From Oscillospiraceae bacterium (lineage in GTDB: Bacteria > Bacillota_A > Clostridia > Oscillospirales > Oscillospiraceae): a DNA stretch of 64,000 bases. Positions 1 to 64,000 of this stretch are shown in pieces (the first letter of the stretch is position 1; each line of letters opens with the position of its first letter). The notes below the pieces were generated by a model that had not been told where the DNA came from, ran no database searches, and saw nothing but the letters and a program-made list of their open reading frames with translations. Position numbers and translations under genes: made by a program. The stretch spans positions 58,253-122,252 of the forward strand of contig JAFYLN010000096.1 of NCBI GenBank assembly GCA_017537045.1, written 5' to 3'.

Positions 1-666
1 ATGAGCATTAACATCGATTGTAATATTTTGAAAAATCTATTCAAAAACGTATATTTTATCAACGGGACTGCTTATGCGGGAAAGTCTACCATGGTAAAGC
101 TGCTGGCTGAGAAGTACGGCGGCATCTGCTGCGGTGAGAATTACCACATGGAGCTGCTGCAATATACCGACCCGATCCATCAGCCCAATTTGTGTTATTT
201 CGACACCATGTCCAGCTGGCAGGAATTTATCAGCCGCACGCCGGAGGAATATGATGCGTGGATGACTGGTACGGCCAATGAAGCGGTGCAGTTGGAGATT
301 ATACTGTTGCTCCGCCTGTGCAGCAGCGGTAAGAGAATATTTGTGGACACAAATATTCCGGTGGAGATTCTCCGGGAAATTTCGGATTATCACCATGTTG
401 CAGTTCTGCTGAGCCCTCAGTCCATGTCTGTTGACCGTTTTTTTGACCGCCCGGATGCAGAGAAGCAGTTTATCTACCAGAAGATTCTGGAAGCACCTGA
501 CCCTGCAGCGGCCATGGAAAACTACAGAAAATGTCTGGAAAAGGTTAACAGCCGGGAGCATTATGAAGCGTTCGAGAACAGCGGTTTTTTTGCCTACGCC
601 CGCAATGAGAACAGCACCCTTGAAGAGGCATTAGGAAAACTTGAAAAACATTTTCAGTTAGATTAA
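1..666 (+). CDS. P-loop NTPase, kinase-like, unknown substrate
   Basis: A 221-residue protein with a Walker A motif GTAYAGKST at residues 22-30, directly after a hydrophobic strand, as in small-molecule kinases and phosphotransferases of the P-loop superfamily. An FVDTN stretch near residue 114 could be the Walker B-like strand. No full family match is recognised; chloramphenicol-phosphotransferase-like or nucleoside-kinase-like folds are the nearest idea, by inference only. The ATG lies at the first base of the window, so the ribosome site is not visible and the true start could be upstream. It ends before an inverted repeat and appears to be a single gene. Confidence 0.75.
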   Translation: MSINIDCNILKNLFKNVYFINGTAYAGKSTMVKLLAEKYGGICCGENYHMELLQYTDPIHQPNLCYFDTMSSWQEFISRTPEEYDAWMTGTANEAVQLEIILLLRLCSSGKRIFVDTNIPVEILREISDYHHVAVLLSPQSMSVDRFFDRPDAEKQFIYQKILEAPDPAAAMENYRKCLEKVNSREHYEAFENSGFFAYARNENSTLEEALGKLEKHFQLD

Positions 667-724
667 TTTAACCACTTAGTTGGAGCGGGGATTCTCCACG
701 CTGGACTTTTATAAATCACTGCGG

Positions 725-760
725 ATCTGACGGTAAATGCGTCAGATAACGTTTATTTTC
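725..760 (+). terminator. Possible weak terminator or inverted repeat
   Basis: An 8-bp perfect inverted repeat (ATCTGACG at 725-732, CGTCAGAT at 740-747) is followed by a loose T-rich stretch. It lies between the P-loop gene and the next membrane protein. The T run is broken, so termination is uncertain. Confidence 0.35.
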
Positions 761-776
761 GTGAGGTGTTACCGAA

Positions 777-1196
777 ATGTATTACGCAATCATTGCTGTT
801 TCGAGTGTCCTTTGGATTTGGTTCCTTGGGTGCACAATAACCTGGCGCTTTGGCAGGCTCCTGCTTGTTGAAGGAATGGGTATAAAGAGTATCGAATTTG
901 CTGTTCTGGTTCTATTCACTCTGGGCTGTGCGCTATATATTGGTTTCCCGGGAGCGGGAAAGTGGGTGCTGTTATTCGAACTTGCTGTCTGGCTGATTGC
1001 TCAATTTTGCTCACATTGGTATTACACGATCTTTGGTGTTACGCAGGAGAAGCTTGCAGGATACAATCAATGCTTTGAGGGGACGGCAAGAATATTTCCG
1101 CTGAGTGAAGCCCGCTTGATTCCTGACTTGTACCATATTGTGCTGCATATCCTAATTGCACTGGATTTGGTACTTGTGATTTTATATATTACATAA
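777..1196 (+). CDS. Small integral membrane protein, unknown function
   Basis: A 139-residue protein with four predicted membrane segments: residues about 2-24, 38-56, 62-80 and 117-138. The loop between segments three and four carries an aromatic-rich QFCSHWYYTIFG stretch. The ATG is preceded by GAGGTG at suitable spacing. No family is recognised. It lies just upstream of mutS2 on the same strand with about 57 nt between, so it may be co-transcribed, but nothing ties it functionally to MutS2. Confidence 0.65.
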   Translation: MYYAIIAVSSVLWIWFLGCTITWRFGRLLLVEGMGIKSIEFAVLVLFTLGCALYIGFPGAGKWVLLFELAVWLIAQFCSHWYYTIFGVTQEKLAGYNQCFEGTARIFPLSEARLIPDLYHIVLHILIALDLVLVILYIT

Positions 1197-1253
1197 CTGC
1201 TGATATTGCATTGGCAATGAAGCTGATCTAACATGTTGTTTAGGAGATAATCC

Positions 1254-3632
1254 ATGTCTGAACTATATGAAAAATCTCTGCTGAAGCTGGAACTGGATCA
1301 GGTTCTGGAAAAACTGGCAGAGTGCGCGGGCTCGCAGGAGGGCAAAGCTGCCTGCCGGGCGCTGCGTCCCAATTCTGATCTTGAAGATGTAAGGCTGATG
1401 TTGGAACAGACAACAGCAGCATCGGATCTTTGCACCAAAAAGGGAAATCCCGGCTTTTCCGAAGTCCGGGACGTTTCTGCGTCACTGGAACGGGCAGACC
1501 GTGGCGGCAGCCTGCAGCCAAAGGAATTGCTGCATATTGCATCTGTTTTGCGCTGCGCCCGTATCATCAAGGGCTATGTGTCTGAGGATGATCCTGCAAC
1601 TTGTCTGGATTCCTATTTCAAAGCCCTAACCCCTAATAAGTATCTGGAAGATAAGATTTTTGGCGCTATCCTTTCGGAAGAGGAGATTGCGGACAACGCA
1701 TCTCCCGCACTGTCTGACATCCGCCGCCATATGCGCATTCAAGCGGGAAAAATCCGCGACAGCCTGCAGAAGATCATTTCTTCTCCTGCCTATTCCAAAT
1801 ATCTGCGTGAACCTATCATTACCATTCGCCAGGGCCGCTATGTGGTGCCCGTGAAGAGTGAGTGCAAGAATGATGTACCGGGCTTGGTGCACGACGTTTC
1901 TGCCACCGGTTCCACTTATTTTGTGGAGCCAATGTCCGCTGTGAATGCCAACAATGCCCTGCGGGAACTGGAAATTAAGGAAAAGAAAGAAATTGAGCGT
2001 ATTCTGGCAGAATTGTCCAGTGAGGCTGCTGCCCACCGGGAGAACATTGACCTGAATTTCCGCATGCTGGTGGAGTTGGACGTGATCTTTGCCAAGGCAA
2101 AGCTTGCTTACCGGATGCGAGCATGGGCACCCATCATGAATGATCAGGGCAGGGTGGATCTGCGCAAAGCGCGTCATCCTTTGATTGATCCGAAAACCGT
2201 TGTACCAATTTCTGTGCGATTGGGTACGGATTTTGATTCCATGATCATTACCGGCCCCAATACCGGCGGTAAGACTGTTACGCTGAAAACCGTCGGTCTG
2301 CTGACTCTGATGGCAGAGTGCGGCCTGCATGTTCCGGCCGGCGACGGCAGTGAACTTTCCACCTTTGACGCGATTCTTGCCGATATTGGTGATGAGCAGT
2401 CTATTGCTCAGAGTTTGTCCACATTCTCCAGCCATATGCGCACCATCGTGGATGTTGTGGCAGAATGTGATGACCGGACCCTGGTTCTGTTTGACGAGCT
2501 TGGTGCCGGTACCGACCCAGCCGAGGGTGCGGCTCTGGCCACCGCCATTATCGAATTCTGCCGCAAAATGGGCAGCCATGTGGTGGCGACCACTCACTAT
2601 GCAGAATTGAAGCTCTACGCCATGCGGACACAGGGTGTCATCAATGCCTCCTGCGAATTTGATGTGGAAACCCTGCGTCCCACCTACAAGCTTCTGATTG
2701 GTATTCCCGGCAAGTCCAATGCCTTTGCAATTTCCCGCAAGCTGGGACTTTCGGAAGAGATTCTGAAGGAAGCCGATGATCTGGTGGACAAGTCTGATAA
2801 GGACTTTGAAGATGTTCTTTCCCAGCTGGAAGCACAGCGCCAGCAGATGGAAACTGCCCGCCGGGAGGCAGAACGTCTGAAAGTGGAAACCGCGAAGATC
2901 AAGCAGCAGAGCGAAGAATATTCCATCCAGCTTCAGAAAGAAAAAGACAAGGCTATGGAGTCTGCCCGCCGGGAAGCTCAGAAGATCATCGACGATGCCC
3001 GCTATACGGCTAATATTGCTGCCGAAGAGCTGAAAGCGCTGCGTAAACAGCTGCAGGACAGTGCTGATGCCTCTAATATCAACCAGCGTCAGGCGGAAGT
3101 GCGTCGCAGCCTGAATGAAATGGAAAGTAAAATCCGCTCCCAGCAGCCCAAACAGGAACGGCCTCAGCCCAAACGCGGTGTGATGGTGGGCGATACGGTT
3201 GAATTACTGAAGCTGGGTACAAAGGCATCCGTGATTGCGATCAACAAAGATGGTACTTATCAGCTGCAGGCAGGCATCTTGAAGATGACAGCGAAGTCAG
3301 ACGAGATATATTTGCTGGAAAATGACAATCCCTACAAGGAAAAAGCTGCCCGGCCCAAGCATTCAGGGCGTGAAATGAAGGTGGAAGCAATGCCCATGGA
3401 AGTGGATCTGCGGGGTATGGATTCTATCGAAGCGATTGCTGTTATGGAGCGCTATTTGGATGAGGCCATGCGTTCCGGATTGAAACAAGTGCGCATTGTC
3501 CACGGCAAGGGCACAGGTGTATTGCGCAGCGCAGTACAGCAGGCACTCCGTAAGAATAAGTTCGTTAAGAAGTTCCGGTTGGGCGTCTATGGCGAGGGGG
3601 AAGATGGCGTTACCATTGCGGAATTTGGTTAA
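1254..3632 (+). CDS. mutS2: Endonuclease MutS2
   Basis: A 792-residue MutS2 (usual size about 780-790). It lacks the mismatch-recognition domain of MutS. It has a core/clamp region to residue about 300, then the ABC-type ATPase with Walker A GPNTGGKT near 333, signature LSTFSSHM near 388, and Walker B LVLFDELGAGTDP near 413. A long coiled coil (about 515-640) leads to a C-terminal Smr nuclease domain with VDLRG near 716 and VHGKGTG near 748. The family is linked to suppression of homologous recombination and to ribosome-collision rescue. GGAGAT lies just upstream of the ATG. Confidence 0.97.
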   Translation: MSELYEKSLLKLELDQVLEKLAECAGSQEGKAACRALRPNSDLEDVRLMLEQTTAASDLCTKKGNPGFSEVRDVSASLERADRGGSLQPKELLHIASVLRCARIIKGYVSEDDPATCLDSYFKALTPNKYLEDKIFGAILSEEEIADNASPALSDIRRHMRIQAGKIRDSLQKIISSPAYSKYLREPIITIRQGRYVVPVKSECKNDVPGLVHDVSATGSTYFVEPMSAVNANNALRELEIKEKKEIERILAELSSEAAAHRENIDLNFRMLVELDVIFAKAKLAYRMRAWAPIMNDQGRVDLRKARHPLIDPKTVVPISVRLGTDFDSMIITGPNTGGKTVTLKTVGLLTLMAECGLHVPAGDGSELSTFDAILADIGDEQSIAQSLSTFSSHMRTIVDVVAECDDRTLVLFDELGAGTDPAEGAALATAIIEFCRKMGSHVVATTHYAELKLYAMRTQGVINASCEFDVETLRPTYKLLIGIPGKSNAFAISRKLGLSEEILKEADDLVDKSDKDFEDVLSQLEAQRQQMETARREAERLKVETAKIKQQSEEYSIQLQKEKDKAMESARREAQKIIDDARYTANIAAEELKALRKQLQDSADASNINQRQAEVRRSLNEMESKIRSQQPKQERPQPKRGVMVGDTVELLKLGTKASVIAINKDGTYQLQAGILKMTAKSDEIYLLENDNPYKEKAARPKHSGREMKVEAMPMEVDLRGMDSIEAIAVMERYLDEAMRSGLKQVRIVHGKGTGVLRSAVQQALRKNKFVKKFRLGVYGEGEDGVTIAEFG

Positions 3633-3652
3633 TTTAACAAACATTTAACACT

Positions 3653-3666
3653 TGTAAACGTTTCCA
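3653..3666 (+). promoter_or_regulatory. cre-like catabolite-response element
   Basis: TGTAAACGTTTCCA closely matches the Gram-positive cre consensus TGWAAACGNTNWCA. It lies about 55 bp upstream of the -35 box of the HPr-type gene, an upstream position typical of CcpA-activated rather than repressed promoters. Assignment is by consensus only. Confidence 0.5.
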
Positions 3667-3719
3667 CAATACAAAATACGTAAATGCGACGGTTCTTTGT
3701 GTAATAATGCTAAAATTGA

Positions 3720-3748
3720 TTGACTTTTTCGGTGAAATTGGCTATCAT
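3720..3748 (+). promoter_or_regulatory. Sigma-A promoter of the HPr-type gene
   Basis: TTGACT (3720-3725) and TATCAT (3743-3748) are separated by 17 bp, a close match to the housekeeping consensus, about 50 bp upstream of the start codon. Confidence 0.65.
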
Positions 3749-3799
3749 ATATGCAAACGCATGATTCCCGTGTAAATGCGTCGAGAAGGAGTGTTAATT

Positions 3800-4060
3800 A
3801 TGTTCAATAAGGAAGTCACCGTTCGCTGTGAGTCCGGCCTTCACAACCGGCAGGCTACATATTTTGTGCAAAAGGCGAATGAATTCGAAAGCAGTATCTG
3901 GCTGGAATCTTCCAACCGTAAAATGAACGCGAAAAGCCTTCTGGGCATCATGTCCCTCGGTATCATTACCGGTGCAACAGTAACATTGTCCGCTATGGGC
4001 TCTGATGCTGAGGAAGCAGTGAGCGCTCTGGAAGCCCTGCTCCAACGGGATGTTTATTGA
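3800..4060 (+). CDS. HPr family phosphocarrier protein
   Basis: An 86-residue HPr-fold protein. The phosphorylatable histidine is kept in SGLHNRQA (His14), although the usual Arg-Pro after it is Arg-Gln. The regulatory serine motif is kept in NAKSLLGIMSLG (Ser near 45). In the family His15 relays phosphate from Enzyme I to sugar-specific EIIA, and HPr kinase targets Ser46 to make the CcpA co-repressor. The start at 3800 is chosen because AGAAGGAG precedes it; an upstream in-frame codon at 3776 would add eight residues. A dedicated promoter and a cre-like site lie upstream. Whether it is the sole HPr or a Crh-like paralogue cannot be told here. Confidence 0.9.
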   Translation: MFNKEVTVRCESGLHNRQATYFVQKANEFESSIWLESSNRKMNAKSLLGIMSLGIITGATVTLSAMGSDAEEAVSALEALLQRDVY

Positions 4061-4072
4061 TATTCTGTAAAG

Positions 4073-4118
4073 AACCGCCTCAATGCAAGCCGCAGTGACT
4101 GCATTGGGGCGGTTATTT
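4073..4118 (+). terminator. Rho-independent terminator-like hairpin
   Basis: A 15-bp stem (4073-4087 with 4100-4114) sits between the HPr gene and uvrC. The trailing T run is short (ATTTGG), so partial read-through into uvrC is plausible. Confidence 0.6.
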
Positions 4119-4126
4119 GGTGAATT

Positions 4127-5944
4127 ATGAGTTTTGATGAATTAAAGGACAAAGCGTCCACACTTCCACTTGCTCCCGGCGTGTATATTATGCGCGACAA
4201 AAATGACAAGGTCATTTATGTGGGCAAAGCAAAGAAACTGAAAAATCGTGTCAGTCAGTATTTTGTTAATACGGTATCACATTCTCCAAAAACAAAGCTG
4301 ATGGTGAGCCATATTGACCATTTTGATGTGATTGTTGCTGCATCGGAGTTTGAAGCACTGGTATTGGAATGCAGTCTCATCAAGCGGTATATGCCCAAAT
4401 ACAATATCCTTCTTAAGGATGATAAAGGATATCCCTATCTGCGCCTGAATATGAGGGATATCTATCCGCGCATTACCATGGTCAGTAAGATTGCAGAAGA
4501 TGGTGCCGGATACTACGGTCCTTATGGCAGCCGCGGTGTGACCCAGGATCTGATGGAAGCGATCCAGCAGACATTGAAGCTTCCGGGCTGCAAACGTGAA
4601 TTTCCACGCGATATCGGAAAAGACCGTCCTTGTCTGAATTACCATATGAACCAATGTTCCGGCTGGTGTATGGAAGGAAAGAGCAGTGTAGAATACCGAG
4701 CGCTTGCAGAGCAGGCACGCCAGCTTCTGATGGGTAACTATAAATCGGTTGCAGCTGATATTCGCCAACAGATGCTTACTGCGGCGGACAATCTGGAATT
4801 TGAGCTTGCGGCCAGTTTACGTGACCGTTTGAATGCGGTTGAAGTATTGAGCCAGAAACAGCTGGTAACAGCGGGCTCGCTTGCGGATACTGATGTGATC
4901 GGATATGCTCAGACAGAAGCAAAGGCTTGCTTCGCCGTTTTGCATTTCAGCGGTGGTAATTTACTCGATAAAGACTATGAGCTTTTTTCAATTCCGGATG
5001 ACAAAGAGACTGCTGTATCAAGCTTATTGAAGCAGTATTACCTCAGCCGCGGACTTGCCCCCAAACGGGTATTGCTGCCATTTGAGATAGAAGATGCGGA
5101 ATTATTCTCACAATTACTTGAACAGCAGTTCGGAAGAAAACCGCACCTGCATGTTCCGCAGAGGGGTGATAATATGCGCCTTGTCGAACTGGCATGTAAA
5201 AATGCGTTTGAGGAGGCAGAACGTGTTACCACCCGCGAGGAAAAATATTCTGCAACTCTGAAACTATTGGGAAAAATGCTTGCGATGGAACCGCCTAAAA
5301 GAATTGAATCTTTTGATATCTCCAATATTTCCGGTACAGATATTGTTGCAAGTATGGTAGTCTTCGAAGATGGAAAACCTAAGAAGAAAGATTATAAACG
5401 ATTTAAAGTAGAAGCCTTGACCGGGCAGGATGATTATGCTTCCATGGCGCAGGTGCTTCGCCGCAGGTTTTCGCATTATAAAGATGCAGATTCTGGATTT
5501 GAAACAGCGCCGGATCTGCTTTTGATCGACGGCGGTATTGCACATGCCCGTACGGCTGTGGAAGCACTCGATCAGCTCGGATTGCAGATGCGTGTATTCG
5601 GTATGGTCAAGGATGACCGTCACCGTACGCGGGCACTGGTGACGCCGGAAGGGGAAGAGATTGCTATCGATTCCAATCAGGCCGTTTTTTCGCTTATTGG
5701 AAATATTCAGGAGGAAACACACCGGTTTGCAATTACGTTCCACCGGCAGCTGCGCAGCAAGCGGCTACGCTATTCGGAGTTGGACGGTATCGCGGGAATT
5801 GGTTCAAAGCGGAAAGAACAGCTACTGAAACATTTTAAATCTTTGACTGCCATCGGGCAGGCAACCCTGCAGGAACTGGAACGGCTGCTGCCTAAAGATG
5901 CGGCAGCAGCAGTATATCGCCATTTTCATGAACAGGAGGAATGA
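4127..5944 (+). CDS. uvrC: UvrABC system protein C
   Basis: A 605-residue excinuclease subunit that makes both incisions in nucleotide excision repair. An N-terminal GIY-YIG nuclease (PGVYIMRD near 18, VIYVGKAKKLKNRV near 29-42) is followed by a CxxC-type cysteine cluster near residues 154-185, a UVR helix pair near 200-235, an RNase H-like 3' nuclease with FDISNISG near 394, and a C-terminal helix-hairpin-helix (LDGIAGIGSKRKEQLL near 550). Length is normal. No strong ribosome site is visible before the ATG. It heads a run with rsmD and coaD. Confidence 0.97.
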   Translation: MSFDELKDKASTLPLAPGVYIMRDKNDKVIYVGKAKKLKNRVSQYFVNTVSHSPKTKLMVSHIDHFDVIVAASEFEALVLECSLIKRYMPKYNILLKDDKGYPYLRLNMRDIYPRITMVSKIAEDGAGYYGPYGSRGVTQDLMEAIQQTLKLPGCKREFPRDIGKDRPCLNYHMNQCSGWCMEGKSSVEYRALAEQARQLLMGNYKSVAADIRQQMLTAADNLEFELAASLRDRLNAVEVLSQKQLVTAGSLADTDVIGYAQTEAKACFAVLHFSGGNLLDKDYELFSIPDDKETAVSSLLKQYYLSRGLAPKRVLLPFEIEDAELFSQLLEQQFGRKPHLHVPQRGDNMRLVELACKNAFEEAERVTTREEKYSATLKLLGKMLAMEPPKRIESFDISNISGTDIVASMVVFEDGKPKKKDYKRFKVEALTGQDDYASMAQVLRRRFSHYKDADSGFETAPDLLLIDGGIAHARTAVEALDQLGLQMRVFGMVKDDRHRTRALVTPEGEEIAIDSNQAVFSLIGNIQEETHRFAITFHRQLRSKRLRYSELDGIAGIGSKRKEQLLKHFKSLTAIGQATLQELERLLPKDAAAAVYRHFHEQEE

Positions 5945-5947
5945 GCT

Positions 5948-6490
5948 ATGCGTGTCATCACAGGAAAAGCCCGCGGTATCCAATTGAAAACACCGGAGGG
6001 CATGCAGACCCGCCCCACGGCAGACCGGGTCAAAGAAGCGCTGTTCAGCATCATCCATTTTGATGTTCCTGGTGCAAAAGTTCTGGATATGTTTGGCGGT
6101 ACAGGACAGTTGGGAATCGAAGCATTGAGCCGCGGTGCAGATAGCGCTGTATTTGTGGATTCCCGGGAAGATGCGTGTAAAATCATCCGTGAGAATTTGC
6201 GCCGTACAAAGCTGGAAGCTCAGGCAAGCGTGGTTCGAAGTGACTATTTGGATTTCCTGAAACGGTGCAGGCAGGAATTTGATATTATACTCCTTGATCC
6301 GCCATATGCAGAAGTTTTTCTGGAAAATGCACTGGAATGTATTACGGAAATTGACATTTTGCAAACAGGTGGTATAATAATTGCAGAGCGCCCGTTAGGG
6401 AAGGAGTTGCCCTTTGAATTTGAGGGATTTACCCGATCCAAGGACTATAAATACGGAAATACCCTGCTCACGCTCTACCGCAAAGATTGA
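5948..6490 (+). CDS. rsmD: 16S rRNA (guanine(966)-N2)-methyltransferase
   Basis: A 180-residue Rossmann-fold methyltransferase. It starts MRVITGKARG as usual for RsmD, has RPTADRVKEALFSI near 21, the SAM loop VLDMFGGTGQLGIEAL near 42-57, and the catalytic LDPPY near 115. RsmD methylates G966 of 16S rRNA within the assembled 30S subunit. AGGAGGA precedes the ATG, which lies 3 nt after the uvrC stop codon. The rsmD-coaD pairing is a common clostridial arrangement. Confidence 0.96.
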   Translation: MRVITGKARGIQLKTPEGMQTRPTADRVKEALFSIIHFDVPGAKVLDMFGGTGQLGIEALSRGADSAVFVDSREDACKIIRENLRRTKLEAQASVVRSDYLDFLKRCRQEFDIILLDPPYAEVFLENALECITEIDILQTGGIIIAERPLGKELPFEFEGFTRSKDYKYGNTLLTLYRKD

Positions 6491-6504
6491 CAGGGGAGAG
6501 AATG

Positions 6505-6990
6505 ATGAAAATTGCAATCTATCCGGGTAGCTTTGATCCTGTAACCAGTGGTCATCTGAATATCATACGGCGTGCCGCTAATATTTTTGATAAACTGATT
6601 GTCTGTGTCATGGTCAACGCAGGAAAAAAGCCGATGTTTACCCAGGAAGAGCGCGTCGCACTGATTCGCCGTGTAACTGAGGAGCTTCCAAATGTGGAGG
6701 TTGATTGTTCCGGTGAACTGCTGGCAGAGTATGCCAGACGCAAAGGAAGCTGTGTGATTGTTAAGGGATTGCGTGCAGGTTCTGATTTTGAAAACGAATT
6801 TCAGATGGCCTTGATCAATCATAAGATCAATCCTGAGCTTGATACGATGTTCTTAACCGCTGAAAGTCAGTATATGTATCTCAGTTCAAGCACGGTCAAA
6901 GAACTGGGCAGTTACGGAGTGGATCTGTCTGATTTTTTGCCGAAAGAAATCATTCCCGATTTTCAGGAAAGAATAAAGCTAAACCGTTAA
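6505..6990 (+). CDS. coaD: Pantetheine-phosphate adenylyltransferase
   Basis: A 161-residue CoaD, the fourth step of coenzyme A synthesis (4'-phosphopantetheine plus ATP to dephospho-CoA). The nucleotidyltransferase signature GSFDPVTSGHLNII lies at residues 8-21, and the family's C-terminal motif appears as YLSSSTVKELG near 127. The ATG at 6505 is chosen because it gives the usual MKIAIYPGSFDP start and follows GGGGAGAG; another ATG at 6502 and a TTG at 6487 are in frame. The gene begins 14 nt after the rsmD stop. Confidence 0.96.
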   Translation: MKIAIYPGSFDPVTSGHLNIIRRAANIFDKLIVCVMVNAGKKPMFTQEERVALIRRVTEELPNVEVDCSGELLAEYARRKGSCVIVKGLRAGSDFENEFQMALINHKINPELDTMFLTAESQYMYLSSSTVKELGSYGVDLSDFLPKEIIPDFQERIKLNR

Positions 6991-7005
6991 GGAGGAAATA
7001 TATAA

Positions 7006-7533
7006 ATGAGCGATCGTAACACAGAAGATATTATTGGTGCACTGTATGATTTGGTGCAGGATGCACGAAGCATGCCTCTTGCTGCTGATAAGTGCATTCT
7101 GGAGCGTGACCGTGTGCTGGATATGCTCGATGAGATCATTGCGCAGTTGCCCGGTGAACTGAAACAGGCTCGTACGATTGTGGAATCCCGTAATGAGTTG
7201 ATCAGTCAGGCTCGTCGCGAGGCAGAGCTGGTTATGCGTCAGGCACAGGAACAGGCAAAGCAGATGGTTACCAAGGAAGCTATCTATGTAGAGGCAAAGC
7301 GCCGTGCAGAAGAACTGGTTGGACAGACGCAGGATCGTATTAACGCATTGAAGAAAGCAAGTAACGAATATATGGATGAATCTCTGCGTAAAACGGAAGA
7401 GGTCATTGCGGATGCACTTGCAAATGTGCGCGATACCCGTATGAAATTCCGTGCTGTGACGGACGCACAGGAACAGCGTAAGGTTTCTGCTCCTGTAGCC
7501 GCACCTGCTCCTGAAGTGGATATTGACCTTTAA
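7006..7533 (+). CDS. Coiled-coil protein, V-ATPase E/DivIVA-like helix
   Basis: A 175-residue highly charged, mostly helical protein. Residues about 45-135 form a long Glu/Arg/Gln-rich coiled coil with repeated (R/K)xxAExx spacing, and the C-terminus is a flexible Ala/Pro tail (PVAAPAPEVD). There are no membrane segments. It lies 15 nt after coaD behind a strong AAGGAGGA site, so it is co-expressed with coaD. Automated pipelines often name such proteins ATPase or DivIVA-like on coiled-coil similarity; I would not assign a function. Confidence 0.75.
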   Translation: MSDRNTEDIIGALYDLVQDARSMPLAADKCILERDRVLDMLDEIIAQLPGELKQARTIVESRNELISQARREAELVMRQAQEQAKQMVTKEAIYVEAKRRAEELVGQTQDRINALKKASNEYMDESLRKTEEVIADALANVRDTRMKFRAVTDAQEQRKVSAPVAAPAPEVDIDL

Positions 7534-7558
7534 TTTCTGAATAATTGCATAATTTAAG

Positions 7559-7596
7559 CCGGAACAGTTCGAAAGGCCTGTTCCGGTTCTTTTTTT
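7559..7596 (+). terminator. Rho-independent terminator of the uvrC-coaD operon
   Basis: CCGGAACAG (7559-7567) pairs with CTGTTCCGG (7578-7586), followed by a T-rich run to 7596. It closes the uvrC-rsmD-coaD-coiled-coil unit. Confidence 0.9.
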
Positions 7597-7636
7597 GATC
7601 AATGAAGAATAGCTTGTATCGAAAGGGGAGAGGGAT

Positions 7637-8065
7637 GTGTTTGAAATAACGAGGATAAATAAAGACACAAATTCAATGGTGAGAAGAATTACAATCGGTA
7701 CCGTAGCATGCTTGGCTACAACGGCAGTTATAACAGCCCTGTGCGCCGCACTGGTATCGGGAGAAACTATCGACGAAGAAAATACAGGCTATTGTGCAAT
7801 GGCAGTCTTGCTGTTGTCATCAATAATCGGAGTAAAAGTTGTGGTAGGAAAAGGTGAAGCGCGTAAAGTATATACAGCACTGATGGTGGGAGTGAGTTAT
7901 ACATTTTTGCTATTGTCAATGACCGCGTTGCTTTTTGATGGCCTATATCAAGGTGTGGGTGTGAGTGTGCTTGTAATAATGTCCGGCTGTTTTTTTGCAA
8001 TCATATCAGGGCAAAAGCAGGGGAATAAAGTAAAAATTTGCAGGAGTAAAAAACGATATCGTTAA
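7637..8065 (+). CDS. Small membrane protein, TIGR04086-like
   Basis: A 142-residue protein with four hydrophobic segments at about 20-42, 51-68, 80-97 and 103-120, and a basic C-terminus. The topology and size resemble the uncharacterised clostridial TIGR04086 membrane family, an inference from pattern only. The start is GTG at 7637 behind AAAGGGGAGAGG; the overlapping ATG at 7635 is out of frame. It stands alone between two terminators. Confidence 0.65.
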   Translation: MFEITRINKDTNSMVRRITIGTVACLATTAVITALCAALVSGETIDEENTGYCAMAVLLLSSIIGVKVVVGKGEARKVYTALMVGVSYTFLLLSMTALLFDGLYQGVGVSVLVIMSGCFFAIISGQKQGNKVKICRSKKRYR

Positions 8066-8081
8066 TTTGTACAAAATCAAC

Positions 8082-8110
8082 AAGCGGGTAAATGGTATTT
8101 ACCCGCTTTT
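8082..8110 (+). terminator. Rho-independent terminator
   Basis: A perfect 12-bp stem (8082-8093 with 8097-8108) with a 3-nt loop ends in TTTT. It follows the small membrane protein gene. Confidence 0.85.
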
Positions 8111-8428
8111 GACGAAGTGCAACTTTTCTTGCAAAAACAATATTTAGTGTCTATATGCAGAAAGAAGCCCCTACATCTTGAAATATAGTTGAAAATGATA
8201 AATTCGGATAATGTCCGGTTGCTGTCGTTTACATAATTATGTTGACATAAATTTAGGGCATAATTTACAAAAATCGTTAAAAATGCGAAAAACCCTTGAA
8301 TTTCAAGCTTTTTTGGAGTATAGTATGGTTGTAATTCATAGATTGAATGCTCCGATACCTGTGCCGTGCACAAGCTGCCTGCAATACTCTAAAATTGTAC
8401 CCAACTTTTTTGCAGGAGGTTTGATGTC
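8111..8428. other. AT-rich intergenic region
   Basis: About 320 nt without a convincing gene. It carries one promoter-like pair (8296-8324) and a ribosome site AGGAGGT at 8414-8420 for the next gene. A small ORF at 8211-8522 reads through it but has no ribosome site and overlaps the following gene, so it is not called. No riboswitch family was recognised. Confidence 0.6.
8296..8324 (+). promoter_or_regulatory. Candidate sigma-A promoter
   Basis: TTGAAT (8296-8301) and TATAGT (8319-8324) with a 17-bp spacer, upstream of the membrane protein/xerD pair. Confidence 0.45.
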
Positions 8429-8947
8429 ATGGTCAGGTTTTTATGTCTTAATCTCTCACTTTCAAATTACAGAATTATTAGACTTGTTCTTGTTATTCTT
8501 TGGACTTGTGGGTTGCTTCTAGGTGCAATTCTGTCCGTTTCTGCTGACTTTTTTCTTTCTTCTACGGTGCTCTCTACGGTTCAAGGTAGTCTGTCGATCA
8601 TTTGCTTCTTGTCAGCACTGCTGTTACCCTTACTTTTTACTGCTATTGCTATTTATATTTCACAGCCATTTATATTACTTCCTGTTGTATTTGCCAAGGC
8701 AGTTTTTTATGCGTATGTTGGGCTTGGTCTCCTGCGTTCATTTGATGTGTCCGGTTGGCTTTTCTGTGCTTTTCTGATGTTCAGTGATTCCTTGATTCTG
8801 CCGATCCTGTGGTGGATCTGGCTTCAATTCTGCTCGGAAGAGCGGCAACCAGTATCACGATTCATTATTTTTGCAGCTGCCGGCATTATTGGGATCGGTT
8901 GTTTTGATTTCTTTATCGTTGCGCCATTCTGGACGCAATTGGTATAA
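8429..8947 (+). CDS. Membrane protein next to xerD, possibly SpoIIM-like
   Basis: A 172-residue protein with five hydrophobic segments (about 15-37, 49-75, 77-98, 105-130, 140-165) and very few charges. AGGAGGT precedes the ATG by 8 nt. The order of segments and the LLLGAIL motif near residue 30 recall SpoIIM, which neighbours xerD in many spore formers, but sequence identity is too low to name it from reading alone. It ends 13 nt before the xerD start and is probably co-transcribed with it. Confidence 0.6.
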   Translation: MVRFLCLNLSLSNYRIIRLVLVILWTCGLLLGAILSVSADFFLSSTVLSTVQGSLSIICFLSALLLPLLFTAIAIYISQPFILLPVVFAKAVFYAYVGLGLLRSFDVSGWLFCAFLMFSDSLILPILWWIWLQFCSEERQPVSRFIIFAAAGIIGIGCFDFFIVAPFWTQLV

Positions 8948-8960
8948 TTTTGAAAGGGTA

Positions 8961-9863
8961 ATGGTACAAGCTATCATGTTGGATCTGATTTCAGCCTATG
9001 AGAATTACTTGACGAAAGTCAAGCAGGCATCAACCAACACAGTGTTCTCCTATCTGCGTGATGTCCGGCAGTTTGCTGCATGGCTGCGCAATGAGGAAGT
9101 GTCAAACGTGGTAGATGCGACACAACTGAATATCAGTGACTATCTTGCGCATTTGGAGCATGAGGGTCGTTCAGGTTCAACGGTCTCCAGATCACTGGCC
9201 AGCCTGAAGAATTTCTATGCTTATGTGGTTTCTTCCGGTTTTCTGGAGGTCTCACCTGTAAGTGGAGATATTCATGTAGAGCGCGGGGAAAAGAAAATAC
9301 CGCAGATCCTGTCCGGCAAGGAAGTGGAATTGCTGCTTGCTCAGCCGAGCTGTGTTGATCCGAAGGGCTTCCGTGATAAAGCGATGCTTGAGGTGATGTA
9401 TGCGACAGGTATTCGCGTTTCCGAGTTGATTGAACTGAATGTCAGCAATGTGAATCTGGAGCTCGGTGTGATTAAATGTAACAGTTCCAAGAAATCCAGA
9501 TTGATCCCGCTTTATCCTGCAGCACTGAAGGCGTTGAGCGTATATCTGAACGATGTGCGCGATGCGATGCTTGCTGAACCGAATGAACAGGCGCTGTTTG
9601 TGAATGTCAGTGGTGCCAGAATGAGCCGTCAGGGATTCTGGAAGATTCTGAAGCACTATCAGCAGACAGCACACATTGAGAAAGATATTACGCCCCATAC
9701 ATTGCGTCATAGTTTTGCTGTTCATTTGCTGGAGAACGGTGCGGATCTCAATTCGGTTCAGGAATTGATGGGTCACAGTGATATTTCTTCGACGCAGATG
9801 TATGCAAATCTGATCAACAACAAACTGAAATCTGTATATGAGAAATGCCACCCAATGGCATAA
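8961..9863 (+). CDS. xerD: Tyrosine recombinase, XerD type
   Basis: A 300-residue site-specific recombinase of standard Xer size. The N-terminal SAM-like domain (1-95) is followed by the catalytic domain with Arg in TGIRVSELI (near 149), HTLRH (near 247), GHSDISST (near 272) and the nucleophilic Tyr in QMYANL (near 282). Xer proteins resolve chromosome dimers at dif with FtsK, and an ftsK lies elsewhere in this window. The start at 8961 follows GAAAGGG and gives the normal length; a longer in-frame ORF from 8871 overlaps the upstream gene. XerD rather than XerC is a best guess from the upstream membrane gene. Confidence 0.9.
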   Translation: MVQAIMLDLISAYENYLTKVKQASTNTVFSYLRDVRQFAAWLRNEEVSNVVDATQLNISDYLAHLEHEGRSGSTVSRSLASLKNFYAYVVSSGFLEVSPVSGDIHVERGEKKIPQILSGKEVELLLAQPSCVDPKGFRDKAMLEVMYATGIRVSELIELNVSNVNLELGVIKCNSSKKSRLIPLYPAALKALSVYLNDVRDAMLAEPNEQALFVNVSGARMSRQGFWKILKHYQQTAHIEKDITPHTLRHSFAVHLLENGADLNSVQELMGHSDISSTQMYANLINNKLKSVYEKCHPMA

Positions 9864-9899
9864 AAAGACTGCTGTCCCGAATGGAAACAGCAGTCTTTT
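9864..9899. terminator. Bidirectional terminator between xerD and pfkA
   Basis: A 12-bp stem (9864-9875 with 9887-9898) has A-rich and T-rich flanks on its two sides and lies between convergent genes. Confidence 0.85.
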
Positions 9900-9931
9900 C
9901 TATATTTTATGAATATTTAGGAAAAGAGAAT

Positions 9932-10903
9932 TTAGATTCCGGTCATTGCAGCAAGAACATTAACTTCCATCTGCTGGATGTTTTTCTTCATGCTCAGACC
10001 TTCGTCAATATCCACATCTATAAAGCCGCCTTCCTGTGTGCAGACGATGCGGTTGGTTTTACCAGCCAGCAATAACTCCACAGCAAGATAACCCATCTTC
10101 GTGGCATTGATACGGTCACGACCGGTAGGGACACCACCGCGCTGAATGTGCCCCAGAACAGTTACACGGGGATCAAGGTCAATGGCATCTTTGATTTTGG
10201 CTGCAATATCATTTGCAGATCCGGCACCTTCGGCTACTACAATCATGTAATGGGTAAAACCGTTGAATCGTGCTCTGCGAATCTTTTCAATCACATCACG
10301 TTCGAAATCGATAGATTCTTCAGGAACCAGAACAGCAGTGGCGCCAACAGCAAGACCTACATACATAGCCAGATAACCGGCATGGCGTCCCATAACTTCT
10401 ACGACCGAGCAGCGTTCATGGGACTGCATCGTATCACGCAGTTTATCGATACATTCGATTGCCGTATTTGCAGCCGTGTCAAATCCGATACAGTAATTGG
10501 TGCAGCTGATGTCGTTATCGATGGTGGCCGGAATTCCGATGACATTGATACCGTACTTACTCAGAGCCCGGGCGCCGCGGAAGGTGCCGTCACCACCTAT
10601 GGCAATGATGCTGTCCAGACCAAGAAATTTACAGGTGGATACAGCCCTGCGCTGGCCTTCTTCGGTCATAAACTCCTTGCTGCGTGCAGTGTAGAGAATC
10701 GTACCGCCACGATTGATGGTGTGAGATACACTTTTTTCATCCAGCTTTACGATATCGCCGGTGATCAAGCCGTTCCAGCCGCGACGAATGCCATAGCATT
10801 CAATACCGTGATAAATTGCGGTTCGGACAACTGCACGAACACAGGGGTTCATGCCAGGAGAGTCTCCGCCACTTGTTAGAACGCCGATTCTTTTGACACT
10901 CAT
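9932..10903 (-). CDS. pfkA: ATP-dependent 6-phosphofructokinase
   Basis: A 323-residue bacterial PfkA, converting fructose 6-phosphate to fructose 1,6-bisphosphate in glycolysis. It shows GVLTSGGDSPGMN near residue 7, the phosphate loop GGDGTFRGA near 103, substrate-binding PATIDNDI near 123 with catalytic Asp, and EVMGRHAGYLA near 158. The residue after GGDGT matches ATP-type rather than PPi-type enzymes (Gly in GGDGTF). GGGAGG lies just upstream of the chosen ATG; an in-frame start 36 nt upstream is less likely. Monocistronic, reverse strand. Confidence 0.97.
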   Translation of the reverse strand: MSVKRIGVLTSGGDSPGMNPCVRAVVRTAIYHGIECYGIRRGWNGLITGDIVKLDEKSVSHTINRGGTILYTARSKEFMTEEGQRRAVSTCKFLGLDSIIAIGGDGTFRGARALSKYGINVIGIPATIDNDISCTNYCIGFDTAANTAIECIDKLRDTMQSHERCSVVEVMGRHAGYLAMYVGLAVGATAVLVPEESIDFERDVIEKIRRARFNGFTHYMIVVAEGAGSANDIAAKIKDAIDLDPRVTVLGHIQRGGVPTGRDRINATKMGYLAVELLLAGKTNRIVCTQEGGFIDVDIDEGLSMKKNIQQMEVNVLAAMTGI

Positions 10904-11036
10904 AATGATTCCTCCCATTGCAAAATTCTGTAACATCATTTTATACCCGATTCAGAAAAAAGTAAAGACAATTTCCGCCAGCTATTGCGAAAATGGAATT
11001 GGATGTGCTATCATGGGGCAAAAAGGAGGGGAGATA

Positions 11037-12188
11037 ATGGAATCTCAACATGTTGCAGGTTTGCTGCTTCGTCTGCTTCGCCTGCAGAAGAATTGGAGCC
11101 AGGAAACCTTGTGCCATGGTATTTGCGCGGTTTCCTATCTGTCGAAGATTGAGCAGGGGAAAGTAGAGGCGAATGCGCAGCTGCTTGCGGAGCTATTTGA
11201 ACGTTTGGGTGCCACATGGAAAGAATCTCCTGATATGGCTGTCTTGCGGGATGAACTGTACGAGGGGATTTTCTCATGGAACGATAAATTCACCAGCCAG
11301 AAGATGAAACAACTGGAGGAAAACTGGGATCAGTTGTCTATTGACCCCTGCTATGTGGATTTTGTTGTGATACGGGCATTCCACAATCAGAAACCGGAAT
11401 GGGTATCCAAAGAGTTGGAGCCACTTCTGGAACCACGCCAGCGGGCGTTGTTGGCCATTTTACGGGATCAGAGTGAAACGGCATACCGGGTGTATCCATG
11501 TCCGCTGACAGCCTTGTTCATTGCACAAGAGGCCTTTCATAAGGGAAATTATATGCTGGCTCTGGAATATTCTCAAATGGCGTATGATCAGGCTGCCCGT
11601 GAGGGGCATGCTTACCTGATGCTGTACAGCCAGCATTTTATGGCGGCAAGTTACTCGGATATGGGAAACCTGGATGCCATGTACCGGCATAGTCAAATCG
11701 CAGAGCGGCTGGGCTATGCCTTGGGAGAAGCCGATCTGGTCAGTATAATTCAATACAACATCGCCGCAACAAAAACGGAATACGGCGATTACGAAGGCGC
11801 GTATGACTATTTTTCTGCTCTGCAGAAACCGGATGTTCCAGCGCTTCATAAACTGGCGGTCTGCTGCGAAGCACTGGGAAAGAAAGAAGAGGCGCTGGAT
11901 GCACTGAACCGCGCGGAGCATCTGGAATCGGAGTTCCCGTTCAAAGAAGAAATATGTGGGCTGGTTCGGTATCGTCTGGAGCATTCGGATTATCTGCATG
12001 ACCCGGTATATGGAGAACTTCTGATGCGTACCTATGAAAGAATCGAAGAGGAACTGCCTTCCGGCTTCGCCCGGTTCCATCTGCGCTGGGTAGCCCAGTG
12101 GCTGACTGCCAACCGGCAGTACCGGAAAGCTTTTGAGGTATTACAGAGATTTCCTCAAAATCAGAATTTAGGATTGCTTAACCGGTAG
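11037..12188 (+). CDS. XRE/Rgg-type transcriptional regulator with TPR-like domain
   Basis: A 383-residue regulator. An HTH domain lies at residues about 7-62 (SQETLCHGICAVSYLSKIEQG), followed by an all-helical region consistent with tetratricopeptide repeats as in Rgg/PlcR-type sensors, for example residues 185-310. In those families the repeat domain binds a short peptide; that role is inferred here. An excellent AAGGAGGGGAG precedes the ATG at 11037. A weak terminator and a fresh promoter separate it from the downstream MFS gene, which it may control. Confidence 0.82.
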   Translation: MESQHVAGLLLRLLRLQKNWSQETLCHGICAVSYLSKIEQGKVEANAQLLAELFERLGATWKESPDMAVLRDELYEGIFSWNDKFTSQKMKQLEENWDQLSIDPCYVDFVVIRAFHNQKPEWVSKELEPLLEPRQRALLAILRDQSETAYRVYPCPLTALFIAQEAFHKGNYMLALEYSQMAYDQAAREGHAYLMLYSQHFMAASYSDMGNLDAMYRHSQIAERLGYALGEADLVSIIQYNIAATKTEYGDYEGAYDYFSALQKPDVPALHKLAVCCEALGKKEEALDALNRAEHLESEFPFKEEICGLVRYRLEHSDYLHDPVYGELLMRTYERIEEELPSGFARFHLRWVAQWLTANRQYRKAFEVLQRFPQNQNLGLLNR

Positions 12189-12205
12189 TTTTACTTCCGG
12201 TTTTC
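12180..12205 (+). terminator. Weak terminator overlapping the regulator stop codon
   Basis: AACCGG at the stop codon pairs with CCGGTT (12197-12202), followed by TTCCC. Short stem, low strength. Confidence 0.4.
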
Positions 12206-12221
12206 CCAAAACTGCCTTCTG

Positions 12222-12248
12222 TTGCAAATTAAAGCATTATGCTATAAT
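12222..12248 (+). promoter_or_regulatory. Promoter of the MFS transporter gene
   Basis: TTGCAA (12222-12227) and an extended -10 TGCTATAAT ending at 12248; the spacer is short (15 bp), which the extended -10 could compensate. Confidence 0.6.
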
Positions 12249-12272
12249 AAATGCAAAAGGAGGGAAGACCCC

Positions 12273-13505
12273 ATGAAGAAAGAAACACTATGGTGTAGAA
12301 ATTACACCCTACTGATGACCGCTACAACACTGGGTGCCATTGGCGGTATCGCCGGAAGCTACGCATTAAGCTTTCTTGTTTTTGACGAAACGGGAAGCAC
12401 ACTGGCAACAGGTTTTTTGACGGCAATCCAGATTCTGCCGCATTTCCTGCTGCCGGTTCTGGTAGCACCGTGGATGGACCGGATGCCGCGAAAGCCATTT
12501 CTGGTTGGCGGAGATTTGCTTGGCGGCTTGCTGTATGGCCTTGCTGGATTGTATCTGCATAATTTTGAGTTTTCTTATGCTGGATATCTCGTATTTTCTC
12601 TGGTAATTAACTCTGTCAACGCATTCGACTCGCTGGCATATAATTGCATTTTTCCGAAGACCATTCCAGCGGGGTTTGAGGATAAGGGGTATACCGTCGG
12701 CGCGATGCTATACCCGGTGCTGAATGTGCTGATGATGCCGCTGGCTGCGCTCTTAATGCGTACGATCGGTGTGGCGAATATCTTGTTTCTGCAAAGCGGC
12801 ATGTCAATTCTCGCTGCAATTACGGAAAATGGAATAAAAATTGAAGAAACAGCGCGTTTGGAGGAGAAAAAGTCCGGTTTTTCTCTCTGGCTTCAGGATT
12901 TACAGGATGGATTCCGATATTTGAGAGGGGAGAAGGGCCTACTGAATATCTATGCCTACGATGCGGTTACCAATGGTGCATACCAAGGGATGAGTCCGAT
13001 CATGGTGGCTTTTTTCAGCGCCACACCCGGTTTTTCTGCGCAGCTGTATTCGTTCTTTTCGGCGGCGGAGTTTATCGGAAGATCAATTGGTGGAGCAGTG
13101 CGTTATCGAACCAATATGAAACCGGAAAAGAGACGAAGATTCGTTTACTTTGTGCAGCAGTTTGTCAATGTGATGGATGGGGTGCTGTTGTGGCTTCCGT
13201 ATCCTGTAATGCTGGTGAACCGCAGTATTTGCGGTTTTTTGGGAATTAATAGCGCAACAGTCCGAATGAGCTCGATTCATCAATATCTGCCCGAAGAATA
13301 CAGAGCGCGCGTGAATGCTTTTTCAAATGCAGCGATTTGCGTTGCCGGCAGCGCAGCGTCAATGCTGTTCGGATTATTAGGGGAGATTTTAGACTACCGG
13401 CTGACAATGACGATCGTTGCATGCCTTAGTATATTGGCGTGCTGGTTAACGGTTGGACGTCACAAGGAAGAGCTGGATAAAATCTATCTGTACACTACGG
13501 AATAA
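12273..13505 (+). CDS. MFS transporter, drug-efflux-like
   Basis: A 410-residue major facilitator protein with about 12 predicted membrane segments. Between the first pairs of helices lies PWMDRMPRKPFLVGGD (near 70), the MFS loop 2-3 signature with D-R-x-x-R/K-K. Central cytoplasmic loop at about 185-220 is charged. The ATG at 12273 follows AAAGGAGGG. The closest types are multidrug or macrolide exporters (MFS_3-like), but the substrate cannot be read. It lies next to the Rgg-like regulator, a common regulator/exporter pair. It ends at a strong terminator. Confidence 0.85.
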   Translation: MKKETLWCRNYTLLMTATTLGAIGGIAGSYALSFLVFDETGSTLATGFLTAIQILPHFLLPVLVAPWMDRMPRKPFLVGGDLLGGLLYGLAGLYLHNFEFSYAGYLVFSLVINSVNAFDSLAYNCIFPKTIPAGFEDKGYTVGAMLYPVLNVLMMPLAALLMRTIGVANILFLQSGMSILAAITENGIKIEETARLEEKKSGFSLWLQDLQDGFRYLRGEKGLLNIYAYDAVTNGAYQGMSPIMVAFFSATPGFSAQLYSFFSAAEFIGRSIGGAVRYRTNMKPEKRRRFVYFVQQFVNVMDGVLLWLPYPVMLVNRSICGFLGINSATVRMSSIHQYLPEEYRARVNAFSNAAICVAGSAASMLFGLLGEILDYRLTMTIVACLSILACWLTVGRHKEELDKIYLYTTE

Positions 13506-13513
13506 ATACCGGT

Positions 13514-13550
13514 AACACCACGATAGGGGAAATCTATCGTGGTGTTTTTG
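13514..13550 (+). terminator. Strong rho-independent terminator
   Basis: A 13-bp perfect stem (13514-13526 with 13534-13546) followed by TTT, closing the MFS gene. Confidence 0.9.
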
Positions 13551-13582
13551 TATAGACCTAAAAGGGCGGACTAGAAACGACC

Positions 13583-13611
13583 TTGACAAAAGCGATGATC
13601 TGTGATATTCT
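13583..13611 (+). promoter_or_regulatory. Sigma-A promoter of the lipoprotein esterase
   Basis: TTGACA (13583-13588), 17-bp spacer, TATTCT (13606-13611). A perfect palindrome begins just past the expected transcription start. Confidence 0.7.
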
Positions 13612-13621
13612 TAAATCAAAT

Positions 13622-13653
13622 GAACGCAACAAAATAAAAATTTTGTTGCGTTC
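13622..13653. promoter_or_regulatory. Perfect 14-bp inverted repeat, operator or leader hairpin
   Basis: The two 14-base arms (13622-13635 and 13640-13653) are separated by AAAA. It lies from about +4 relative to the promoter at 13583-13611 and about 90 bp before the esterase start. It is not followed by a T run, so a repressor-binding operator is the simplest reading; an mRNA-stabilising hairpin is the alternative. Confidence 0.6.
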
Positions 13654-13740
13654 GATGCGCAGATTGGGTAATAGACTGTAAAAAATGCACACTCCAGAGA
13701 TTATCGCACGACCATTCAATAATAATTAAGGAGAAAAACG

Positions 13741-14631
13741 ATGAAACGATTTTTCATTCTTTCGCTTGCGGTGCTCATAATGATCCTAACTTTAAGCGCC
13801 TGTGCTGCGGTTGAATCAGATTCCACAGAAATTCTGACAGAACCGACAATTGTTATGACCGAGCCTATTCCGACACTGCCGCCTGCAACAGAACCACCTG
13901 TAACACAGTCACCTACAGATCCGCCTGAGCCTACGATTCCACCTCTTGGTGAAGCAGCTGGCTCTACATTGGAATGCTATTACAGTGATGAATATGAAGA
14001 TTATTTGAATTACTATATTCATATCCCGGAAAATGCGGTTGTTGGGATGCCTTTGATCGTATATCTGCACGGTGATGGCGAAGTTAATGATCCAGAGGGT
14101 CTCCCTGAACGCGGTATCAGAAAATTCGCAAAAGGAATTTACGGCGAGGCATTCCCTTTCATACTGCTTGAGCCGAATACGCGAATTAAAAGCTGGACAC
14201 GCGGCGACATTCCCAAACTTCTGTTCGAACTTATTAACCATATAGCTGAACGTTACAGCGTAAATACGGATAAGATTATATTAACAGGCCATAGCCGCGG
14301 TGCAATCGGTGTTTGGGACATGATCAGTATCTATGGTGGTTATTTTTCGGCGGCAGTTCCTGTCAGCAGCCCACACCAAAAAGATCACATTGACTATATC
14401 AAGGCTGCAGAAGTTCCTGTCTGGACTTTTGCAGGCAATATCGGTGAAACCGAACGATGGTACCACCAATATCTGGCGCAGAACGTTGATATTATCAATG
14501 GGTGTGATGGTTATGGAAAGTTTACGATCTTGTACGGCTGCGATCATGGACAAGCAAAATATGAAGCCTATGTTAAAGAGACTTTTGATTGGATGCTTGA
14601 GCAGCAACGCGGTGTGATTCCGGAGGAATAA
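13741..14631 (+). CDS. Lipoprotein alpha/beta-hydrolase (esterase)
   Basis: A 296-residue exported protein. A signal peptide ends in the lipobox LSAC (Cys21), followed by a Thr/Pro-rich linker (about 28-66) and an alpha/beta-hydrolase domain. The strand PLIVYLHGDGE near 103 gives the oxyanion loop, GHSRGAIG near 185 holds the nucleophilic Ser, and the final CDHGQAKY near 264 supplies His. The fold resembles polyhydroxybutyrate-depolymerase or feruloyl-esterase-like carboxylesterases; substrate unknown. It is anchored outside the membrane. The next gene begins one base after its stop codon, so the Xer gene is probably co-transcribed. Confidence 0.85.
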   Translation: MKRFFILSLAVLIMILTLSACAAVESDSTEILTEPTIVMTEPIPTLPPATEPPVTQSPTDPPEPTIPPLGEAAGSTLECYYSDEYEDYLNYYIHIPENAVVGMPLIVYLHGDGEVNDPEGLPERGIRKFAKGIYGEAFPFILLEPNTRIKSWTRGDIPKLLFELINHIAERYSVNTDKIILTGHSRGAIGVWDMISIYGGYFSAAVPVSSPHQKDHIDYIKAAEVPVWTFAGNIGETERWYHQYLAQNVDIINGCDGYGKFTILYGCDHGQAKYEAYVKETFDWMLEQQRGVIPEE

Positions 14632-14632
14632 T

Positions 14633-15634
14633 ATGCACAGATATAGCGATTGCCCCATCATTCTGCGTGATTTTCTGGCATATCACGAGACGATTAAAGG
14701 ACAGTCTCAACGAACGATTGCGGAATATTATCTTGATTTGCGGATGTTCTTGCGTTTTATCAAGCTGATGCGCCATGATATGCCGATCAATACGCGGCTG
14801 GATGACATTCCGATCAAGGATGTGGATATTGCGTTTATTGGAAGCATTACAACATCCGAAATTTTTGATTTTCTGTCCTATCTTGCAAACGACCGCAATC
14901 CAAACCCGGACTCCCCTTCCCCTGATTACGGAATTTCAGCAACTGCCAGAGCAAGAAAGTTATCAGCAATCAAATCCTTTTATAAATATCTTACAGTAAG
15001 AACCAAACAATTGCAAGAAAATCCTGTGGCTGATCTGGAATATCCAAAATTGCGAAAAAGCTTACCAAAATACCTGACTTTTGAGCAATCTGCAGCACTT
15101 TTGCAAGCAGTTTCTGGACCGAATGAGAAAAGAGATTACGCAATTTTAATGTTGTTTCTTAACTGCGGCATCCGCCGGAGTGAACTGGTCGGTCTGAATT
15201 TATCGGATGTCTATGAGGACAGGATTCGTGTGATCGGCAAGGGCAACAAGGAGCGTTTTGTTTACTTTGGCTCTGCCTGCCGGAAAGCGATTGACGCTTA
15301 TCTGCCGGAGCGAAATAAGCGGATTCTCTCTGACAACCGGGCATTGTTTGGCTCCAGAGATAATAACCGCATCAGTGTTACGGCGGTACACCGGCTGGTT
15401 AAGAAAGCGCTTTTACAGGCGGGACTGGATTCAACACAGTTTTCTGCCCATAAACTGCGTCATACAGCAGCGACGATGATGCTTTCCGGTGGCGTGGATG
15501 TGAAGACGGTACAGGAAGTACTGGGGCACGAAAACCTGAATACCACCCAGATTTACACACATATTGAAAATACGGAATTGAAGATTGCTGCGGAAGCGAA
15601 TCCTCTTTCGAAGCTTGATTTTGCAGAAAAATGA
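14633..15634 (+). CDS. xerC: Tyrosine recombinase, XerC type
   Basis: A 333-residue tyrosine recombinase. Catalytic Arg in CGIRRSELVGL (near 182), Lys in GKGNKERFV (near 203), HKLRHTAATMML (near 273), GHENLNTTQ (near 299) and nucleophile Tyr in QIYTHI (near 308) are all present. The N-terminal domain carries a long insertion (about 45-95) compared with the 300-residue enzyme at 8961. With that enzyme it may form the XerC/XerD pair acting at dif; a free-standing integrase is less likely because no mobile-element genes or attachment repeats flank it. Its ribosome site lies in the end of the upstream gene. Confidence 0.9.
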   Translation: MHRYSDCPIILRDFLAYHETIKGQSQRTIAEYYLDLRMFLRFIKLMRHDMPINTRLDDIPIKDVDIAFIGSITTSEIFDFLSYLANDRNPNPDSPSPDYGISATARARKLSAIKSFYKYLTVRTKQLQENPVADLEYPKLRKSLPKYLTFEQSAALLQAVSGPNEKRDYAILMLFLNCGIRRSELVGLNLSDVYEDRIRVIGKGNKERFVYFGSACRKAIDAYLPERNKRILSDNRALFGSRDNNRISVTAVHRLVKKALLQAGLDSTQFSAHKLRHTAATMMLSGGVDVKTVQEVLGHENLNTTQIYTHIENTELKIAAEANPLSKLDFAEK

Positions 15635-15723
15635 CATATAATAATATAAGCAACCGAAAGTTGACATATAAAATACTTGAAATGTGGTGTATGTGAATAT
15701 CTGTTGGTGAGCGCATCGCAGCC

Positions 15724-16131
15724 TTGCGCAAAGAAAAGAATATTTCACAACTGCAGCTTGCCAAGGTAATGGGTGTTTCCCGCCAGGCAGTCAGCAAATG
15801 GGAAAATGATCAGACAGCTCCAGACACAATTAACCTGATCCGTTTAGCAGATGTTCTGGAGACAGACACAGAATATCTGGCAACAGGGGTTCACTCAAAG
15901 CTGAAATCACCGCCAACGGTTGTCACGGTTGTTCGGAATGCAGATAAAATCGTCGAAAGGGTCGTAGAAAAACCTGTCCCTGTTGAAAAAATCGTTGAAG
16001 TTGAAAAGATTATTGAAGTCCCTCGTATTAAGAGAGTAATTCGAGTGAAGTATCTGCGGAATCCTTTCGAATTTGCGGCGGTTGCACTGGCAGGATTGAT
16101 AATTGGCTTTCTAATTGGAATTTTTGTTTGA
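15724..16131 (+). CDS. Membrane-anchored XRE-family protein, start unclear
   Basis: The readable protein is 135 residues: an HTH_3 domain (LAKVMGVSRQAVSKWEN), a linker with a Val/Glu/Lys/Pro repeat (VERVVEKPVPVEKIVEVE, about 76-94) and a C-terminal membrane helix (about 112-134). The conserved first HTH helix continues upstream in frame as ISVGERIAAL, but no standard start exists there: ATG at 15691 is followed at once by a TGA codon, then ATA. TTG at 15724 is the only usual start and would remove half of helix one. Either ATA is used, the gene is damaged, or a base is wrong. The architecture suggests a membrane-tethered DNA-binding protein. Confidence 0.65.
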   Translation: MRKEKNISQLQLAKVMGVSRQAVSKWENDQTAPDTINLIRLADVLETDTEYLATGVHSKLKSPPTVVTVVRNADKIVERVVEKPVPVEKIVEVEKIIEVPRIKRVIRVKYLRNPFEFAAVALAGLIIGFLIGIFV

Positions 16132-16163
16132 CCACACTTCCCTACTCTCCTGACAAAAAAGAC

Positions 16164-16194
16164 ACCGGCAGCGCGAAAGCGTTGCCGGTATTTT
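16164..16194. terminator. Bidirectional terminator before radA
   Basis: A 10-bp stem (16164-16173 with 16180-16189) with a GAAA-type loop, followed by TTTT on the plus side and preceded by A6 for the reverse strand. It separates convergent genes. Confidence 0.8.
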
Positions 16195-16209
16195 GATATG
16201 TTGACTTTA

Positions 16210-17571
16210 TTACAATGCAGTTTCGATAGCTTCGCGAATGTTACGAACGCGATAAACGGTTAAACCCGCGGGAATATCCAGTTTTTCGGATCCGTTCCTT
16301 GGAATGATACACTTTTTAAAGCCAAGTCTTGCTACTTCGCCAAGCCGTTGGTTCATATTGGAAACAGAGCGGATTTCACCGGTCAGACCCACCTCGCCGA
16401 TGGCTACCAGTTCACTGTCAATTACTTGATCCCGGTAAGAGGATGCAACCGCAAGAACCACAGGAAGATCTGCACCGGGCTCGTCCAGACGCAGACCCCC
16501 GATGACATTGATATAAGCATCGAAGATATTCAGCTTCATGCCGGCGCGCTTTTCGGCAACAGCCATCAGCAGTACCGCACGGTTGAAATCAAAGCCATCC
16601 GCAGCACGGCGGGGCACATTAAAAGTAGTCTTTGTCACGAGCGCCTGTACTTCAGCCAGAATTGGCCGCGTACCCTCCATCACACAGGCAACACAAGTAC
16701 CGCTGGCACCCTCTGGGCGCCCCTCCAGGAGCATCTGGGAGGGATTTGGTACTTCGATCAATCCTTTATCTGCCATTTCGAATACACCGATCTCATTGGT
16801 GGAACCGAAACGGTTCTTAGCTGCCCGCAGAAGACGGTAAGAAGAATTTGGATCTCCTTCAAAATACAGCACGCAGTCCACCATATGCTCCAGAACTTTG
16901 GGGCCTGCAATGTTGCCGTCTTTATTGATGTGGCCTACGACAAAAACAAGGATACCTTGACTTTTCGAAAGCTGCATGAGTGCCATGGTGCAATCCTTGA
17001 CCTGAGAGATGCTGCCGGGAGATGATTCGTTCTGCTCATTGTATAGGGTCTGGATGGAGTCGGCGATCAGAATGTCTGGTTGGATTTCTTCAACAGCTTC
17101 CAGCACATCGGAAAGCCGGGTTTCAGAAAGAATGTACAATTCATCTGGCGCAACACCCAGTCGCTGAGCCCGCAGCTTCAGCTGGCGCTCACTTTCCTCA
17201 CCGGAAACATACAAAACTTTCCGGCCTGCACAGAGACTGTTGCAGATCTGCAGCAGCAGCGTGGACTTGCCGATGCCCGGCGCGCCGCCCACAAGGACGA
17301 GAGAACCCGCCACAGCGCCGCCACCCAACACACGGTCCAGTTCCCCCATTCCGGTGGAAAAACGGATCTCGTCACTGCTATCGACCTGAGAAATACGCTG
17401 GGGTTTGCGGCTCTGACCCACCGGTGCGGATTTGGCTTTTCCAACAGCAGCGGGCTTTTCGACGTGTTCCTGCATGGTGTTCCATGCGCCGCAGGCAGGA
17501 CACCTCCCCTGCCATTTTGGATATTCACTGCCGCATTCGGTGCAGTAAAATACGGTTTTAACTTTCGCCAT
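16210..17571 (-). CDS. radA: DNA repair protein RadA
   Basis: A 453-residue RadA/Sms. An N-terminal zinc finger (CTECGSEYPKWQGRCPACG, residues 9-27) is followed by a RecA-like ATPase with Walker A GGAPGIGKST near 96, the RadA-specific KNRFGSTNEIG near 254, and a C-terminal Lon-protease-like domain (about 300-453). RadA is a hexameric helicase that helps branch migration during recombination and repair. GAAGGAG precedes the ATG. It is followed upstream on the same strand by a methyltransferase gene only 2 nt away, so they likely share a transcript. Confidence 0.97.
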   Translation of the reverse strand: MAKVKTVFYCTECGSEYPKWQGRCPACGAWNTMQEHVEKPAAVGKAKSAPVGQSRKPQRISQVDSSDEIRFSTGMGELDRVLGGGAVAGSLVLVGGAPGIGKSTLLLQICNSLCAGRKVLYVSGEESERQLKLRAQRLGVAPDELYILSETRLSDVLEAVEEIQPDILIADSIQTLYNEQNESSPGSISQVKDCTMALMQLSKSQGILVFVVGHINKDGNIAGPKVLEHMVDCVLYFEGDPNSSYRLLRAAKNRFGSTNEIGVFEMADKGLIEVPNPSQMLLEGRPEGASGTCVACVMEGTRPILAEVQALVTKTTFNVPRRAADGFDFNRAVLLMAVAEKRAGMKLNIFDAYINVIGGLRLDEPGADLPVVLAVASSYRDQVIDSELVAIGEVGLTGEIRSVSNMNQRLGEVARLGFKKCIIPRNGSEKLDIPAGLTVYRVRNIREAIETAL

Positions 17572-17573
17572 GG

Positions 17574-18287
17574 TTATCTCCTTCTTCTAACGACATAGGT
17601 TAATACATCTGTATGTAACTCAACAATACCGTTTTCTCTAAAGGTATCATACGTATAGTGAATAACACTTTGCTTGAGTACTTCATATCCTAGAAACACT
17701 TCGTTGAGAATTGTGACCATCTTGTCAGTTTGTAAATTGATTTCAAACTGGACAGGTAGTGGAATTTGGGTAGCTTTATGATGCTCTTTGATAGATGTGT
17801 TGATGACGAAGCAAGCAATTCCGTTGATGTGAAGACCGTTGCGAATTTGATAAAGCTTTTGTGTAAGCGATTCAACAGAGTCCAAATGCTCAAGAACCGA
17901 AATACCGAGAATCAAATCGTAGGAATTATCTTTGATTTGATAACTGTCAACAGGGCACACAATTCCATGAACAGACGTTTCTACATGATACTTTGCAGCA
18001 TTTTCACGTAGTTGTTTAATTGCAAATTCCAGAATATCCACACAATCCATTCTGCAAGGGGTGTTCTGCATTTTTTGGAGGACTGGAATACAGTTTCTGC
18101 CAACACCACATCCAAGGTCAAGGCCTGCGAAGTGTTGTAGATGTAAAAAATAAGGAACCAAATCCATGACGGTTTTTACAGGCTTTGACAGCCAGCTTCC
18201 TGGTTCAAATAGAACATGATTGGCGTAGGCTTCCGTATGGGAAAAAGCCTCAGCGCTACGAATTTGGCTTATGCGTACATCATCCAT
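17574..18287 (-). CDS. Class I SAM-dependent methyltransferase
   Basis: A 237-residue Rossmann methyltransferase. The SAM-binding loop GLDLGCGVGRNCIP lies near residue 55, an acidic residue follows beta-2 (CVDILE near 82), and motif DLILGISVLEHLD lies near 124. Substrate is unknown; the fold fits small-molecule methyltransferases of the UbiE/Tehb kind. It ends 2 nt from the radA start, but a functional link to RadA is not evident. Base composition is slightly more AT-rich than radA, which could mean separate acquisition. The ribosome site is weak. Confidence 0.85.
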   Translation of the reverse strand: MDDVRISQIRSAEAFSHTEAYANHVLFEPGSWLSKPVKTVMDLVPYFLHLQHFAGLDLGCGVGRNCIPVLQKMQNTPCRMDCVDILEFAIKQLRENAAKYHVETSVHGIVCPVDSYQIKDNSYDLILGISVLEHLDSVESLTQKLYQIRNGLHINGIACFVINTSIKEHHKATQIPLPVQFEINLQTDKMVTILNEVFLGYEVLKQSVIHYTYDTFRENGIVELHTDVLTYVVRRRR

Positions 18288-18311
18288 CTTGTAAAAATAT
18301 GCCCTCTCTAT

Positions 18312-18962
18312 TTATAAAACAGCGCAACTGCTGTCCAGCTGCGACTTCAGCTTTTCATAGAAGCTGAGTTGGTAGTCTAACTTTTGGGTCCAGAGCGTTT
18401 GTGCAGTTGCGGTTCCAAGCTTCAGAGCTTTATATCGGATCAGTTTTTCAATCGTGCCATTTACACGGCTTAACTTATCTGCCAGCGGCATTTCACTGAA
18501 CTGAATAAATTGCAGGGATTCATAGATACGGTAAACATCGAAACGGTCAATATTATCTGCATCACCAACAGTTTCACAAAAAGCTGTCCGCTCACATTCA
18601 AAATCTGCCTCATCGTCCACATGGATGGCGATGCCGTAGCAAATACGATTCACAGCATCAGCAGGCAATCCAAGGCTTTCCAGAAACGGTCTGGCAATGG
18701 CTGCACTGCGGCGCCCATGGTTTATCCGGTCTGCGCTTGTAGCCATTTCCTCGCAGTATGCAATATCATGCAGCAAACCGGCAATTACAGCATGGGTCAC
18801 ATGAAAGCCCTCAGCTTGGGCAATTGTTTTTGCGATATTGGCAACCCTATAGGAGTGCTCCAAGCGGTAGCTACGCTCGGATGGATGATTTTGCAGATAA
18901 GGACTGGACGCAAAGGTATTATTTAAAAAGGCCTCAGTTTTGCGAATTATCTCGACGTTCAT
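18312..18962 (-). CDS. HD domain phosphohydrolase
   Basis: A 216-residue HD-superfamily protein. The metal motif is seen as H (SYRVANIAK, near 32-40), HD in AGLLHDIAYCE (near 62-72), a second His in RINHGRRSAAIA (near 82) and a later Asp in HVDDEADFE and DADNIDRFD. The family hydrolyses phosphodiester or phosphomonoester bonds of nucleotides; the substrate here is unknown. AGAGAGG precedes the ATG. It is not a HD-GYP domain. Position between cwlD and a methyltransferase gives no clue to role. Confidence 0.85.
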   Translation of the reverse strand: MNVEIIRKTEAFLNNTFASSPYLQNHPSERSYRLEHSYRVANIAKTIAQAEGFHVTHAVIAGLLHDIAYCEEMATSADRINHGRRSAAIARPFLESLGLPADAVNRICYGIAIHVDDEADFECERTAFCETVGDADNIDRFDVYRIYESLQFIQFSEMPLADKLSRVNGTIEKLIRYKALKLGTATAQTLWTQKLDYQLSFYEKLKSQLDSSCAVL

Positions 18963-19011
18963 GGCAATAACCTCTCTTTACTGTTTTGTGTTAATAATAT
19001 CAATCATTTGT

Positions 19012-19716
19012 TCACCTGTCAAGAAAATTACAGACGGTTGCAGCAATGACGCAGCTTAGCTTTTGCTGGTATGTTTGATCCCGAAGTTTTGCTTCTTCTT
19101 CTGGATTGGACAGAAAACCACACTCTACCAAAATTCCTGTTTTTTCGATGTGTTCCATCAGGTAGATACCGTCTGCAGGTTTACAATGACGATTGCTGCC
19201 TGGATTAAGCGTCTGGATAAAGGCAGACTGTAAGCTTTCGGCCAGAAGCTGCCCCTCCCCTTTTTGACTGTAAAATACTTGCGCACCGCTATAGCGGCTG
19301 TCGGAAAATGTATTTTGGTGGATGCTCAGAAGCAGTGCGTTTTCAGTTTCGTTAACAAGCTTGACGCGGTTTTTCAGATCGGATACTTTTTTTGAGGCAA
19401 TGGTTTCCCCTTGCGTGTAAACAGAAATATCGGATGTGCGTATCATTTTTGTATGTATTCCGAGTAAATGCATCAGATCATTAAGACGCAAGGCTATTTC
19501 CAGATTGAATGCGCTTTCCAGTTTTCCAGTGCAGGAGGTAGCACCGCCATCAACCCCGCCGTGTCCGGCGTCAATAATGACTGTATGATGGCGTTCCAGC
19601 GGGATCATCTGAGCAACGGCAGTTGTAGCAGCACTGCCCCAGTAAGTTGCAGTCAAAAAAATAGAAACGATCAGAATGTAAAACAGCAGTACCGACACAT
19701 ATTTTCTCAGCCTCAT
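19012..19716 (-). CDS. cwlD: N-acetylmuramoyl-L-alanine amidase, CwlD type
   Basis: A 234-residue Amidase_3 protein. A membrane/signal segment (about 8-28) precedes the zinc amidase domain: IIDAGHGGVDGG (first His, near 47), ESAFNLEIALRL (Glu ligand, near 65), and SIHQN (His, near 130), with catalytic Glu in GILVECGFLSN (near 197). In spore formers CwlD removes peptides from muramic acid to allow cortex muramic-lactam formation, needed for germination. The start at 19716 is chosen because GAGGTG precedes it at 7 nt; an ORF extension of 17 residues lacks a site. CwlD fits with the spore genes elsewhere in the window. Confidence 0.88.
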   Translation of the reverse strand: MRLRKYVSVLLFYILIVSIFLTATYWGSAATTAVAQMIPLERHHTVIIDAGHGGVDGGATSCTGKLESAFNLEIALRLNDLMHLLGIHTKMIRTSDISVYTQGETIASKKVSDLKNRVKLVNETENALLLSIHQNTFSDSRYSGAQVFYSQKGEGQLLAESLQSAFIQTLNPGSNRHCKPADGIYLMEHIEKTGILVECGFLSNPEEEAKLRDQTYQQKLSCVIAATVCNFLDR

Positions 19717-19806
19717 AGACAAACACCTCGGCATATTATTATGCTGCGACAACATGAATTTGAACACAAAAATCAGTTGTGATCCTGGTATAAATCGACA
19801 TTTTGC

Positions 19807-19835
19807 TTGACATAGAAAATGCTTTCCTTTATACT
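19807..19835 (+). promoter_or_regulatory. Sigma-A promoter of the ECF transporter operon
   Basis: TTGACA (19807-19812), 17-bp spacer, TATACT (19830-19835): near-consensus, about 70 bp before the S-component start. It likely drives the S-A-T and DUF62 run. Confidence 0.8.
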
Positions 19836-19908
19836 TTTAATAAGTGAACGGAATGTAAACACGGTTAAAAATACGTTTCCGTTTAATGAATCTAAGGAGG
19901 ATTTCATT

Positions 19909-20484
19909 ATGAAGAAGAATTTCTGGAAAACCCTGGTGGGCAATTGGAACACCAAGACTGTTGTCGGTGTCGCAATCGGTGCAGCTTTGTTCGGCGTTCT
20001 GATGAACTTTGGTTCTATTAAGGTCTTCACCAACACCAATCTGACTACCGCAATGCTGGTTCCCGTTATCGTCGGCGGCCTGTTCGGACCTCTGCCCGCA
20101 TTTGTTGCTGCAGGTGTCGGTAACGTTATCGCTGACCTGATCGGCGGCTGGGGTCTGTGGTTTGACTGGTCCGTCGGTAATGCTTTCCTGGGTCTGTTTG
20201 TCGGTGCTCTGCCCCTGTACGGTGCAAAGATTGAGGACGGTATTTTTACCGTCAAGCACATGGTCATCTACACCATCCTGTCCATCGTTGGTAATGCTCT
20301 GGCATTCGGTGTGATCACCCCCATCTTTTCCACCGTTTTCTATGGCAGTGAGCTGTCCATTACTCTGATGCAGTCCCTGTTCGGTGGCGTTTCCAATTGC
20401 GCTGTTCTGATCATTGCCGGTATCCCCCTGCTGAAAGCTATGGCTGCCCGCAATGCTCGCAACAGCAATCTGGCAAAAGAGTAA
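19909..20484 (+). CDS. ECF transporter S component, substrate unknown
   Basis: A 191-residue hydrophobic protein with five to six membrane segments and the Gly/Ala-rich loops (VGGLFGPLPAFVAAGVGNVIADL near 57-79) typical of substrate-capturing S components. AGGAGG precedes the ATG; an ORF extension upstream has no ribosome site. It is the first gene of a complete ECF set (S, A-A, T), so this is a dedicated (group I-like) transporter. Substrate cannot be read from the sequence; the three downstream SAM hydrolases suggest a SAM-, adenosine- or methionine-related compound, by inference. Confidence 0.88.
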   Translation: MKKNFWKTLVGNWNTKTVVGVAIGAALFGVLMNFGSIKVFTNTNLTTAMLVPVIVGGLFGPLPAFVAAGVGNVIADLIGGWGLWFDWSVGNAFLGLFVGALPLYGAKIEDGIFTVKHMVIYTILSIVGNALAFGVITPIFSTVFYGSELSITLMQSLFGGVSNCAVLIIAGIPLLKAMAARNARNSNLAKE

Positions 20485-20499
20485 TTCAGGTACTTAAAC

Positions 20500-22200
20500 A
20501 TGAAAAAAGCATTGATCGAATTCCGGGATTTTTCGTTTCGTTATAAGACCCAGAACGAGTTTACCCTGAAGGACATCAATCTGACCATCTATGAGGGCGA
20601 GAAGGTTCTCCTTCTCGGCCCCTCTGGATGCGGCAAGAGTACCTTGTCGAACTGCATCAACGGACTGATTCCTTTTTCTTTCCCCGGCGAGATCAAGGGA
20701 TCGTGTAAAGTAGCTGGCATGGAAACTTCCTCTGCCAGCCTTTTTCGTTTGAGTGGCAGTGTCGGAACCGTCCTCCAGGATTCCGATGCCCAGTTTGTGG
20801 GTCTTTCCGTGGGTGAAGATATCGCCTACGCACTTGAAAATGACAATATGCCCCGCCCCCAGATGCTGCCCATGGTACAAAATGCGGCAAATATTGTGGG
20901 TATGGGCGATTTTTTGGAGCATGTGCCCTATAACCTCTCCGGTGGCCAGAAGCAGCGCGTCGCACTCGCTGGCATTATGCATGGCGATGTGCAGGTTCTG
21001 CTTTTTGACGAGCCGCTTGCAGCGCTGGATCCCAGCATGGGTATGTTTGCAGTCGACCTGATCGACCGTATCCACCGGGAGCAGGATAAGACGGTGCTGA
21101 TCATTGAGCACCGCCTGGAAGATGTGCTCTACCGTCATGTCGACCGCATCATCCTGATGGAAGAAGGCAGGATCGTATCTGATACGACACCTGCAGAGCT
21201 TCTTTGCAGTAATCTGCTCCATACCCGGGGCATTCGTGAACCGTTGTACATCACGGCCATGAAGCATGCAGGCTGCGTTCTGAAACCCGAGGATCATCCG
21301 GAAGATATTTCCACCATGAATCTGGAGCCCTATAAAACTGCAATCATCGCCGACTTTGAGAAGCTACAGCCTGAGCAGCCAAAGGAAGCCAGAGAAGAAC
21401 TGGTTAAGGTTGACCATGTTTCTTTTGCTTACGGAAAGAAGAAGGTTCTTGACGATGTAACCCTGTCGATCTACCGTGGTGAACGTATTGCGGTGGTTGG
21501 CAAAAACGGTGCGGGCAAATCTACCCTTGCCAAGCTGATGTGCGGCATTATCCGTCCGAAGCAGGGTGAAGTCACTGTGCTGGGCGAAAACTATATGAGC
21601 ATGACCATTCGCGAAATCGGTGAAAAGATCGGTTATGTTATGCAGAACCCCAACCAGATGATTGTTAAGGACATTATTAAGGATGAGGTTGCGCTTGGAT
21701 TGACACTGCGTAACTTCACGCCGGAGCAGATCGAGGAACGTGTGGCGGAAGCCTTGAAGATGTGTAACCTCTACCCCATGCGCAACTGGCCCGTTTCCGC
21801 AGTCAGCTATGGTCAGCGCAAACGAATTACGATTGCCAGCATTCTTGCTATGAAACCGGAAATCATCATTCTGGACGAGCCGACTGCCGGACAGGATTAC
21901 CGTGTTTATACGGAAATCATGACATTCCTGGAGGAACTGAATAAGGTTCACGGTATCACCATCCTGTTTATCACGCATGATATGCATCTGGCAATTGAGT
22001 ATACCGATCGTGCGCTTGTTTTCAGCGAAGGTAAATGCATCAGCTCAGATAATGTGTTTAAGGTGCTCAGTGATGAAGAGGTCATCGAAAAAGCAAACCT
22101 GAAGCAGACTTCCCTGTATACGCTGGCTTCCCGCTTGGGATTGAATGCACAAGAGTTCATCCGGCACTTTATTGAAACAGAAAGGCGGGGCAGAGAATGA
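20500..22200 (+). CDS. ECF transporter ATPase with two fused ABC domains
   Basis: A 566-residue protein holding both ATPase domains of an ECF transporter. Domain one (about 1-235) has Walker A GPSGCGKST near 39, signature LSGGQKQR near 147 and Walker B VLLFDEP. Domain two (about 300-540) has GKNGAGKST near 336, a signature replaced by VSYGQRKR near 435, and Walker B IIILDEP. Fusion of EcfA and EcfA' is seen in the YkoD-like subfamily. It begins 15 nt after the S component and overlaps ecfT by 4 nt. It energises uptake by coupling ATP hydrolysis to EcfT. Confidence 0.95.
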   Translation: MKKALIEFRDFSFRYKTQNEFTLKDINLTIYEGEKVLLLGPSGCGKSTLSNCINGLIPFSFPGEIKGSCKVAGMETSSASLFRLSGSVGTVLQDSDAQFVGLSVGEDIAYALENDNMPRPQMLPMVQNAANIVGMGDFLEHVPYNLSGGQKQRVALAGIMHGDVQVLLFDEPLAALDPSMGMFAVDLIDRIHREQDKTVLIIEHRLEDVLYRHVDRIILMEEGRIVSDTTPAELLCSNLLHTRGIREPLYITAMKHAGCVLKPEDHPEDISTMNLEPYKTAIIADFEKLQPEQPKEAREELVKVDHVSFAYGKKKVLDDVTLSIYRGERIAVVGKNGAGKSTLAKLMCGIIRPKQGEVTVLGENYMSMTIREIGEKIGYVMQNPNQMIVKDIIKDEVALGLTLRNFTPEQIEERVAEALKMCNLYPMRNWPVSAVSYGQRKRITIASILAMKPEIIILDEPTAGQDYRVYTEIMTFLEELNKVHGITILFITHDMHLAIEYTDRALVFSEGKCISSDNVFKVLSDEEVIEKANLKQTSLYTLASRLGLNAQEFIRHFIETERRGRE

Positions 22201-23045
22201 ATGATAGACTGATTATTAACCTCATTCCTGGCGATACCTTCCTGCATAAGTTGTCTGGCGCAAGTAAAACCAGAATGTTTGCAGTTCTGATTGTTGTGAC
22301 CATCATGACATTTGACGTGCGCATTCTCATTCCTCTTTTTGTAGCCAGCCTGATTGCGTTTTTCTCCGTCAAGCCTGATTGGAAGCAGATCTGGTGGCTG
22401 GTTGTGCTGGTGGTGGTTGGTAATATCACGAACTTGATATTGTATTGGCTGGCATCTCCGGATGCAGGCATGGAATACAGCAACGGCAGTACAGTGCTAT
22501 ATAAATTCAATGACTATCTGATCGTCACAGCCGAAACTATGTGGTATCTGTTTGCCCGCATGGTGAAGATGATGGCCACATTCTTCTTGTCGCTGGCCTA
22601 TATTCTTGCTATTACGCCCTCAGAAGTAGCAGCAGGCCTTTATTCCATGGGATTGCCCTATAAGCTTTGCTCTGTAGTTGCACTGGCTCTGCGTTATATC
22701 CCGGATATCGGCAGAGACTATACCAACATTAAGATCTCCATGCAATGCCGCGGGGTGGAACTGGATCCCAAGCGTGCCAGTGTGATGACCCGGTTGAAGC
22801 AAACTGTGCTGATTCTTATTCCGTTGATTATCTCCTCTTTTGACCGGATCGGCAATATTGCAAATGCAATGGATTTGCGCGGCTTTGGTAAAAAGAAAAA
22901 GCGTACCTACTATTCTGAGCATGAGCCGACGAAAGCGGATAATGTTTTCAAAGTTGCATATACCATTATTGGTATTTTCTGTGCAGTTTACATCATCTGC
23001 AAAATCATCTGGCCGCCGGAAATGACTGTTTGGTATCCATTCTGA
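22197..23045 (+). CDS. ecfT: ECF transporter transmembrane protein EcfT
   Basis: A 282-residue EcfT with four to six membrane segments in the first 130 residues and a cytosolic coupling region. The two Ala-Arg-Gly type coupling motifs are represented by MQCRGVEL (near 181) and MDLRGFGK (near 222). EcfT links the ATPases to the S component. The start overlaps the ATPase stop codon (ATGA). It is followed by a 66-nt gap with a hairpin before the first DUF62 gene. Confidence 0.95.
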   Translation: MNDRLIINLIPGDTFLHKLSGASKTRMFAVLIVVTIMTFDVRILIPLFVASLIAFFSVKPDWKQIWWLVVLVVVGNITNLILYWLASPDAGMEYSNGSTVLYKFNDYLIVTAETMWYLFARMVKMMATFFLSLAYILAITPSEVAAGLYSMGLPYKLCSVVALALRYIPDIGRDYTNIKISMQCRGVELDPKRASVMTRLKQTVLILIPLIISSFDRIGNIANAMDLRGFGKKKKRTYYSEHEPTKADNVFKVAYTIIGIFCAVYIICKIIWPPEMTVWYPF

Positions 23046-23055
23046 TTTTTTCTGC

Positions 23056-23086
23056 AGCCCGGATCCATTCTGAACAGAGCCGGGCT
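23056..23086 (+). other. Intercistronic hairpin
   Basis: AGCCCGG (23056-23062) pairs with CCGGGCT (23080-23086) between ecfT and the first SAM hydrolase gene. There is no T run, so it is more likely an mRNA-processing or stability element than a terminator. Confidence 0.4.
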
Positions 23087-23111
23087 CAATTTCCTGAAAG
23101 AAGGTTTTGTT

Positions 23112-23960
23112 ATGAGTTCGAAACCCCGTGTTGTATTGATGACTGACTTTGGCATTGATAATATGGGTACAGCAGCGATGGAGGGTGTAATTTCTTCCAT
23201 TGATAATGAACTGATCTGTACCAATCTGACCCATCGCATTGAACCATTCAACACCTGGCAGGCAAGCGGCGCACTGATGTATGTGGTTCCTTTCTGGCCC
23301 GCAGGCACGGTATTCGTCAGTGTAGTTGATCCTGGCGTTGGCACACGCCGCCGTGCCAGCGTTGCAAAACTGAAAAATGGCTGCTATGTTGTTACCCCCG
23401 ATAACGGTACTTTGACGCATATGTACTACAAGGTCGGTATTGAGGCTATTCGTGAGATCGATGAGAATGTGAATCGTCTAAAGGGTACGGAAGGTACTTC
23501 CATTTTCCATGGCCGTGACTTGTTTGCCTACTGTGCTGGTAAGCTGGCTGCAGGTGTGATCGATTTTGAAGGCGTTGGATCTGAATATCCTGTCAGCGAA
23601 GTGATTCTGCATGATACACTGTTTAATCCGAATGTGCAGTCTGGATGTGCAGAAGGTGTCATTACCGAGGCAATGGCTCATTTTGGAAATCTGAATACAA
23701 ATATTCCGATTGATGCTTTCAATACTGCAGGATTCCGGTTTGGTGATATGGTTCATGTAACCATTACTCATGAAGGCAAGACCCATTTCAACGAAAGTGT
23801 TCTGTATGAAAAATCCTTTGGCTTTGTTAAGCAAGGGGAACCGATTGTATTTAACGGAAGTATGCTCTACGTTGGTATCGCATTGAATCAAGGTCATTTC
23901 ACTAACAAATACGGTATCGGTGGCGGAGAAGCATGGAAAGTGAGGATTACAAAAGAATGA
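23112..23960 (+). CDS. SAM hydrolase (DUF62), copy 1
   Basis: A 282-residue member of the SAM hydroxide adenosyltransferase family, which splits S-adenosylmethionine to adenosine and methionine and is related to fluorinase and chlorinase. Family motifs are present: LMTDFGIDNMG near 10, VVDPGVGTRRRA near 74 (the water-activating Asp and Arg), TPDNGTLTHM near 96, and FHGRDLFAY near 134 (His). The Asp-Arg-His triad of the hydrolase is intact, so halogenation is not expected. First of three tandem copies behind the ECF transporter; its stop codon overlaps the start of copy 2. Confidence 0.93.
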   Translation: MSSKPRVVLMTDFGIDNMGTAAMEGVISSIDNELICTNLTHRIEPFNTWQASGALMYVVPFWPAGTVFVSVVDPGVGTRRRASVAKLKNGCYVVTPDNGTLTHMYYKVGIEAIREIDENVNRLKGTEGTSIFHGRDLFAYCAGKLAAGVIDFEGVGSEYPVSEVILHDTLFNPNVQSGCAEGVITEAMAHFGNLNTNIPIDAFNTAGFRFGDMVHVTITHEGKTHFNESVLYEKSFGFVKQGEPIVFNGSMLYVGIALNQGHFTNKYGIGGGEAWKVRITKE

Positions 23961-24826
23961 AACCCTGTATTGTATGGCAGACTGATTTCAGTCTGAAATG
24001 GGGCGCTGTGGCAAGCATGCGCGGTGTCTGCAAGCAGATCGATCCGACTCTGGAATGTGTGGATATTACACACGACATTGAACCCTATAATATTATGGCA
24101 GCTTCCCGGGAAATTGCTTATGTAGAGCCTTTCTGGCCCAAAGGAACGGTGTTTGTCAGCGTGGTCGACCCCGGTGTTGGTACTTCCAGAAAGGCCTGCT
24201 GCGCCAAACTGAAGGATGGTAATTATGTGATTACGCCTGATAATGGCAGTCTGACACATCTGTATTACTTTGTGGGCATTGAAGCTGTCCGCGAGATTGA
24301 TGAGACAGTTAACCGTTATAAGGGTACTGAGGAAGTTTCCGTATTCCATGGCCGCGACCTGTTTGCTTATACTGCTGCAAAATTGGCTGCCGGCATCATT
24401 GATTTTGAGGGTGTTGGCCCCGAATACCCTGTGGAAGATATTATTGTCTATCCCAGAAAACTGGTTATTGCCGATATTGATGGTGATACTGTCAAGGGAA
24501 TTGTGTCTTCTGTAAGCGATCCCTTCGGAAGCATTGTCTTCAATATTGCTGTGAAGGATTTTGTTAAGGCTGGTTTTGCGCACGGCGATCTGGTTCATGT
24601 TTTGCTGCAGCATAACGGTGAGACTGTTTTTGATCAGGAAGTTTTGTATCACAAGTCCTTTGGCTTTGTTCCCGATGGTGAGCCCATCATCTTCAATTCG
24701 TCTTCCACCTATGTTTCTCTGGGTCTGAATATGGCATCTTTCCGCGATAAATACAGCATTGGTGCCGGCGCAGACTGGGATATTGTCCTGACCAATACCG
24801 GAAAGAAGGTTGTTGTCAATGCGTAA
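23957..24826 (+). CDS. SAM hydrolase (DUF62), copy 2
   Basis: A 289-residue paralogue of the preceding gene. It has WQTDFSLKWGA near 7, VVDPGVGTSRKA near 71, TPDNGSLTHL near 93 and FHGRDLFAY near 131, so the Asp-Arg-His triad is kept. The start at 23957 is within the ATGA overlap with copy 1. The first motif (TDFSL rather than TDFGID) is shared with copy 3, suggesting these two are closest. Tight overlap indicates translational coupling and a common role. Confidence 0.93.
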   Translation: MKPCIVWQTDFSLKWGAVASMRGVCKQIDPTLECVDITHDIEPYNIMAASREIAYVEPFWPKGTVFVSVVDPGVGTSRKACCAKLKDGNYVITPDNGSLTHLYYFVGIEAVREIDETVNRYKGTEEVSVFHGRDLFAYTAAKLAAGIIDFEGVGPEYPVEDIIVYPRKLVIADIDGDTVKGIVSSVSDPFGSIVFNIAVKDFVKAGFAHGDLVHVLLQHNGETVFDQEVLYHKSFGFVPDGEPIIFNSSSTYVSLGLNMASFRDKYSIGAGADWDIVLTNTGKKVVVNA

Positions 24827-25658
24827 CTTTCTTGTTATGCAGACTGACTTCTCTCTGAAGTCTGCTGCAGTTTCTGTTATGCACGGTGTCTGTTATCAGG
24901 TTGACCGTGAGCTGATCGTAGAGGACATCAGCCATGAGGTGGCAAAGTGGAATCCCTACGCTGCCAGCACCAATCTTGCCTATGCCCTTCCCTACTGGCC
25001 CGTGGGTACTGTCTTTGTTTCCGTTATTGATCCTGGTGTGGGCACTGACCGAAAGGCCTGCGTCGCAAAGACCAAGAACGGCTACTACATCGTGACCCCC
25101 GATAACGGTGCCCTGACCCAGGTTGCAGAGCAGTATGGCATTGAGGAAGTTCGTATCATCGATGAGACCGTCAACCGCTATCCCGGTACCGAAGGTGTAA
25201 ATATCTTCCACGGCCGTGACCTGTTTGCTTACTGCGGCGCAAAACTGGCTTCCGGCAAGATCACTTTTGAAGAAGTTGGCCCCGCCTACGATGTATCCGA
25301 GACCGTGATTATCGACACGCCTCCTGCTTATGTCAGTGACAGTGTGATCCACGGCTTCAATATGACCTGTAATGCAAACTTTGGCATCAACGTGTCCAAT
25401 ATTCCCGTTGCGCTGCTGGAAGAGATCAACGTCAAGATGGGTGATATGGTTCGCCTGACCGTTACCCACAACGGTAAGGTCCACTTTGATGAGGATGTTT
25501 TGTACCATCGTTCTTTCGGTTATGTCGCCCCAGGTGAGCCGATCTGCTATAACGCAGAAGGGATGCTGCTTGGTTTTGCGCTGAATCTGGATAACTTCAT
25601 GGAACACTACAATACCCAGCCCGGCCCAGACTGGCGGGTTACCATCAGAAAAGCATAA
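24819..25658 (+). CDS. SAM hydrolase (DUF62), copy 3
   Basis: A 279-residue paralogue starting inside the end of copy 2 (8-nt overlap). Motifs MQTDFSLKSAA near 6, VIDPGVGTDRKA near 70, TPDNGALTQ near 92 and FHGRDLFAY near 130 are present. Codon usage here is richer in C-ending codons than in copies 1 and 2, which could reflect different expression or age. It ends the operon at a bidirectional terminator facing cotJC. Confidence 0.93.
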   Translation: MRNFLVMQTDFSLKSAAVSVMHGVCYQVDRELIVEDISHEVAKWNPYAASTNLAYALPYWPVGTVFVSVIDPGVGTDRKACVAKTKNGYYIVTPDNGALTQVAEQYGIEEVRIIDETVNRYPGTEGVNIFHGRDLFAYCGAKLASGKITFEEVGPAYDVSETVIIDTPPAYVSDSVIHGFNMTCNANFGINVSNIPVALLEEINVKMGDMVRLTVTHNGKVHFDEDVLYHRSFGYVAPGEPICYNAEGMLLGFALNLDNFMEHYNTQPGPDWRVTIRKA

Positions 25659-25661
25659 TTG

Positions 25662-25692
25662 TTGCCCCGGTGCATCGACACCGGGGCATTTG
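25662..25692. terminator. Bidirectional terminator
   Basis: A 9-bp GC-rich stem (25664-25672 with 25679-25687) with a 6-nt loop lies between the convergent third DUF62 gene and cotJC. Confidence 0.8.
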
Positions 25693-25694
25693 TA

Positions 25695-26291
25695 TCAGAT
25701 ATCGAAGGCGGGATTCATGCAATAGACGTTCTTTTGATTCAATTTTTGACGGAGCAATTCTACTGCCTCACCGAACCGCTGGAAGTGTACCACTTCCCTT
25801 TCTCGCAGGAATTTGATCACATTGTTGACATCCGGATCATCGGAAAGACGGAGAATGTTATCATAAGTTACGCGGGCTTTCTGTTCTGCACCTAGATCTT
25901 CACACAGATCAGCCATAGGATCGCCCTTGACCTGCATGCTGGCAGCTGTCCATGGGAAGCCGGAGGCAGCTGTGGGATACACACCTGTTGTGTGATCTAC
26001 AAAATAAGGTGCAAAAGCAGAATCCTGAATCTGGGAGTCTTTCAGATTGCGGGTAAGCTGATGAATAATTGCACCGATCATCTCGAGGTGACCGAGTTCC
26101 TCTGTGCCAATGTCTGTCAGAAGTCCCTTTAATTCATCGAAAGGCATGGAGTAACGCTGAGAAAGGTAACGAAGAGATGCACCCAGTTCCCCATCGGGGC
26201 CGCCGTACTGGGAGATGATGATTGCGGCAAGCCGGGGATTCGGCTTATCGATTTTGACAGGATATTGCAGTTTCTTATCATAAATAAACAT
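25695..26291 (-). CDS. cotJC: Spore coat protein CotJC, manganese-catalase family
   Basis: A 198-residue ferritin-like manganese-catalase homologue. The helix-borne metal ligands are seen in ELGASLRYLSQR (Glu near 35), TDIGTEELGHLEMI (Glu/His near 65-70) and later EREVVHFQRFGE (Glu/His near 168). CotJC is a spore-coat component with a catalase-like fold. AAGGAGG precedes the ATG. It lies 2 nt downstream of the fused cotJA-cotJB gene, matching the order of the Bacillus cotJ operon. The pair lies on the strand opposite to the DUF62 genes on both sides. Confidence 0.93.
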   Translation of the reverse strand: MFIYDKKLQYPVKIDKPNPRLAAIIISQYGGPDGELGASLRYLSQRYSMPFDELKGLLTDIGTEELGHLEMIGAIIHQLTRNLKDSQIQDSAFAPYFVDHTTGVYPTAASGFPWTAASMQVKGDPMADLCEDLGAEQKARVTYDNILRLSDDPDVNNVIKFLREREVVHFQRFGEAVELLRQKLNQKNVYCMNPAFDI

Positions 26292-26293
26292 AC

Positions 26294-26740
26294 TTATACC
26301 TCCTTATTTGCGGCGTATTCCCAAGGCCATGGATCATCCAGCCACTGGTAACGCTGCCCTTTTGAAGGCGTGCGATGATTCAGAGGGTGGCAATTTTTCG
26401 AAAATTCTTCCTTGCATTTGTGGTAGACTTCCTGATAGCTTTGATAGAGTTCCAGTGCTTCTTTGTCGTCCCGATGGGTGTCCAGATAGAGTGCAAGTTC
26501 CTGAATGGCAAATGCAAGAACCTGAAGTTCTGTCTTTGGTGTAACGGGGAGTTCGTTTTTGTTGACCATTCCCATAAAAGGCAGGTCAAGTCCGGGATAA
26601 ATCGTTCCGCGTATGATACCAGCTCTGGCATCATATTTCGGTGGATTCTCCAGCTGAAAAGGTACATAGGGATTCGCTAAAGGTGCTGAGGCAGGGAGAT
26701 GTCCTTCGGCACCACGCCGCGGTCTTTGATTGCGTTGCAA
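26294..26740 (-). CDS. Fused spore coat protein CotJA-CotJB
   Basis: A 148-residue protein containing both small CotJ proteins in one frame. Residues about 20-60 match CotJA (PYVPFQLENPP, then GTIYPGLDLPF); residues about 66-148 match CotJB (LQVLAFAIQELALYLDTHRDD, QSYQEVYHKCKEEF, and the end PWPWEY). In Bacillus subtilis these are separate genes of about 80-90 codons each. The start is TTG at 26740 behind GGAGG at 7 nt; a nearby ATG is out of frame. It is translated just before CotJC. Confidence 0.88.
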   Translation of the reverse strand: MQRNQRPRRGAEGHLPASAPLANPYVPFQLENPPKYDARAGIIRGTIYPGLDLPFMGMVNKNELPVTPKTELQVLAFAIQELALYLDTHRDDKEALELYQSYQEVYHKCKEEFSKNCHPLNHRTPSKGQRYQWLDDPWPWEYAANKEV

Positions 26741-26844
26741 ATCATATTCCTCCGATCATTTTAAATTGGAATGTGTTTCCGTGTCATCTTATGTGTGGGA
26801 TGACGACGATGTGCGGGTGTTTTCGGGGTAAATACAATTCCCTG

Positions 26845-26873
26845 TTGACTTATTTTCAGATAATCCTTATAAT
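26845..26873 (+). promoter_or_regulatory. Sigma-A promoter of DUF62 copy 4
   Basis: TTGACT (26845-26850), 17-bp spacer, TATAAT (26868-26873), about 30 bp before the start codon. Confidence 0.8.
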
Positions 26874-26903
26874 TGTGTAGAACAATTATATGGAGGTAGG
26901 AAG

Positions 26904-27749
26904 ATGTATCCACTTGTATATCAAACTGATTTCGGTCTTGTTGACGGTGCAGTCAGTGCTATGTACGGTGTAGCTTACAGCGTTAACCCTGAACTAAAAA
27001 TTCATGATCTGACTCATGATATTACACCTTTTAATATCTGGGAAGCCAGCTACCGCCTGATCCAGACCATCAATTACTGGCCCGCAAATACGGTCTTTGT
27101 TTCCGTTGTTGACCCCGGCGTCGGATCTGACCGGAAAAGTGTTGTCGTAAAGACAAATAGTGGGCGTTACATTGTAACACCAGATAACGGCACGCTGACC
27201 CATGTTATCCGTCAGGAGGGTATAGCCGAAGCGCGTGAGATTGATGAAAGCGTCAACAGACTTCCCCGCTCCGGTGAGAGTTATACGTTTCATGGCCGCG
27301 ATGTCTATGCCTACACTGGTGCCAGATTGGCATCAGGTATGATCGATTTTGAAGGCGTTGGTTCTCAGCTGGACGTTGATAAGCTTGTGAGTCTGCCTAT
27401 TGTTGAACCTATTCTGAAAGGAAATGCGGTATGCGGTACAATTGATGTTCTGGATGTTCGCTTTGGCAGCTTGTGGACCAACATTCCCCGCACGCTTTTT
27501 CTGCAGACCGGTATAAAATTCGGTGACCGTGTCAGTATCACGATTGAAAACGATACCCGTACCGTCTATCGAAACATTATCCTCTTTGCACGCAGCTTTG
27601 CGGATGTTTATGTTGGTGAGGCACTCAGTTATGTAAACAGTCTTGACTGTGTGGCGGTAGCCATCAACCAGGGTAGTTTTGCCCGCGCCTACAATATCGG
27701 TACAGGAAACTCTTGGCGCATTCGTATTGAGCCATTTGAGGGCTTCTGA
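26904..27749 (+). CDS. SAM hydrolase (DUF62), copy 4
   Basis: A 281-residue fourth paralogue with its own promoter. Motifs YQTDFGLVDGA near 6, VVDPGVGSDRKS near 69, TPDNGTLTHV near 91 and FHGRDVYAY near 129 keep the catalytic triad. The first motif (TDFGLVDGA) is closer to canonical single-copy DUF62 proteins than those of copies 2 and 3. GGAGGT precedes the ATG. It is split from the other three by the cotJ genes and may be regulated separately. Confidence 0.93.
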   Translation: MYPLVYQTDFGLVDGAVSAMYGVAYSVNPELKIHDLTHDITPFNIWEASYRLIQTINYWPANTVFVSVVDPGVGSDRKSVVVKTNSGRYIVTPDNGTLTHVIRQEGIAEAREIDESVNRLPRSGESYTFHGRDVYAYTGARLASGMIDFEGVGSQLDVDKLVSLPIVEPILKGNAVCGTIDVLDVRFGSLWTNIPRTLFLQTGIKFGDRVSITIENDTRTVYRNIILFARSFADVYVGEALSYVNSLDCVAVAINQGSFARAYNIGTGNSWRIRIEPFEGF

Positions 27750-27770
27750 TCCTCCGTCTGAAAACAGTGA

Positions 27771-27811
27771 ATCCTCCGTATGTTGCACTCATACGGGGGA
27801 TTGTTCTTTTT
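27771..27811 (+). terminator. Rho-independent terminator
   Basis: A 12-bp stem with G-T pairs (27771-27782 with 27790-27801) followed by TGTTCTTTTT, after DUF62 copy 4. Confidence 0.8.
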
Positions 27812-27817
27812 GAGAAA

Positions 27818-28072
27818 TCAGAGTATTTTTGCCTTGGAGGGTTTGTTGGAGCAATACATGAGCAGCACATTGTCTCCAACACATGGAACAGCTTCACCTG
27901 CATTGATCCATTTTCTCTTGACGTAAGTAATCCCTTCCACTGTATACTCTACTTTGATGATATAAGGAAAGGTAGCCCCATCTAATGCATCCATTCGAAC
28001 AGGCTTTCTGTTGACTTTTAGCCACCACTGCTTCGCTACAGAAATAACAGTTCCTGTTGTTTGTTGATCCAT
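27818..28072 (-). CDS. Small conserved protein, unknown function
   Basis: An 84-residue protein of beta-strand character (TGTVISVAKQWWLKVN, FPYIIKVEYTVEGITYVKRKW, NVLLMYCSNKP) resembling a single small beta-barrel. It has no membrane segment or signal peptide. The start at 28072 follows TGAGGA at good spacing; two upstream in-frame ATGs have none. It is paired with a small HTH gene 19 nt upstream on the same strand. Related clostridial proteins are often mislabelled as sugar transporter permeases, which the sequence does not support. Confidence 0.65.
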   Translation of the reverse strand: MDQQTTGTVISVAKQWWLKVNRKPVRMDALDGATFPYIIKVEYTVEGITYVKRKWINAGEAVPCVGDNVLLMYCSNKPSKAKIL

Positions 28073-28091
28073 AAGTATCCTCATTGTCATT

Positions 28092-28304
28092 TTAGAAGAA
28101 GAACAATTCTTCAAATTTCTTGTCTAAAGCTATACACAGAATCAGAGCCAGCTTAGCCGTTGGATTGAATTGCCCTGTTTCGATTGAACTGGTCGTATTG
28201 CGGGATACACCGACCATGTCTGCCAGCTGTTGTTGCGAAAACCCTTTTTCAGTTCGAGCTGCCTTGAGGTTATTTTTTAATATCAGCTTTTCGTTCATGC
28301 TCAT
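28092..28304 (-). CDS. Small XRE-family HTH regulator
   Basis: A 70-residue protein made of one HTH_3 domain: LKAARTEKGFSQQQLADMVGVS, then SSIETGQFNPTAKLALILCIALD, ending in EELFFF. It is the length of Cro/phage-type or YozG-like regulators. Start at 28304 or 28298 (two in-frame ATGs); the ribosome site is weak. Co-directional with the 84-residue gene downstream, probably one transcript. Confidence 0.8.
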   Translation of the reverse strand: MSMNEKLILKNNLKAARTEKGFSQQQLADMVGVSRNTTSSIETGQFNPTAKLALILCIALDKKFEELFFF

Positions 28305-28353
28305 ACCACACTTCTGACTATGAATGCGCCAAGTTTTCTTGTCAAGCAATTTT

Positions 28354-28389
28354 CAAAAAAACTGAACACCCGGATTCGTCCGGGTGTTC
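28354..28389 (-). terminator. Rho-independent terminator of tag
   Basis: An 11-bp stem (28364-28374 with 28379-28389) with a TTCG-type tetraloop; on the reverse strand it is followed by six T residues. Confidence 0.9.
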
Positions 28390-28399
28390 AAGAACGCTG

Positions 28400-28948
28400 T
28401 TACTCGCCACGGAACAAAAAACATCCCCGGTCATGGGAATAGATAATGCCGATGGCCTGCAGGTAGGAATAGATAATTGTTGTGCCGACGAATGTCATTC
28501 CATGCGATTTCAGATCATTTGAAACAGTATCGGATAATGCAGAACGGGTTTGATCAACTTCATAAACTGTTTCGCCCCTGGTGAAGTGCCAGATATACGC
28601 ATCAAAGCTTCCCCATTTCTGCTGAATTTTCAGGAAAACAGCTGCATTCTGAATAGCTGCATCAATTTTGCAGCGGTTGCGGACAATCCCGGTATCCTGC
28701 ATCAAGGACTGTATTTTTCGATCATCATAACACTGCACCACATGTGGATCAAACCCATCGAAAGCCTTGAGAAAATTTTCACGCTTGTTGAGGATCGTTT
28801 CCCACGAAAGCCCTGCTTGAAAGGATTCCAGAACCAGCAATTCAAACAGTTTTTGCTCATCATGCTGAGTCCTGCTCCATTCTGAATCGTGATATGCAAG
28901 ATAGGCTGGATTCTTAAGATTGCACCAGCGGCAGCGTGTGCGGTTCAT
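28400..28948 (-). CDS. tag: DNA-3-methyladenine glycosylase I
   Basis: A 182-residue Tag. It starts RCRWCNLKNPAYLAYHDSEW with the Zn-binding Cys and His, has FELLVLESFQAGLSW near 35-49 (base-binding Glu) and the helix-hairpin-helix-like GIVRNRCKIDAAIQNA near 87. Tag removes 3-methyladenine from alkylated DNA in base excision repair. GAGGG lies before the ATG. The final Cys ligand region near 176 (HDRGCF) is present. Confidence 0.95.
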   Translation of the reverse strand: MNRTRCRWCNLKNPAYLAYHDSEWSRTQHDEQKLFELLVLESFQAGLSWETILNKRENFLKAFDGFDPHVVQCYDDRKIQSLMQDTGIVRNRCKIDAAIQNAAVFLKIQQKWGSFDAYIWHFTRGETVYEVDQTRSALSDTVSNDLKSHGMTFVGTTIIYSYLQAIGIIYSHDRGCFLFRGE

Positions 28949-28960
28949 TGGCAGTTTCCC

Positions 28961-29500
28961 TCAATCAGTGATCAGATAGGCATTAACGATTTCACCGTAG
29001 TATGCGATATGGAAATCTTCATTACTGCCCGGATTGGAGCTGTCAACACCCTTAGGATAGTAACGGTTGAGGATGCTTTCCGGCAGCATAGGAATATTTT
29101 GTGTGTGGCTGCAAAGAACTTTGCATTCCAGTGTCAGAGGAAGCTGGCGGATGCCGGGTGCGGCAACAATATCGGAATCAACGGTCTCCAAACCTAATTC
29201 AGCAAACTTATTGGTGTCGCGGCCGGATTTGGTGCCGCAAAAACCAAGAATTTTGCTGTCAACCTTTCCATAGGGGATGTTGACGGTGAATTCCCTACTT
29301 TCGTCCAGCATCCGGCGTGTATGGCGGCCAACACGCACATAAGCAACGAAGACAGGTCTTCCCCACTCAATACCAATTGTACCCCAGCCGATGGTCATAG
29401 TATTGACCTCGTCACCTGCCTTCGTGGTCAGCAGAATGCCCTTTTTCATTGCCTCGCAGATATGACCTGCATAATCAAATGCATTGATTGCCTGTTTCAT
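28961..29500 (-). CDS. Flavin reductase-like protein
   Basis: A 179-residue protein with a split-barrel FMN-binding fold typical of the flavin_reduct family: GILLTTKAGDEVNTMTIGWG near 21-40, PVFVAYVRVGRHTRRML near 49-65 and FTVNIPYG near 72. It probably binds FMN and reduces flavin or another small electron acceptor, as inferred from the family. AGGAGG precedes the ATG. It ends 12 nt upstream of tag, on the same strand, so the two may share a transcript. Confidence 0.85.
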   Translation of the reverse strand: MKQAINAFDYAGHICEAMKKGILLTTKAGDEVNTMTIGWGTIGIEWGRPVFVAYVRVGRHTRRMLDESREFTVNIPYGKVDSKILGFCGTKSGRDTNKFAELGLETVDSDIVAAPGIRQLPLTLECKVLCSHTQNIPMLPESILNRYYPKGVDSSNPGSNEDFHIAYYGEIVNAYLITD

Positions 29501-29617
29501 AAAGATTCCTCCTATAATTTGTTTTTATCATTCTATCACAGCCAGCCGATTATTTCCACAGAAAAGTATAAGCGGGTTCCATAATTGCTTTTTTCGGCAG
29601 TTTATGATATTTTGAAC

Positions 29618-29654
29618 AAAAAGCCGTGTATCTGCAACGATACACGGCTTTTTT
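29618..29654 (-). terminator. Rho-independent terminator, bidirectional
   Basis: A 15-bp stem (29618-29632 with 29639-29653) flanked by A and T runs. It lies immediately after the stop codon of the gene at 29656. Confidence 0.9.
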
Positions 29655-29655
29655 A

Positions 29656-30123
29656 TTACCTGATATTTTTGAGACCATCGTACAGTTCATTAAAGGACTT
29701 TGTCCGGTCACATCTTCCATATGAAAAGACTCTATTTTCTCCAAATTCCAGAAGAAAACATTTTGTCAATTCTTCAACGGTCTGCTCTAAAGTGGTAAAA
29801 AACTGCTGATATGCAAAATTGCCCGCAGGCGAATCTTCTTCAAAACAACTTGTTATGAGAGACTCCGTTACCTGATCCAGAGGATACATCTTTAAATGCA
29901 TCAATTCATGGACAATCACTTCTTCCAGATTTTCCTGCTTGGGATTGACTACATTCAGAAGAAGAATTGCCTTCCTGTCGTCACAATCGATCTTGAAATC
30001 TCCTGTTTTGGGCCATGCGGGATCTTCAACCAAGTCAAGTTTTACATCCCATGCAGGTGTAATCCGTAGTTTTTGGATATACTTTTCAAACAGTTCTGTG
30101 ATATTTTCCTTGTCGATCATCAT
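29656..30123 (-). CDS. Putative zinc metalloprotein with HExxH motif
   Basis: A 155-residue protein with HELMH at residues about 71-75 inside EEVIVHELMHLKMYPLD, the zincin HExxH signature. There is no membrane segment. It has the size and shape of SprT-like or phage-like metallopeptidase domains, but a third ligand is not obvious (a downstream Glu, EQTVEEL near 115, is a candidate). It follows ispA by 16 nt and ends the superoperon at a strong terminator. Function unknown. Confidence 0.72.
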   Translation of the reverse strand: MMIDKENITELFEKYIQKLRITPAWDVKLDLVEDPAWPKTGDFKIDCDDRKAILLLNVVNPKQENLEEVIVHELMHLKMYPLDQVTESLITSCFEEDSPAGNFAYQQFFTTLEQTVEELTKCFLLEFGENRVFSYGRCDRTKSFNELYDGLKNIR

Positions 30124-30139
30124 ACGTCACCCTATTATA

Positions 30140-31015
30140 TTATGCAGTACGGCCGGTCAGACTCTTGGCCAGGTCAATCAGATATTGAGTATCGTCAAAT
30201 ACATCCAGCGCTTCAATTGCATAATCAGTGTATTTCTGAACCAGTTCTTCGCACTTCTGAAGACCATACAGGCGAACGAAGGTATTTTTTGCGGCATCGG
30301 TGCCAACACCCTTACCCATTTCTTCGGTTGTGCCGATGACATCCAGCATATCGTCACGAATCTGGAAAGCAAGGCCGAGACCGGCTGCAAACTTGGCTGC
30401 CGCGTCAATTTTATCCTCGTTACCACCGCTGGCGATGACACCCAGAACGCAGGCTGCATTGATCAAAGCACCTGTTTTCCGGTCTTGAATGGCCAGAACG
30501 TCCTCTTCGGTGCATTCGCGCTGCTCTGCTTGAATGTCCAGCACCTGGCCGCCAACCATGCCCAGAGAACCGGCACATTCGGAAAGAACACCGATGGCGA
30601 AGGCCATATCTGCAGGATCCGGAAGCTGTGCTGTGGAAGCAACGGTAAATGCGTCGGTCAGCAGTGCGTCACCGGCAAGAATTGCCATGGCTTCGCCGTA
30701 CACCTTATGATTGGTTGGGCGGCCGCGGCGGAAATCATCGTTATCCATACTGGGAAGATCGTCGTGGATAAGGCTGTAAGTATGGATCATCTCAACTGCT
30801 GCAGCGAAAGGAGCGGCAGTCTTCCAATCCGCACCGCATATACGGCAAAACTCAAATGTAAATACAGGGCGCAGACGCTTTCCTCCTGCCAGCAGACTGT
30901 ACTCCATGGCCTCAAAAAGCTGTTTTTGAGGAAGATCATGGAATCTACTATACCAATCGGAAAGATATTTTTCAATAAACTCCCGGTACTCCGTAGAACG
31001 CACCATATCATTCAT
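30140..31015 (-). CDS. ispA: Polyprenyl synthetase (farnesyl/geranyl diphosphate synthase)
   Basis: A 291-residue short-chain prenyltransferase. The first Asp-rich motif DDLPSMDNDD lies near 84 and the second, FQIRDDMLD, near 218. The FARM insertion pattern (two residues, LPSMDN) fits bacterial IspA-type FPP synthases, joining IPP to DMAPP and GPP. The start at 31015 (MNDMVRS) overlaps the end of xseB by 8 nt and follows AGGA; an earlier in-frame start is inside xseB. The xseA-xseB-ispA run is conserved from Bacillus; here dxs is not downstream. Confidence 0.95.
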   Translation of the reverse strand: MNDMVRSTEYREFIEKYLSDWYSRFHDLPQKQLFEAMEYSLLAGGKRLRPVFTFEFCRICGADWKTAAPFAAAVEMIHTYSLIHDDLPSMDNDDFRRGRPTNHKVYGEAMAILAGDALLTDAFTVASTAQLPDPADMAFAIGVLSECAGSLGMVGGQVLDIQAEQRECTEEDVLAIQDRKTGALINAACVLGVIASGGNEDKIDAAAKFAAGLGLAFQIRDDMLDVIGTTEEMGKGVGTDAAKNTFVRLYGLQKCEELVQKYTDYAIEALDVFDDTQYLIDLAKSLTGRTA

Positions 31016-31238
31016 CTGCAAAATCCTCCTCAACAGGGCTTCCGTCGGGTGCTGTCATGATCTTCTTTACTTGCAGCTGAGCCTCGTCCAGCAGTTTACT
31101 GCAGCTGCGGACCAGCTCGGTACCCTCCTGAAACAGCTTCAGAGATTCTTCCAGTGCCACATCGCCCCGTTCCATGGCGCGGACGATCTGTTCCAGACGG
31201 GCCATATTCTGCTCGAAGGATTTGTTCTTCTCATTCAT
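31008..31238 (-). CDS. xseB: Exodeoxyribonuclease VII small subunit
   Basis: A 76-residue XseB of usual length: FEQNMARLEQIVRAMERGDVALEESLKLFQEG is diagnostic. It binds the large subunit to form exonuclease VII, which degrades single-stranded DNA. The start overlaps the end of xseA and the stop overlaps ispA, showing coupled translation. Confidence 0.97.
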   Translation of the reverse strand: MNEKNKSFEQNMARLEQIVRAMERGDVALEESLKLFQEGTELVRSCSKLLDEAQLQVKKIMTAPDGSPVEEDFADE

Positions 31239-32446
31239 TTCCCATTCTCCTTTACATCTGTTACGGTGGCGGAGATTCTGCCGTCATGGAAATATACGCC
31301 GATAGAATCACCGGTATGAAGCTGTGATACGGACCGCACCACTCCCCCATCGGGTGTCTGCGCCATGGCATAACCACGGGTCAGAACTTTCAGAGGACTC
31401 ATAGCATCCAGCTTGGCAGTCAGTGCAATATAACGCTGGTTATTGCGGTTAATGCACTGGTCTTCTGCTGCTACAAGGCGGTTTTGCAAAAGTTCAAGGC
31501 TTTTTTGCCGCTGCTGCAGATAGCCCATGGGGCTTTGCAGAGCCGGGGATTTGCTGAGTACATCCAGATGCTGCCGTGCCGACTTTAATTGCCGGCTCAG
31601 CGCAGTTGCCATAGCGGCAGACATGGCATCCAGGTTTTGCTCCAGTGCCAACCGGTCCTGTACTGCCAGTTCTGCTGCATTGGAGGGTGTTGCGGCGCGC
31701 AAATCTGCCACAAAGTCGGAAATAGTGACATCAGGTTCATGTCCGACAGCAGAAATGACAGGTATTTCAGACTCGTAAATCGCGTAAGCAACGCGCTCAT
31801 CGTTAAAAGCCCACAAATCTTCAATGGAACCGCCGCCGCGGCCAACGATCAGAAGATCGGCCAGTTTGTAGTGGTTGGCATAGCGAATCGCTGCAGCAAT
31901 TTCCCCGGGGGCTTCGATACCCTGGACACGAACTGGAAGAAGCCGTACTTGTGTTAAGGGATAGCGCTTGCGTAGAATGCGCAGCATATCGTGAATAGCA
32001 GCACCGGCGGAACTTGTGACAATAGCGATTGTGCCCGGATATTTTGGGATCGGTTTTTTATGTGCCGGATCAAACAGCCCCTGTGCGGCCAGCTTGGCCT
32101 TGAGCTGCTCGAATGCAGCATAGAGATCACCGATGCCATCCATGACCATTGCGGTGCAGTAAAGCTGATAGACGCCGTCACGGGGATAGACAGAAATCTT
32201 GCCCATTGCGATCACTTTCACGCCGTTATCAGGCCGGAACCGCAGTCGCATGGCACTGCCTTTGAACATGACGCATTTTAACTGGGAGTTTTCATCCTTT
32301 AAGGTGAAATAATGATGTCCTGAGGGATATACTTTGTAGTTGCTAATCTCACCACGAACGGCAACGCTGCCTAGCAGTGTATCGGCATCCAGCTTACAGC
32401 GGATATACTCATTCAACTGGGAGATGGACAGTACGTTCTGTGCCAT
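31235..32446 (-). CDS. xseA: Exodeoxyribonuclease VII large subunit
   Basis: A 403-residue XseA. An N-terminal OB fold (LSISQLNEYI, SNYKVYPSGHHYFTLKDE) precedes the catalytic domain with GGGSIEDLWAFNDE near 195-209 and SAVGHEPDVTISDFVADLRAATPSNAAE near 220-247, then a coiled coil to about 345 and a C-terminal tail. Length is slightly short of the Escherichia coli enzyme but normal for Firmicutes. Overlaps xseB downstream and follows the TsaD-like gene by 2 nt. Confidence 0.97.
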   Translation of the reverse strand: MAQNVLSISQLNEYIRCKLDADTLLGSVAVRGEISNYKVYPSGHHYFTLKDENSQLKCVMFKGSAMRLRFRPDNGVKVIAMGKISVYPRDGVYQLYCTAMVMDGIGDLYAAFEQLKAKLAAQGLFDPAHKKPIPKYPGTIAIVTSSAGAAIHDMLRILRKRYPLTQVRLLPVRVQGIEAPGEIAAAIRYANHYKLADLLIVGRGGGSIEDLWAFNDERVAYAIYESEIPVISAVGHEPDVTISDFVADLRAATPSNAAELAVQDRLALEQNLDAMSAAMATALSRQLKSARQHLDVLSKSPALQSPMGYLQQRQKSLELLQNRLVAAEDQCINRNNQRYIALTAKLDAMSPLKVLTRGYAMAQTPDGGVVRSVSQLHTGDSIGVYFHDGRISATVTDVKENGK

Positions 32447-32448
32447 TG

Positions 32449-33372
32449 TTATCCCTCCATGGCACGGTGTGCAAGAACTGCTACACCCATTGCATTATCC
32501 GTAGAATATTGTGGTTGTGAAAAAATAGGATCAAACTGCGCAGTGAGCTGCCGCAGCATGGAATTGGATGCTACGCCACCGGAGAAGACTACCCGCAAAC
32601 CGGGATATTCCTTTAGCGCATTTTCTGTGGCTTTCGAAACTGCACCAACCACGCAGCGCAGAGCAAACGCAGCGGTTTCTGCAGGAATATCATACTTCTG
32701 ATGGAATTGCTGCACTTTATTCTGAACACCGGACAGAGAAAACTCAAGTCCGGGGCATTTGACCTTAAATGTTTCTTTCATTTGAGCTTCTATGCTCAAA
32801 AAATCGATCTGCTTGCCGGACGGGAAAGGCAGTTCCAAGAGCCGGCCGGTTCGGTCAATCAACTGACCGGCTGAAATGTCCGTGGTGCCGCCAATCCTGG
32901 TGCAGCGGACGTTATTCCCTTCCGGCTCGACCAGAAGTAATTCCGTTGTACCACCGGAAAGATGCCATGCAAGATGCGGCTCATCCATCAATTCCATATG
33001 GCCGGCACTCCAAAGCGATGCAGCCACATGTCCCTGTTGATGAGAAACTTCGACCAGTGGAATATCCAGCATATCGGAAATCAGCTTGGCATGGGAGTAA
33101 CCGACCATGAAACAGGGCATATAACTGCCATCAACAGCCCGGGGGCGTGTACTGACTCCAACGGCAGTGATGGTTTCCATACGGACATCGGAAAACAGCC
33201 TGCCAGAAAGCTCCGGCAGGCTTTTGATATGTGCAAATACAGCGTCAGACTGGCGCAAGCCAAGCTCTCCCTGCTTGACAGGGAGAAGTCTAGAGCAATT
33301 TACACCATCATGGCCATCGAAAAATGCAAGAGAGGTGGTGTAATTGCTGGTATCGATACCAATGACGCTCAT
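32449..33372 (-). CDS. TsaD/Kae1-like paralogue in the xseA operon
   Basis: A 307-residue ASKHA-fold protein of the TsaD (Kae1/Gcp) family. It has GIDTSNYTTSLAF near 5, the metal-binding HQQGH near 110 (HxxxH), HLSGGTTELLLVEP near 138 and VVFSGGVASNSMLR near 269. True TsaD, needed for t6A in tRNA, is usually about 330-340 residues and has a longer central region; this shorter form is a known paralogue placed beside xseA in Clostridia. Function unproven. Its start overlaps the nusB stop. It takes the position of folD in the Bacillus operon. Confidence 0.85.
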   Translation of the reverse strand: MSVIGIDTSNYTTSLAFFDGHDGVNCSRLLPVKQGELGLRQSDAVFAHIKSLPELSGRLFSDVRMETITAVGVSTRPRAVDGSYMPCFMVGYSHAKLISDMLDIPLVEVSHQQGHVAASLWSAGHMELMDEPHLAWHLSGGTTELLLVEPEGNNVRCTRIGGTTDISAGQLIDRTGRLLELPFPSGKQIDFLSIEAQMKETFKVKCPGLEFSLSGVQNKVQQFHQKYDIPAETAAFALRCVVGAVSKATENALKEYPGLRVVFSGGVASNSMLRQLTAQFDPIFSQPQYSTDNAMGVAVLAHRAMEG

Positions 33373-33848
33373 TCTGTAACCTCGACAGTTTCTTCTGCCT
33401 TAGGTGCGTTCAGACTCCGTGCAAAAGCACCCAGAATACCATTGACAAAGGAGCCGGTATCATCTCCATCATACTTCTTGGCAATACGGACTGCTTCTGA
33501 AATTGCAACACCGGTAGGAACATCGTCAACATACAGAATCTCATAAATTGCAAGCTGCATAACGCTGCGGGTCAAACGGGAGATACGATTGACATCCCAG
33601 CCAATGGAAAACTTCTGAATGGTCTCATTCAGATCTTCTTCGCGGTTTGCAACACCGGAGGTAACGGCATCAATATAGGCACGTTGCGCACGACTGGGGC
33701 GCTCTGCGTAAACATCATTTTCTGCTGAGAGCTTACCGTAGTAATTCCGCTCCAAGCGGGTCGCTACGACGGCATTTGGTTCTTCACCGGTAAAATTCCG
33801 GCTATAAATTAAATGTACAGCCAGTTCTCTGGCGTTTCCTCTTGTCAT
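33369..33848 (-). CDS. nusB: Transcription antitermination protein NusB
   Basis: A 159-residue NusB. It starts TRGNARELAVHLIY, has LTRSVMQLAIYEILYVDDVPTGVAISEAVRIAKKY near 98-132 and FVNGILGAF near 140, the family's RNA- and NusE-binding helical fold. NusB acts with S10 on ribosomal RNA antitermination. The start at 33848 follows AAGGAT at 7 nt; the 12-residue longer frame runs into asp23. The C-terminus has a short acidic tail. Confidence 0.94.
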   Translation of the reverse strand: MTRGNARELAVHLIYSRNFTGEEPNAVVATRLERNYYGKLSAENDVYAERPSRAQRAYIDAVTSGVANREEDLNETIQKFSIGWDVNRISRLTRSVMQLAIYEILYVDDVPTGVAISEAVRIAKKYDGDDTGSFVNGILGAFARSLNAPKAEETVEVTE

Positions 33849-33858
33849 AGCCGTATCC

Positions 33859-34197
33859 TTACTGACGTGCAATGCGGCAGACATTCATGTTAGCCTGCGT
33901 AACCTTCACGCCTGTCATAGATTCAACAGCCGAGATAACAGAAACCTGTACATTCTTGGCAATATCGATCACACTGTAGCCGTACTTAACAATCAGATTA
34001 CACTCGATCGCCAGAGAGTTATCCTCTGCAATATAGATTCGCATATTCTTACCACCCCAGCTCTTGCGGGTGTGCAGGCCTTCTACACCTTCGACCTCCT
34101 GTGCTGCATGTGCAACGATGGTTGCAATGACATCCTCAGAGATCATCACATTGCCGTTCTCCTGAACCTGGGTAATGTAACGCTTATTTTCAGCCAT
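33859..34197 (-). CDS. Asp23/Gls24 family protein (YqhY-like)
   Basis: A 112-residue Asp23 domain: ISEDVIATIVAHAAQEVEGVEGLH near 19-42, YIAEDNSLAIECNLIVKYGYSVIDIAKNVQ near 55-84. In Bacillus the orthologue yqhY precedes nusB and is linked to fatty-acid (acetyl-CoA carboxylase) homeostasis; here it is also directly before nusB, but accB and accC are absent. AGGAGG precedes the ATG. It lies between spoIIIAH and nusB. Confidence 0.92.
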   Translation of the reverse strand: MAENKRYITQVQENGNVMISEDVIATIVAHAAQEVEGVEGLHTRKSWGGKNMRIYIAEDNSLAIECNLIVKYGYSVIDIAKNVQVSVISAVESMTGVKVTQANMNVCRIARQ

Positions 34198-34306
34198 AGG
34201 GATTTCCTCCTAAATCTCGCCGTGCATAGTTATGGCACGACATAGTTTCTGTTATTGTACCACAATTTCCAAAAGAATACAACTGTTTTCTATTGCTTAA
34301 CTGATA

Positions 34307-34337
34307 AAATCCCCGGAGAAACACTCCGGGGATTTTG
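34307..34337 (-). terminator. Rho-independent terminator of the spoIIIA operon
   Basis: A 13-bp stem (34307-34319 with 34325-34337) with a 5-nt loop, T-rich on the reverse strand, 2 nt after the spoIIIAH stop codon. Confidence 0.9.
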
Positions 34338-34338
34338 G

Positions 34339-34887
34339 TTAATGTACTTCCACAACGCGAATATCATCAAGAGTATATTCTGACTGGGACATAACGATAT
34401 CGGCAATGACAGCCACATCTTCCTGCTGCAGGCCGCCTTCCGGTGCGGATACTGCAACAGATATTCCCTCATTGCTCATATAGGCAACACAGTCAGTATA
34501 ACCCTTTGCAATGATCAGACTTTCGATCTGAGCTTCTGTCAGTGCGGTCTGAACAATATCTCCCAACTCTGCAGCAGATTCTTCCGCTTTGGTTTGATCG
34601 GAATTCACGGAAACATCCTGTAGCAGACTGACTGCGCTGTCGCGTGCCTGCTGCCTGGACAGTCGAACAGCTGCAAAGTAGTCTGTGGCTGTATTTACCT
34701 CTGCATCAGTCAGAACAGCATCGTCAGTAAGCAGTAATGTGTCGTCGGACATGACTTTCTCTACGTTTAATGTGTCAGTCAGATTTTTGGCAGCAGTTTG
34801 CTCTGTATAGAGCCAGTTTACATAGATGCCGGTGCAGACCGTTACAAGCACCGCGGCTGCCACCATATTCTTCTTCCAGGTTTTCAT
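34339..34887 (-). CDS. spoIIIAH: Stage III sporulation protein AH
   Basis: A 182-residue SpoIIIAH: one N-terminal membrane segment (about 8-26) and an extracytoplasmic domain ending in a ring-building motif region (IVQTALTEAQIESLIIAKGYTDCVAYM near 107-133, then ISVAVSAPEGG). SpoIIIAH in the mother-cell membrane pairs with forespore SpoIIQ to form the feeding-tube channel. The start at 34887 follows GGGAGG; the five-residue longer frame has none. Last gene of the spoIIIA operon. Confidence 0.9.
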   Translation of the reverse strand: MKTWKKNMVAAAVLVTVCTGIYVNWLYTEQTAAKNLTDTLNVEKVMSDDTLLLTDDAVLTDAEVNTATDYFAAVRLSRQQARDSAVSLLQDVSVNSDQTKAEESAAELGDIVQTALTEAQIESLIIAKGYTDCVAYMSNEGISVAVSAPEGGLQQEDVAVIADIVMSQSEYTLDDIRVVEVH

Positions 34888-34902
34888 AAAGAATCCTCCC
34901 AT

Positions 34903-35406
34903 TCATTTCATTTTCAGTACGGTAATTCGTTCAGAACTGATTCCGGTTACACCGGAAACAGCTTGCACAATAGACAGTTTTACAGCAGGCTGGTCACCAC
35001 CCTGGCAGACAATGATTGCACCAAGGTAAACCGGTGGCGTTACCGTGCGGATCAGTCCCTGTTCTTCCCTGTCTGCATTTGTAACGATAACGGTTTCGAC
35101 ACGTACGCTTTCAGAATTATTTGAGAGATTGCGATCTTCGTCGGTCTGGTAGATTGTTTCTGCACCTGCAGCTTCTGTTAATAGAACTTTTACTTTACCC
35201 ACACCGGAAATCTGTGCCAGTATTTCTTCCAGCTGCTCCGCCTGTGTTGCAGGTTCTTCTTGATGAATCACGGTTTCCTGCTGCTTTACTGTATTATTGT
35301 CATCAGAAAGTGACATCAAAAGGATACCGGTACAAAGAATCAGCAGTACATATTTGTAGTTCTTAAACAGTTCCTTTACCTTTTTGCTGATATCTATGCG
35401 ATCCAT
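34903..35406 (-). CDS. spoIIIAG: Stage III sporulation protein AG
   Basis: A 167-residue SpoIIIAG: N-terminal membrane helix (about 19-34) and a secretin-ring-like extracellular domain with LEEILAQISGVGKVKVLLTEA near 58-78 and ISSERITVLKMK at the C-terminus. It builds the large ring of the SpoIIIA-SpoIIQ channel. Overlaps spoIIIAF by 13 nt and is followed by spoIIIAH 15 nt later. Confidence 0.92.
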   Translation of the reverse strand: MDRIDISKKVKELFKNYKYVLLILCTGILLMSLSDDNNTVKQQETVIHQEEPATQAEQLEEILAQISGVGKVKVLLTEAAGAETIYQTDEDRNLSNNSESVRVETVIVTNADREEQGLIRTVTPPVYLGAIIVCQGGDQPAVKLSIVQAVSGVTGISSERITVLKMK

Positions 35407-35870
35407 AATTGATTCTCCTTCGAGATTCCCATTTCATCACACAGCCATGCCTGCATGGCTGTTTTGGCGTAGGGAGAAATTGCTCCTTGAAGCCGAACTG
35501 CAGATGGAACAGGTATTTCGTCCTGCGTAAGCGTTATTTCTACGTCCAAAGCAGCCTGATAGAATTTGGCTTTGTCCAAGATATATGCTTCACATTGCTC
35601 CTTTATGATGCCTTGTAATTGCTCTGTTGTAAATTCATGTCCCTGTGCTGCAAGCGCATCCCCCTGTAAGGATAGATCCAGAGGCATATCAAATAGTGTA
35701 TCCAGTGTAATGTCTGTGATAGGAGAAATTGCGGTAAATGCTAAAAATAATCCGCCAATCAACTGAAGCAGTACTGCACTGCCGCTTTTTTTTACATGAA
35801 GCGACTGCAAAACACCAAAGAGAATCGCTGCAACAGTTACGGATAAAATGTAGGTTCCAAGTGATTCCAT
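35394..35870 (-). CDS. spoIIIAF: Stage III sporulation protein AF
   Basis: A 158-residue protein with two membrane segments (about 4-22 and 33-50) and a soluble C-terminal ring-building-like domain containing FTTEQLQGIIKEQCEAYI near 78. Position between spoIIIAE and spoIIIAG and topology identify it. Sequence is weakly conserved in the family. Confidence 0.9.
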   Translation of the reverse strand: MESLGTYILSVTVAAILFGVLQSLHVKKSGSAVLLQLIGGLFLAFTAISPITDITLDTLFDMPLDLSLQGDALAAQGHEFTTEQLQGIIKEQCEAYILDKAKFYQAALDVEITLTQDEIPVPSAVRLQGAISPYAKTAMQAWLCDEMGISKENQLWIA

Positions 35871-36911
35871 TTATCCTACTCCTCTTAAGAAGCATACAAG
35901 ACTGATCAACAGGATCAAAGAAATGGTTCCCGTCATAGCCAGCAGTAGCCCCAGCGCAGTTGAAAAATCCTGTACCAATTCACTGACAGATTTACATGCA
36001 AAGATAGAACAGACGCTGCCCGTTGCCTTCAAAAGCAGATAATGTGCAGCGATTCGAAGGAATGGTCCAATCCATATTGCAATAATCGCAAAGAGTCCAT
36101 AAATCCCTGCTGCATTTTTCAGAGAACCGGCGCCAACAAGAACAGCCTCCGATGCATCCGACAGGATCCCTCCAACCACAGGTACGGCGCTGGAAATTGC
36201 CAGCTTTGCAGCTTTCAGTGCAGCAGCATCGGTGGCACCGCTCACGACACCTGTGATGCTGATGTACCCGGTGTAGATATACAAAATTGTTTTTAATAGC
36301 CAGGTTGTTGCCCACTTAATCATATCGCGCAGTTTTTTGAGAATATCTTCCCCAATTGCACAGCAGGCAACAGCCAGAAGTAAGAACAAATAGACCATTG
36401 GTGTTAACAGCTTTCCGATCAGAGAAGTTAACAGTGCATCGAAAAGTGCTGTACCGGCATAAAGCGCGGCGGAACTGCTGACACCCCCCTGCCCTGCCAT
36501 TGCAGCAGTCATAACAGGCAGAAGCAGCTTTCCGTATTCGCTGATCTGTGTAACAGTAACGCTTGCCAGATTCACAAGAGAACCTGTTGACTGCAATAGA
36601 ATGAGTGCAATTGCGGTACCTCCGGCAAGGTTTACTGTCTTCTCCGATGTGCCCGGAAAGGTTCGAAGCAGGGATATGGCGATAATTACTGCTGTAATGT
36701 GTAGACAAACAGAAGCGGCTTCCTTCAGATCCGGACGGATATACACCAGAGCGTCACGGAACACTTCCAAAAGTCCCTGTGCAAAATTCTCCTGTTCTGC
36801 TGGCATGAATTTTTCGGCATGCTCTGGAACTTCGGGTGCAGTAAGATCCTGTGCGCGTACTGGTGTAGCAAGGGTTATGAACAGTACAAGAATGATCAAA
36901 ATCCGCTTCAT
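35871..36911 (-). CDS. spoIIIAE: Stage III sporulation protein AE
   Basis: A 346-residue polytopic protein with an N-terminal signal-like segment (cleavage near VRA-QD) and about seven further membrane segments. Family stretches include GQGGVSSSAALY near 140 and a GILSDASEAVLVGAGSLKNAAGIYG near 242-265. SpoIIIAE is essential for forespore gene expression through the SpoIIIA-SpoIIQ channel. Overlaps spoIIIAD by 4 nt. Confidence 0.94.
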   Translation of the reverse strand: MKRILIILVLFITLATPVRAQDLTAPEVPEHAEKFMPAEQENFAQGLLEVFRDALVYIRPDLKEAASVCLHITAVIIAISLLRTFPGTSEKTVNLAGGTAIALILLQSTGSLVNLASVTVTQISEYGKLLLPVMTAAMAGQGGVSSSAALYAGTALFDALLTSLIGKLLTPMVYLFLLLAVACCAIGEDILKKLRDMIKWATTWLLKTILYIYTGYISITGVVSGATDAAALKAAKLAISSAVPVVGGILSDASEAVLVGAGSLKNAAGIYGLFAIIAIWIGPFLRIAAHYLLLKATGSVCSIFACKSVSELVQDFSTALGLLLAMTGTISLILLISLVCFLRGVG

Positions 36912-37303
36912 AATTCCCCCAGTATCTTTTGCATCAGGTCAAGCAGCGCATTGAATAACGGAATGGATAAGTACAATATGACGGCAGTACCAACCAATTG
37001 TAAAGATTTTCCCATAGATTCATTGCCAGCGTCCTTACAAACAAGATTTGCAATTTCCATGACAATTCCGATACCGGTCACCTTCAGAAGAATTTTAACC
37101 ATATTGTCATTCAGTCCGCCTAAATTTTCCAAAGTTTGTAAAAAGTCAAGTACGGGCTGTAAATATGCGAAAGCTGCAAGTGTACACATGCAGCACACGG
37201 CGATTGCCAAAATTGTACCAATTTCCTTATTATGGCTTTTCAGCGCCAAAACAAGAATCACTGCAAGCAACACAGCGCCGCATACCTGTAAAAATAGTGT
37301 CAT
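36908..37303 (-). CDS. spoIIIAD: Stage III sporulation protein AD
   Basis: A 131-residue protein with four membrane segments, including LKSHNKEIGTILAIAVCCMC near 22-41 and MVKILLKVTGIGIVMEIANLVCKDAGNES near 68-96, motifs of SpoIIIAD. It overlaps both neighbours, in the standard operon order. Confidence 0.93.
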   Translation of the reverse strand: MTLFLQVCGAVLLAVILVLALKSHNKEIGTILAIAVCCMCTLAAFAYLQPVLDFLQTLENLGGLNDNMVKILLKVTGIGIVMEIANLVCKDAGNESMGKSLQLVGTAVILYLSIPLFNALLDLMQKILGEL

Positions 37304-37497
37304 CAGAACTCAAATAGTGTTTTTACAAGATCGAACAAATCTGCAATTTTTTGAGCAAGCATCATTAATACAACAACAAGTCCGGCCAGTGTGGTCATAG
37401 TAGCCTGCTCATCACGTCCCGAACGGGACAGCACCTGATTTAAAATAGAAACAATAATGCCGATTGCGGCAATCTTAAAGATTAAATCAATGTCCAT
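37303..37497 (-). CDS. spoIIIAC: Stage III sporulation protein AC
   Basis: A 64-residue protein with two membrane helices: DLIFKIAAIGIIVSILNQVL near 4-23 and the family's second segment ending FDLVKTLFEF. The start at 37497 gives the usual 64-68 residues; an upstream in-frame codon inside spoIIIAB lacks a ribosome site. Confidence 0.93.
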   Translation of the reverse strand: MDIDLIFKIAAIGIIVSILNQVLSRSGRDEQATMTTLAGLVVVLMMLAQKIADLFDLVKTLFEF

Positions 37498-37499
37498 AT

Positions 37500-38009
37500 T
37501 TATACAAACAGAATTGCCAGTGCCGCACCGGCACATAATCCCAATGTCTGATAGCTGCGCAGGCGTATATCACGACCCTGTGACATCTCTTCTATCTGCT
37601 CTCTGCAATATGTGCGCACTGCCTCCAGCCCTTGAAGCTGTCCCTCCAGATCAAATCTTCCGAGAGATGAGCCTAGAATACACACAGCCTCCTGAATTCG
37701 TCGAGGTAATTGCCCGGATGTAGCCGCAGCAATAGCAAGACAGCTTTGTACATCCGGTGAGATTTGAGATTCCAGCTCCTTTGCCAGATTGATAAGCAAC
37801 CGACCGATGCATCCGCTTCGCTCAGTGCCAGCCAAACGGCACAGGTCAGGCAATGGACTTCTGCGGTATTGCAGCTCGCAGGACATATAATCCAGTGCGC
37901 AAATTAACTGCCGCAGATCCTGCTCTTCCCGGCGGTATGCAGAACTGACCATATACCCTGCAAATCCACATCCACAAATAATCAAAGCTGCACCAATCCA
38001 TTTAAACAT
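37500..38009 (-). CDS. spoIIIAB: Stage III sporulation protein AB
   Basis: A 169-residue SpoIIIAB: N-terminal membrane helix (about 4-20, with LIICGCGFAGYMVS), a helical domain resembling type II secretion GspF (ELQYRRSPLPDLCRLA near 45-60), and a C-terminal membrane helix (LGLCAGAALAILFV). Start overlaps the spoIIIAA stop codon. Confidence 0.92.
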   Translation of the reverse strand: MFKWIGAALIICGCGFAGYMVSSAYRREEQDLRQLICALDYMSCELQYRRSPLPDLCRLAGTERSGCIGRLLINLAKELESQISPDVQSCLAIAAATSGQLPRRIQEAVCILGSSLGRFDLEGQLQGLEAVRTYCREQIEEMSQGRDIRLRSYQTLGLCAGAALAILFV

Positions 38010-38839
38010 TATGGAATCATCCTTTCCTCGTGTATCGTTTTATCCCGACGCAAAATCAGGACAGAATCAAACAGTTTATTGGCAATCAAGGGCTTGTATA
38101 TCGGTCGGCTGTGAAGATCTGTTATGGTGGCAGCGTGTGCAGTTGCAAGAAGACGGACTCCACACCAGCCGGCCTGCAGGAGGGCATTGCAGTCCTCTTG
38201 TGCCGTAATCTCGTCCACAGCGATTATTTCAGGTCCCATGGTTCGAAGAAGCACATCGATTCCCGCAGGCTTTGGGCATCCGGAGAGTATATCAAGCGAT
38301 TTCCCCTGCAAAAAGTACCCCTCCGGAAAAAGCTCACAACGCTCGTCCACGACGGAGACAGTTTCCCTTTCGGATAGCTGGCGGATCAGATCACGAAGCA
38401 GTGTGGTTTTTCCGCTTCCCGGCGGACCGATTATCAGGATTGACCCGCGATAGCTGTTGAATTTTTCTGCAAGACCAGGAAAGTCACGGGCAATTCTGAT
38501 ACATATGGATCGTACGGTACGAATACCGGTCATTTGATTGTTCTGTAAAACCGTATTGCCGCAAAGTCCGATGCGGTGCCCGCCGGGAGCTGTGATATAG
38601 CCCTGAGCTGCCGATTGTGCGGCCCATGGTGAATAGCGGGAAGCTGTGTTAATACAGAAATTCAAATCATCCACTGTTACCTTTCGGTGAAGCCATAGGG
38701 TACTACTTTTTAGAATCAGCTGTGGTGGCTGATTCAGACGTAAACGCAATTCCTGCAATATATCAGTCTTGTGTTTGTCTACTTCCTGTGCGAGCCACGG
38801 TGGCAGGATCGACAGCAGCTCTTTCCATGCACATGTCAT
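38009..38839 (-). CDS. spoIIIAA: Stage III sporulation protein AA, ATPase
   Basis: A 276-residue ATPase related to secretion GspE enzymes. Walker A GPPGSGKTT near 139, VDERCEL near 164, and LRTMGPEIIAVDEI (Walker B, near 200-213) are present. It powers or gates the SpoIIIA channel during engulfment. The start at 38839 follows TAGGAG at 8 nt; two in-frame codons just upstream are alternatives. First gene of the operon, in mother-cell order AA to AH. Confidence 0.95.
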   Translation of the reverse strand: MTCAWKELLSILPPWLAQEVDKHKTDILQELRLRLNQPPQLILKSSTLWLHRKVTVDDLNFCINTASRYSPWAAQSAAQGYITAPGGHRIGLCGNTVLQNNQMTGIRTVRSICIRIARDFPGLAEKFNSYRGSILIIGPPGSGKTTLLRDLIRQLSERETVSVVDERCELFPEGYFLQGKSLDILSGCPKPAGIDVLLRTMGPEIIAVDEITAQEDCNALLQAGWCGVRLLATAHAATITDLHSRPIYKPLIANKLFDSVLILRRDKTIHEERMIP

Positions 38840-38902
38840 TTGCATCACTCCTACCCAAGCCTATGCGGCTGGCTGCAAAAATACCACCTGCGCATAAAAA
38901 TA

Positions 38903-38924
38903 CCCGGCAGCCAAAGCTGCCGGG
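38903..38924 (-). terminator. Rho-independent terminator of the ECF S-component gene
   Basis: A 9-bp stem (38903-38911 with 38916-38924), loop CAAA, followed on the reverse strand by an A/T-rich TATTTTTA. Confidence 0.85.
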
Positions 38925-38934
38925 GGATACATAT

Positions 38935-39498
38935 TCAGCATTTTTTTGCCGCTTTCAGAATACGTACGATCACAGGAGAACAGATTACGTTGACCGCAAA
39001 TTCTGCGATGAAATTGAAGCCAATCATGACAGTGAGCAGAATCATCATGGCATCACCGTTGCCCATCTCTGCAAAAGCATCCCAGAAGAAGAGCCTGCAG
39101 CCCAGAGAGAACAGACCCGTGTTTACCAAAGGTGCCACTGCTGCAGCCAGTCCGGCTGCCAACCATTGATTCTTTCCTGATAGCGCCCGATATGTCATTC
39201 CGGAAAGCAAACCTTCCATAGTTCCTTTGACCAGAACAGTGATGACCGTACCGAAGAAGCTGATACCATAGAAGAAAGCGGTATCGGGCTGCGTCAGAAC
39301 GACAATGCCAAACACACCGCCTAAGACTGCACCTGCTGCCGGGCCATACATGGCAGCACCGACAACAATAGGGATCTGCACCAGAGAAACGGAGACCATA
39401 GGCCCGAGTTTGATGAAACTTCCCAGCAATTGCAGTATTACTACAATTGCGGACATGATGGCGATGCCAACCAAACGCTGGATTTTGTTATTCTTCAT
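38935..39498 (-). CDS. ECF transporter S component, substrate unknown
   Basis: A 187-residue S component with six membrane segments. GPMVSVSLVQIPIVVGAAMYGPAAGAVLGG near 32-61 is the loop typical of the family and CP-type ends are absent. Vitamin specificity cannot be read; pantothenate- or folate-type S components are of this size. No riboswitch was recognised upstream. Unlike the gene at 19909 it has no A or T genes nearby, so it would use shared EcfA-EcfT modules (group II). AAGGAGG precedes the ATG. Confidence 0.85.
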   Translation of the reverse strand: MKNNKIQRLVGIAIMSAIVVILQLLGSFIKLGPMVSVSLVQIPIVVGAAMYGPAAGAVLGGVFGIVVLTQPDTAFFYGISFFGTVITVLVKGTMEGLLSGMTYRALSGKNQWLAAGLAAAVAPLVNTGLFSLGCRLFFWDAFAEMGNGDAMMILLTVMIGFNFIAEFAVNVICSPVIVRILKAAKKC

Positions 39499-39578
39499 AT
39501 AAATTTTTCCTCCTTGCTGTCCCTCCGCCTCTACGGATGGGATGCAAATATTTATCTACAACGGAAAACCGTTACAGA

Positions 39579-42311
39579 TCAAAGAATTTCTTCGGGAACC
39601 CCTTCATCAAAAGGCAGATCATCAAAGTTCATCTGCCCGGAGCCACCGTTTTTGCGTGCTTCCCACTGTTCCTTTGTAATCAGAATCGTGCGGGGCTTGG
39701 CGCCCTGGAAGGGGCCGACAATGCCCTTTTCTTCCATTTCGTCCACAATGCGCGCCGCACGGGCATAGCCCAGCTTCAGCCGGCGCTGGAGCATGGAAAC
39801 AGAAGCCTGTCCGGTTTCCAGAATCACATCAACGGCCGCAGGGAGCATTTCATCCCCATCCAGTTCATCAGCGCTGGGTTCCGGGTCGGAAGCTGTGGCA
39901 GACTTCCCTTTGCCAGTCTGCTGTGCTTTCCGCTCGATTTCTTCCAGTACCTGCTGATCGTAGTCTTCGTTGAAGTTATTCTTGACATAACCGGTGACGG
40001 CTTCCACCTCGGCATCTGTGACGAAGCAGCCCTGAACGCGCAGGGGCTTTCCGCAGCCGATGGGAGCAAAGAGCATGTCACCCTTGCCCACCAGCTTCTC
40101 AGCGCCCTGCGTATCCAGAATAATGCGGGATTCCATAGCAGATGCCACGGAGAAGGCAATTCTGGAGGGAATATTTGCTTTCATCAGACCGGTAATAACA
40201 TCCGCAGATGGACGCTGTGTAGCAATAACAAGGTGAATACCGGCAGCTCGTCCCATCTGGGCAATACGGCAGATAGAATCCTCCACTTCCTTGGCCGCAA
40301 CCAGCATCAGGTCGGCAAGTTCGTCGATAATGATGACCAGCTGAGGTAGCTTGTTACCCTCCCCTTCTGCTTCGATGATGCTGTTGTAAGATTCCAGATC
40401 TCGGACACCAACATCAGACATTGCTTTATAGCGCCGCATCATCTCCACCACAGCCCACTGGAGGCTGCCAGCGGCCTTTTTAGGATCGGTGACGACCGGG
40501 ATCATCAGATGCGGAATACCATTGTAATTTGCAAGCTCAACCATTTTCGGATCGACCATGATGAGCTTTACATCTTCAGGACCTGCCTTATACAGCAGAC
40601 TGATGATGATGGAGTTCATGCATACAGATTTACCGGAACCGGTGGTACCGGCAATCAGCATATGGGGCATTTTTGCAATATTGCCGACAATACAGCTGCC
40701 GCCGATATCCTTGCCGACTGCAAAGGAAGACTTTGATTTTGATTTGTTAAATTCGGGAGAATCAATGACTTCCCGCAACGAAACCATCGTGACGGCACGG
40801 TTGGGAACTTCTATACCCACCACGGAGATCTTACCGGGAACCGGTGCAATGCGAACACTGGGAGCTCCGAGGCTCAGCGCAATGTCATCCGCAACAGTGG
40901 TCAATTTGTTCAGACGAACGCCTTTATCCAGTTCCACCTCATACCGGGTGACGCTGGGGCCGCGGGTCACGTTGATGATATGGGCATCGATCTTGAAGCT
41001 TTCCAGTGTTTCGTTCAGACGGCGGGAATTTTCGCGCATTTCCGAGGTGCCATCAGCAGAACTTCTGGGTGGTTTGCGCAACAGATCGATAGGTGGGAAG
41101 CAATATACAGGTTTTGGAGCTGCCTGTGCTTGCGCAATTTCCTCTGCTACCTGAACAGCAGATGCTGCAGTGTCCCTGGCGGTTACTTTTTCTTTTACCA
41201 CAGGCGCAGTCTTGACAGTCTGTGTCTTGGGTCCGGCTGGAATTGGGGCATCCGGCTTGTAAACAGGCATTTGCGCAGGAATATCCTCTTCAATTTGAGC
41301 CTGTTTGACAATGATCGGCTCGGACGGCACAACTTCGGCAGGTGCATCTTCGGCTACAGGCTTTGCTGCGACTGCAACTGGCTCTTCGATTTCTGTTTCA
41401 ATCTGACTGAGGATATCATTTGCTTTGCTCTCGATTGCAGGCTGCGACTGAGGTTTTGCGGTACGTTTGGGAGCCGGGCGCTCTGCCGTTACAGGCGCAG
41501 CAGACTCATCTATGAGAACAAAATCGTCCATGGTCATCTGCTGTGCTTCCCGGCGCTGGCGCTTTTGCTCAATACGCTTATTTGCAATATGATTGACAAC
41601 GACTGCAGCAGGTTCAGGACGGATTTCTTCAAATTCATCTGCGTCCCAGTCATCTCTCGGACGATTGCGAATTGCTCGAATGATGCTGGGGATGGTGATA
41701 TTCATGCCAGCCAGCAGGGTAAAAATTGCACCCAGAACGAACAGTATATAAGTAATCAGGTCACCACATGCCCAACGGATCAGCATAGCGATACTACCGC
41801 AAATAATACCACCGCTGTAACCGTGCAGTCCGGAAGTATACAAGTCACCAAGAACCTTAAAACCGCCGATAAAGGTTTGGTTATTCACGCTCATGTGGAA
41901 GATGCATCCACAAAGCAGAACAAAAACAATCAAACTGTAGCAGCGCATTTTTACAGGCCGCTTGCCGCTGGAGACCAGTATGATGAATATGTAAAGCAGT
42001 ACGGGAATTGCAAAGTAAAAACCAACCTTGCCGATCAGGCCGAACAGGATGCTCTGGAATAGGCGAAGAAGCGCACCGTCAGGTTTGATTCCAATAATCA
42101 GGAACAGAACAAACAGACCGGCAGATACAACGGCAAGAACGGCACGAACCGGGAGACGGTTATCTTCCGGTACTGCTGTGGGCAGAGCTTTTTTACTGCC
42201 GGAAACCGACTTTTTTGAAGGTTTGGAATTTGAAGTTGAGGAAGCGGTACTTTTACTCTTCACATCCGTTACCGCTTTCAGCGCGCGGGATGAAGTCTTC
42301 TTTTCCGCCAT
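39579..42311 (-). CDS. ftsK: DNA translocase FtsK/SpoIIIE
   Basis: A 910-residue translocase. Four N-terminal membrane segments (about 53-210) are followed by an Ala/Pro/Glu-rich linker (about 225-420), the alpha/beta RecA-like motor with Walker A GTTGSGKSVC near 558 and Walker B LVIIIDELADLM near 645, and a C-terminal winged-helix gamma domain (SVSMLQRRLKLGYARAARIVDEMEEKGIVG near 843-872) that reads KOPS/SRS. It moves DNA through the septum at division or into the forespore; FtsK versus SpoIIIE cannot be separated from sequence. AGGAGG precedes the ATG. Confidence 0.97.
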   Translation of the reverse strand: MAEKKTSSRALKAVTDVKSKSTASSTSNSKPSKKSVSGSKKALPTAVPEDNRLPVRAVLAVVSAGLFVLFLIIGIKPDGALLRLFQSILFGLIGKVGFYFAIPVLLYIFIILVSSGKRPVKMRCYSLIVFVLLCGCIFHMSVNNQTFIGGFKVLGDLYTSGLHGYSGGIICGSIAMLIRWACGDLITYILFVLGAIFTLLAGMNITIPSIIRAIRNRPRDDWDADEFEEIRPEPAAVVVNHIANKRIEQKRQRREAQQMTMDDFVLIDESAAPVTAERPAPKRTAKPQSQPAIESKANDILSQIETEIEEPVAVAAKPVAEDAPAEVVPSEPIIVKQAQIEEDIPAQMPVYKPDAPIPAGPKTQTVKTAPVVKEKVTARDTAASAVQVAEEIAQAQAAPKPVYCFPPIDLLRKPPRSSADGTSEMRENSRRLNETLESFKIDAHIINVTRGPSVTRYEVELDKGVRLNKLTTVADDIALSLGAPSVRIAPVPGKISVVGIEVPNRAVTMVSLREVIDSPEFNKSKSKSSFAVGKDIGGSCIVGNIAKMPHMLIAGTTGSGKSVCMNSIIISLLYKAGPEDVKLIMVDPKMVELANYNGIPHLMIPVVTDPKKAAGSLQWAVVEMMRRYKAMSDVGVRDLESYNSIIEAEGEGNKLPQLVIIIDELADLMLVAAKEVEDSICRIAQMGRAAGIHLVIATQRPSADVITGLMKANIPSRIAFSVASAMESRIILDTQGAEKLVGKGDMLFAPIGCGKPLRVQGCFVTDAEVEAVTGYVKNNFNEDYDQQVLEEIERKAQQTGKGKSATASDPEPSADELDGDEMLPAAVDVILETGQASVSMLQRRLKLGYARAARIVDEMEEKGIVGPFQGAKPRTILITKEQWEARKNGGSGQMNFDDLPFDEGVPEEIL

Positions 42312-42324
42312 AACTTATACCTCC

Positions 42325-43161
42325 TTATGCTGTGAGAAAGAGAATAAACGAAAACAGGGCAAGACCCAGATTATAAAAAGCGAACAGGTTAAAACCAATG
42401 TTAACAGCCAGGATACGCAAAATCTTAATTGCGAGAAAAACACCTGCAAATGCCGCAGCTGCTGCAAGGATGCAACAGATAATTGCACCAAAGCTGACAA
42501 TGCCAATATCATAGCTTGCCATGGAAACAACATCCATAACAGCCATGCATGCCGTGACTGCCATATGCAAAAGCAGCGCCATATTCAATGCAAAGCTACG
42601 GTCAGCACCGCGTAGCAACAAAACCGATGTAGTGGCACCAACAGAAGAGATGCCCGGGACAATGGCGGTCGCGCCGCCAAGACCCATAAGTAAGCCCTCA
42701 ACAGGAGAGAAAGAACGGGAGTCCTTGTTTCCCGAGGGCATGAGAACCGGCAGATACATGATGACAGCGTTCAGCAGCACAAACAGTGCAATCCAGTTCA
42801 GACTGTGATTCCAGGCAGATGTCTTCTGATACGCAAAGAAAGCCAGAATCACTGGAATGATCATCATCCGCAGTAGCTTGAAGTCCATCAGTGTGCGCGT
42901 ATCCAGAGGACGCTTTCTGCGTTTTTTCGGAATCCTTGCCAGACGGAGCTGGCGCGAAATACGCATAATGTGCCCCTGACAGCAATAGTAGAGGCCAGCA
43001 AACGTAGCAATATGGATCATAAACCGTAAAATAACGGGTTCACTGCTAAGACCGAACAATTTCAGCAAAATTGCTTTATGCGCCTGAGCAGAGACAGGTA
43101 GAATATCTGTCAGGCCGGAAACTAGACCAAATAGAAGGCTCTGGAGCCAATTCAAATCCAC
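42325..43161 (-). CDS. UppP/BacA-like membrane protein with degenerate active site
   Basis: A 278-residue polytopic protein with the order of the undecaprenyl-diphosphatase (UppP/BacA) family. The two active-site motifs are changed: the usual QGxTEFLPxSSSAH appears as SGLTDILPVSAQAH near 13-26, and PGxSRSGxT appears as PGISSVGATT near 170, so the catalytic Arg, one Glu and serines are lost. It may be inactive, act on a different substrate, or be a flippase-like paralogue. The start is GTG at 43161 behind GGAGGG; TTG upstream would overlap the ribosome site. It lies 13 nt upstream of ftsK on the same strand. Confidence 0.78.
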   Translation of the reverse strand: MDLNWLQSLLFGLVSGLTDILPVSAQAHKAILLKLFGLSSEPVILRFMIHIATFAGLYYCCQGHIMRISRQLRLARIPKKRRKRPLDTRTLMDFKLLRMMIIPVILAFFAYQKTSAWNHSLNWIALFVLLNAVIMYLPVLMPSGNKDSRSFSPVEGLLMGLGGATAIVPGISSVGATTSVLLLRGADRSFALNMALLLHMAVTACMAVMDVVSMASYDIGIVSFGAIICCILAAAAAFAGVFLAIKILRILAVNIGFNLFAFYNLGLALFSFILFLTA

Positions 43162-43238
43162 GTCTGTCCCTCCAATCAAAATTTTTACAGCTTATTATAC
43201 CATATTCTTACGAAGATTTCCAGTCCCCTTTTGTATTT

Positions 43239-43940
43239 TTAATTTTTCTTTCCGTTTTGCTCTTTTTGCTTGTCGATCATGCGGTGCAGAGCGGTCAGTG
43301 CATCGTTGAGACCGCCAAGTTTATCAATCAGACCGGAAGCAACAGCCTCCTTACCGTAGAGAATGGTGCCAACGTCTGTCGCCATCTCTCCCGTTGCCAT
43401 CATAAACTGTTCGAAGCGTGCTTTGTCGATTTTTGAATTGTTGGCAACAAACTCTACGATCTGCTCCTGAATCCGCTGGAAATAGCGGAATGTCTGTGGC
43501 GCACCGACCACAAGTCCTGTCATTCGAACCGGATGGACAGTCATGCTGGCTGTTGGGGTAATAAAAGACTTTTTTGTACAGACGGCAAGAGGAATACCAA
43601 TTGAATGACCACCACCCAGCACCAGAGATACCGTAGGTTTCTTCATTCCTGCGATCATTTCTGCAATGGCCAAACCTGCCTCAATGTCGCCACCGACTGT
43701 ATTGAGCAGCAGGAGTAAGCCGTCAATGTCATCGCTTTCTTCAATTCCTGCCAGCAGCGGCAGTACATGCTCATATTTCGTAGTCTTGCAATTTTCCGGT
43801 AAAACCTGATGGCCTTCCACCTGACCGATAATTGTAAGAGTGTAAATATTGCCATCCTTGCCTTTGGTCACATCCGAACCAAGTTGTACGATCTGCTGAC
43901 GATCCTGCTCCTTGTTATCTGCATTCATGTTTTGTTCCAT
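43239..43940 (-). CDS. ClpP-like protease, TepA type
   Basis: A 233-residue ClpP-fold protein (usual ClpP is about 195). Residues about 30-220 hold the fold: LLLLLNTVGGDIEAGLAIAEMIAG near 76-99, the nucleophile region LGGGHSIGIPLAV near 107 (Ser113), and MTVHPVRMTGL near 131 with His. TepA, the Bacillus homologue, has been linked to secreted-protein handling; whether this protein is active is not known. The start at 43940 follows AGGAGG; upstream in-frame codons overlap the divergent promoter. It precedes the uppP-like gene on the same strand. Confidence 0.85.
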   Translation of the reverse strand: MEQNMNADNKEQDRQQIVQLGSDVTKGKDGNIYTLTIIGQVEGHQVLPENCKTTKYEHVLPLLAGIEESDDIDGLLLLLNTVGGDIEAGLAIAEMIAGMKKPTVSLVLGGGHSIGIPLAVCTKKSFITPTASMTVHPVRMTGLVVGAPQTFRYFQRIQEQIVEFVANNSKIDKARFEQFMMATGEMATDVGTILYGKEAVASGLIDKLGGLNDALTALHRMIDKQKEQNGKKN

Positions 43941-43999
43941 ATCATATCCTCCTTTTATGCAGTATTTAGGATAACCCGATTCCTGCATGCAATTCATAC

Positions 44000-44028
44000 T
44001 TGCAAGGAAGGAAAAAATACTGTATAAT
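44000..44028 (+). promoter_or_regulatory. Sigma-A promoter of ybaK
   Basis: TTGCAA (44000-44005), 17-bp spacer, extended -10 TGTATAAT ending at 44028, 16 bp before the start codon. Confidence 0.75.
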
Positions 44029-44044
44029 AGGTATCGGTGATCAT

Positions 44045-44518
44045 ATGGCAACAAAAACAAATGCTGTTCGTCTGATTCAGCAGGCCGGCATCGCCTGCCG
44101 TGAAGCGTTCTATGAATTTAACGAGCATGACTTGAACGGCAATCATGCAGCTACAGCGATCGGAAAGCCCGCGGAAGAGGTGTTTAAAACCCTCGTAGCG
44201 CGGGGAGATCGGACAGGGATCAATGTGTTCTGCATTCCGGTATGCTGTGAACTGAATTTGAAAAAAGCAGCAAAAGCAGCAGGCGATAAAAATATGGAGC
44301 TTGTAGCCGTTAAGGAGCTGTTAGGTCTGACCGGATATATCCGCGGTGGCTGCAGCCCAGTAGGAATGAAGAAAAAATATCCGACTTACTTTGATGAAAC
44401 CTGTGAGCTTTATGATGAAATTGCCGTGTCTGCCGGGGAACGTGGTCACCAGATGTTAGTACCGCCTATGGATTTGACCCGTTATCTGGGTGCAAAGCTT
44501 GTGGATATTACGGATTAG
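44045..44518 (+). CDS. ybaK: Cys-tRNA(Pro) deacylase YbaK/EbsC
   Basis: A 157-residue YbaK-type editing protein: TGINVFCIPVCCELNLKKAAKAAGDK near 60-85, with catalytic Lys in the KKAAKAAG motif, and LLGLTGYIRGGCSPVGMKKKYP near 95-116 with the conserved GGxSPxG turn. It hydrolyses mischarged Cys-tRNA(Pro). The start at 44045 lies close behind its promoter, giving a very short leader. Co-directional with the small TSCPD gene 16 nt downstream. Confidence 0.94.
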   Translation: MATKTNAVRLIQQAGIACREAFYEFNEHDLNGNHAATAIGKPAEEVFKTLVARGDRTGINVFCIPVCCELNLKKAAKAAGDKNMELVAVKELLGLTGYIRGGCSPVGMKKKYPTYFDETCELYDEIAVSAGERGHQMLVPPMDLTRYLGAKLVDITD

Positions 44519-44534
44519 AGAAAGGAAAATCATT

Positions 44535-44780
44535 ATGCAGTACGAATACAAAACCAAAGGAACCTGCTCCCAGCGTATTTTCTTCGATGTTGAGAACGGT
44601 GTTGTCAAGAATGTTCAGTTTGTCGGCGGTTGCAACGGCAACCTGAAGGGTATTGCAGCCCTTGTTGAAGGCATGGCTGTAGAAGAAGTCATTCGCCGCG
44701 TAGAGGGTATCCATTGCGGCATGAAGGCTACCTCCTGCCCTGACCAACTGGCAAAGGCACTGAAGGAAGTAAACGCATAA
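44535..44780 (+). CDS. TSCPD domain protein (TIGR03905 type)
   Basis: An 81-residue protein containing the TSCPD signature itself (ATSCPDQLAKAL near 66-77) and Cys residues at NNGNLKG-adjacent GGCNGNLKGI near 33. The domain also occurs as a C-terminal part of class II ribonucleotide reductases. Role unknown; two conserved cysteines suggest metal or redox chemistry. GAAAGGAA precedes the ATG. It ends the ybaK operon at a terminator. Confidence 0.9.
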   Translation: MQYEYKTKGTCSQRIFFDVENGVVKNVQFVGGCNGNLKGIAALVEGMAVEEVIRRVEGIHCGMKATSCPDQLAKALKEVNA

Positions 44781-44797
44781 TTTGTTTCAAGATCGAA

Positions 44798-44835
44798 CAA
44801 AACTGGCAGGTTCAGAAATGGCCTGCCAGTTTTTT
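44798..44835 (+). terminator. Rho-independent terminator
   Basis: A 10-bp stem (44801-44810 with 44822-44831) followed by T6, after the TSCPD gene. Confidence 0.9.
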
Positions 44836-44863
44836 GTAGATGACTTGAAGATAATGAGAAAGA

Positions 44864-44881
44864 CCGCAGCTTTTGCTGCGG
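44864..44881 (-). terminator. Terminator of tgt-yajC
   Basis: A 7-bp GC-rich stem (44864-44870 with 44875-44881) with a TTTT loop; the reverse-strand T tract is broken (TCTTTCTC). Confidence 0.6.
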
Positions 44882-44904
44882 CCTTTCATGTATAACAATT
44901 TGGC

Positions 44905-45288
44905 TTACTTGCTCTTCTCAGCCTTCTTGGCGGCTTTAGCCTTGGCCTTGGCTTCCTGAGCTTTCTGTGCATCAGCCTTTGCAGCCTCAGCAGCAGTCTC
45001 GTTGGAGGACAGCGCCCACTTAGCCAGTTCCATACGAACCTGATCAGCAGAGGTCTCAATAACAATGTTGTTCTCCTTAACGTCAACAACAGTGCCAACG
45101 ATACCACCAATGGTGGTGACCTTGTCGCCCTTGCGGACAGAGGAACGCATCTGCTCAGCTTCCTTCTTTCGCTTGTTCTCGGGACGGATCAGCATGAAGT
45201 AGAAAACAGCGATCATCATGACCAGCATGATCATAGTGCTGCCCATACCGCCCATAGCATCAGGTGTGGTGGTCAGAAAATTAAACAT
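44905..45288 (-). CDS. yajC: Preprotein translocase subunit YajC
   Basis: A 127-residue protein: one membrane helix (about 16-35), then RPENKRKKEAEQMRSSVRKGDKVTTIGGIVGTVVDVKENNIVIE, the YajC hallmark. An Ala/Lys-rich tail follows (about 100-127). YajC associates with SecDF. It lies 69 nt downstream of tgt in the standard tgt-yajC order. GGAG precedes the ATG. Confidence 0.95.
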   Translation of the reverse strand: MFNFLTTTPDAMGGMGSTMIMLVMMIAVFYFMLIRPENKRKKEAEQMRSSVRKGDKVTTIGGIVGTVVDVKENNIVIETSADQVRMELAKWALSSNETAAEAAKADAQKAQEAKAKAKAAKKAEKSK

Positions 45289-45356
45289 GGATAAAACTCC
45301 TTCGTGAATAAAATCTTAATTATTATAACACTGTTTGGACAAAAAGCAAGCCCAAT

Positions 45357-46487
45357 TTAGATTCTTCTTCCTAACTTTTCAGAATATTCCCTCCGGAAAG
45401 CTTCGAAACTGCCCTCATCCAGAGCATTTCTGATCTTTTCCATCAGTTTATTGTAGAAATACAGATTGTGCATCACAGCAAGGCGCATGGCAAGCATCTC
45501 GTCTGCAATGAAAAGATGGCGGATATAGGCTCTGGAATAACGGCGGCAAACGGGACAGTCACACTTGGGATCAATGGGGTTTTCGTCCAGTTGGTACTTG
45601 GCGTTTTTCAGATTGATCGCACCTTCCCAGGTAAACAGGCGGGCGTGGCGGGCATTTCGAGCCGGCATAACGCAGTCAAAGAAGTCCACACCTCTCGCAA
45701 CAGCTTCGATGATATTGCTGGGTGTACCGACACCCATCAGATAGCGCGTTTTTTCTGCTGGCATATAGGGCTCTACCGCTTCGATGATGTCGTACATTTC
45801 CTGTGCAGTCTCACCTACTGCAAGTCCGCCGATGGCATAGCCGGGCAAATCAAGGTCTGCAATGCGCTTCATATGGTCAATGCGAATATCTGCGTAGGTG
45901 CCACCCTGATTGATGCCCCACAGCATCTGCTGCGGATTGACCGTGTCGGGCAGTGCATTCAGTCGGGCATTCTCGGCCTTGCAGCGTACCAGCCAGCGGT
46001 AGGTGCGGTCGACACTCTGCTGGACATAGTTGCGTGGTGCAGGATTCTCGATGCACTCATCGAAAGCCATGCAGATGTCGCTGCCCAGATTGGACTGGAT
46101 CTGCATACTCTCTTCCGGACCCATGAATATCTTGTGACCATCAATATGGGAAGAGAATGTTACACCCTCCTCTTTGATCTTGCGAAGGCTGGACAGGCTG
46201 AATACCTGAAATCCGCCGGAATCCGTCAGGATCGGGCCATCCCATGTCATGAATTTATGCAGACCGCCCATCTGCCGGACTACCTTATCAGTGGGGCGAA
46301 GATGCAGATGATAGGTATTGGACAGTTCTACCTGACAGCCGATGTTCTTCAGATCCTCGGCACTTAGCGCGCCCTTAATGGCAGCCTGCGTGCCCACATT
46401 CATAAATACAGGGGTCTGAACCGTGCCGTGGGCGCAGGTGAATTCACCGCGGCGTGCCTTTCCCTCTGTTTTTTTCAGTTCAAACAT
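45357..46487 (-). CDS. tgt: Queuine tRNA-ribosyltransferase
   Basis: A 376-residue TGT exchanging G34 for preQ1 in GUN-anticodon tRNAs. It has LTDSGGFQVFSLS near 89, WGINQGGTYADIRIDHM near 190 and GGLAVGE near 219, and Zn-binding Cys in DPKCDCPVCRRYSRAYIRHLF near 305-326, with nucleophilic Asp in DFFDCVMPARNARH near 262. GAGGTTAG precedes the ATG. A toxin-antitoxin module interrupts the usual queA-tgt neighbourhood just upstream. Confidence 0.97.
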   Translation of the reverse strand: MFELKKTEGKARRGEFTCAHGTVQTPVFMNVGTQAAIKGALSAEDLKNIGCQVELSNTYHLHLRPTDKVVRQMGGLHKFMTWDGPILTDSGGFQVFSLSSLRKIKEEGVTFSSHIDGHKIFMGPEESMQIQSNLGSDICMAFDECIENPAPRNYVQQSVDRTYRWLVRCKAENARLNALPDTVNPQQMLWGINQGGTYADIRIDHMKRIADLDLPGYAIGGLAVGETAQEMYDIIEAVEPYMPAEKTRYLMGVGTPSNIIEAVARGVDFFDCVMPARNARHARLFTWEGAINLKNAKYQLDENPIDPKCDCPVCRRYSRAYIRHLFIADEMLAMRLAVMHNLYFYNKLMEKIRNALDEGSFEAFRREYSEKLGRRI

Positions 46488-46609
46488 GAAACTAACCTCA
46501 CTTTACAGGATGCACATGGCATCCACGATGTTTACGGGATATAGGATATTCACCCATTATACAACACCATTTCTGCCATTTCAAGAAAATATCAGGCTAT
46601 TCATAGAAA

Positions 46610-46639
46610 AACGGGGCGGCTGCAACACCGCTCCGTTCT
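46610..46639 (-). terminator. Terminator of the toxin-antitoxin module
   Basis: A 10-bp stem (46610-46619 with 46628-46637) followed on the reverse strand by T4-5. Confidence 0.8.
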
Positions 46640-46654
46640 CATGCTAGTTTTCAA

Positions 46655-46876
46655 TCAGCCTGCGTACTGGGACAGATTATCCCAGTCAATGTCATCTTCC
46701 ACAAGAAATCCGCTGAGTTCTGCCTTTGCAATACGGTCCGCTTCGTCCGGAGTCACTTTCGTGAAATCAGGGTCCCATGCCCGTACCAGCTTTTTAATAA
46801 ATTCAAAAGCAAAATGCTGGTCTTCCTCAGGCAGCATATTCAGCATCCTTGCTGCACTCATTGCAATTTCAGACAT
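46655..46876 (-). CDS. Antitoxin of a type II module, RelB/unknown fold
   Basis: A 73-residue acidic protein with a helix-rich N-terminus (MSAARMLNMLPEEDQHFAFEFIKKLVRAW) and an acidic tail (FLVEDDIDWDNLSQYAG). It directly follows the toxin gene by 12 nt and has the size and charge of an antitoxin. A DNA-binding fold is not evident, and the family is not one I can name. AGGGGGG precedes the ATG. Confidence 0.75.
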   Translation of the reverse strand: MSEIAMSAARMLNMLPEEDQHFAFEFIKKLVRAWDPDFTKVTPDEADRIAKAELSGFLVEDDIDWDNLSQYAG

Positions 46877-46888
46877 AACGCTACCCCC

Positions 46889-47149
46889 TTACTTGTAGAT
46901 ATCTCCACGGTTGCCAATGTCAAGAATGAACAGAATCTCCACATTGTTTTCGCCACTATACTTATAGATGATTCGCCAGGAGCCAACTCTCAGACGCTTT
47001 CTGCTATCCGTATATCCTTGCATCACTTTGATGTCACCCACTGGTGGTGTCAGCGTCAATCCCTGAATCGCAGAGCGAATACGGCTGACCGATTTTGCAT
47101 CCAGCTTACTCAAAAATTTCAGAGCGTCCTTGGAGTATTTGATTACCAT
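46889..47149 (-). CDS. RelE/ParE-family toxin
   Basis: An 86-residue RelE-fold protein: MVIKYSKDALKFLSKLDAKSVSRIRSAIQGL, then GDIKVMQGYTDSRKRLRVGSWRIIYKY near 43-69 and a C-terminal ILDIGNRGDIYK. The conserved Arg and Tyr residues of mRNA-cleaving RelE toxins (RLRVGSWRIIY) are present. The toxin gene precedes the antitoxin, the reverse of most relBE loci but known for HigBA-type. The start at 47149 follows GGAGGCGG; the module has its own promoter. Confidence 0.88.
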   Translation of the reverse strand: MVIKYSKDALKFLSKLDAKSVSRIRSAIQGLTLTPPVGDIKVMQGYTDSRKRLRVGSWRIIYKYSGENNVEILFILDIGNRGDIYK

Positions 47150-47162
47150 ATGCTCCGCCTCC

Positions 47163-47213
47163 AATGTGTATTCCTTGTTACCTTTATCTTAACACATTCC
47201 AAGGTAAAGTCAA
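47163..47213 (-). promoter_or_regulatory. Toxin-antitoxin promoter with nested operator palindromes
   Basis: On the reverse strand, TTGACT (47208-47213) and TAAGAT (47186-47191) have a 16-bp spacer. Two inverted repeats overlap it: TTACCTT (47201-47207) with AAGGTAA (47178-47184) around the -10, and AATGTGT (47192-47198 side) with ACACATT (47163-47169). Such paired palindromes fit autoregulation by an antitoxin or toxin-antitoxin complex. Confidence 0.65.
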
Positions 47214-47454
47214 TAAATTAACCGTTAATTTTTTGTACACCGCCAAAAACGAATATTTATCACCAGAAATGGATGCAAATTTTGACCGTTTTTATAAACA
47301 TCGGTTGCGATGTTCATAGGAAGATTCCATATTTCAAAAAAACTGGAAAAATATGGAAATAAAATGCTATTAAAATATTCGAGCAATTCCGAACAAAATA
47401 CGTAACTTTTCCACACATTTTTCCAATGAAAAATGTGTGTTTTCTTCGTATATC
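47214..47454. other. AT-rich spacer between queA and the toxin-antitoxin module
   Basis: About 240 nt, AT-rich and without a supported gene. It contains an inverted repeat CCATATTT...AAATATGG near 47327-47360 and a strong hairpin at 47412-47439. An 80-codon reverse-strand ORF (47225-47467) overlaps the end of queA, lacks a ribosome site, and has no family resemblance; it is not called. Confidence 0.55.
47412..47439. terminator. Hairpin downstream of queA
   Basis: An 11-bp stem (CACACATTTTT with AAAAATGTGTG). It lies 15 nt after the queA stop. The T run is on the plus-strand side, so termination for queA (reverse strand) is uncertain. Confidence 0.5.
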
Positions 47455-48477
47455 CTAAATTATGCACATCGCATCGCCAAAACTAAAAAATCTGTATTTT
47501 TCTCTGACAGCTTCTTCATAAGCTGCCAGCACGTTTTCACGTCCGGCAAAAGCGGACACCAGCATAACCAGCGTGCTTTCCGGCAGATGGAAATTGGTGA
47601 TCAGGCCATCCATGGCTTTGAATGTGTAGCCGGGATAGATGAAGATCTCAGTCCACTTGGACTTTGCTTCAAAGCTGCCATCCTCATTGACAAGAGATTC
47701 CAGTGTACGGCAGGAGGTTGTGCCGACACAGATGACGCGGCCGCCGGATGCTTTTGTCTCATTTAAGATGGCAGCGGTTTCTGCGCTCATCATACAAAGC
47801 TCTGCATGCATATGATGTTCCAGAACATTCTCCGCTTTTACAGGCCGGAATGTGCCAAGGCCGACGTGTAGCGTTACAAAGGCAGTCTTAACACCCTTGG
47901 CACGAACCTTTTCCAGCAGACCTTTCGTCCAGTGCAGACCTGCGGTGGGTGCGGCGGCAGAGCCGACTTCGCGGGAATAAACGGTCTGGTAGCGCTCCTG
48001 ATTCTGTAATTCTTCCTTGATATAAGGGGGCAGCGGCATTTTGCCCAACCGTTCCAGCACTTCAAGGAAGATGCCTTCATAGCAGAATTCAATGACCCGG
48101 TTTCCGGTTTCCTGAACTTCAACCACGGTGGCCGTCAGCTCGCCGTTTCCAAAAATAACTTCATTGCCGACCAGCATTTTCCGACCCGGCTTGCAAAGGC
48201 ACTCCCAGCGCTTGTTGCCAAGATCCCGCAGCAACAGCACTTCCACTGCACCACCGGTGGGACGGTGTCCCAGAAGCCGCGCCGGCAGGACGCGGGAATC
48301 ATTCATCACCAGACAGTCACCGGGCTGTAGGTAATCGATGATCTCATAGAAATGATGGTGCTCCACCGCACCAGTTGCCCGATCCAGCTTCAGCAGGCGG
48401 GAAGAATCCCGCTGCTCCAGAGGGGTCTGGGCGATCAGCTCCTCAGGCAGATGATAATAGAAATCATGAGTTTTCAT
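47455..48477 (-). CDS. queA: S-adenosylmethionine:tRNA ribosyltransferase-isomerase
   Basis: A 340-residue QueA, forming epoxyqueuosine from preQ1-tRNA and SAM. It starts [29 protein letters not shown] with [20 protein letters not shown] near 66, [16 protein letters not shown] near 170-185 and [11 protein letters not shown] near 245, the family's SAM/transfer motifs. The start at 48477 follows GGAGGATTATGTC; an earlier in-frame codon is possible. Together with tgt (other side of the toxin-antitoxin module) it makes queuosine. Confidence 0.96.
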
Positions 48478-48584
48478 GACATAATCCTCCATTTTCTAAA
48501 CAGATACAGTATAGCGGATTCTTAGCCAATTTGCAACAGACAAAATCATACCAGCGGTCATAGATTGATACGGAGGTGAAGATT

Positions 48585-49454
48585 TTGAAAGAACCATTAT
48601 TTACGGGTGCCTGTACAGCACTGGTAACGCCGTTTCTGGATGGCGACGTAAATTATCCGATGCTGGAGCGTCTTTTGCGCCGACAGATGGATGCGGGAAT
48701 CGAAGCGGTTGTAATATGCGGAACAACGGGTGAAGCACCTACCCTTTCGGATTCTGAAAAGCTGGAGCTGTTTTCACGGGCAAAGCATTTTACAGGCGGT
48801 GCATGCAAGATCATAGCAGGAACCGGAAGCAATTCAACGGCTCACAGCGTGATGCTCAGTGCGGCTGCCGAAAAGTGCGGTGCTGATGCATTGCTTGTTG
48901 TCACGCCGTATTACAACAAAGCAACTGCCGATGGCTTGTATGCCCATTACTTAGCGGTTGCGCAGGCGGTGGATATTCCGATCGTTGTCTACAATGTGCC
49001 ATCACGCACGGGGCTGGACATTCCGGTTCCTGTTTATGAGCGGCTTTCTAGAATCCCCAATGTCGCCGGCACAAAGGAAGCGAGTACAGATATTACCAAA
49101 ACCACAAAAATTCTGCGCAGCTGCGGCAAGGAACTGCCCGTCTGGTCAGGAAATGATGATATGACCGTACCGATGATATCCCTTGGCGCAAAGGGGGTCA
49201 TCTCCGTGCTATCCAATGTTCTGCCCGTGGAGACGCAGGCCATGTGCCGCGCAGCACTGGATGGGGATTTTGATACAGCCGCAGCCCTGCAGCTGGAACT
49301 GCAGCCGCTGGTTGAGGCACTGTTCTGCGAGGTCAATCCGATTCCCATAAAAGAAGCTATGAAAATGATCGGCTATGATTGTGGCGGGTGCCGGATGCCG
49401 CTGAGTCCCATGAAAGAAGAAAACCGGAAAAGACTGCAAATGCTGCTGTCATAA
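48585..49454 (+). CDS. dapA: 4-hydroxy-tetrahydrodipicolinate synthase
   Basis: A 289-residue DapA in the lysine and dipicolinate (spore) pathway, condensing pyruvate with aspartate semialdehyde. GTTGEAPTLSDSEK near 44, YNVPSRTGLD near 134 and the Schiff-base Lys in VAGTKEAS near 161 are present. The start is TTG at 48585, 5 nt after GGAGGTGA; a GTG at 48576 would sit inside the ribosome site. Dipicolinate links it indirectly to sporulation. Convergent with the repeat lipoprotein. Confidence 0.95.
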   Translation: MKEPLFTGACTALVTPFLDGDVNYPMLERLLRRQMDAGIEAVVICGTTGEAPTLSDSEKLELFSRAKHFTGGACKIIAGTGSNSTAHSVMLSAAAEKCGADALLVVTPYYNKATADGLYAHYLAVAQAVDIPIVVYNVPSRTGLDIPVPVYERLSRIPNVAGTKEASTDITKTTKILRSCGKELPVWSGNDDMTVPMISLGAKGVISVLSNVLPVETQAMCRAALDGDFDTAAALQLELQPLVEALFCEVNPIPIKEAMKMIGYDCGGCRMPLSPMKEENRKRLQMLLS

Positions 49455-49458
49455 GGAA

Positions 49459-49490
49459 AGCGGCCCCAGATGGGGCCGCTGCTATAATTT
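49459..49490. terminator. Bidirectional terminator between dapA and the lipoprotein gene
   Basis: A GC-rich stem (AGCGGCCCC with GGGGCCGCT) followed by an A/T-rich stretch, between convergent genes. Confidence 0.8.
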
Positions 49491-49495
49491 GCAAA

Positions 49496-50827
49496 TTATT
49501 CATTATCTGGGATAGTTCCGTCCCAAGATTCCTGAATGGTTTCAAGAAGTGTACCGTCTTCAGCATATGTCCAGACCATATGTTCCCCGTTTGACCATGC
49601 TTCGCTGACGTTGGGATAACCGCTCGCATAATAGGTTGTCCGGGAAATAGAGCCATCCGGTGACTGATTGTAGGTGCTTATAATCATACCGTTGGAATCA
49701 TATTCGGAATCCGAAATGTTACCGTCCGGTGATTCATAGTGTGAACTCAAGATAGAGCCATTTACGCCATACGTGGAACTTGAAATTGTACCATCCGGTG
49801 ACTGAGTGTAACTACCTGTCATATTGCCGTCAGGATCATATGTGGTGACTGAAACGGAGCCGTCCGGCGACTGATAGTTGTTACTCACCATAACACCATT
49901 AGAGTCATATGTCGTGGTTGAAATAGCTCCATCAGTATACTTGCCGAATTCACTCGTGATTACACCGTTTTTGCAGCTCTTAAAATAGTATGATCCATCG
50001 AGATCGCTATGGCACATACCTGTAACCGCACCCTTTTCATACTCGTAATAACTGTACTGACCGTCGGCATATTTGGAATAAGATCTGTATTGTATACCAT
50101 CCTCGTAATAGTTCACAAATATATCGCCATTATCGCCCGACATATAATCTTTTACAACATATTTGGCTGGATCATCACCCAACATACCAACAATCGTAAC
50201 ATTTTTTGTAGAGAACAATGTTGTTGATCCGGCTGGAACCCAATCACCATTCTCATCTTGCTTTTCAGCAAATATCAACGATTTTTGCAGCTTCTGACCA
50301 TCTGTATGTCTGTCAGACATTAACTCAACATTGAAGTTTGGAATGACAGAAAGTTCGATCTTCTGCTCTGTAGAAAACTGAACACAGGGAACGCACAGTG
50401 ACGCAATCAGACTGGAATCAGCGATATCCGGATTCAAATCAAATACAACTTCACTGCCATCTTGCAGAATCTCCTGCGTGCAGGCAGTCTCCAGTATCAG
50501 CGCAATACCCTCTTCGTATGGCATATTTGCAACATCCAGCTGCGCAAAGAGATTCTGGGCAACTTCGTCGCAGTCATCCACGCAGACAATGTTCATATTC
50601 TCATCCAGATACAAGGTAAATGCGGCGGGAATTGTTACCGGAATGGCAAGGTCATAGGAAAAATCTGTACTTCCCTGCTTGCCAGAATCAGATTCAGCGG
50701 AAACAGAGCCAGCCGGACCACTTTCGGAGGATTTTGATTCCGCCTTCTCCGGCGCAGCCGCACCGCCGCAGGCACACAGGCCGAACAGTACCAGAATTAC
50801 CAGTAAAACACACAACAGCTTTTTCAT
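49496..50827 (-). CDS. Lipoprotein with tandem 23-residue YD-like repeats
   Basis: A 443-residue exported lipoprotein: signal peptide with lipobox LCAC (Cys20), a Ser/Glu linker to about 58, a mixed alpha/beta region (about 65-215; FTLYLDENMNIVCVDD recalls RsgI-type anti-sigma sensor domains), then at least four copies of a 23-residue unit with SPDG at 320, 343, 366 and 389 and related turns (YTDG at 297, WSNG at 412). The unit reads like x-TTYDSNGxxxSxYxQSPDG, resembling RHS/YD or MORN-type beta repeats. Function unknown; a surface-binding or envelope-sensing role is inferred. AAAGGAG precedes the ATG. Confidence 0.78.
   Translation of the reverse strand: MKKLLCVLLVILVLFGLCACGGAAAPEKAESKSSESGPAGSVSAESDSGKQGSTDFSYDLAIPVTIPAAFTLYLDENMNIVCVDDCDEVAQNLFAQLDVANMPYEEGIALILETACTQEILQDGSEVVFDLNPDIADSSLIASLCVPCVQFSTEQKIELSVIPNFNVELMSDRHTDGQKLQKSLIFAEKQDENGDWVPAGSTTLFSTKNVTIVGMLGDDPAKYVVKDYMSGDNGDIFVNYYEDGIQYRSYSKYADGQYSYYEYEKGAVTGMCHSDLDGSYYFKSCKNGVITSEFGKYTDGAISTTTYDSNGVMVSNNYQSPDGSVSVTTYDPDGNMTGSYTQSPDGTISSSTYGVNGSILSSHYESPDGNISDSEYDSNGMIISTYNQSPDGSISRTTYYASGYPNVSEAWSNGEHMVWTYAEDGTLLETIQESWDGTIPDNE
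49592..49939 (-). repeat. 69-bp tandem coding repeats
   Basis: Five near-contiguous 69-bp units (23 codons each) run from the codons for residue 297 to 412 of the lipoprotein. The most conserved core encodes SPDG. Nucleotide similarity between units (for example CCGTCCGGTGA recurring every 69 bp) suggests recent duplication and possible repeat-number variation between strains. Confidence 0.75.
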
Positions 50828-50840
50828 GGAAAGTTCTCCT

Positions 50841-51296
50841 TTAAAGTTTCATCTGCATGTCGATACTGCGGATGCGGAAGCCGCATTTTTGATAGAAAGC
50901 CAATGCTTCATTATTCTGCGGGTAAACACCCAGCTGCATGTCCGTACAGCCGAAGGCGCGGGCAATGGCACGGACTTCGATCATCATTTCCGTGCCGATG
51001 CCCTGATTGCGCTGTGATTCGTCCACGCAGATCTCATCCACCAGCAGCACACGGCGTTTGGCGTGACCGACCATATCGTAATTGCGGACTTTCAGCAGAA
51101 CATAGCCGGCGACGGTATCACCGATTTTTGCAACGAATAGCTGCCGCTGGGCAACTGCCTCAGCAAAACGCTCCCGCGGCCACATTTCGTCCGCAAGCTC
51201 ATAGATGTCAGGCCGCCAGTTGACGTGCAGCGCGTGTACCTGCTGGGCAAGCACCTCGACTGCGCTGCGATCTTCAGGCCGTGCAAGCTCCAGCAT
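50841..51296 (-). CDS. GNAT-family N-acetyltransferase
   Basis: A 151-residue GNAT protein. RRVLLVDEICVDESQRNQGIGTEMM near 80-104 carries the acetyl-CoA binding Q/R-x-x-G-x-G/A motif, and YPQNNEALAFYQKCGFRIRSIDMQM near 124-148 is the C-terminal core. Substrate unknown. It overlaps the tyrS stop codon (TAATG), so it is translationally coupled to tyrosyl-tRNA synthetase in the T-box operon. Confidence 0.9.
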   Translation of the reverse strand: MLELARPEDRSAVEVLAQQVHALHVNWRPDIYELADEMWPRERFAEAVAQRQLFVAKIGDTVAGYVLLKVRNYDMVGHAKRRVLLVDEICVDESQRNQGIGTEMMIEVRAIARAFGCTDMQLGVYPQNNEALAFYQKCGFRIRSIDMQMKL

Positions 51297-52519
51297 TACG
51301 CCAGCACCGCCTTATGGAAGACCTTCTTGCCCTTGCGGATCTTGACACCTTCACGGAGCATTTCCTCGGTGACGGCAAAGGTGGGATCATCCATCTTCTC
51401 GTCGTTGACCAGAATGCCGCCTTGCTGAACCAGCTGACGTGCCTGCTTGTTGGAGGGAGCAAGGCCGCATGCAACCATCAGGTTCAGGAAGCCGATCTTG
51501 CCGTCTACCAGCTTATCAGCAGTGATCTCAGTGGTGGGCATGTTGGCATCGTCGCCGCCGCCGATGAACAGAGCCTTGGCAGCAGCCTGCGCCTTGTTTG
51601 CTTCTTCCTCACCGTGAACCAGTTTCGTCAGCTCATAAGCGAGGATTTCCTTGGCTTCGTTGATCTTGGCATCTTTCCAGGAATCCATCTCTTCAATCTG
51701 CTCCAGAGGCAGGAAGGTCAGCATACGGATGCACTTCATGACATCAGCATCGGCAACATTGCGCCAGTACTGATAGAATTCGAAGGGGCTGGTCTTATTG
51801 GGATCAAGCCAAACAGCGTTGCCTGCAGTCTTACCCATCTTATTACCCTGAGAGTCAGTCAGCAAAGTGATGGTCATGCAGTGCGCATCCTTACCCAGCT
51901 TCTTACGGATCAACTCGGTGCCGCCCAGCATATTGCTCCACTGGTCGTTGCCGCCAAACTGCATATTGCAGTTGTAATGCTGGAACAGATGATAGAAGTC
52001 GTAGGACTGCATGATCATGTAGTTGAATTCAAGGAAACTCAGACCCTTTTCCATTCTCTGTTTGTAGCAGTCAGCGCGGAGCATATTGTTGACGGAGAAG
52101 CAGGCACCCACTTCGCGCAGCAGCTCCACGTAGTTCAGATTCAGAAGCCATTCTGCGTTGTTGAGCATCTGAGCCTTACCTTCGCCGAACTCAATGAACC
52201 GCTCCATCTGCTTACGGAAGCATTCTGCATTGTGGTCAATATCTTCTTTGGTCAGCATTTTGCGCATATCGGTACGGCCGGTGGGGTCGCCGATCATGGT
52301 GGTGCCGCCGCCGATCAGGGCAATGGGCTTGTTGCCGGCCATCTGCAGGCGTTTCATCAGCGTCAGGGCCATGAAATGGCCCGCAGTCAGACTGTCGGCA
52401 GTACAGTCAAAGCCGATATAGAAGGTGGCCTTGCCGTTGTCGATCATTTCGCGGATCTCAGCTTCGTTGGTGACCTGAGCGATCAGGCCGCGGGCTACCA
52501 GTTCATCATAAAGTTTCAT
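51296..52519 (-). CDS. tyrS: Tyrosyl-tRNA synthetase
   Basis: A 407-residue class I aminoacyl-tRNA synthetase. The HIGH-type motif appears in GFDCTADSLTAGHFMA near 34-49, KMGKT (KMSKS equivalent) near 232, and a C-terminal S4 domain follows (LMVACGLAPSNKQARQLVQQGGILVN near 340-365). YNYMIMQSYDFYHL near 165 helps bind tyrosine. GAAAGGAA precedes the ATG. It lies 15 nt downstream of the M28 peptidase gene, both behind a tyrosine-specific T-box. Confidence 0.97.
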   Translation of the reverse strand: MKLYDELVARGLIAQVTNEAEIREMIDNGKATFYIGFDCTADSLTAGHFMALTLMKRLQMAGNKPIALIGGGTTMIGDPTGRTDMRKMLTKEDIDHNAECFRKQMERFIEFGEGKAQMLNNAEWLLNLNYVELLREVGACFSVNNMLRADCYKQRMEKGLSFLEFNYMIMQSYDFYHLFQHYNCNMQFGGNDQWSNMLGGTELIRKKLGKDAHCMTITLLTDSQGNKMGKTAGNAVWLDPNKTSPFEFYQYWRNVADADVMKCIRMLTFLPLEQIEEMDSWKDAKINEAKEILAYELTKLVHGEEEANKAQAAAKALFIGGGDDANMPTTEITADKLVDGKIGFLNLMVACGLAPSNKQARQLVQQGGILVNDEKMDDPTFAVTEEMLREGVKIRKGKKVFHKAVLA

Positions 52520-52534
52520 ATCAATTTTCCTTTC

Positions 52535-53470
52535 TCACTTGACTGCGCCGCAGGTGATCAGACTGACGACCGCTGCGCGCAGAATATTTACATTTGTTTC
52601 TTCAAGGACAGTGTCCTTTTTTGTGTGGATTCGGCTGCAATAGAGCCCCGCCCACTTGCTGCGATTGAATGCTGCGATACCGACACCATAGCGGAAGTGC
52701 TTCTGATCAGAGGGGTAATAAGCAAATCCCTTTTCGCGAAGTGCGATGCTCTTTTCGCCCCATGTACCGGTAATGCGGCGCAGCTGCTCCATCTTTTCTG
52801 CATCTTTCAGCATCTTCTTCGTTGGGAACATCATCAGCTCATTGCCGTCACCGACACAGTCCATATTCAGAACAATCTGGCTGGAGGTTTGCTTTTTGTG
52901 CGCTTTCTGGTAGGACGCTGAGCCGATCAGGCCGGCTTCTTCCAGATCAAAAAGAACAAAACAGACCTGCTCACGGTAAGGCTGCGGCATGCTTTTAGTG
53001 ATTTCCAGAACAGTCACAACACCGGAGGTGTTGTCGTTGGCGTTGTTTTTGTTGGCAGGCCCCACCAGCATCAGAACCAGAAGTGCATATAAACTGATTC
53101 CATAGATTCGGCTTGCAATCTCAGCACTCATACCGGCATAAGCCAGAATCAAACAGGGAACAAATGCCGCCAGAAAGATCAGCAATGTAATTACGATCTG
53201 ATAACCGAGAAACGGGAGAAAATTGCAGGGGGTTATCAGATTTGAAAATGGCAAAGCGGCTGGTGTGTCGTAATGGGCAGTCACCAGATACTTTGCTGTT
53301 TCGGGATTACCGATCACGATATTTCTGGCACCCATTGCTCCTTGTTCGATCACACTTTCATATCCGATTGTTTTCAGATAGGACTGCACAGCATCCCTGA
53401 ATTGCTGCTTCTGCTTCTTATTCTTTCTGATTGGGAACTGCTTTAAAACATCCATGGGTACTTCTATCAT
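52535..53470 (-). CDS. M28-family membrane metallopeptidase
   Basis: A 311-residue M28 peptidase. Zn ligands fit TAHYDTP (His, near 66), NDNTSG (Asp, near 145), DLEEAG (Glu pair, near 175), NMDCVGD (Asp, near 206) and RIHTKKD (His, near 286). Unusually, two hydrophobic segments (about 88-112 and 118-138) are inserted between the first and second ligands, so the enzyme is likely membrane-embedded. It is the first gene behind the Tyr T-box and would rise with tyrS when tyrosine is short, which could point to peptide supply. AGGAGAGA precedes the ATG. Confidence 0.9.
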   Translation of the reverse strand: MIEVPMDVLKQFPIRKNKKQKQQFRDAVQSYLKTIGYESVIEQGAMGARNIVIGNPETAKYLVTAHYDTPAALPFSNLITPCNFLPFLGYQIVITLLIFLAAFVPCLILAYAGMSAEIASRIYGISLYALLVLMLVGPANKNNANDNTSGVVTVLEITKSMPQPYREQVCFVLFDLEEAGLIGSASYQKAHKKQTSSQIVLNMDCVGDGNELMMFPTKKMLKDAEKMEQLRRITGTWGEKSIALREKGFAYYPSDQKHFRYGVGIAAFNRSKWAGLYCSRIHTKKDTVLEETNVNILRAAVVSLITCGAVK

Positions 53471-53490
53471 ATATTTCTCTCCTTATCCCC

Positions 53491-53532
53491 GGATATTGCC
53501 ACGCCGGTGTTTGCACCGGCTCGCAATGACAC
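53491..53532. repeat. CATTGCGAG/GTGGCAAT-type palindromic element
   Basis: An imperfect palindrome reading on the reverse strand CATTGCGAGCC..., core GCCGGTG-TTTG-CACCGGC (53503-53520), outer arms ATTGC/GCAAT. It resembles dispersed short palindromes with CATTGCGAG and GTGGCAAT ends that I recall from many clostridial genomes. Only this copy is in the window. It lies between the T-box terminator and the peptidase start. Confidence 0.55.
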
Positions 53533-53542
53533 GGATAAATAA

Positions 53543-53803
53543 AAAACGCCCCCCGTCCTTACGGACAGAGGGCGTAAAATACGCGGTACCACCTCTGGTT
53601 CATCTGCAACTCACGATGCAGACCTCACGGTGTCTAACAACACCTCTCGCTGTTTCGGGCGACCCCGTCCTCCCCTACTGTTACTTCGGGCAGGCCACTC
53701 CGGGAGGTATTTGGGCGGGTTTTCCCGCTGCCTCGCACCAACCGGCAGCTCTCTGGCGGAAAATAAACCGCTTACTTGTTCCCATCACTGTGTTTACGGG
53801 GCT
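53543..53803 (-). promoter_or_regulatory. T-box leader, tyrosine-specific
   Basis: On the reverse strand, a T-box leader precedes the M28-tyrS-GNAT operon. Stem I contains the AGAGAG and GGTTGGTGCGAGG distal-loop features (about 53730-53750), the specifier loop reads AAATACC with UAC (53707-53709, Tyr codon), and the T-box motif GAGGTGGTACCGCG lies at 53581-53594. A competing terminator stem (53546-53558 with 53563-53575) is followed by T6. Uncharged tRNA-Tyr binding would favour read-through into the operon. Confidence 0.92.
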
Positions 53804-53832
53804 ATCCTAACAAATGCAGCGCAATTTGTCAA
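53804..53832 (-). promoter_or_regulatory. Sigma-A promoter of the T-box operon
   Basis: Reverse strand TTGACA (53827-53832), 17-bp spacer, TAGGAT (53804-53809), just upstream of the T-box and overlapping the end of the gene at 53829. Confidence 0.7.
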
Positions 53833-54689
53833 GTAATTTCTATAATTCCACAGGCCATGCCAAGTTTTGAAAAATTTCCTAAAACATTTCTCTGCAAGGT
53901 TGTGTATTGTGGATAATCGGCTTTTCTTGCATAGCGCTTTCCATAAATGTACTTGACAGCATCAGCGCCATAAGGATCAGATACTGCGCCAATGACTGTG
54001 AACCGTGACGCAAATGCCCGAATATGACTTTCAGCAGGCAGAAGCACATCCATGGGTGGATACAGAAGCCATGAATAGCAAAGGTATACCTTCGGCTGAA
54101 AAGAAGGAAATATTTTCTTGAAGAAAGAATCAGCCAAGGCAAATGCATCTGTAACGGCATCTTGCGTCAGATCTGCTTCGTCCGGGATATGCACATTGAT
54201 TACTGGTGTACCCTGCGGCAGCATCTGCTTTTGTGATTCTGAGAATCGAATATAGTCCTCACCGCAACCTTCTTTATCGAGATATACCATTTCGAACATC
54301 TGAAACTGGAGAGATCCCAGTTGAAAGAGTTTGGTGTTGTAAATATGCCGCAGCCAGATCGCTTGATCTTTTGATAGTCCAATGCGTCCAGTTTTCTTGT
54401 GATACTGATTTGCAAGACGCGCAACCTCCCAAACGGTACTGTAAGTAACATTTTCCGGAACACCAGCCTGCTCATATCGATACATTGCCTGATGCAAAAG
54501 ACAACACCAAATCACAATCCGATCCAAAGGGCGATACTTACAAATTGGATAATCAAAGCCATCAGACTGATAGGCAGTCTGTGCAGCGCTCTTGTACATT
54601 TCAGGATTACTCCGGTATCGGACAAGAATCACATCTCGAACTGGCTCGTCAAATTTCAACATAACCATGGCATCCAATATATACTTCAT
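53829..54689 (-). CDS. Acyltransferase, NAT_N/GNAT_C type
   Basis: A 286-residue protein resembling two-domain N-acyltransferases (NAT_N plus GNAT_C). Diagnostic C-terminal stretch: VYLCYSWLLYPPMDVLLPAESHIRAFASRF near 203-232, and an N-terminal domain with LDRIVIWCCLLHQAM near 54. Related clostridial proteins are annotated simply as acyltransferase domain proteins. It overlaps the GNAT gene before it by 4 nt and closes the acetyltransferase operon; no terminator is visible before the T-box. Confidence 0.78.
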   Translation of the reverse strand: MKYILDAMVMLKFDEPVRDVILVRYRSNPEMYKSAAQTAYQSDGFDYPICKYRPLDRIVIWCCLLHQAMYRYEQAGVPENVTYSTVWEVARLANQYHKKTGRIGLSKDQAIWLRHIYNTKLFQLGSLQFQMFEMVYLDKEGCGEDYIRFSESQKQMLPQGTPVINVHIPDEADLTQDAVTDAFALADSFFKKIFPSFQPKVYLCYSWLLYPPMDVLLPAESHIRAFASRFTVIGAVSDPYGADAVKYIYGKRYARKADYPQYTTLQRNVLGNFSKLGMACGIIEIT

Positions 54690-55291
54690 CGGCCAGCCTC
54701 CTGATATTCGCGGAATCTGGCCAAATCCAACTGGAATGTCAGACCATCGTAGACACCGCCGCGGATATGGCGGTTGCCAAGAAAACGGTTGATTTCACGG
54801 AAGCCGATCTTTTCTGCGCAGTGAACCATTCGGATATTACCTGACCAGGTTTGCAAGCGAAGATTGGTCTTTCCATGATCCAGAAAATGCTGGCAAAATG
54901 CTGTCAAGGCCTGTGCGCCAAGACCCCGACCCCAATTGCTGCTTTTACAGATTACAATGCCGAGCGTATACCAGAATTGACCGTGTTCCTTTGCATCTTT
55001 CCAGCTCAGATGCTGAAAATCTGCCCCGGTTGCGTATGACGATACCATGCCGATATGGCATCCGTCTGCAGTTGAAAGTTCAAAGAAATTATGGAAATCC
55101 CCTTCCCATTGATGGGTAAGCGTTTTCATGCCTTCCGCACGGTATGCGTTGGCATCAAAGGGTTCTCCGGAATCCAGATCGGAACCGTCCCAGTCCATCC
55201 ATTCAGTTTCTTCGGTGTTCCAGCGCACCCAGTCCTCAATGTCTGATTCGATCATATCCCGCAGGATGATGTCACGGTATCTTATCTCCAT
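54686..55291 (-). CDS. GNAT-family N-acetyltransferase (RimJ/RimL-like)
   Basis: A 201-residue GNAT domain: SNWGRGLGAQALTAFCQHFLD near 120-140 holds the CoA motif (GRGLG) and RLQTWSGNIRMVHCAEKIGFREINRF near 147-172 matches the RimJ/RimL region. Target unknown. It overlaps the pseudogene before it by 10 nt and the acyltransferase after it by 4 nt, so all three are one transcript behind the attenuator. Confidence 0.9.
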   Translation of the reverse strand: MEIRYRDIILRDMIESDIEDWVRWNTEETEWMDWDGSDLDSGEPFDANAYRAEGMKTLTHQWEGDFHNFFELSTADGCHIGMVSSYATGADFQHLSWKDAKEHGQFWYTLGIVICKSSNWGRGLGAQALTAFCQHFLDHGKTNLRLQTWSGNIRMVHCAEKIGFREINRFLGNRHIRGGVYDGLTFQLDLARFREYQEAGR

Positions 55292-56244
55292 GCTGCCACC
55301 TCCCAGTCAGAACGTGTCAGCTCCATGTAAACATAGGGACAGCCGGGATCTTCCAGATAAGCTGGACGCTCTGTTTCTTTGAAACCCAGCCGTTCATACA
55401 GGCGCAGTGCATTTCGGTTTTCTGGGGCGGGGTCAACATAGGCACACCTTGCATTACCTTCTGTAAACGTCCGATTCAGTGCGTAGGCAAGGCCTGCAAA
55501 GGCAATCCCCTTTCCTCTTGCTGCAGGCAGCAGCTTGATGTCCATACAGGCAAGTCCAGCATCATCCACATCGTAGAAGCTTTCTCCGCAGTATCCCATG
55601 TGGGATTCATAAATGCTGTAATGCTGCCGAATCGGGGGATTCTACACCCATGGGAGCCATTCTGTTTCAAGATGCTCCATGGATTCCTGTAATCCATCGG
55701 GAAATCCGACAAAACACATGACCTCCGGCGTTGCCCAAAGCTGCTGAACATTTGATAAATCACGGCATCCGGTGGTTCTGATCTGAATGTCCCATAAATT
55801 GCAGACCATGCAGATGCTGTTTGGTAAATCAGGATCTTGATAGCCGCAGCTTCGGAAGCCCGCCTTTTCATATACATGGATCGCAGCAGCGTTCTCTTTC
55901 CTGACACAGACTTCCACATGATTAAATCTGTGCTCGCAGCGGCAGTGATCAAGGATCAGTCTCAATGCCGCCTGACCGATGCCTTTGCTCTGCTGCTTCT
56001 GATCGATCAGAAATTCACACAGATGATAACAAGCCGGATCCTCATTCATGTCGTGAAGCATGGCAAGGCCAACGATCCGGTGATACTTATAGATGCCCCA
56101 GCAGATAGCATTCTGATCGCGGTATGCATAGCTTCTTGCAAGGATCATCGGTGCGGATGCTACAAATTCGCGCTGTTTCTCGGAAACCGTTAACAAAGCG
56201 GCTTCCATAAAATTTGTTTCGTTGATTGGTTGTAAGGTTATCAT
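55282..56244 (-). pseudogene. Tandem double GNAT acetyltransferase interrupted by an amber codon
   Basis: One reading frame of 320 codons codes for two GNAT domains. Domain one (1 to about 150) has QQSKGIGQAALRLIL near 85. Domain two (about 155-318) has PAARGKGIAFAGLAYAL near 241 and RNALRLYERLGF near 273. A single in-frame TAG at 55642-55644 (codon 201) cuts domain two: WLPWV-stop-NPPIRQHYSIYESHMGYCGE. The same frame continues without shift to the end, and a GAG-to-TAG change would explain it. A stalled re-start at the ATG after the stop, read-through or a sequencing error are alternatives. GGAGG precedes the start at 56244. Confidence 0.78.
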
Positions 56245-56254
56245 AGATTCCTCC

Positions 56255-56293
56255 AAAAAAACTATTGGAGGGTTTATTGGGCGTGAACCCTCC
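56255..56293 (-). promoter_or_regulatory. Attenuator and Shine-Dalgarno switch before the GNAT operon
   Basis: Three segments can pair in two exclusive ways on the transcript. A (56286-56293, GGAGGGTT, inside the leader ORF) pairs with B (56267-56274, AACCCTCC), followed by T7 as a terminator. B extended (CCTCCAA) can instead pair with C (TTGGAGG, about 56250-56256), which contains the GNAT ribosome site. Ribosome position on the leader would decide which forms. Confidence 0.7.
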
Positions 56294-56318
56294 GTGCACG
56301 CATAACAGTCTTTTTCAT
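56274..56318 (-). CDS. Leader peptide of the acetyltransferase operon (14 aa)
   Basis: A 14-codon ORF, MKKTVMRARRVHAQ, with its own ribosome site AAAAGGAG at 9 nt. Its last codons overlap the 5' arm of the terminator hairpin. The Arg-Ala-Arg-Arg tract carries the Arg/Lys-x-Arg/Lys motif known to cause macrolide-dependent ribosome stalling in erm leader peptides. The layout is that of translation-controlled attenuators of antibiotic-resistance genes. The inducer is unknown. Confidence 0.7.
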   Translation of the reverse strand: MKKTVMRARRVHAQ

Positions 56319-56346
56319 AAATGATCGCTCCTTTTCTATAAAATGA

Positions 56347-56378
56347 ACCGCTACCCGTTGGTCAGGCAGCGGTCTGAT
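56347..56378 (-). terminator. Terminator of the gene at 56407
   Basis: A stem of ACCGCT (56347-56352) with AGCGGT (56368-56373) plus inner pairs, followed on the reverse strand by TCATTTTA. Confidence 0.6.
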
Positions 56379-56406
56379 TTGATTGTAAAATGTGGCAGTG
56401 ATTCTG

Positions 56407-56781
56407 TCAACAACCAGTTTTGGCAGAAACATAGATTCTCTCGATCTGTTTGTATTCTCGAATCAAAAGCGGGATGCCGGGAACACAGGCCAAAAAGAGC
56501 ATCACCATACCTGCAATTATGAAAACCTCACTGAGTAATCCAAAACAGGACAGAACACCGGCAAGCCAGTAAGGAACAGAGTATAATTTCCACATTGCAG
56601 CATTGGCATGATTGTAGGCCTCCACATCGGAAATCCGGCGGGGATCGATCTTGGTTCCTGCCCAGAAATGAACCGGCTTCCTACTCCGGTCTGCAAAACG
56701 GCCGATCAGATAAAACAACACAGCACAGCCCCATGAGCATAACAGCATTATAATCGTGCCAACTGTCTGTTCTCCATTCAT
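56407..56781 (-). CDS. Small membrane protein, unknown function
   Basis: A 124-residue protein with three membrane segments (about 6-26, 65-84, 86-104), a basic/aromatic loop (DRSRKPVHFWAGTKIDPRRISD near 31-52) and a basic C-terminus. It recalls the uncharacterised small membrane proteins of the SdpI/YhfI-like kind, not enough to name. The start at 56781 follows GGGGGATG. Its promoter carries an unusual inverted repeat. Confidence 0.65.
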   Translation of the reverse strand: MNGEQTVGTIIMLLCSWGCAVLFYLIGRFADRSRKPVHFWAGTKIDPRRISDVEAYNHANAAMWKLYSVPYWLAGVLSCFGLLSEVFIIAGMVMLFLACVPGIPLLIREYKQIERIYVSAKTGC

Positions 56782-56786
56782 AAAAC

Positions 56787-56835
56787 ATCCCCCTTTCCGT
56801 ACTTTCATTGTACTAGAAAGGGGGATCGATGTCAA
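56787..56835 (-). promoter_or_regulatory. Promoter with operator arms flanking the -10 box
   Basis: Reverse strand TTGACA (56830-56835), 17-bp spacer, TACAAT (56807-56812). An 11-bp perfect inverted repeat has one arm (56816-56826) between -35 and -10 and the other (56787-56797) just after the start point, overlapping the ribosome site GGGGG. Such arms flanking the -10 suit a dimeric repressor. Confidence 0.6.
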
Positions 56836-56836
56836 A

Positions 56837-57025
56837 TTAAGATTGAGATTCTTTCAATTTCATAAAGAGAGTGACAGACAGTGCCAGACAGACAACGGCA
56901 ATGGTCATGTAGAAAAACACCCGGCCGTATTCCATAAAGATAGCTGCCATGATGGTCATGACGATGCTGAATACGCCGCCAGCGATAAGAAGGATTCCGA
57001 ACAGTAACAACAAAGCCTTATTCAT
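56837..57025 (-). CDS. Small membrane protein at the end of the recN operon
   Basis: A 62-residue protein with two membrane segments (about 4-28 and 34-52). Its ATG overlaps the recN stop codon and follows GAGGAG inside recN, so it is translationally coupled. In Bacillus the gene after recN is spoIVB; this is not SpoIVB. Function unknown. Confidence 0.7.
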   Translation of the reverse strand: MNKALLLLFGILLIAGGVFSIVMTIMAAIFMEYGRVFFYMTIAVVCLALSVTLFMKLKESQS

Positions 57026-58670
57026 GACGCAGCATCTCCTCAGCACTCTTCAGTGTAATCTCAGTGATATTGGCACCACCGATGATACGGGCAAGTTCAC
57101 GCTTTCTGCCATCCAAATCCAGCGGTGTCACCGTGGTATATGTACGACCGTCCCTTTCTCCTTTGGCGATCAGCAGATGGGTATCACCCATGGCTGCCAG
57201 CTGCGGCAGATGGGTAACGCACAAAACCTGCTTGGTTCGTGCAACGCTTTTCAGCTTTTCTGCTACCTTCTGGGCTGCGCGGCCGGAGACACCGGTGTCG
57301 ACCTCGTCAAAAATCAGCGTGTTGACCTTGTCCTGCTCTGCAAGCACGTTCTTCATAGCAAGCATGATACGGGCAAGCTCACCACCGGAAGCGACCTTGC
57401 TCATAGGTTTCAGTGCTTCGCCCACATTGGAGGACATATAGAAAGCCACTGCATCAGCACCGTTGCCCGTCAGTTCCAGCTCAGTAAACTGGCAGGTAAA
57501 CTGTACTTTTGGCATATCCAGCTGGGCAAGCTCCGTCAGGATCCGCGCAGACAGCACTTCTGCAGTCTTTTTACGATTCTCACGAAGCGTAAAAGCTGCA
57601 TCCCACGCGGCCTTCTCAGCTTTGACAAGCTTTTTCTTCAGATGCTCAATGTGATCATCTGCAAATTCTATCTCATCCAACTCCTGCTTTGCTTTTTCCA
57701 AATACTCCAGAATCTCAGCGCAGGTGGTGCCGTATTTCCGGCGGAGCTTGTGAATGATGTCCAGACGGGATTCAATTGCATCCAGTTCATCCGCTGAATA
57801 AGACAGTTCATACTGCACCTCCCGGGCAAGTTCCGCCGCATCCTGAACCTGATACATCAGGTCTGCCACTTTCTCGTGGAGCTCGCTGATCTGGGTACTG
57901 AATTTTGCCACCCGCGCCAGGGCACGTTCCGCTGTTACCAGCATGGAGGCAGCACCATCTGTATCATCACCACCATAAAGATTTTCAACAGCATCGTTCA
58001 GACCGTTTGCAATCTTTTCTGAGTTCTGTAGCAGCTTACGGCGGGCTTCCAGTTCCTCGTCCTCCCCTGCCGTCAGGTTCGCTTTTTCAATTTCTTCGAT
58101 CTGATACTTCAGCGTTTCCATACGGCGAAGCTTTTCACCTTCGTCCATACTCATTCTGTCGATCTCACGGCGGAGTTTTGAAACAGCGCTGTAGCTTTCA
58201 ACATAAGCAATTCTCAGAGTCTCATTGCGTGCGAAATCATCCAGAAACTGCAGATGATTATCTTCGTCAAATAAAGATGCAGAATCGTGCTGTCCATGAA
58301 TGTTGATCAGCTGCATACCCAGCTTGTTCAGAATAGAGACTGTAACAAGGCTGCCATTAACGCGGCAAACGTTTTTACCGTCAAGATATATTTCACGCTG
58401 GATGATTGTTTCAGGATCATACTCCACACCGTTTTCATCGAACCAGTCCAACAGAGGGACATCGGTAAAAACAGCACGAACGGATGCTTTGTTTGTACCT
58501 GTTCGGATCATATCTCGATAGGCACGTTGACCAAGAATAGCTGAAATTGCATCGATAACGATGGATTTACCTGCACCGGTTTCACCGGTCAGGACGTTGA
58601 ATCCACGGTCAAAGGAAATGTCCGCGCATTCGATGACCGCGATATTCTCAATATGCAGAAGACTCAGCAC
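57018..58670 (-). CDS. recN: DNA repair protein RecN
   Basis: A 550-residue SMC-like ATPase: Walker A GETGAGKSIVIDAI near 29, long coiled coil (about 155-360), signature LASGGE-type in ASGGELARIMLAMK near 441, and Walker B TLIFDEVDTGVSG near 469. RecN acts early in double-strand break repair. The start is GTG at 58670 behind GGGAGGG. Standard argR-recN order. Confidence 0.96.
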   Translation of the reverse strand: MLSLLHIENIAVIECADISFDRGFNVLTGETGAGKSIVIDAISAILGQRAYRDMIRTGTNKASVRAVFTDVPLLDWFDENGVEYDPETIIQREIYLDGKNVCRVNGSLVTVSILNKLGMQLINIHGQHDSASLFDEDNHLQFLDDFARNETLRIAYVESYSAVSKLRREIDRMSMDEGEKLRRMETLKYQIEEIEKANLTAGEDEELEARRKLLQNSEKIANGLNDAVENLYGGDDTDGAASMLVTAERALARVAKFSTQISELHEKVADLMYQVQDAAELAREVQYELSYSADELDAIESRLDIIHKLRRKYGTTCAEILEYLEKAKQELDEIEFADDHIEHLKKKLVKAEKAAWDAAFTLRENRKKTAEVLSARILTELAQLDMPKVQFTCQFTELELTGNGADAVAFYMSSNVGEALKPMSKVASGGELARIMLAMKNVLAEQDKVNTLIFDEVDTGVSGRAAQKVAEKLKSVARTKQVLCVTHLPQLAAMGDTHLLIAKGERDGRTYTTVTPLDLDGRKRELARIIGGANITEITLKSAEEMLRHE

Positions 58671-58689
58671 GGAAATCCCTCCCTTAAAA

Positions 58690-59142
58690 TCAGGTTGTCA
58701 GACTTGCGATCTCGCCACAAAAAACAGCGGCAGCATTATTATCACGCATAACGACCATAACGGTATCGTCACCGGCCAATGTGCCAACGACCACACTTAG
58801 ATTCATGGCATCAATGGCAGAGGCTGCTGCTGCGGCAAGACCGGGTAATGTGTGGATCACAACGATATTCTGCGCATAGTCATAGCGGGTGACACACTCA
58901 CGGAAAATCGTATTCATACGTCCGGAAAATGTGGTAGGCATTTCTTTGGCGGCAACGGTATAACGGTAGGTTCCCAAGGCAGTTAATTCTTTGACGATGC
59001 GCAGCTCTTTAATATCGCGGGAAATGGTTGCCTGTGTGCTATGAAAACCGGCTTCCTGTAACTCCTGCAGGAGCTGCTCCTGCGTTTCAACATTGATATT
59101 GGAGATAATCTCCATAATTTTTGCCTGTCTTTGCGCTTTCAA
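58690..59142 (-). CDS. argR: Arginine repressor ArgR/AhrC
   Basis: A 150-residue ArgR: N-terminal winged helix (EEQLQELQEAGFHSTQATISRDIKELRIVK near 19-48) and C-terminal arginine-binding, hexamer-forming domain ending VVGTLAGDDTVMVVMRDNNAAAVFCGEIASL. The start is taken as TTG at 59142, 6 nt after GAGGTG; a GTG nine bases upstream is also possible. It lies between nadK and recN as in other Firmicutes. Confidence 0.93.
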   Translation of the reverse strand: MKAQRQAKIMEIISNINVETQEQLLQELQEAGFHSTQATISRDIKELRIVKELTALGTYRYTVAAKEMPTTFSGRMNTIFRECVTRYDYAQNIVVIHTLPGLAAAAASAIDAMNLSVVVGTLAGDDTVMVVMRDNNAAAVFCGEIASLTT

Positions 59143-59154
59143 ACCGTTCACCTC

Positions 59155-60018
59155 TCAGGAATTCTTAAATTTCATATTTACCACATCGTAAAAACTGCGG
59201 TCTTTCAGTCGAATCAGCTTTGTTTCGAGATTACTCTTACGCACTGTGACAACATCGCCCATATTCAGGCGCAGCGCCTTGCCGCCGTCAACAGACAGAT
59301 AGGCATTCCGGCGGGCATTCTGAACCAGTTCCACAGTGATAACACGCTTATCAGATGCAACGATACAGCGGCTCATCACATCATGGGCACAGATCGGTGT
59401 AATCAGAATATTGCTTGCTTCAGGTTCCACAATGGGGCCGCCGGCGGATAAGCTATAGGCTGTGGAGCCGGTTGGTGTTGCAACAATAATGCCATCGCCA
59501 CCGCACTGCATGGCTTCTACACCGTCACACTTAACAGCAAGATGTGCGATACGCGCAATGGCACCCTTGGTAATCACAACATCATTCAAACCGATATCAT
59601 GGAAAATAATATCGCGGTCACGCTGTACCACCACATCCAGCATCATACGCTTATCAAGGGTATAGTCACCATTCGCAAGGCGTGCAAGCTGATCCAGTTC
59701 TGTGCTTTCAAGTTCTGCCATAAAGCCCATGGTGCCGATATTGACACCGAGAATTGGCACATTTCTGCGGGTTGCGGATTTTGCCATGTGCAGAATCGTG
59801 CCGTCACCGCCAAAGCAGATCACCAGTTCGGCATTCTGAAGTTCCCTGTCCAGTTTATAAAACCGCAAATCCCTTGGCAGCTCATAGCTTCGGTCTACTT
59901 CAAAGGGCAGGCACAGCTTCGGCTCCATTCCGGCATCCTTTATGATTTTCATAGCCGCGCGAACCGTTTGGAAATTCTTATCCCGATAGGGATTTGGAGT
60001 TAAAATAATGTGTTTCAT
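59155..60018 (-). CDS. nadK: NAD kinase
   Basis: A 287-residue NAD kinase (PpnK), making NADP from NAD and ATP. It has CFGGDGTILHMAK near 68 (GGDG), GVNIGTMGFMAEL near 92 and MQCGGDGIIVATPTGSTAYSLSAGGP near 155-180. GAGGTAGGG precedes the ATG. It lies between tlyA and argR, a common clostridial operon order. Confidence 0.96.
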   Translation of the reverse strand: MKHIILTPNPYRDKNFQTVRAAMKIIKDAGMEPKLCLPFEVDRSYELPRDLRFYKLDRELQNAELVICFGGDGTILHMAKSATRRNVPILGVNIGTMGFMAELESTELDQLARLANGDYTLDKRMMLDVVVQRDRDIIFHDIGLNDVVITKGAIARIAHLAVKCDGVEAMQCGGDGIIVATPTGSTAYSLSAGGPIVEPEASNILITPICAHDVMSRCIVASDKRVITVELVQNARRNAYLSVDGGKALRLNMGDVVTVRKSNLETKLIRLKDRSFYDVVNMKFKNS

Positions 60019-60027
60019 ATCCCTACC

Positions 60028-60831
60028 TCAACTAAGTGTCTTATGCGCCTGCGAGACCACATCTGCGGTATCAGGCTCAATACCGGGCACATCTGCAAGT
60101 GTCAGATGCCCAAGAAATTCAATATTTCCTTCAGGACCCTTTACAGGAGAAAAGGTCAATCCAAGGATCGTAAACCCGAGATCCTTTACAAGTGCCACGA
60201 AGTTATCCAGTACCATCTGGTGGATTTTTGGGTCACGAACGACACCTTTCTTGCCAACATTTTCCTTACCTGCTTCAAATTGTGGCTTGATCAGGCAAAG
60301 AACCTGACCACTTTCCTGTTTTAAAAGTTTTTTGATGGTGGGAAGCACGATTTCCAGACCGATAAAACTAACATCGATCACAGATAAATCCAGAGGTTCT
60401 CCCAGATCCTCCGGGGTTACATAACGGATATTGGTACGTTCCATGACGACAACGCGCTCGTCAGAGCGGATCTTCCAGTCGAGCTGACCGTATCCAACAT
60501 CAATGGCAAACACTTTCTTTGCGCCCTGCTGCAAAAGACAATCTGTGAAACCACCGGTAGATGCACCGGAATCGCTGCAGACATAGCCATCCGGTTTTAC
60601 ACCGAAATCACGCAGCGCTTTTTCCAGCTTCAGACCACCACGGCTGACATAAGGACAGACAGCTCCGCGTACTTCAATTTCTACCGTTTCTTCGAAAGAA
60701 GTGCCGGGCTTATCCGCTTTTTGCCCATTGACATAGACGTTACCGCTCATGATGACTGCCTGCGCTTTGGAACGTGTTTCGGCATACAGACGCTCCACAA
60801 GAAGTACGTCAAGTCTTTTTTTAATCTTCAT
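60028..60831 (-). CDS. TlyA family rRNA 2'-O-methyltransferase
   Basis: A 267-residue protein: N-terminal S4 RNA-binding domain (KRLDVLLVERLYAETRSKAQAVIMSGNVYVNG near 5-36) and a FtsJ-like methyltransferase domain with DSGASTGGFTDCLLQQGAKKVFAIDVGYGQL near 86-116. TlyA in mycobacteria methylates 16S C1409 and 23S C1920; the Bacillus homologue is yqxC. The start at 60831 overlaps the dxs stop codon. Confidence 0.93.
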   Translation of the reverse strand: MKIKKRLDVLLVERLYAETRSKAQAVIMSGNVYVNGQKADKPGTSFEETVEIEVRGAVCPYVSRGGLKLEKALRDFGVKPDGYVCSDSGASTGGFTDCLLQQGAKKVFAIDVGYGQLDWKIRSDERVVVMERTNIRYVTPEDLGEPLDLSVIDVSFIGLEIVLPTIKKLLKQESGQVLCLIKPQFEAGKENVGKKGVVRDPKIHQMVLDNFVALVKDLGFTILGLTFSPVKGPEGNIEFLGHLTLADVPGIEPDTADVVSQAHKTLS

Positions 60832-62689
60832 GCCGCAGCACCTCACAAATGTAATCTGCCATTGCTTTACTGTCCAGACGAGTCTTCCGGTACAGACTCT
60901 TCATATCACCATGGGGAACAAAATCCTTGCCTAAATCAAACGCATGGACTTTACAATTAAGACCACCTTTTTGTAAGGACATGGCAATCGATTCACAGAT
61001 TCCGGAACCGGAGCATGTTTCTTCTGCAACAAAAACATGGCCACCGCATACGCTTTCAATCAGCTTGCCTTCATCATAATGGGTTACAGAATTCAAAATC
61101 AATTCACGGACATGGATATTTCTTTCTTCCAGCATTCTGACTGTTATCAAGGCTTCTTCAGCAAAAGGTCCATAAGTGACTAGGGTTACCCGGTCGTTTT
61201 CGGACTTCTGTAATGCATAGATTTCAGAAGGATCACCGAAGAAATGGCTTTGCGTACCGCAACAGGAAGATCCTCTTGGATAACGTACTGCTACAGGACC
61301 AGTACAATCATTGACTGCCCAGCGGAGCATCGCGCGCATTTCCTCAAAATTTGCAGGACACAGTACAGTCATGCCGGGAATCTGCCTCAGGAAACCCACA
61401 TCAAAAACGCCATGATGCGTCGGGCCGTCTTCACCTACAAGACCGGCACGGTCAATAGCAAAAACAACATGAAGCCCCAGAAGCGCAACATCCTGAATAA
61501 TCTGGTCATAGGCGCGCTGGAGGAATGTGGAATAGAGTGCGACAACAGGCACCATCCCCTGCTTTGCAAGACCGCCAGCCATAGAAACGGCATGTTCCTC
61601 TGCTATTCCCACATCAAACAAGCGCTTTGGAAATGCTTCACGGAATTTTAGAAGTCCCGTACCGCCGGGCATAGCGGCTGTGATGGCGCATACGCGGGAA
61701 TTTTCAGCTGCAAGTTCCACCATAGTTTCGCCGAATACATCAGAGTAGCTCTTATTACTGGTGGTAACAGAGTTACCGGTAACCGGATCAAATTTACCGA
61801 TGCCGTGGAATCTGGATGGATCCTCTTCAGCAGGCTGATAGCCATGCCCCTTCTTTGTCCGGACGTGGATCAGTACAGGAGAATTAAAATCACGTGCCAC
61901 ACGCAGAAGGTCGATCAATTCCGGCAAATCATGGCCATCCACCGGGCCAAGATAGGTCAGTCCCATATTTTCAAAAATAGTTGTTGGCAGAATAAAACGC
62001 TTGATACGGTTTTTGACCCGGCTGGTGAAATTGTAGAACGACTTACCGCCGGGAACATTTTTGAGAAGATTTCTGTAAATCAGCTTTAAACGCAGGTAGT
62101 CATCCGTACTGCGCAGGCGTGACAGGTGCTTTGCCATACCGCCCACATTCCGGTCGATAGACATTTCATTATCATTCAGAATGATAATCATAGGTTCCTT
62201 GCTGACAGCAGCATCATTTAAACCCTCATAGGCCATGCCTCCGGTAGCTGCACCGTCACCGATCAAAGCAATGACATGATAATTTTTATTCTGCAGGGTT
62301 CTTGCACGCGCCATACCCAACGCAATCGAAACAGAGCTGGAAGCGTGACCTGCAACAAAAGCGTCCGAATCACTTTCGTTCGGCTTGGGAAAGCCGGAAA
62401 TACCGCCAAACTGACGCAGATGCTCAAAATCCGTCTGGCGACCGGTCAGCAGCTTATGGACATAAGACTGATGGCCAACGTCAAATACCAGACGGTCTTC
62501 CATTGTATTAAAAACGGTCTCAATTGCAACGGTAAGCTCAACTGCACCCAGATTGGAGGCAAGGTGACCACCTGTTTGGGACACACTGGAAACCAGAAAG
62601 CTTCGAATCTCGTCGCACAAATCTGCGCGCTGCTGATCATTGAGGCGGGCAAGATCTTCATGACCGTTGATATTCGGTAAAATACGCAC
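60821..62689 (-). CDS. dxs: 1-deoxy-D-xylulose-5-phosphate synthase
   Basis: A 622-residue DXS, the first step of the MEP isoprenoid pathway (pyruvate plus glyceraldehyde 3-phosphate). ThDP site GDGAATGGMAYEGLNDA near 144, HVRTKKGHGYQPAE near 277, and the catalytic Glu in DVGIAEEHAVSMAGGLA near 357 are present. The start is GTG at 62689. ispA of the same pathway lies about 30 kb away in the nusB-xse cluster. dxs follows oapA. Confidence 0.97.
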   Translation of the reverse strand: MRILPNINGHEDLARLNDQQRADLCDEIRSFLVSSVSQTGGHLASNLGAVELTVAIETVFNTMEDRLVFDVGHQSYVHKLLTGRQTDFEHLRQFGGISGFPKPNESDSDAFVAGHASSSVSIALGMARARTLQNKNYHVIALIGDGAATGGMAYEGLNDAAVSKEPMIIILNDNEMSIDRNVGGMAKHLSRLRSTDDYLRLKLIYRNLLKNVPGGKSFYNFTSRVKNRIKRFILPTTIFENMGLTYLGPVDGHDLPELIDLLRVARDFNSPVLIHVRTKKGHGYQPAEEDPSRFHGIGKFDPVTGNSVTTSNKSYSDVFGETMVELAAENSRVCAITAAMPGGTGLLKFREAFPKRLFDVGIAEEHAVSMAGGLAKQGMVPVVALYSTFLQRAYDQIIQDVALLGLHVVFAIDRAGLVGEDGPTHHGVFDVGFLRQIPGMTVLCPANFEEMRAMLRWAVNDCTGPVAVRYPRGSSCCGTQSHFFGDPSEIYALQKSENDRVTLVTYGPFAEEALITVRMLEERNIHVRELILNSVTHYDEGKLIESVCGGHVFVAEETCSGSGICESIAMSLQKGGLNCKVHAFDLGKDFVPHGDMKSLYRKTRLDSKAMADYICEVLRHED

Positions 62690-62785
62690 GTATCAACACG
62701 TCCTTATACGAGTTTTTTTAACGGCAAAACCGTTTTATTAGACTGCGAATTAAGCAGCCTGTGGCGTGGCCGCCAAGAAATGAAC

Positions 62786-63382
62786 TTATTGTTTGTTTTT
62801 CTTTTTGGAACGGAAAAGCCCCGGCACATGCTCCAGCCAGTAAATAAGCTTACCGACAGCATGCACGATTTCTGTCGCAGAATTAACCGCAAAGGTTTTG
62901 CCGATTGCCTTTCCGCCAACCGTAAGTCCGGCGCAGAATGCGGACATCAGCAGAGAAACCATCTGCGGCCAGCCAAACTCCATATTCTGCAAAATCTGAG
63001 CCGCAATGGTTGCAGATGCGCTGCCGGAAACAACACCGCAAATATCACCAACAACGTCGTTACAAATGGAACTGACACGCTCAGCATTGCGAAGCAGCCT
63101 GATTGCTGCCTGTGCGCCGGGAACTTTGCGGGCAGCCATGGAATGGAAGGGTTTTTCATCCGCTGTGGCAACCGCCATACCGATGATGTCAAAAATAATG
63201 CCGATCAGAATAATTGCCAGGAGAATCAAAAATGCGGTAACAATACAGCTTCTGCTCATAACTTCGTCAGAAATGAACGAAATGGTACCCGAAATGACAA
63301 TCGTGACTAAAAAAATGGTGACGACCCACCGGATCGTCTTATTCCGCGCTTTCTTTGAAGCTGCGGGATCAGTTTTTGACAC
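62786..63382 (-). CDS. oapA: OLE-associated membrane protein OapA
   Basis: A 198-residue protein with at least three membrane segments (about 18-36, 45-70, 138-158) and a conserved hydrophilic loop (ATADEKPFHSMAARKVPGAQAAIRLLRNAERVSSICNDVVGDICGVVSG). It ends in a basic tail (FRSKKKNKQ). In Bacillus halodurans OapA (about 21 kDa) sits directly after the OLE RNA gene and binds that RNA at the membrane; size, topology, and position between a structured RNA and dxs match. Pipelines often label such proteins CorB/DUF21-like Mg2+ transporters. Start is GTG at 63382 behind AAAGGGG. Confidence 0.8.
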   Translation of the reverse strand: MSKTDPAASKKARNKTIRWVVTIFLVTIVISGTISFISDEVMSRSCIVTAFLILLAIILIGIIFDIIGMAVATADEKPFHSMAARKVPGAQAAIRLLRNAERVSSICNDVVGDICGVVSGSASATIAAQILQNMEFGWPQMVSLLMSAFCAGLTVGGKAIGKTFAVNSATEIVHAVGKLIYWLEHVPGLFRSKKKNKQ

Positions 63383-63399
63383 TTGAATAAACCCCTTTG

Positions 63400-64000
63400 A
63401 GATTATTGATAGAAAGACGGCAGCAGACAGGATAAATCTTACGGCTTAGGTCGGGTTGTTTTTCACCGGAGAGAACCTGCCGTTGCCGAACAGGCCGTTT
63501 CCATTTGATCTCTCAGCCTGGGTGTTGCCAAATCCAAGTACCCGATTGCCACTTAGTCCGTACTGTAATCCCCTGTCTGCCCAGTTACGACAGCCTAGGT
63601 GTTTTCCACAACAAAGTGATCCATAGTCTTAGCCTCTTTTGCAAGGATGGTTTCCAGAGGCGATGACGACAGACGCTTGGCCGAGCGTACCATCGCCTGA
63701 TCCTCTTTCCCCTCATACTCACTCAAGGCAGGCTACACTGCACACAGCACACGATTCTGCGCACTGCCTTGCAGGTTCTTTTCCCGGCTCGTACGCGATG
63801 GGATCCCGCTAGGGACGTTCTACCTCGTCGCACAATACCAGGTCTCCACGGAAAACGGGTCGTATGCTCCATGCCATTGGGGCGCGCCCGTAATCCTTAA
63901 CCCCCAGCACCCACCCTAAACTGGGCGTAAAAAGCAGGCACCAGGGACTTCATCGATGTGCCCTTCATAGGATTTTTAGGCCCTACCTGGAAGATGGACA
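63400..64000 (-). ncRNA. ole: OLE RNA (ornate, large, extremophilic)
   Basis: About 600 nt without a gene, higher in GC than neighbouring spacers, and dense in perfect complementary pairs. Examples: GCAGACAGG (63423-63431) with CCTGTCTGC (63572-63580), a long-range closing helix; AGGCGATG (63658-63665) with CATCGCCT (63691-63698) enclosing ACGCT/AGCGT. It is immediately upstream of oapA, then dxs, tlyA, nadK, argR, recN, which is the known OLE operon. Size agrees with the usual about 610 nt; the 5' end may run past the window edge. Rfam comparison was not possible here. RNase P and tmRNA were considered and their signatures not seen. Confidence 0.8.

Follow-up and report, generated by a model that had tools for sequence, protein, structure and literature searches.

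Among structured bacterial RNAs without an assigned biochemical role, OLE RNA is one of the largest. We asked whether a gene-free, helix-rich stretch at the end of an Oscillospiraceae contig segment (the window, meaning the whole 64,000-nt stretch analysed) encodes such an RNA together with its membrane partner OapA, as an initial annotation had proposed from the architecture of the locus. Our analysis indicates that the element is almost certainly an OLE RNA gene of the full-length type with its partner gene oapA, the products of which would act as a membrane ribonucleoprotein.

Identification of the OLE RNA gene

A covariance scan of the reverse strand, which the initial annotation had named as the check on its proposal, bore out the identification: the Rfam OLE model (RF01071) matched window positions 63401-63997 with 409.6 bits (cmscan, E 4.5e-118), far over the gathering cut-off of 50 bits. 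The match covers model positions 43-616 of 616, with the same result in a whole-window scan, and reaches 3 bases from the end of the window, so the first 42 model positions fall beyond it, a departure from the placement first proposed. The closest relative (genome G001, locus L001) has a complete match, spanning 1-616 with 446.4 bits. Where both sides of a model pair have letters, 142 of 155 pairs are standard in the window copy, which also carries two extra stretches relative to RF01071, of 17 nt and 8 nt, in two hairpins.

Folding energy does not separate this RNA from chance. The window OLE folds with a minimum free energy of -214.2, while its shuffled versions average -204.8 (sd 6.57, z -1.43), and 12 of 100 shuffles fold equally well. 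The structure claimed for this gene-free stretch therefore holds through the covariance score and covariation, which set OLE apart from chance, whereas its helices by themselves would not have revealed it.

Coordinates of the features in the window; helix labels are putative assignments
Feature	Position	Strand	Evidence
OLE RNA gene (RF01071)	63401..64000	(-)	cmscan 409.6 bits, model 43-616
Hairpin with A-rich loop, putative L4 dimer contact (label after the available text of PMC12286853)	63967..63986	(-)	helix 99% paired
Long hairpin, loop GCCCA, putative L5	63901..63947	(-)	91% of cells paired, 9 double-change pairs
Helix with loop AUGGCA, putative P6/L6	63850..63896	(-)	covariation and loop conservation, 92 sequences
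Long P9 arm, loop CGGCCA with GGCC palindrome, putative L9.3 kissing loop	63632..63729	(-)	
3' domain, three long-range helices around further stems	63422..63581	(-)	99-100% paired, 92 sequences
Long-range helices of the 3' domain	63581-63571/63432-63422, 63562-63558/63444-63440, 63545-63540/63456-63451	(-)	
Hairpin with GGCAAC loop, by position putative OapB-binding P13 region	63517..63538	(-)	
oapA, OLE-associated membrane protein A, 198 aa, GTG start	62786..63382	(-)	
dxs	60821..62689	(-)	TIGR00204, 677.3 bits
tlyA-type rRNA methyltransferase	60028..60846	(-)	TIGR00478, 279.2 bits
nadK, NAD kinase	59155..60018	(-)	PF20143 114.9 bits, PF01513 49.7 bits, both over cut-off
argR, arginine repressor	58690..59151	(-)	TIGR01529, 133.9 bits, cut-off 130.45
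recN, DNA repair protein	57018..58670	(-)	TIGR00634, 553.6 bits

OLE structure and dimer loops across relatives

The OLE structure and its dimer loops are conserved in the window and its relatives. We aligned 121 OLE sequences including that of the window, reduced them to 92 with pairwise identities below 90%, and scored the 155 family-model pairs with letters in the window, taking the structure from the family model and leaving kinship uncorrected. Standard pairs fill 88.8% of pair cells, and changes on both sides occur at 103 of the 155 pairs, compared with at most 86 pairs and at most 78.3% of cells in 100 column shuffles, and with 58-68 pairs and 40-46% of cells in six versions of the structure slid by 1-3 positions. 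The putative P13 hairpin is double-changed at 8/8 pairs (79% paired) and its loop reads GGYRAC in 91/92 sequences; the distal helix of the P9 arm has double changes in 20/20 pairs, but 68% of its cells are paired.

Cryo-EM has revealed OLE dimers joined by the A-rich L4, by pairing of the L5 and L6 loops and by the L9.3 kissing loop (PMC12286853 and PMC12265935, in their available text). With helix labels assigned from descriptions in papers, each of these contacts has a counterpart in the relatives: the L4 loop CUAAAAA is kept in 92/92 sequences, the first 3 nt of the L5 loop find their complement within the L6 loop in all 92, and L9.3 retains a four-base G/C palindrome in 90. The contact bases of L5 and L6 hardly vary, so these counts demonstrate conservation rather than intermolecular covariation. 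The putative P6/L6 helix corresponds to the region of the bS21 site in H. halodurans; as read from the sequence, P6 of the window OLE copy lacks a CCUCCU anti-SD mimic.

The membrane protein and the operon

The 198-residue membrane protein gene next to OLE encodes OapA, as had been proposed. Known OapA proteins have four transmembrane helices and bind OLE RNA 2:1, and their DxxxD motif is absent from CNNM domains. This motif is present in the window protein (D109/D113) and in 55/55 relatives with letters there, a count that leaves out one further row reduced to 2 residues. The predicted fold is CNNM-like, with MtCorB (7m1t/7m1u) as best match, and an OLE match lies upstream of oapA in every one of the 80 relatives described below. 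In the structure model, long helices span residues 6-44, 47-73, 100-132, 138-167 and 169-190; the hydropathy threshold of 1.6 is passed by segments within 20-64 only. A PDB sequence search with OapA returned one weak row (E 0.15).

The gene order dxs-tlyA-nadK-argR-recN, read earlier from the open reading frames, is confirmed by family models for all five genes on the same strand as oapA: dxs, tlyA, argR and recN pass NCBIfam cut-offs, and nadK matches NAD-kinase models below NCBIfam but above Pfam cut-offs. Of these, dxs, argR and nadF (NAD kinase) are already published as OLE neighbours (available text of PMC10898510). Farther along the reverse strand, three GNAT-type acyltransferase genes lie close together downstream of recN (window 53829-56256), and a T-box leader (RF00230, 115.5 bits, 53565-53797, reverse strand), about 3 kb downstream of recN, directly follows the GNAT-like gene 53829-54689; locus L002 also carries a T-box (6616-6849).

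Host and distribution

We confirmed 311 OapA relatives in one-genome-per-species contigs and took the best 80 further. Oscillospiraceae, Clostridia or Bacillota MAGs make up most of these 80; the closest shares 91% identity, and many were sampled from the guts of ruminants or other animals. The nearest relatives are thus Oscillospiraceae and not Clostridium proper, which corrects the earlier description of the host as a gut-type Clostridium. A match to the window OLE lies upstream of oapA in 80/80 and is full-length in 69, the remainder being mostly cut by contig ends.

Across 200 genomes of the family of G001, OLE is present in 56. All 56 have oapA behind OLE in the same orientation. In 55 of them the oapA match begins no more than about 370 nt away; in the remaining one (locus L120), oapA lies about 2.6 kb from OLE with a 786-aa gene inserted between. 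This gene is lipoprotein-like and spans 1594-3954 of L180 (genome G030), which represents the same place as L120. The order oapA-dxs-tlyA-nadK-argR-recN is complete in 46/56; four genomes lack dxs there, and in the other six the locus is rearranged or breaks off where the contig or the fetched stretch ends. Altogether oapA occurs in 57/200 genomes: the 56 OLE-bearing ones and G186, where the contig ends 71 nt into an OLE match whose 32.4 bits do not reach the cut-off.

Two loci depart from the usual form. In G185 (L140), the OLE match falls into three pieces near a contig end, the best covering model positions 278-595 (240.9 bits), and this OLE may be divergent or damaged. Assembly JAFWAZ holds, besides L075 with its strong OLE match, a second oapA (L077) with an upstream match of 22 bits cut at the contig end, which can be read as a second copy, a decaying OLE or a mixed bin.

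A 2024 survey reported OLE in 2,822 Bacillota genomes including gut clades (available text of PMC11332333), so its presence in a gut anaerobe, which the initial annotation had singled out, is not new in kind. Searching the open-licence literature, we found no paper linking OLE RNA with Oscillospiraceae, and no title or abstract opening on OLE in gut bacteria among the matches listed. The window OLE is a well-supported new example of a known RNA class and does not itself change what is known of OLE.

The locus without OLE

To view the locus in genomes without OLE, we took the tlyA region from 13 of them, of which one (G143, L193) is cut at tlyA, leaving 12. No oapA was found in the tlyA region of these 12, where dxs, tlyA, nadK and then argR and recN stand in order as far as the contigs reach (L184 and L189 are cut by contig ends). 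An ispA-type gene precedes dxs in 7/12, and in two of the seven one small gene separates it from dxs; ispA and xseA of L181 were confirmed by family models, and the other ispA genes were named from likeness. Where OLE is present, ispA ends less than 400 nt before it in 22 of 47 family loci with enough upstream DNA. Together these contexts imply an ispA|dxs junction at which the OLE-oapA pair is located or from which it has been lost. Among the 60 loci nearest to the window whose upstream DNA exceeds 600 nt, ispA precedes OLE in none within a search range of up to 6 kb, which implies that the block is separated from ispA in the window's nearest relatives; at L001 a Nudix-like gene lies upstream of the block.

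OLE, CNNM transporters and partner proteins

The anticorrelation of OLE and MpfA published for Bacillota at large (available text of PMC11332333) is repeated within this one family. Strong CNNM/MpfA-type matches (E < 1e-20) occur in 11/56 genomes with OLE and in 133/144 without, G186 being counted among the latter (200 genomes; Fisher p 7e-24, kinship uncorrected). Weak CNNM matches occur in 27 genomes, all with OLE, at the strength expected of OapA itself. Some calls of absence may be due to incomplete drafts, such as G143, whose contig begins inside tlyA.

An OapB-like protein is encoded in 43/56 genomes with OLE and 91/144 without, and was not found in G001; one such protein, searched against the PDB, has 'OLE-associated protein B' (7k9b, E 9.5e-7) as its best match. 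The best OapB matches (E <= 2.8e-30) fall in genomes with OLE in 39 of 53 cases, and those of genomes without OLE tend lower; OapB could drift once OLE is lost, although the OapB model was built from members with OLE. An L7Ae family match in 157/200 genomes (none in G001) is not specific to OapC, and we rejected it as OapC evidence because the Pfam family does not separate YbxF/OapC from paralogues.

A conserved promoter before OLE

In relatives, OLE has its own conserved promoter directly before it. The 64 loci with enough upstream DNA share a -35 box TTGTAT followed by ATTC, 17 nt between hexamers and an extended -10 of the form TATGCTAnnAT; CTTG served as the alignment anchor and so is conserved by construction. 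The -35/-10 pair occurs in 110 of 113 promoter stretches (12.8 expected) and the extended -10 in 100 (0.8 expected), where at least L001/L141 and L013/L097 represent the same genome counted twice. Loci with ispA upstream have the pair in 21/22 and the extended form in 14/22. A promoter matrix gave 93 sites above 14 in 1.46 Mb, 86 of them at OLE starts as judged by the following letters; the best of the other 7 scores 19.0, below every training site (at least 21.5), and two of the 7 are the ARG-box sites of L153 and L155 described below. A strict promoter pattern matched in 4/30 OLE-bearing genomes, 2 of them at OLE, and is too strict to gauge specificity. In the open-licence literature, as far as its text was available, we found no description of an ole promoter.

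The ATTCA after the -35 hexamer is conserved beyond promoter needs and forms part of a 10-bp palindrome, TGNATATNCA, that lies over the -35 box in 58/113 promoter stretches (0.52 expected from single-base shuffles). We examined a link to ArgR because the operon includes argR and because ArgR was recovered when OLE was pulled down in H. halodurans (available text of PMC10898510). The 14-bp ARG box TGNATN4ATNCA is present in 7/113 stretches (0.48 expected), L001 and L141 both being among the 7. As reference we used 30 loci fetched by an argC model (1 over cut-off, 15 with E below 1e-30), of which 4 have the 14-bp pattern. Three of these (L153, L155 and L156) belong to the 15; in the fourth, L165, the GC-richer pattern is probably a chance match. 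The 10-bp form occurs in 0/30 (1.2 expected). With likely ARG boxes in 3/30 argC loci and the 10-bp form in none, the comparison does not establish the element as an ARG box in these genomes. This leaves the ArgR link unsupported, and we keep it as a bold reading only: that in gut Oscillospiraceae the OLE operon controls itself, with the palindrome as a compact operator for ArgR or another repressor, and ArgR regulating at the DNA and titrated by OLE RNA, appears very unlikely.

Discussion

Could the 600-nt element be only a structured 5' leader that regulates the oapA-dxs operon in cis, and not a free RNA? It ends 18 nt before oapA, a terminator scan found no terminator-like site in the gap, and in the loci nearest to the window OLE is the first element of the operon; two overlapping terminator-like sites do fall in the first oapA codons (63338-63317), in a region with 3 found against 2.1 expected. 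A simple leader, however, would need neither this size nor the dimer loops and OLE structure that are kept, and in H. halodurans OLE is a very abundant RNA of about 630 nt (available text of PMC9723947), so that we regard a mere leader as very improbable. A different objection concerns the protein, which might be an ordinary small CNNM-type Mg2+ transporter beside an incidental RNA: its fold is CNNM-like as predicted, and it matches the CNNM family weakly (18.1 bits, E 0.0022, cut-off 28.4). Against this, OLE and oapA occur together in every family genome with OLE, and the oapA of G186 follows an OLE fragment at a contig end; DxxxD is kept, and genomes with OLE-oapA tend to lack CNNM transporters proper. 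We consider an ordinary transporter extremely unlikely.

An OLE RNA acting with OapA is thus the reading we prefer. By analogy with H. halodurans and the Clostridium cryo-EM work, OLE would be made from a promoter of its own, which heads an oapA-dxs-tlyA-nadK-argR-recN operon, and then released; two OLE molecules would pair by way of the L4, L5-L6 and L9.3 loops. OapA would anchor the dimer in the membrane, and the resulting ribonucleoprotein may aid survival of stress (Mg2+, cold, alcohol, poor carbon sources) and partly replace MpfA-type CNNM transporters.

To the known picture this analysis adds the distribution within a family, CNNM exclusion within it, OLE-free loci without oapA, and an OLE promoter of its own with a palindrome in about half of the stretches. 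With OLE in 56 of 200 genomes and dxs-tlyA-nadK-argR-recN present either way, the family lends itself to comparison. The OLE-MpfA exclusion recurs in it, and it offers possible test hosts beyond H. halodurans, among them Pseudoflavonifractor sp. MSJ-30 (L070), a record without a MAG label.

Comparison with known systems

With the OLE RNAs of Halalkalibacterium halodurans and Clostridium acetobutylicum the window copy shares the match over model positions 43-616, the dimer loops, oapA as next gene and the dxs, argR and nadK neighbours. It differs from full-length OLE in its 17-nt and 8-nt extras and in lacking the CCUCCU mimic in P6, and ispA does not precede OLE in the loci nearest to it. Gut variants 1 (TANB77) and 2 (RF39) of OLE (available text of PMC11332333) have similar hosts, gut Bacillota, whereas the window OLE keeps helices at the putative P7, P8, P9 and P13 places that are shortened or lost in those variants, which makes it a copy of the full-length type. 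Its OapA has DxxxD in common with that of H. halodurans; it resembles the MpfA/CorB CNNM transporters in predicted fold, but its sequence match to CNNM stays below the cut-off and, in a family-model search, its 198 residues contain neither a CBS nor a CorC domain.
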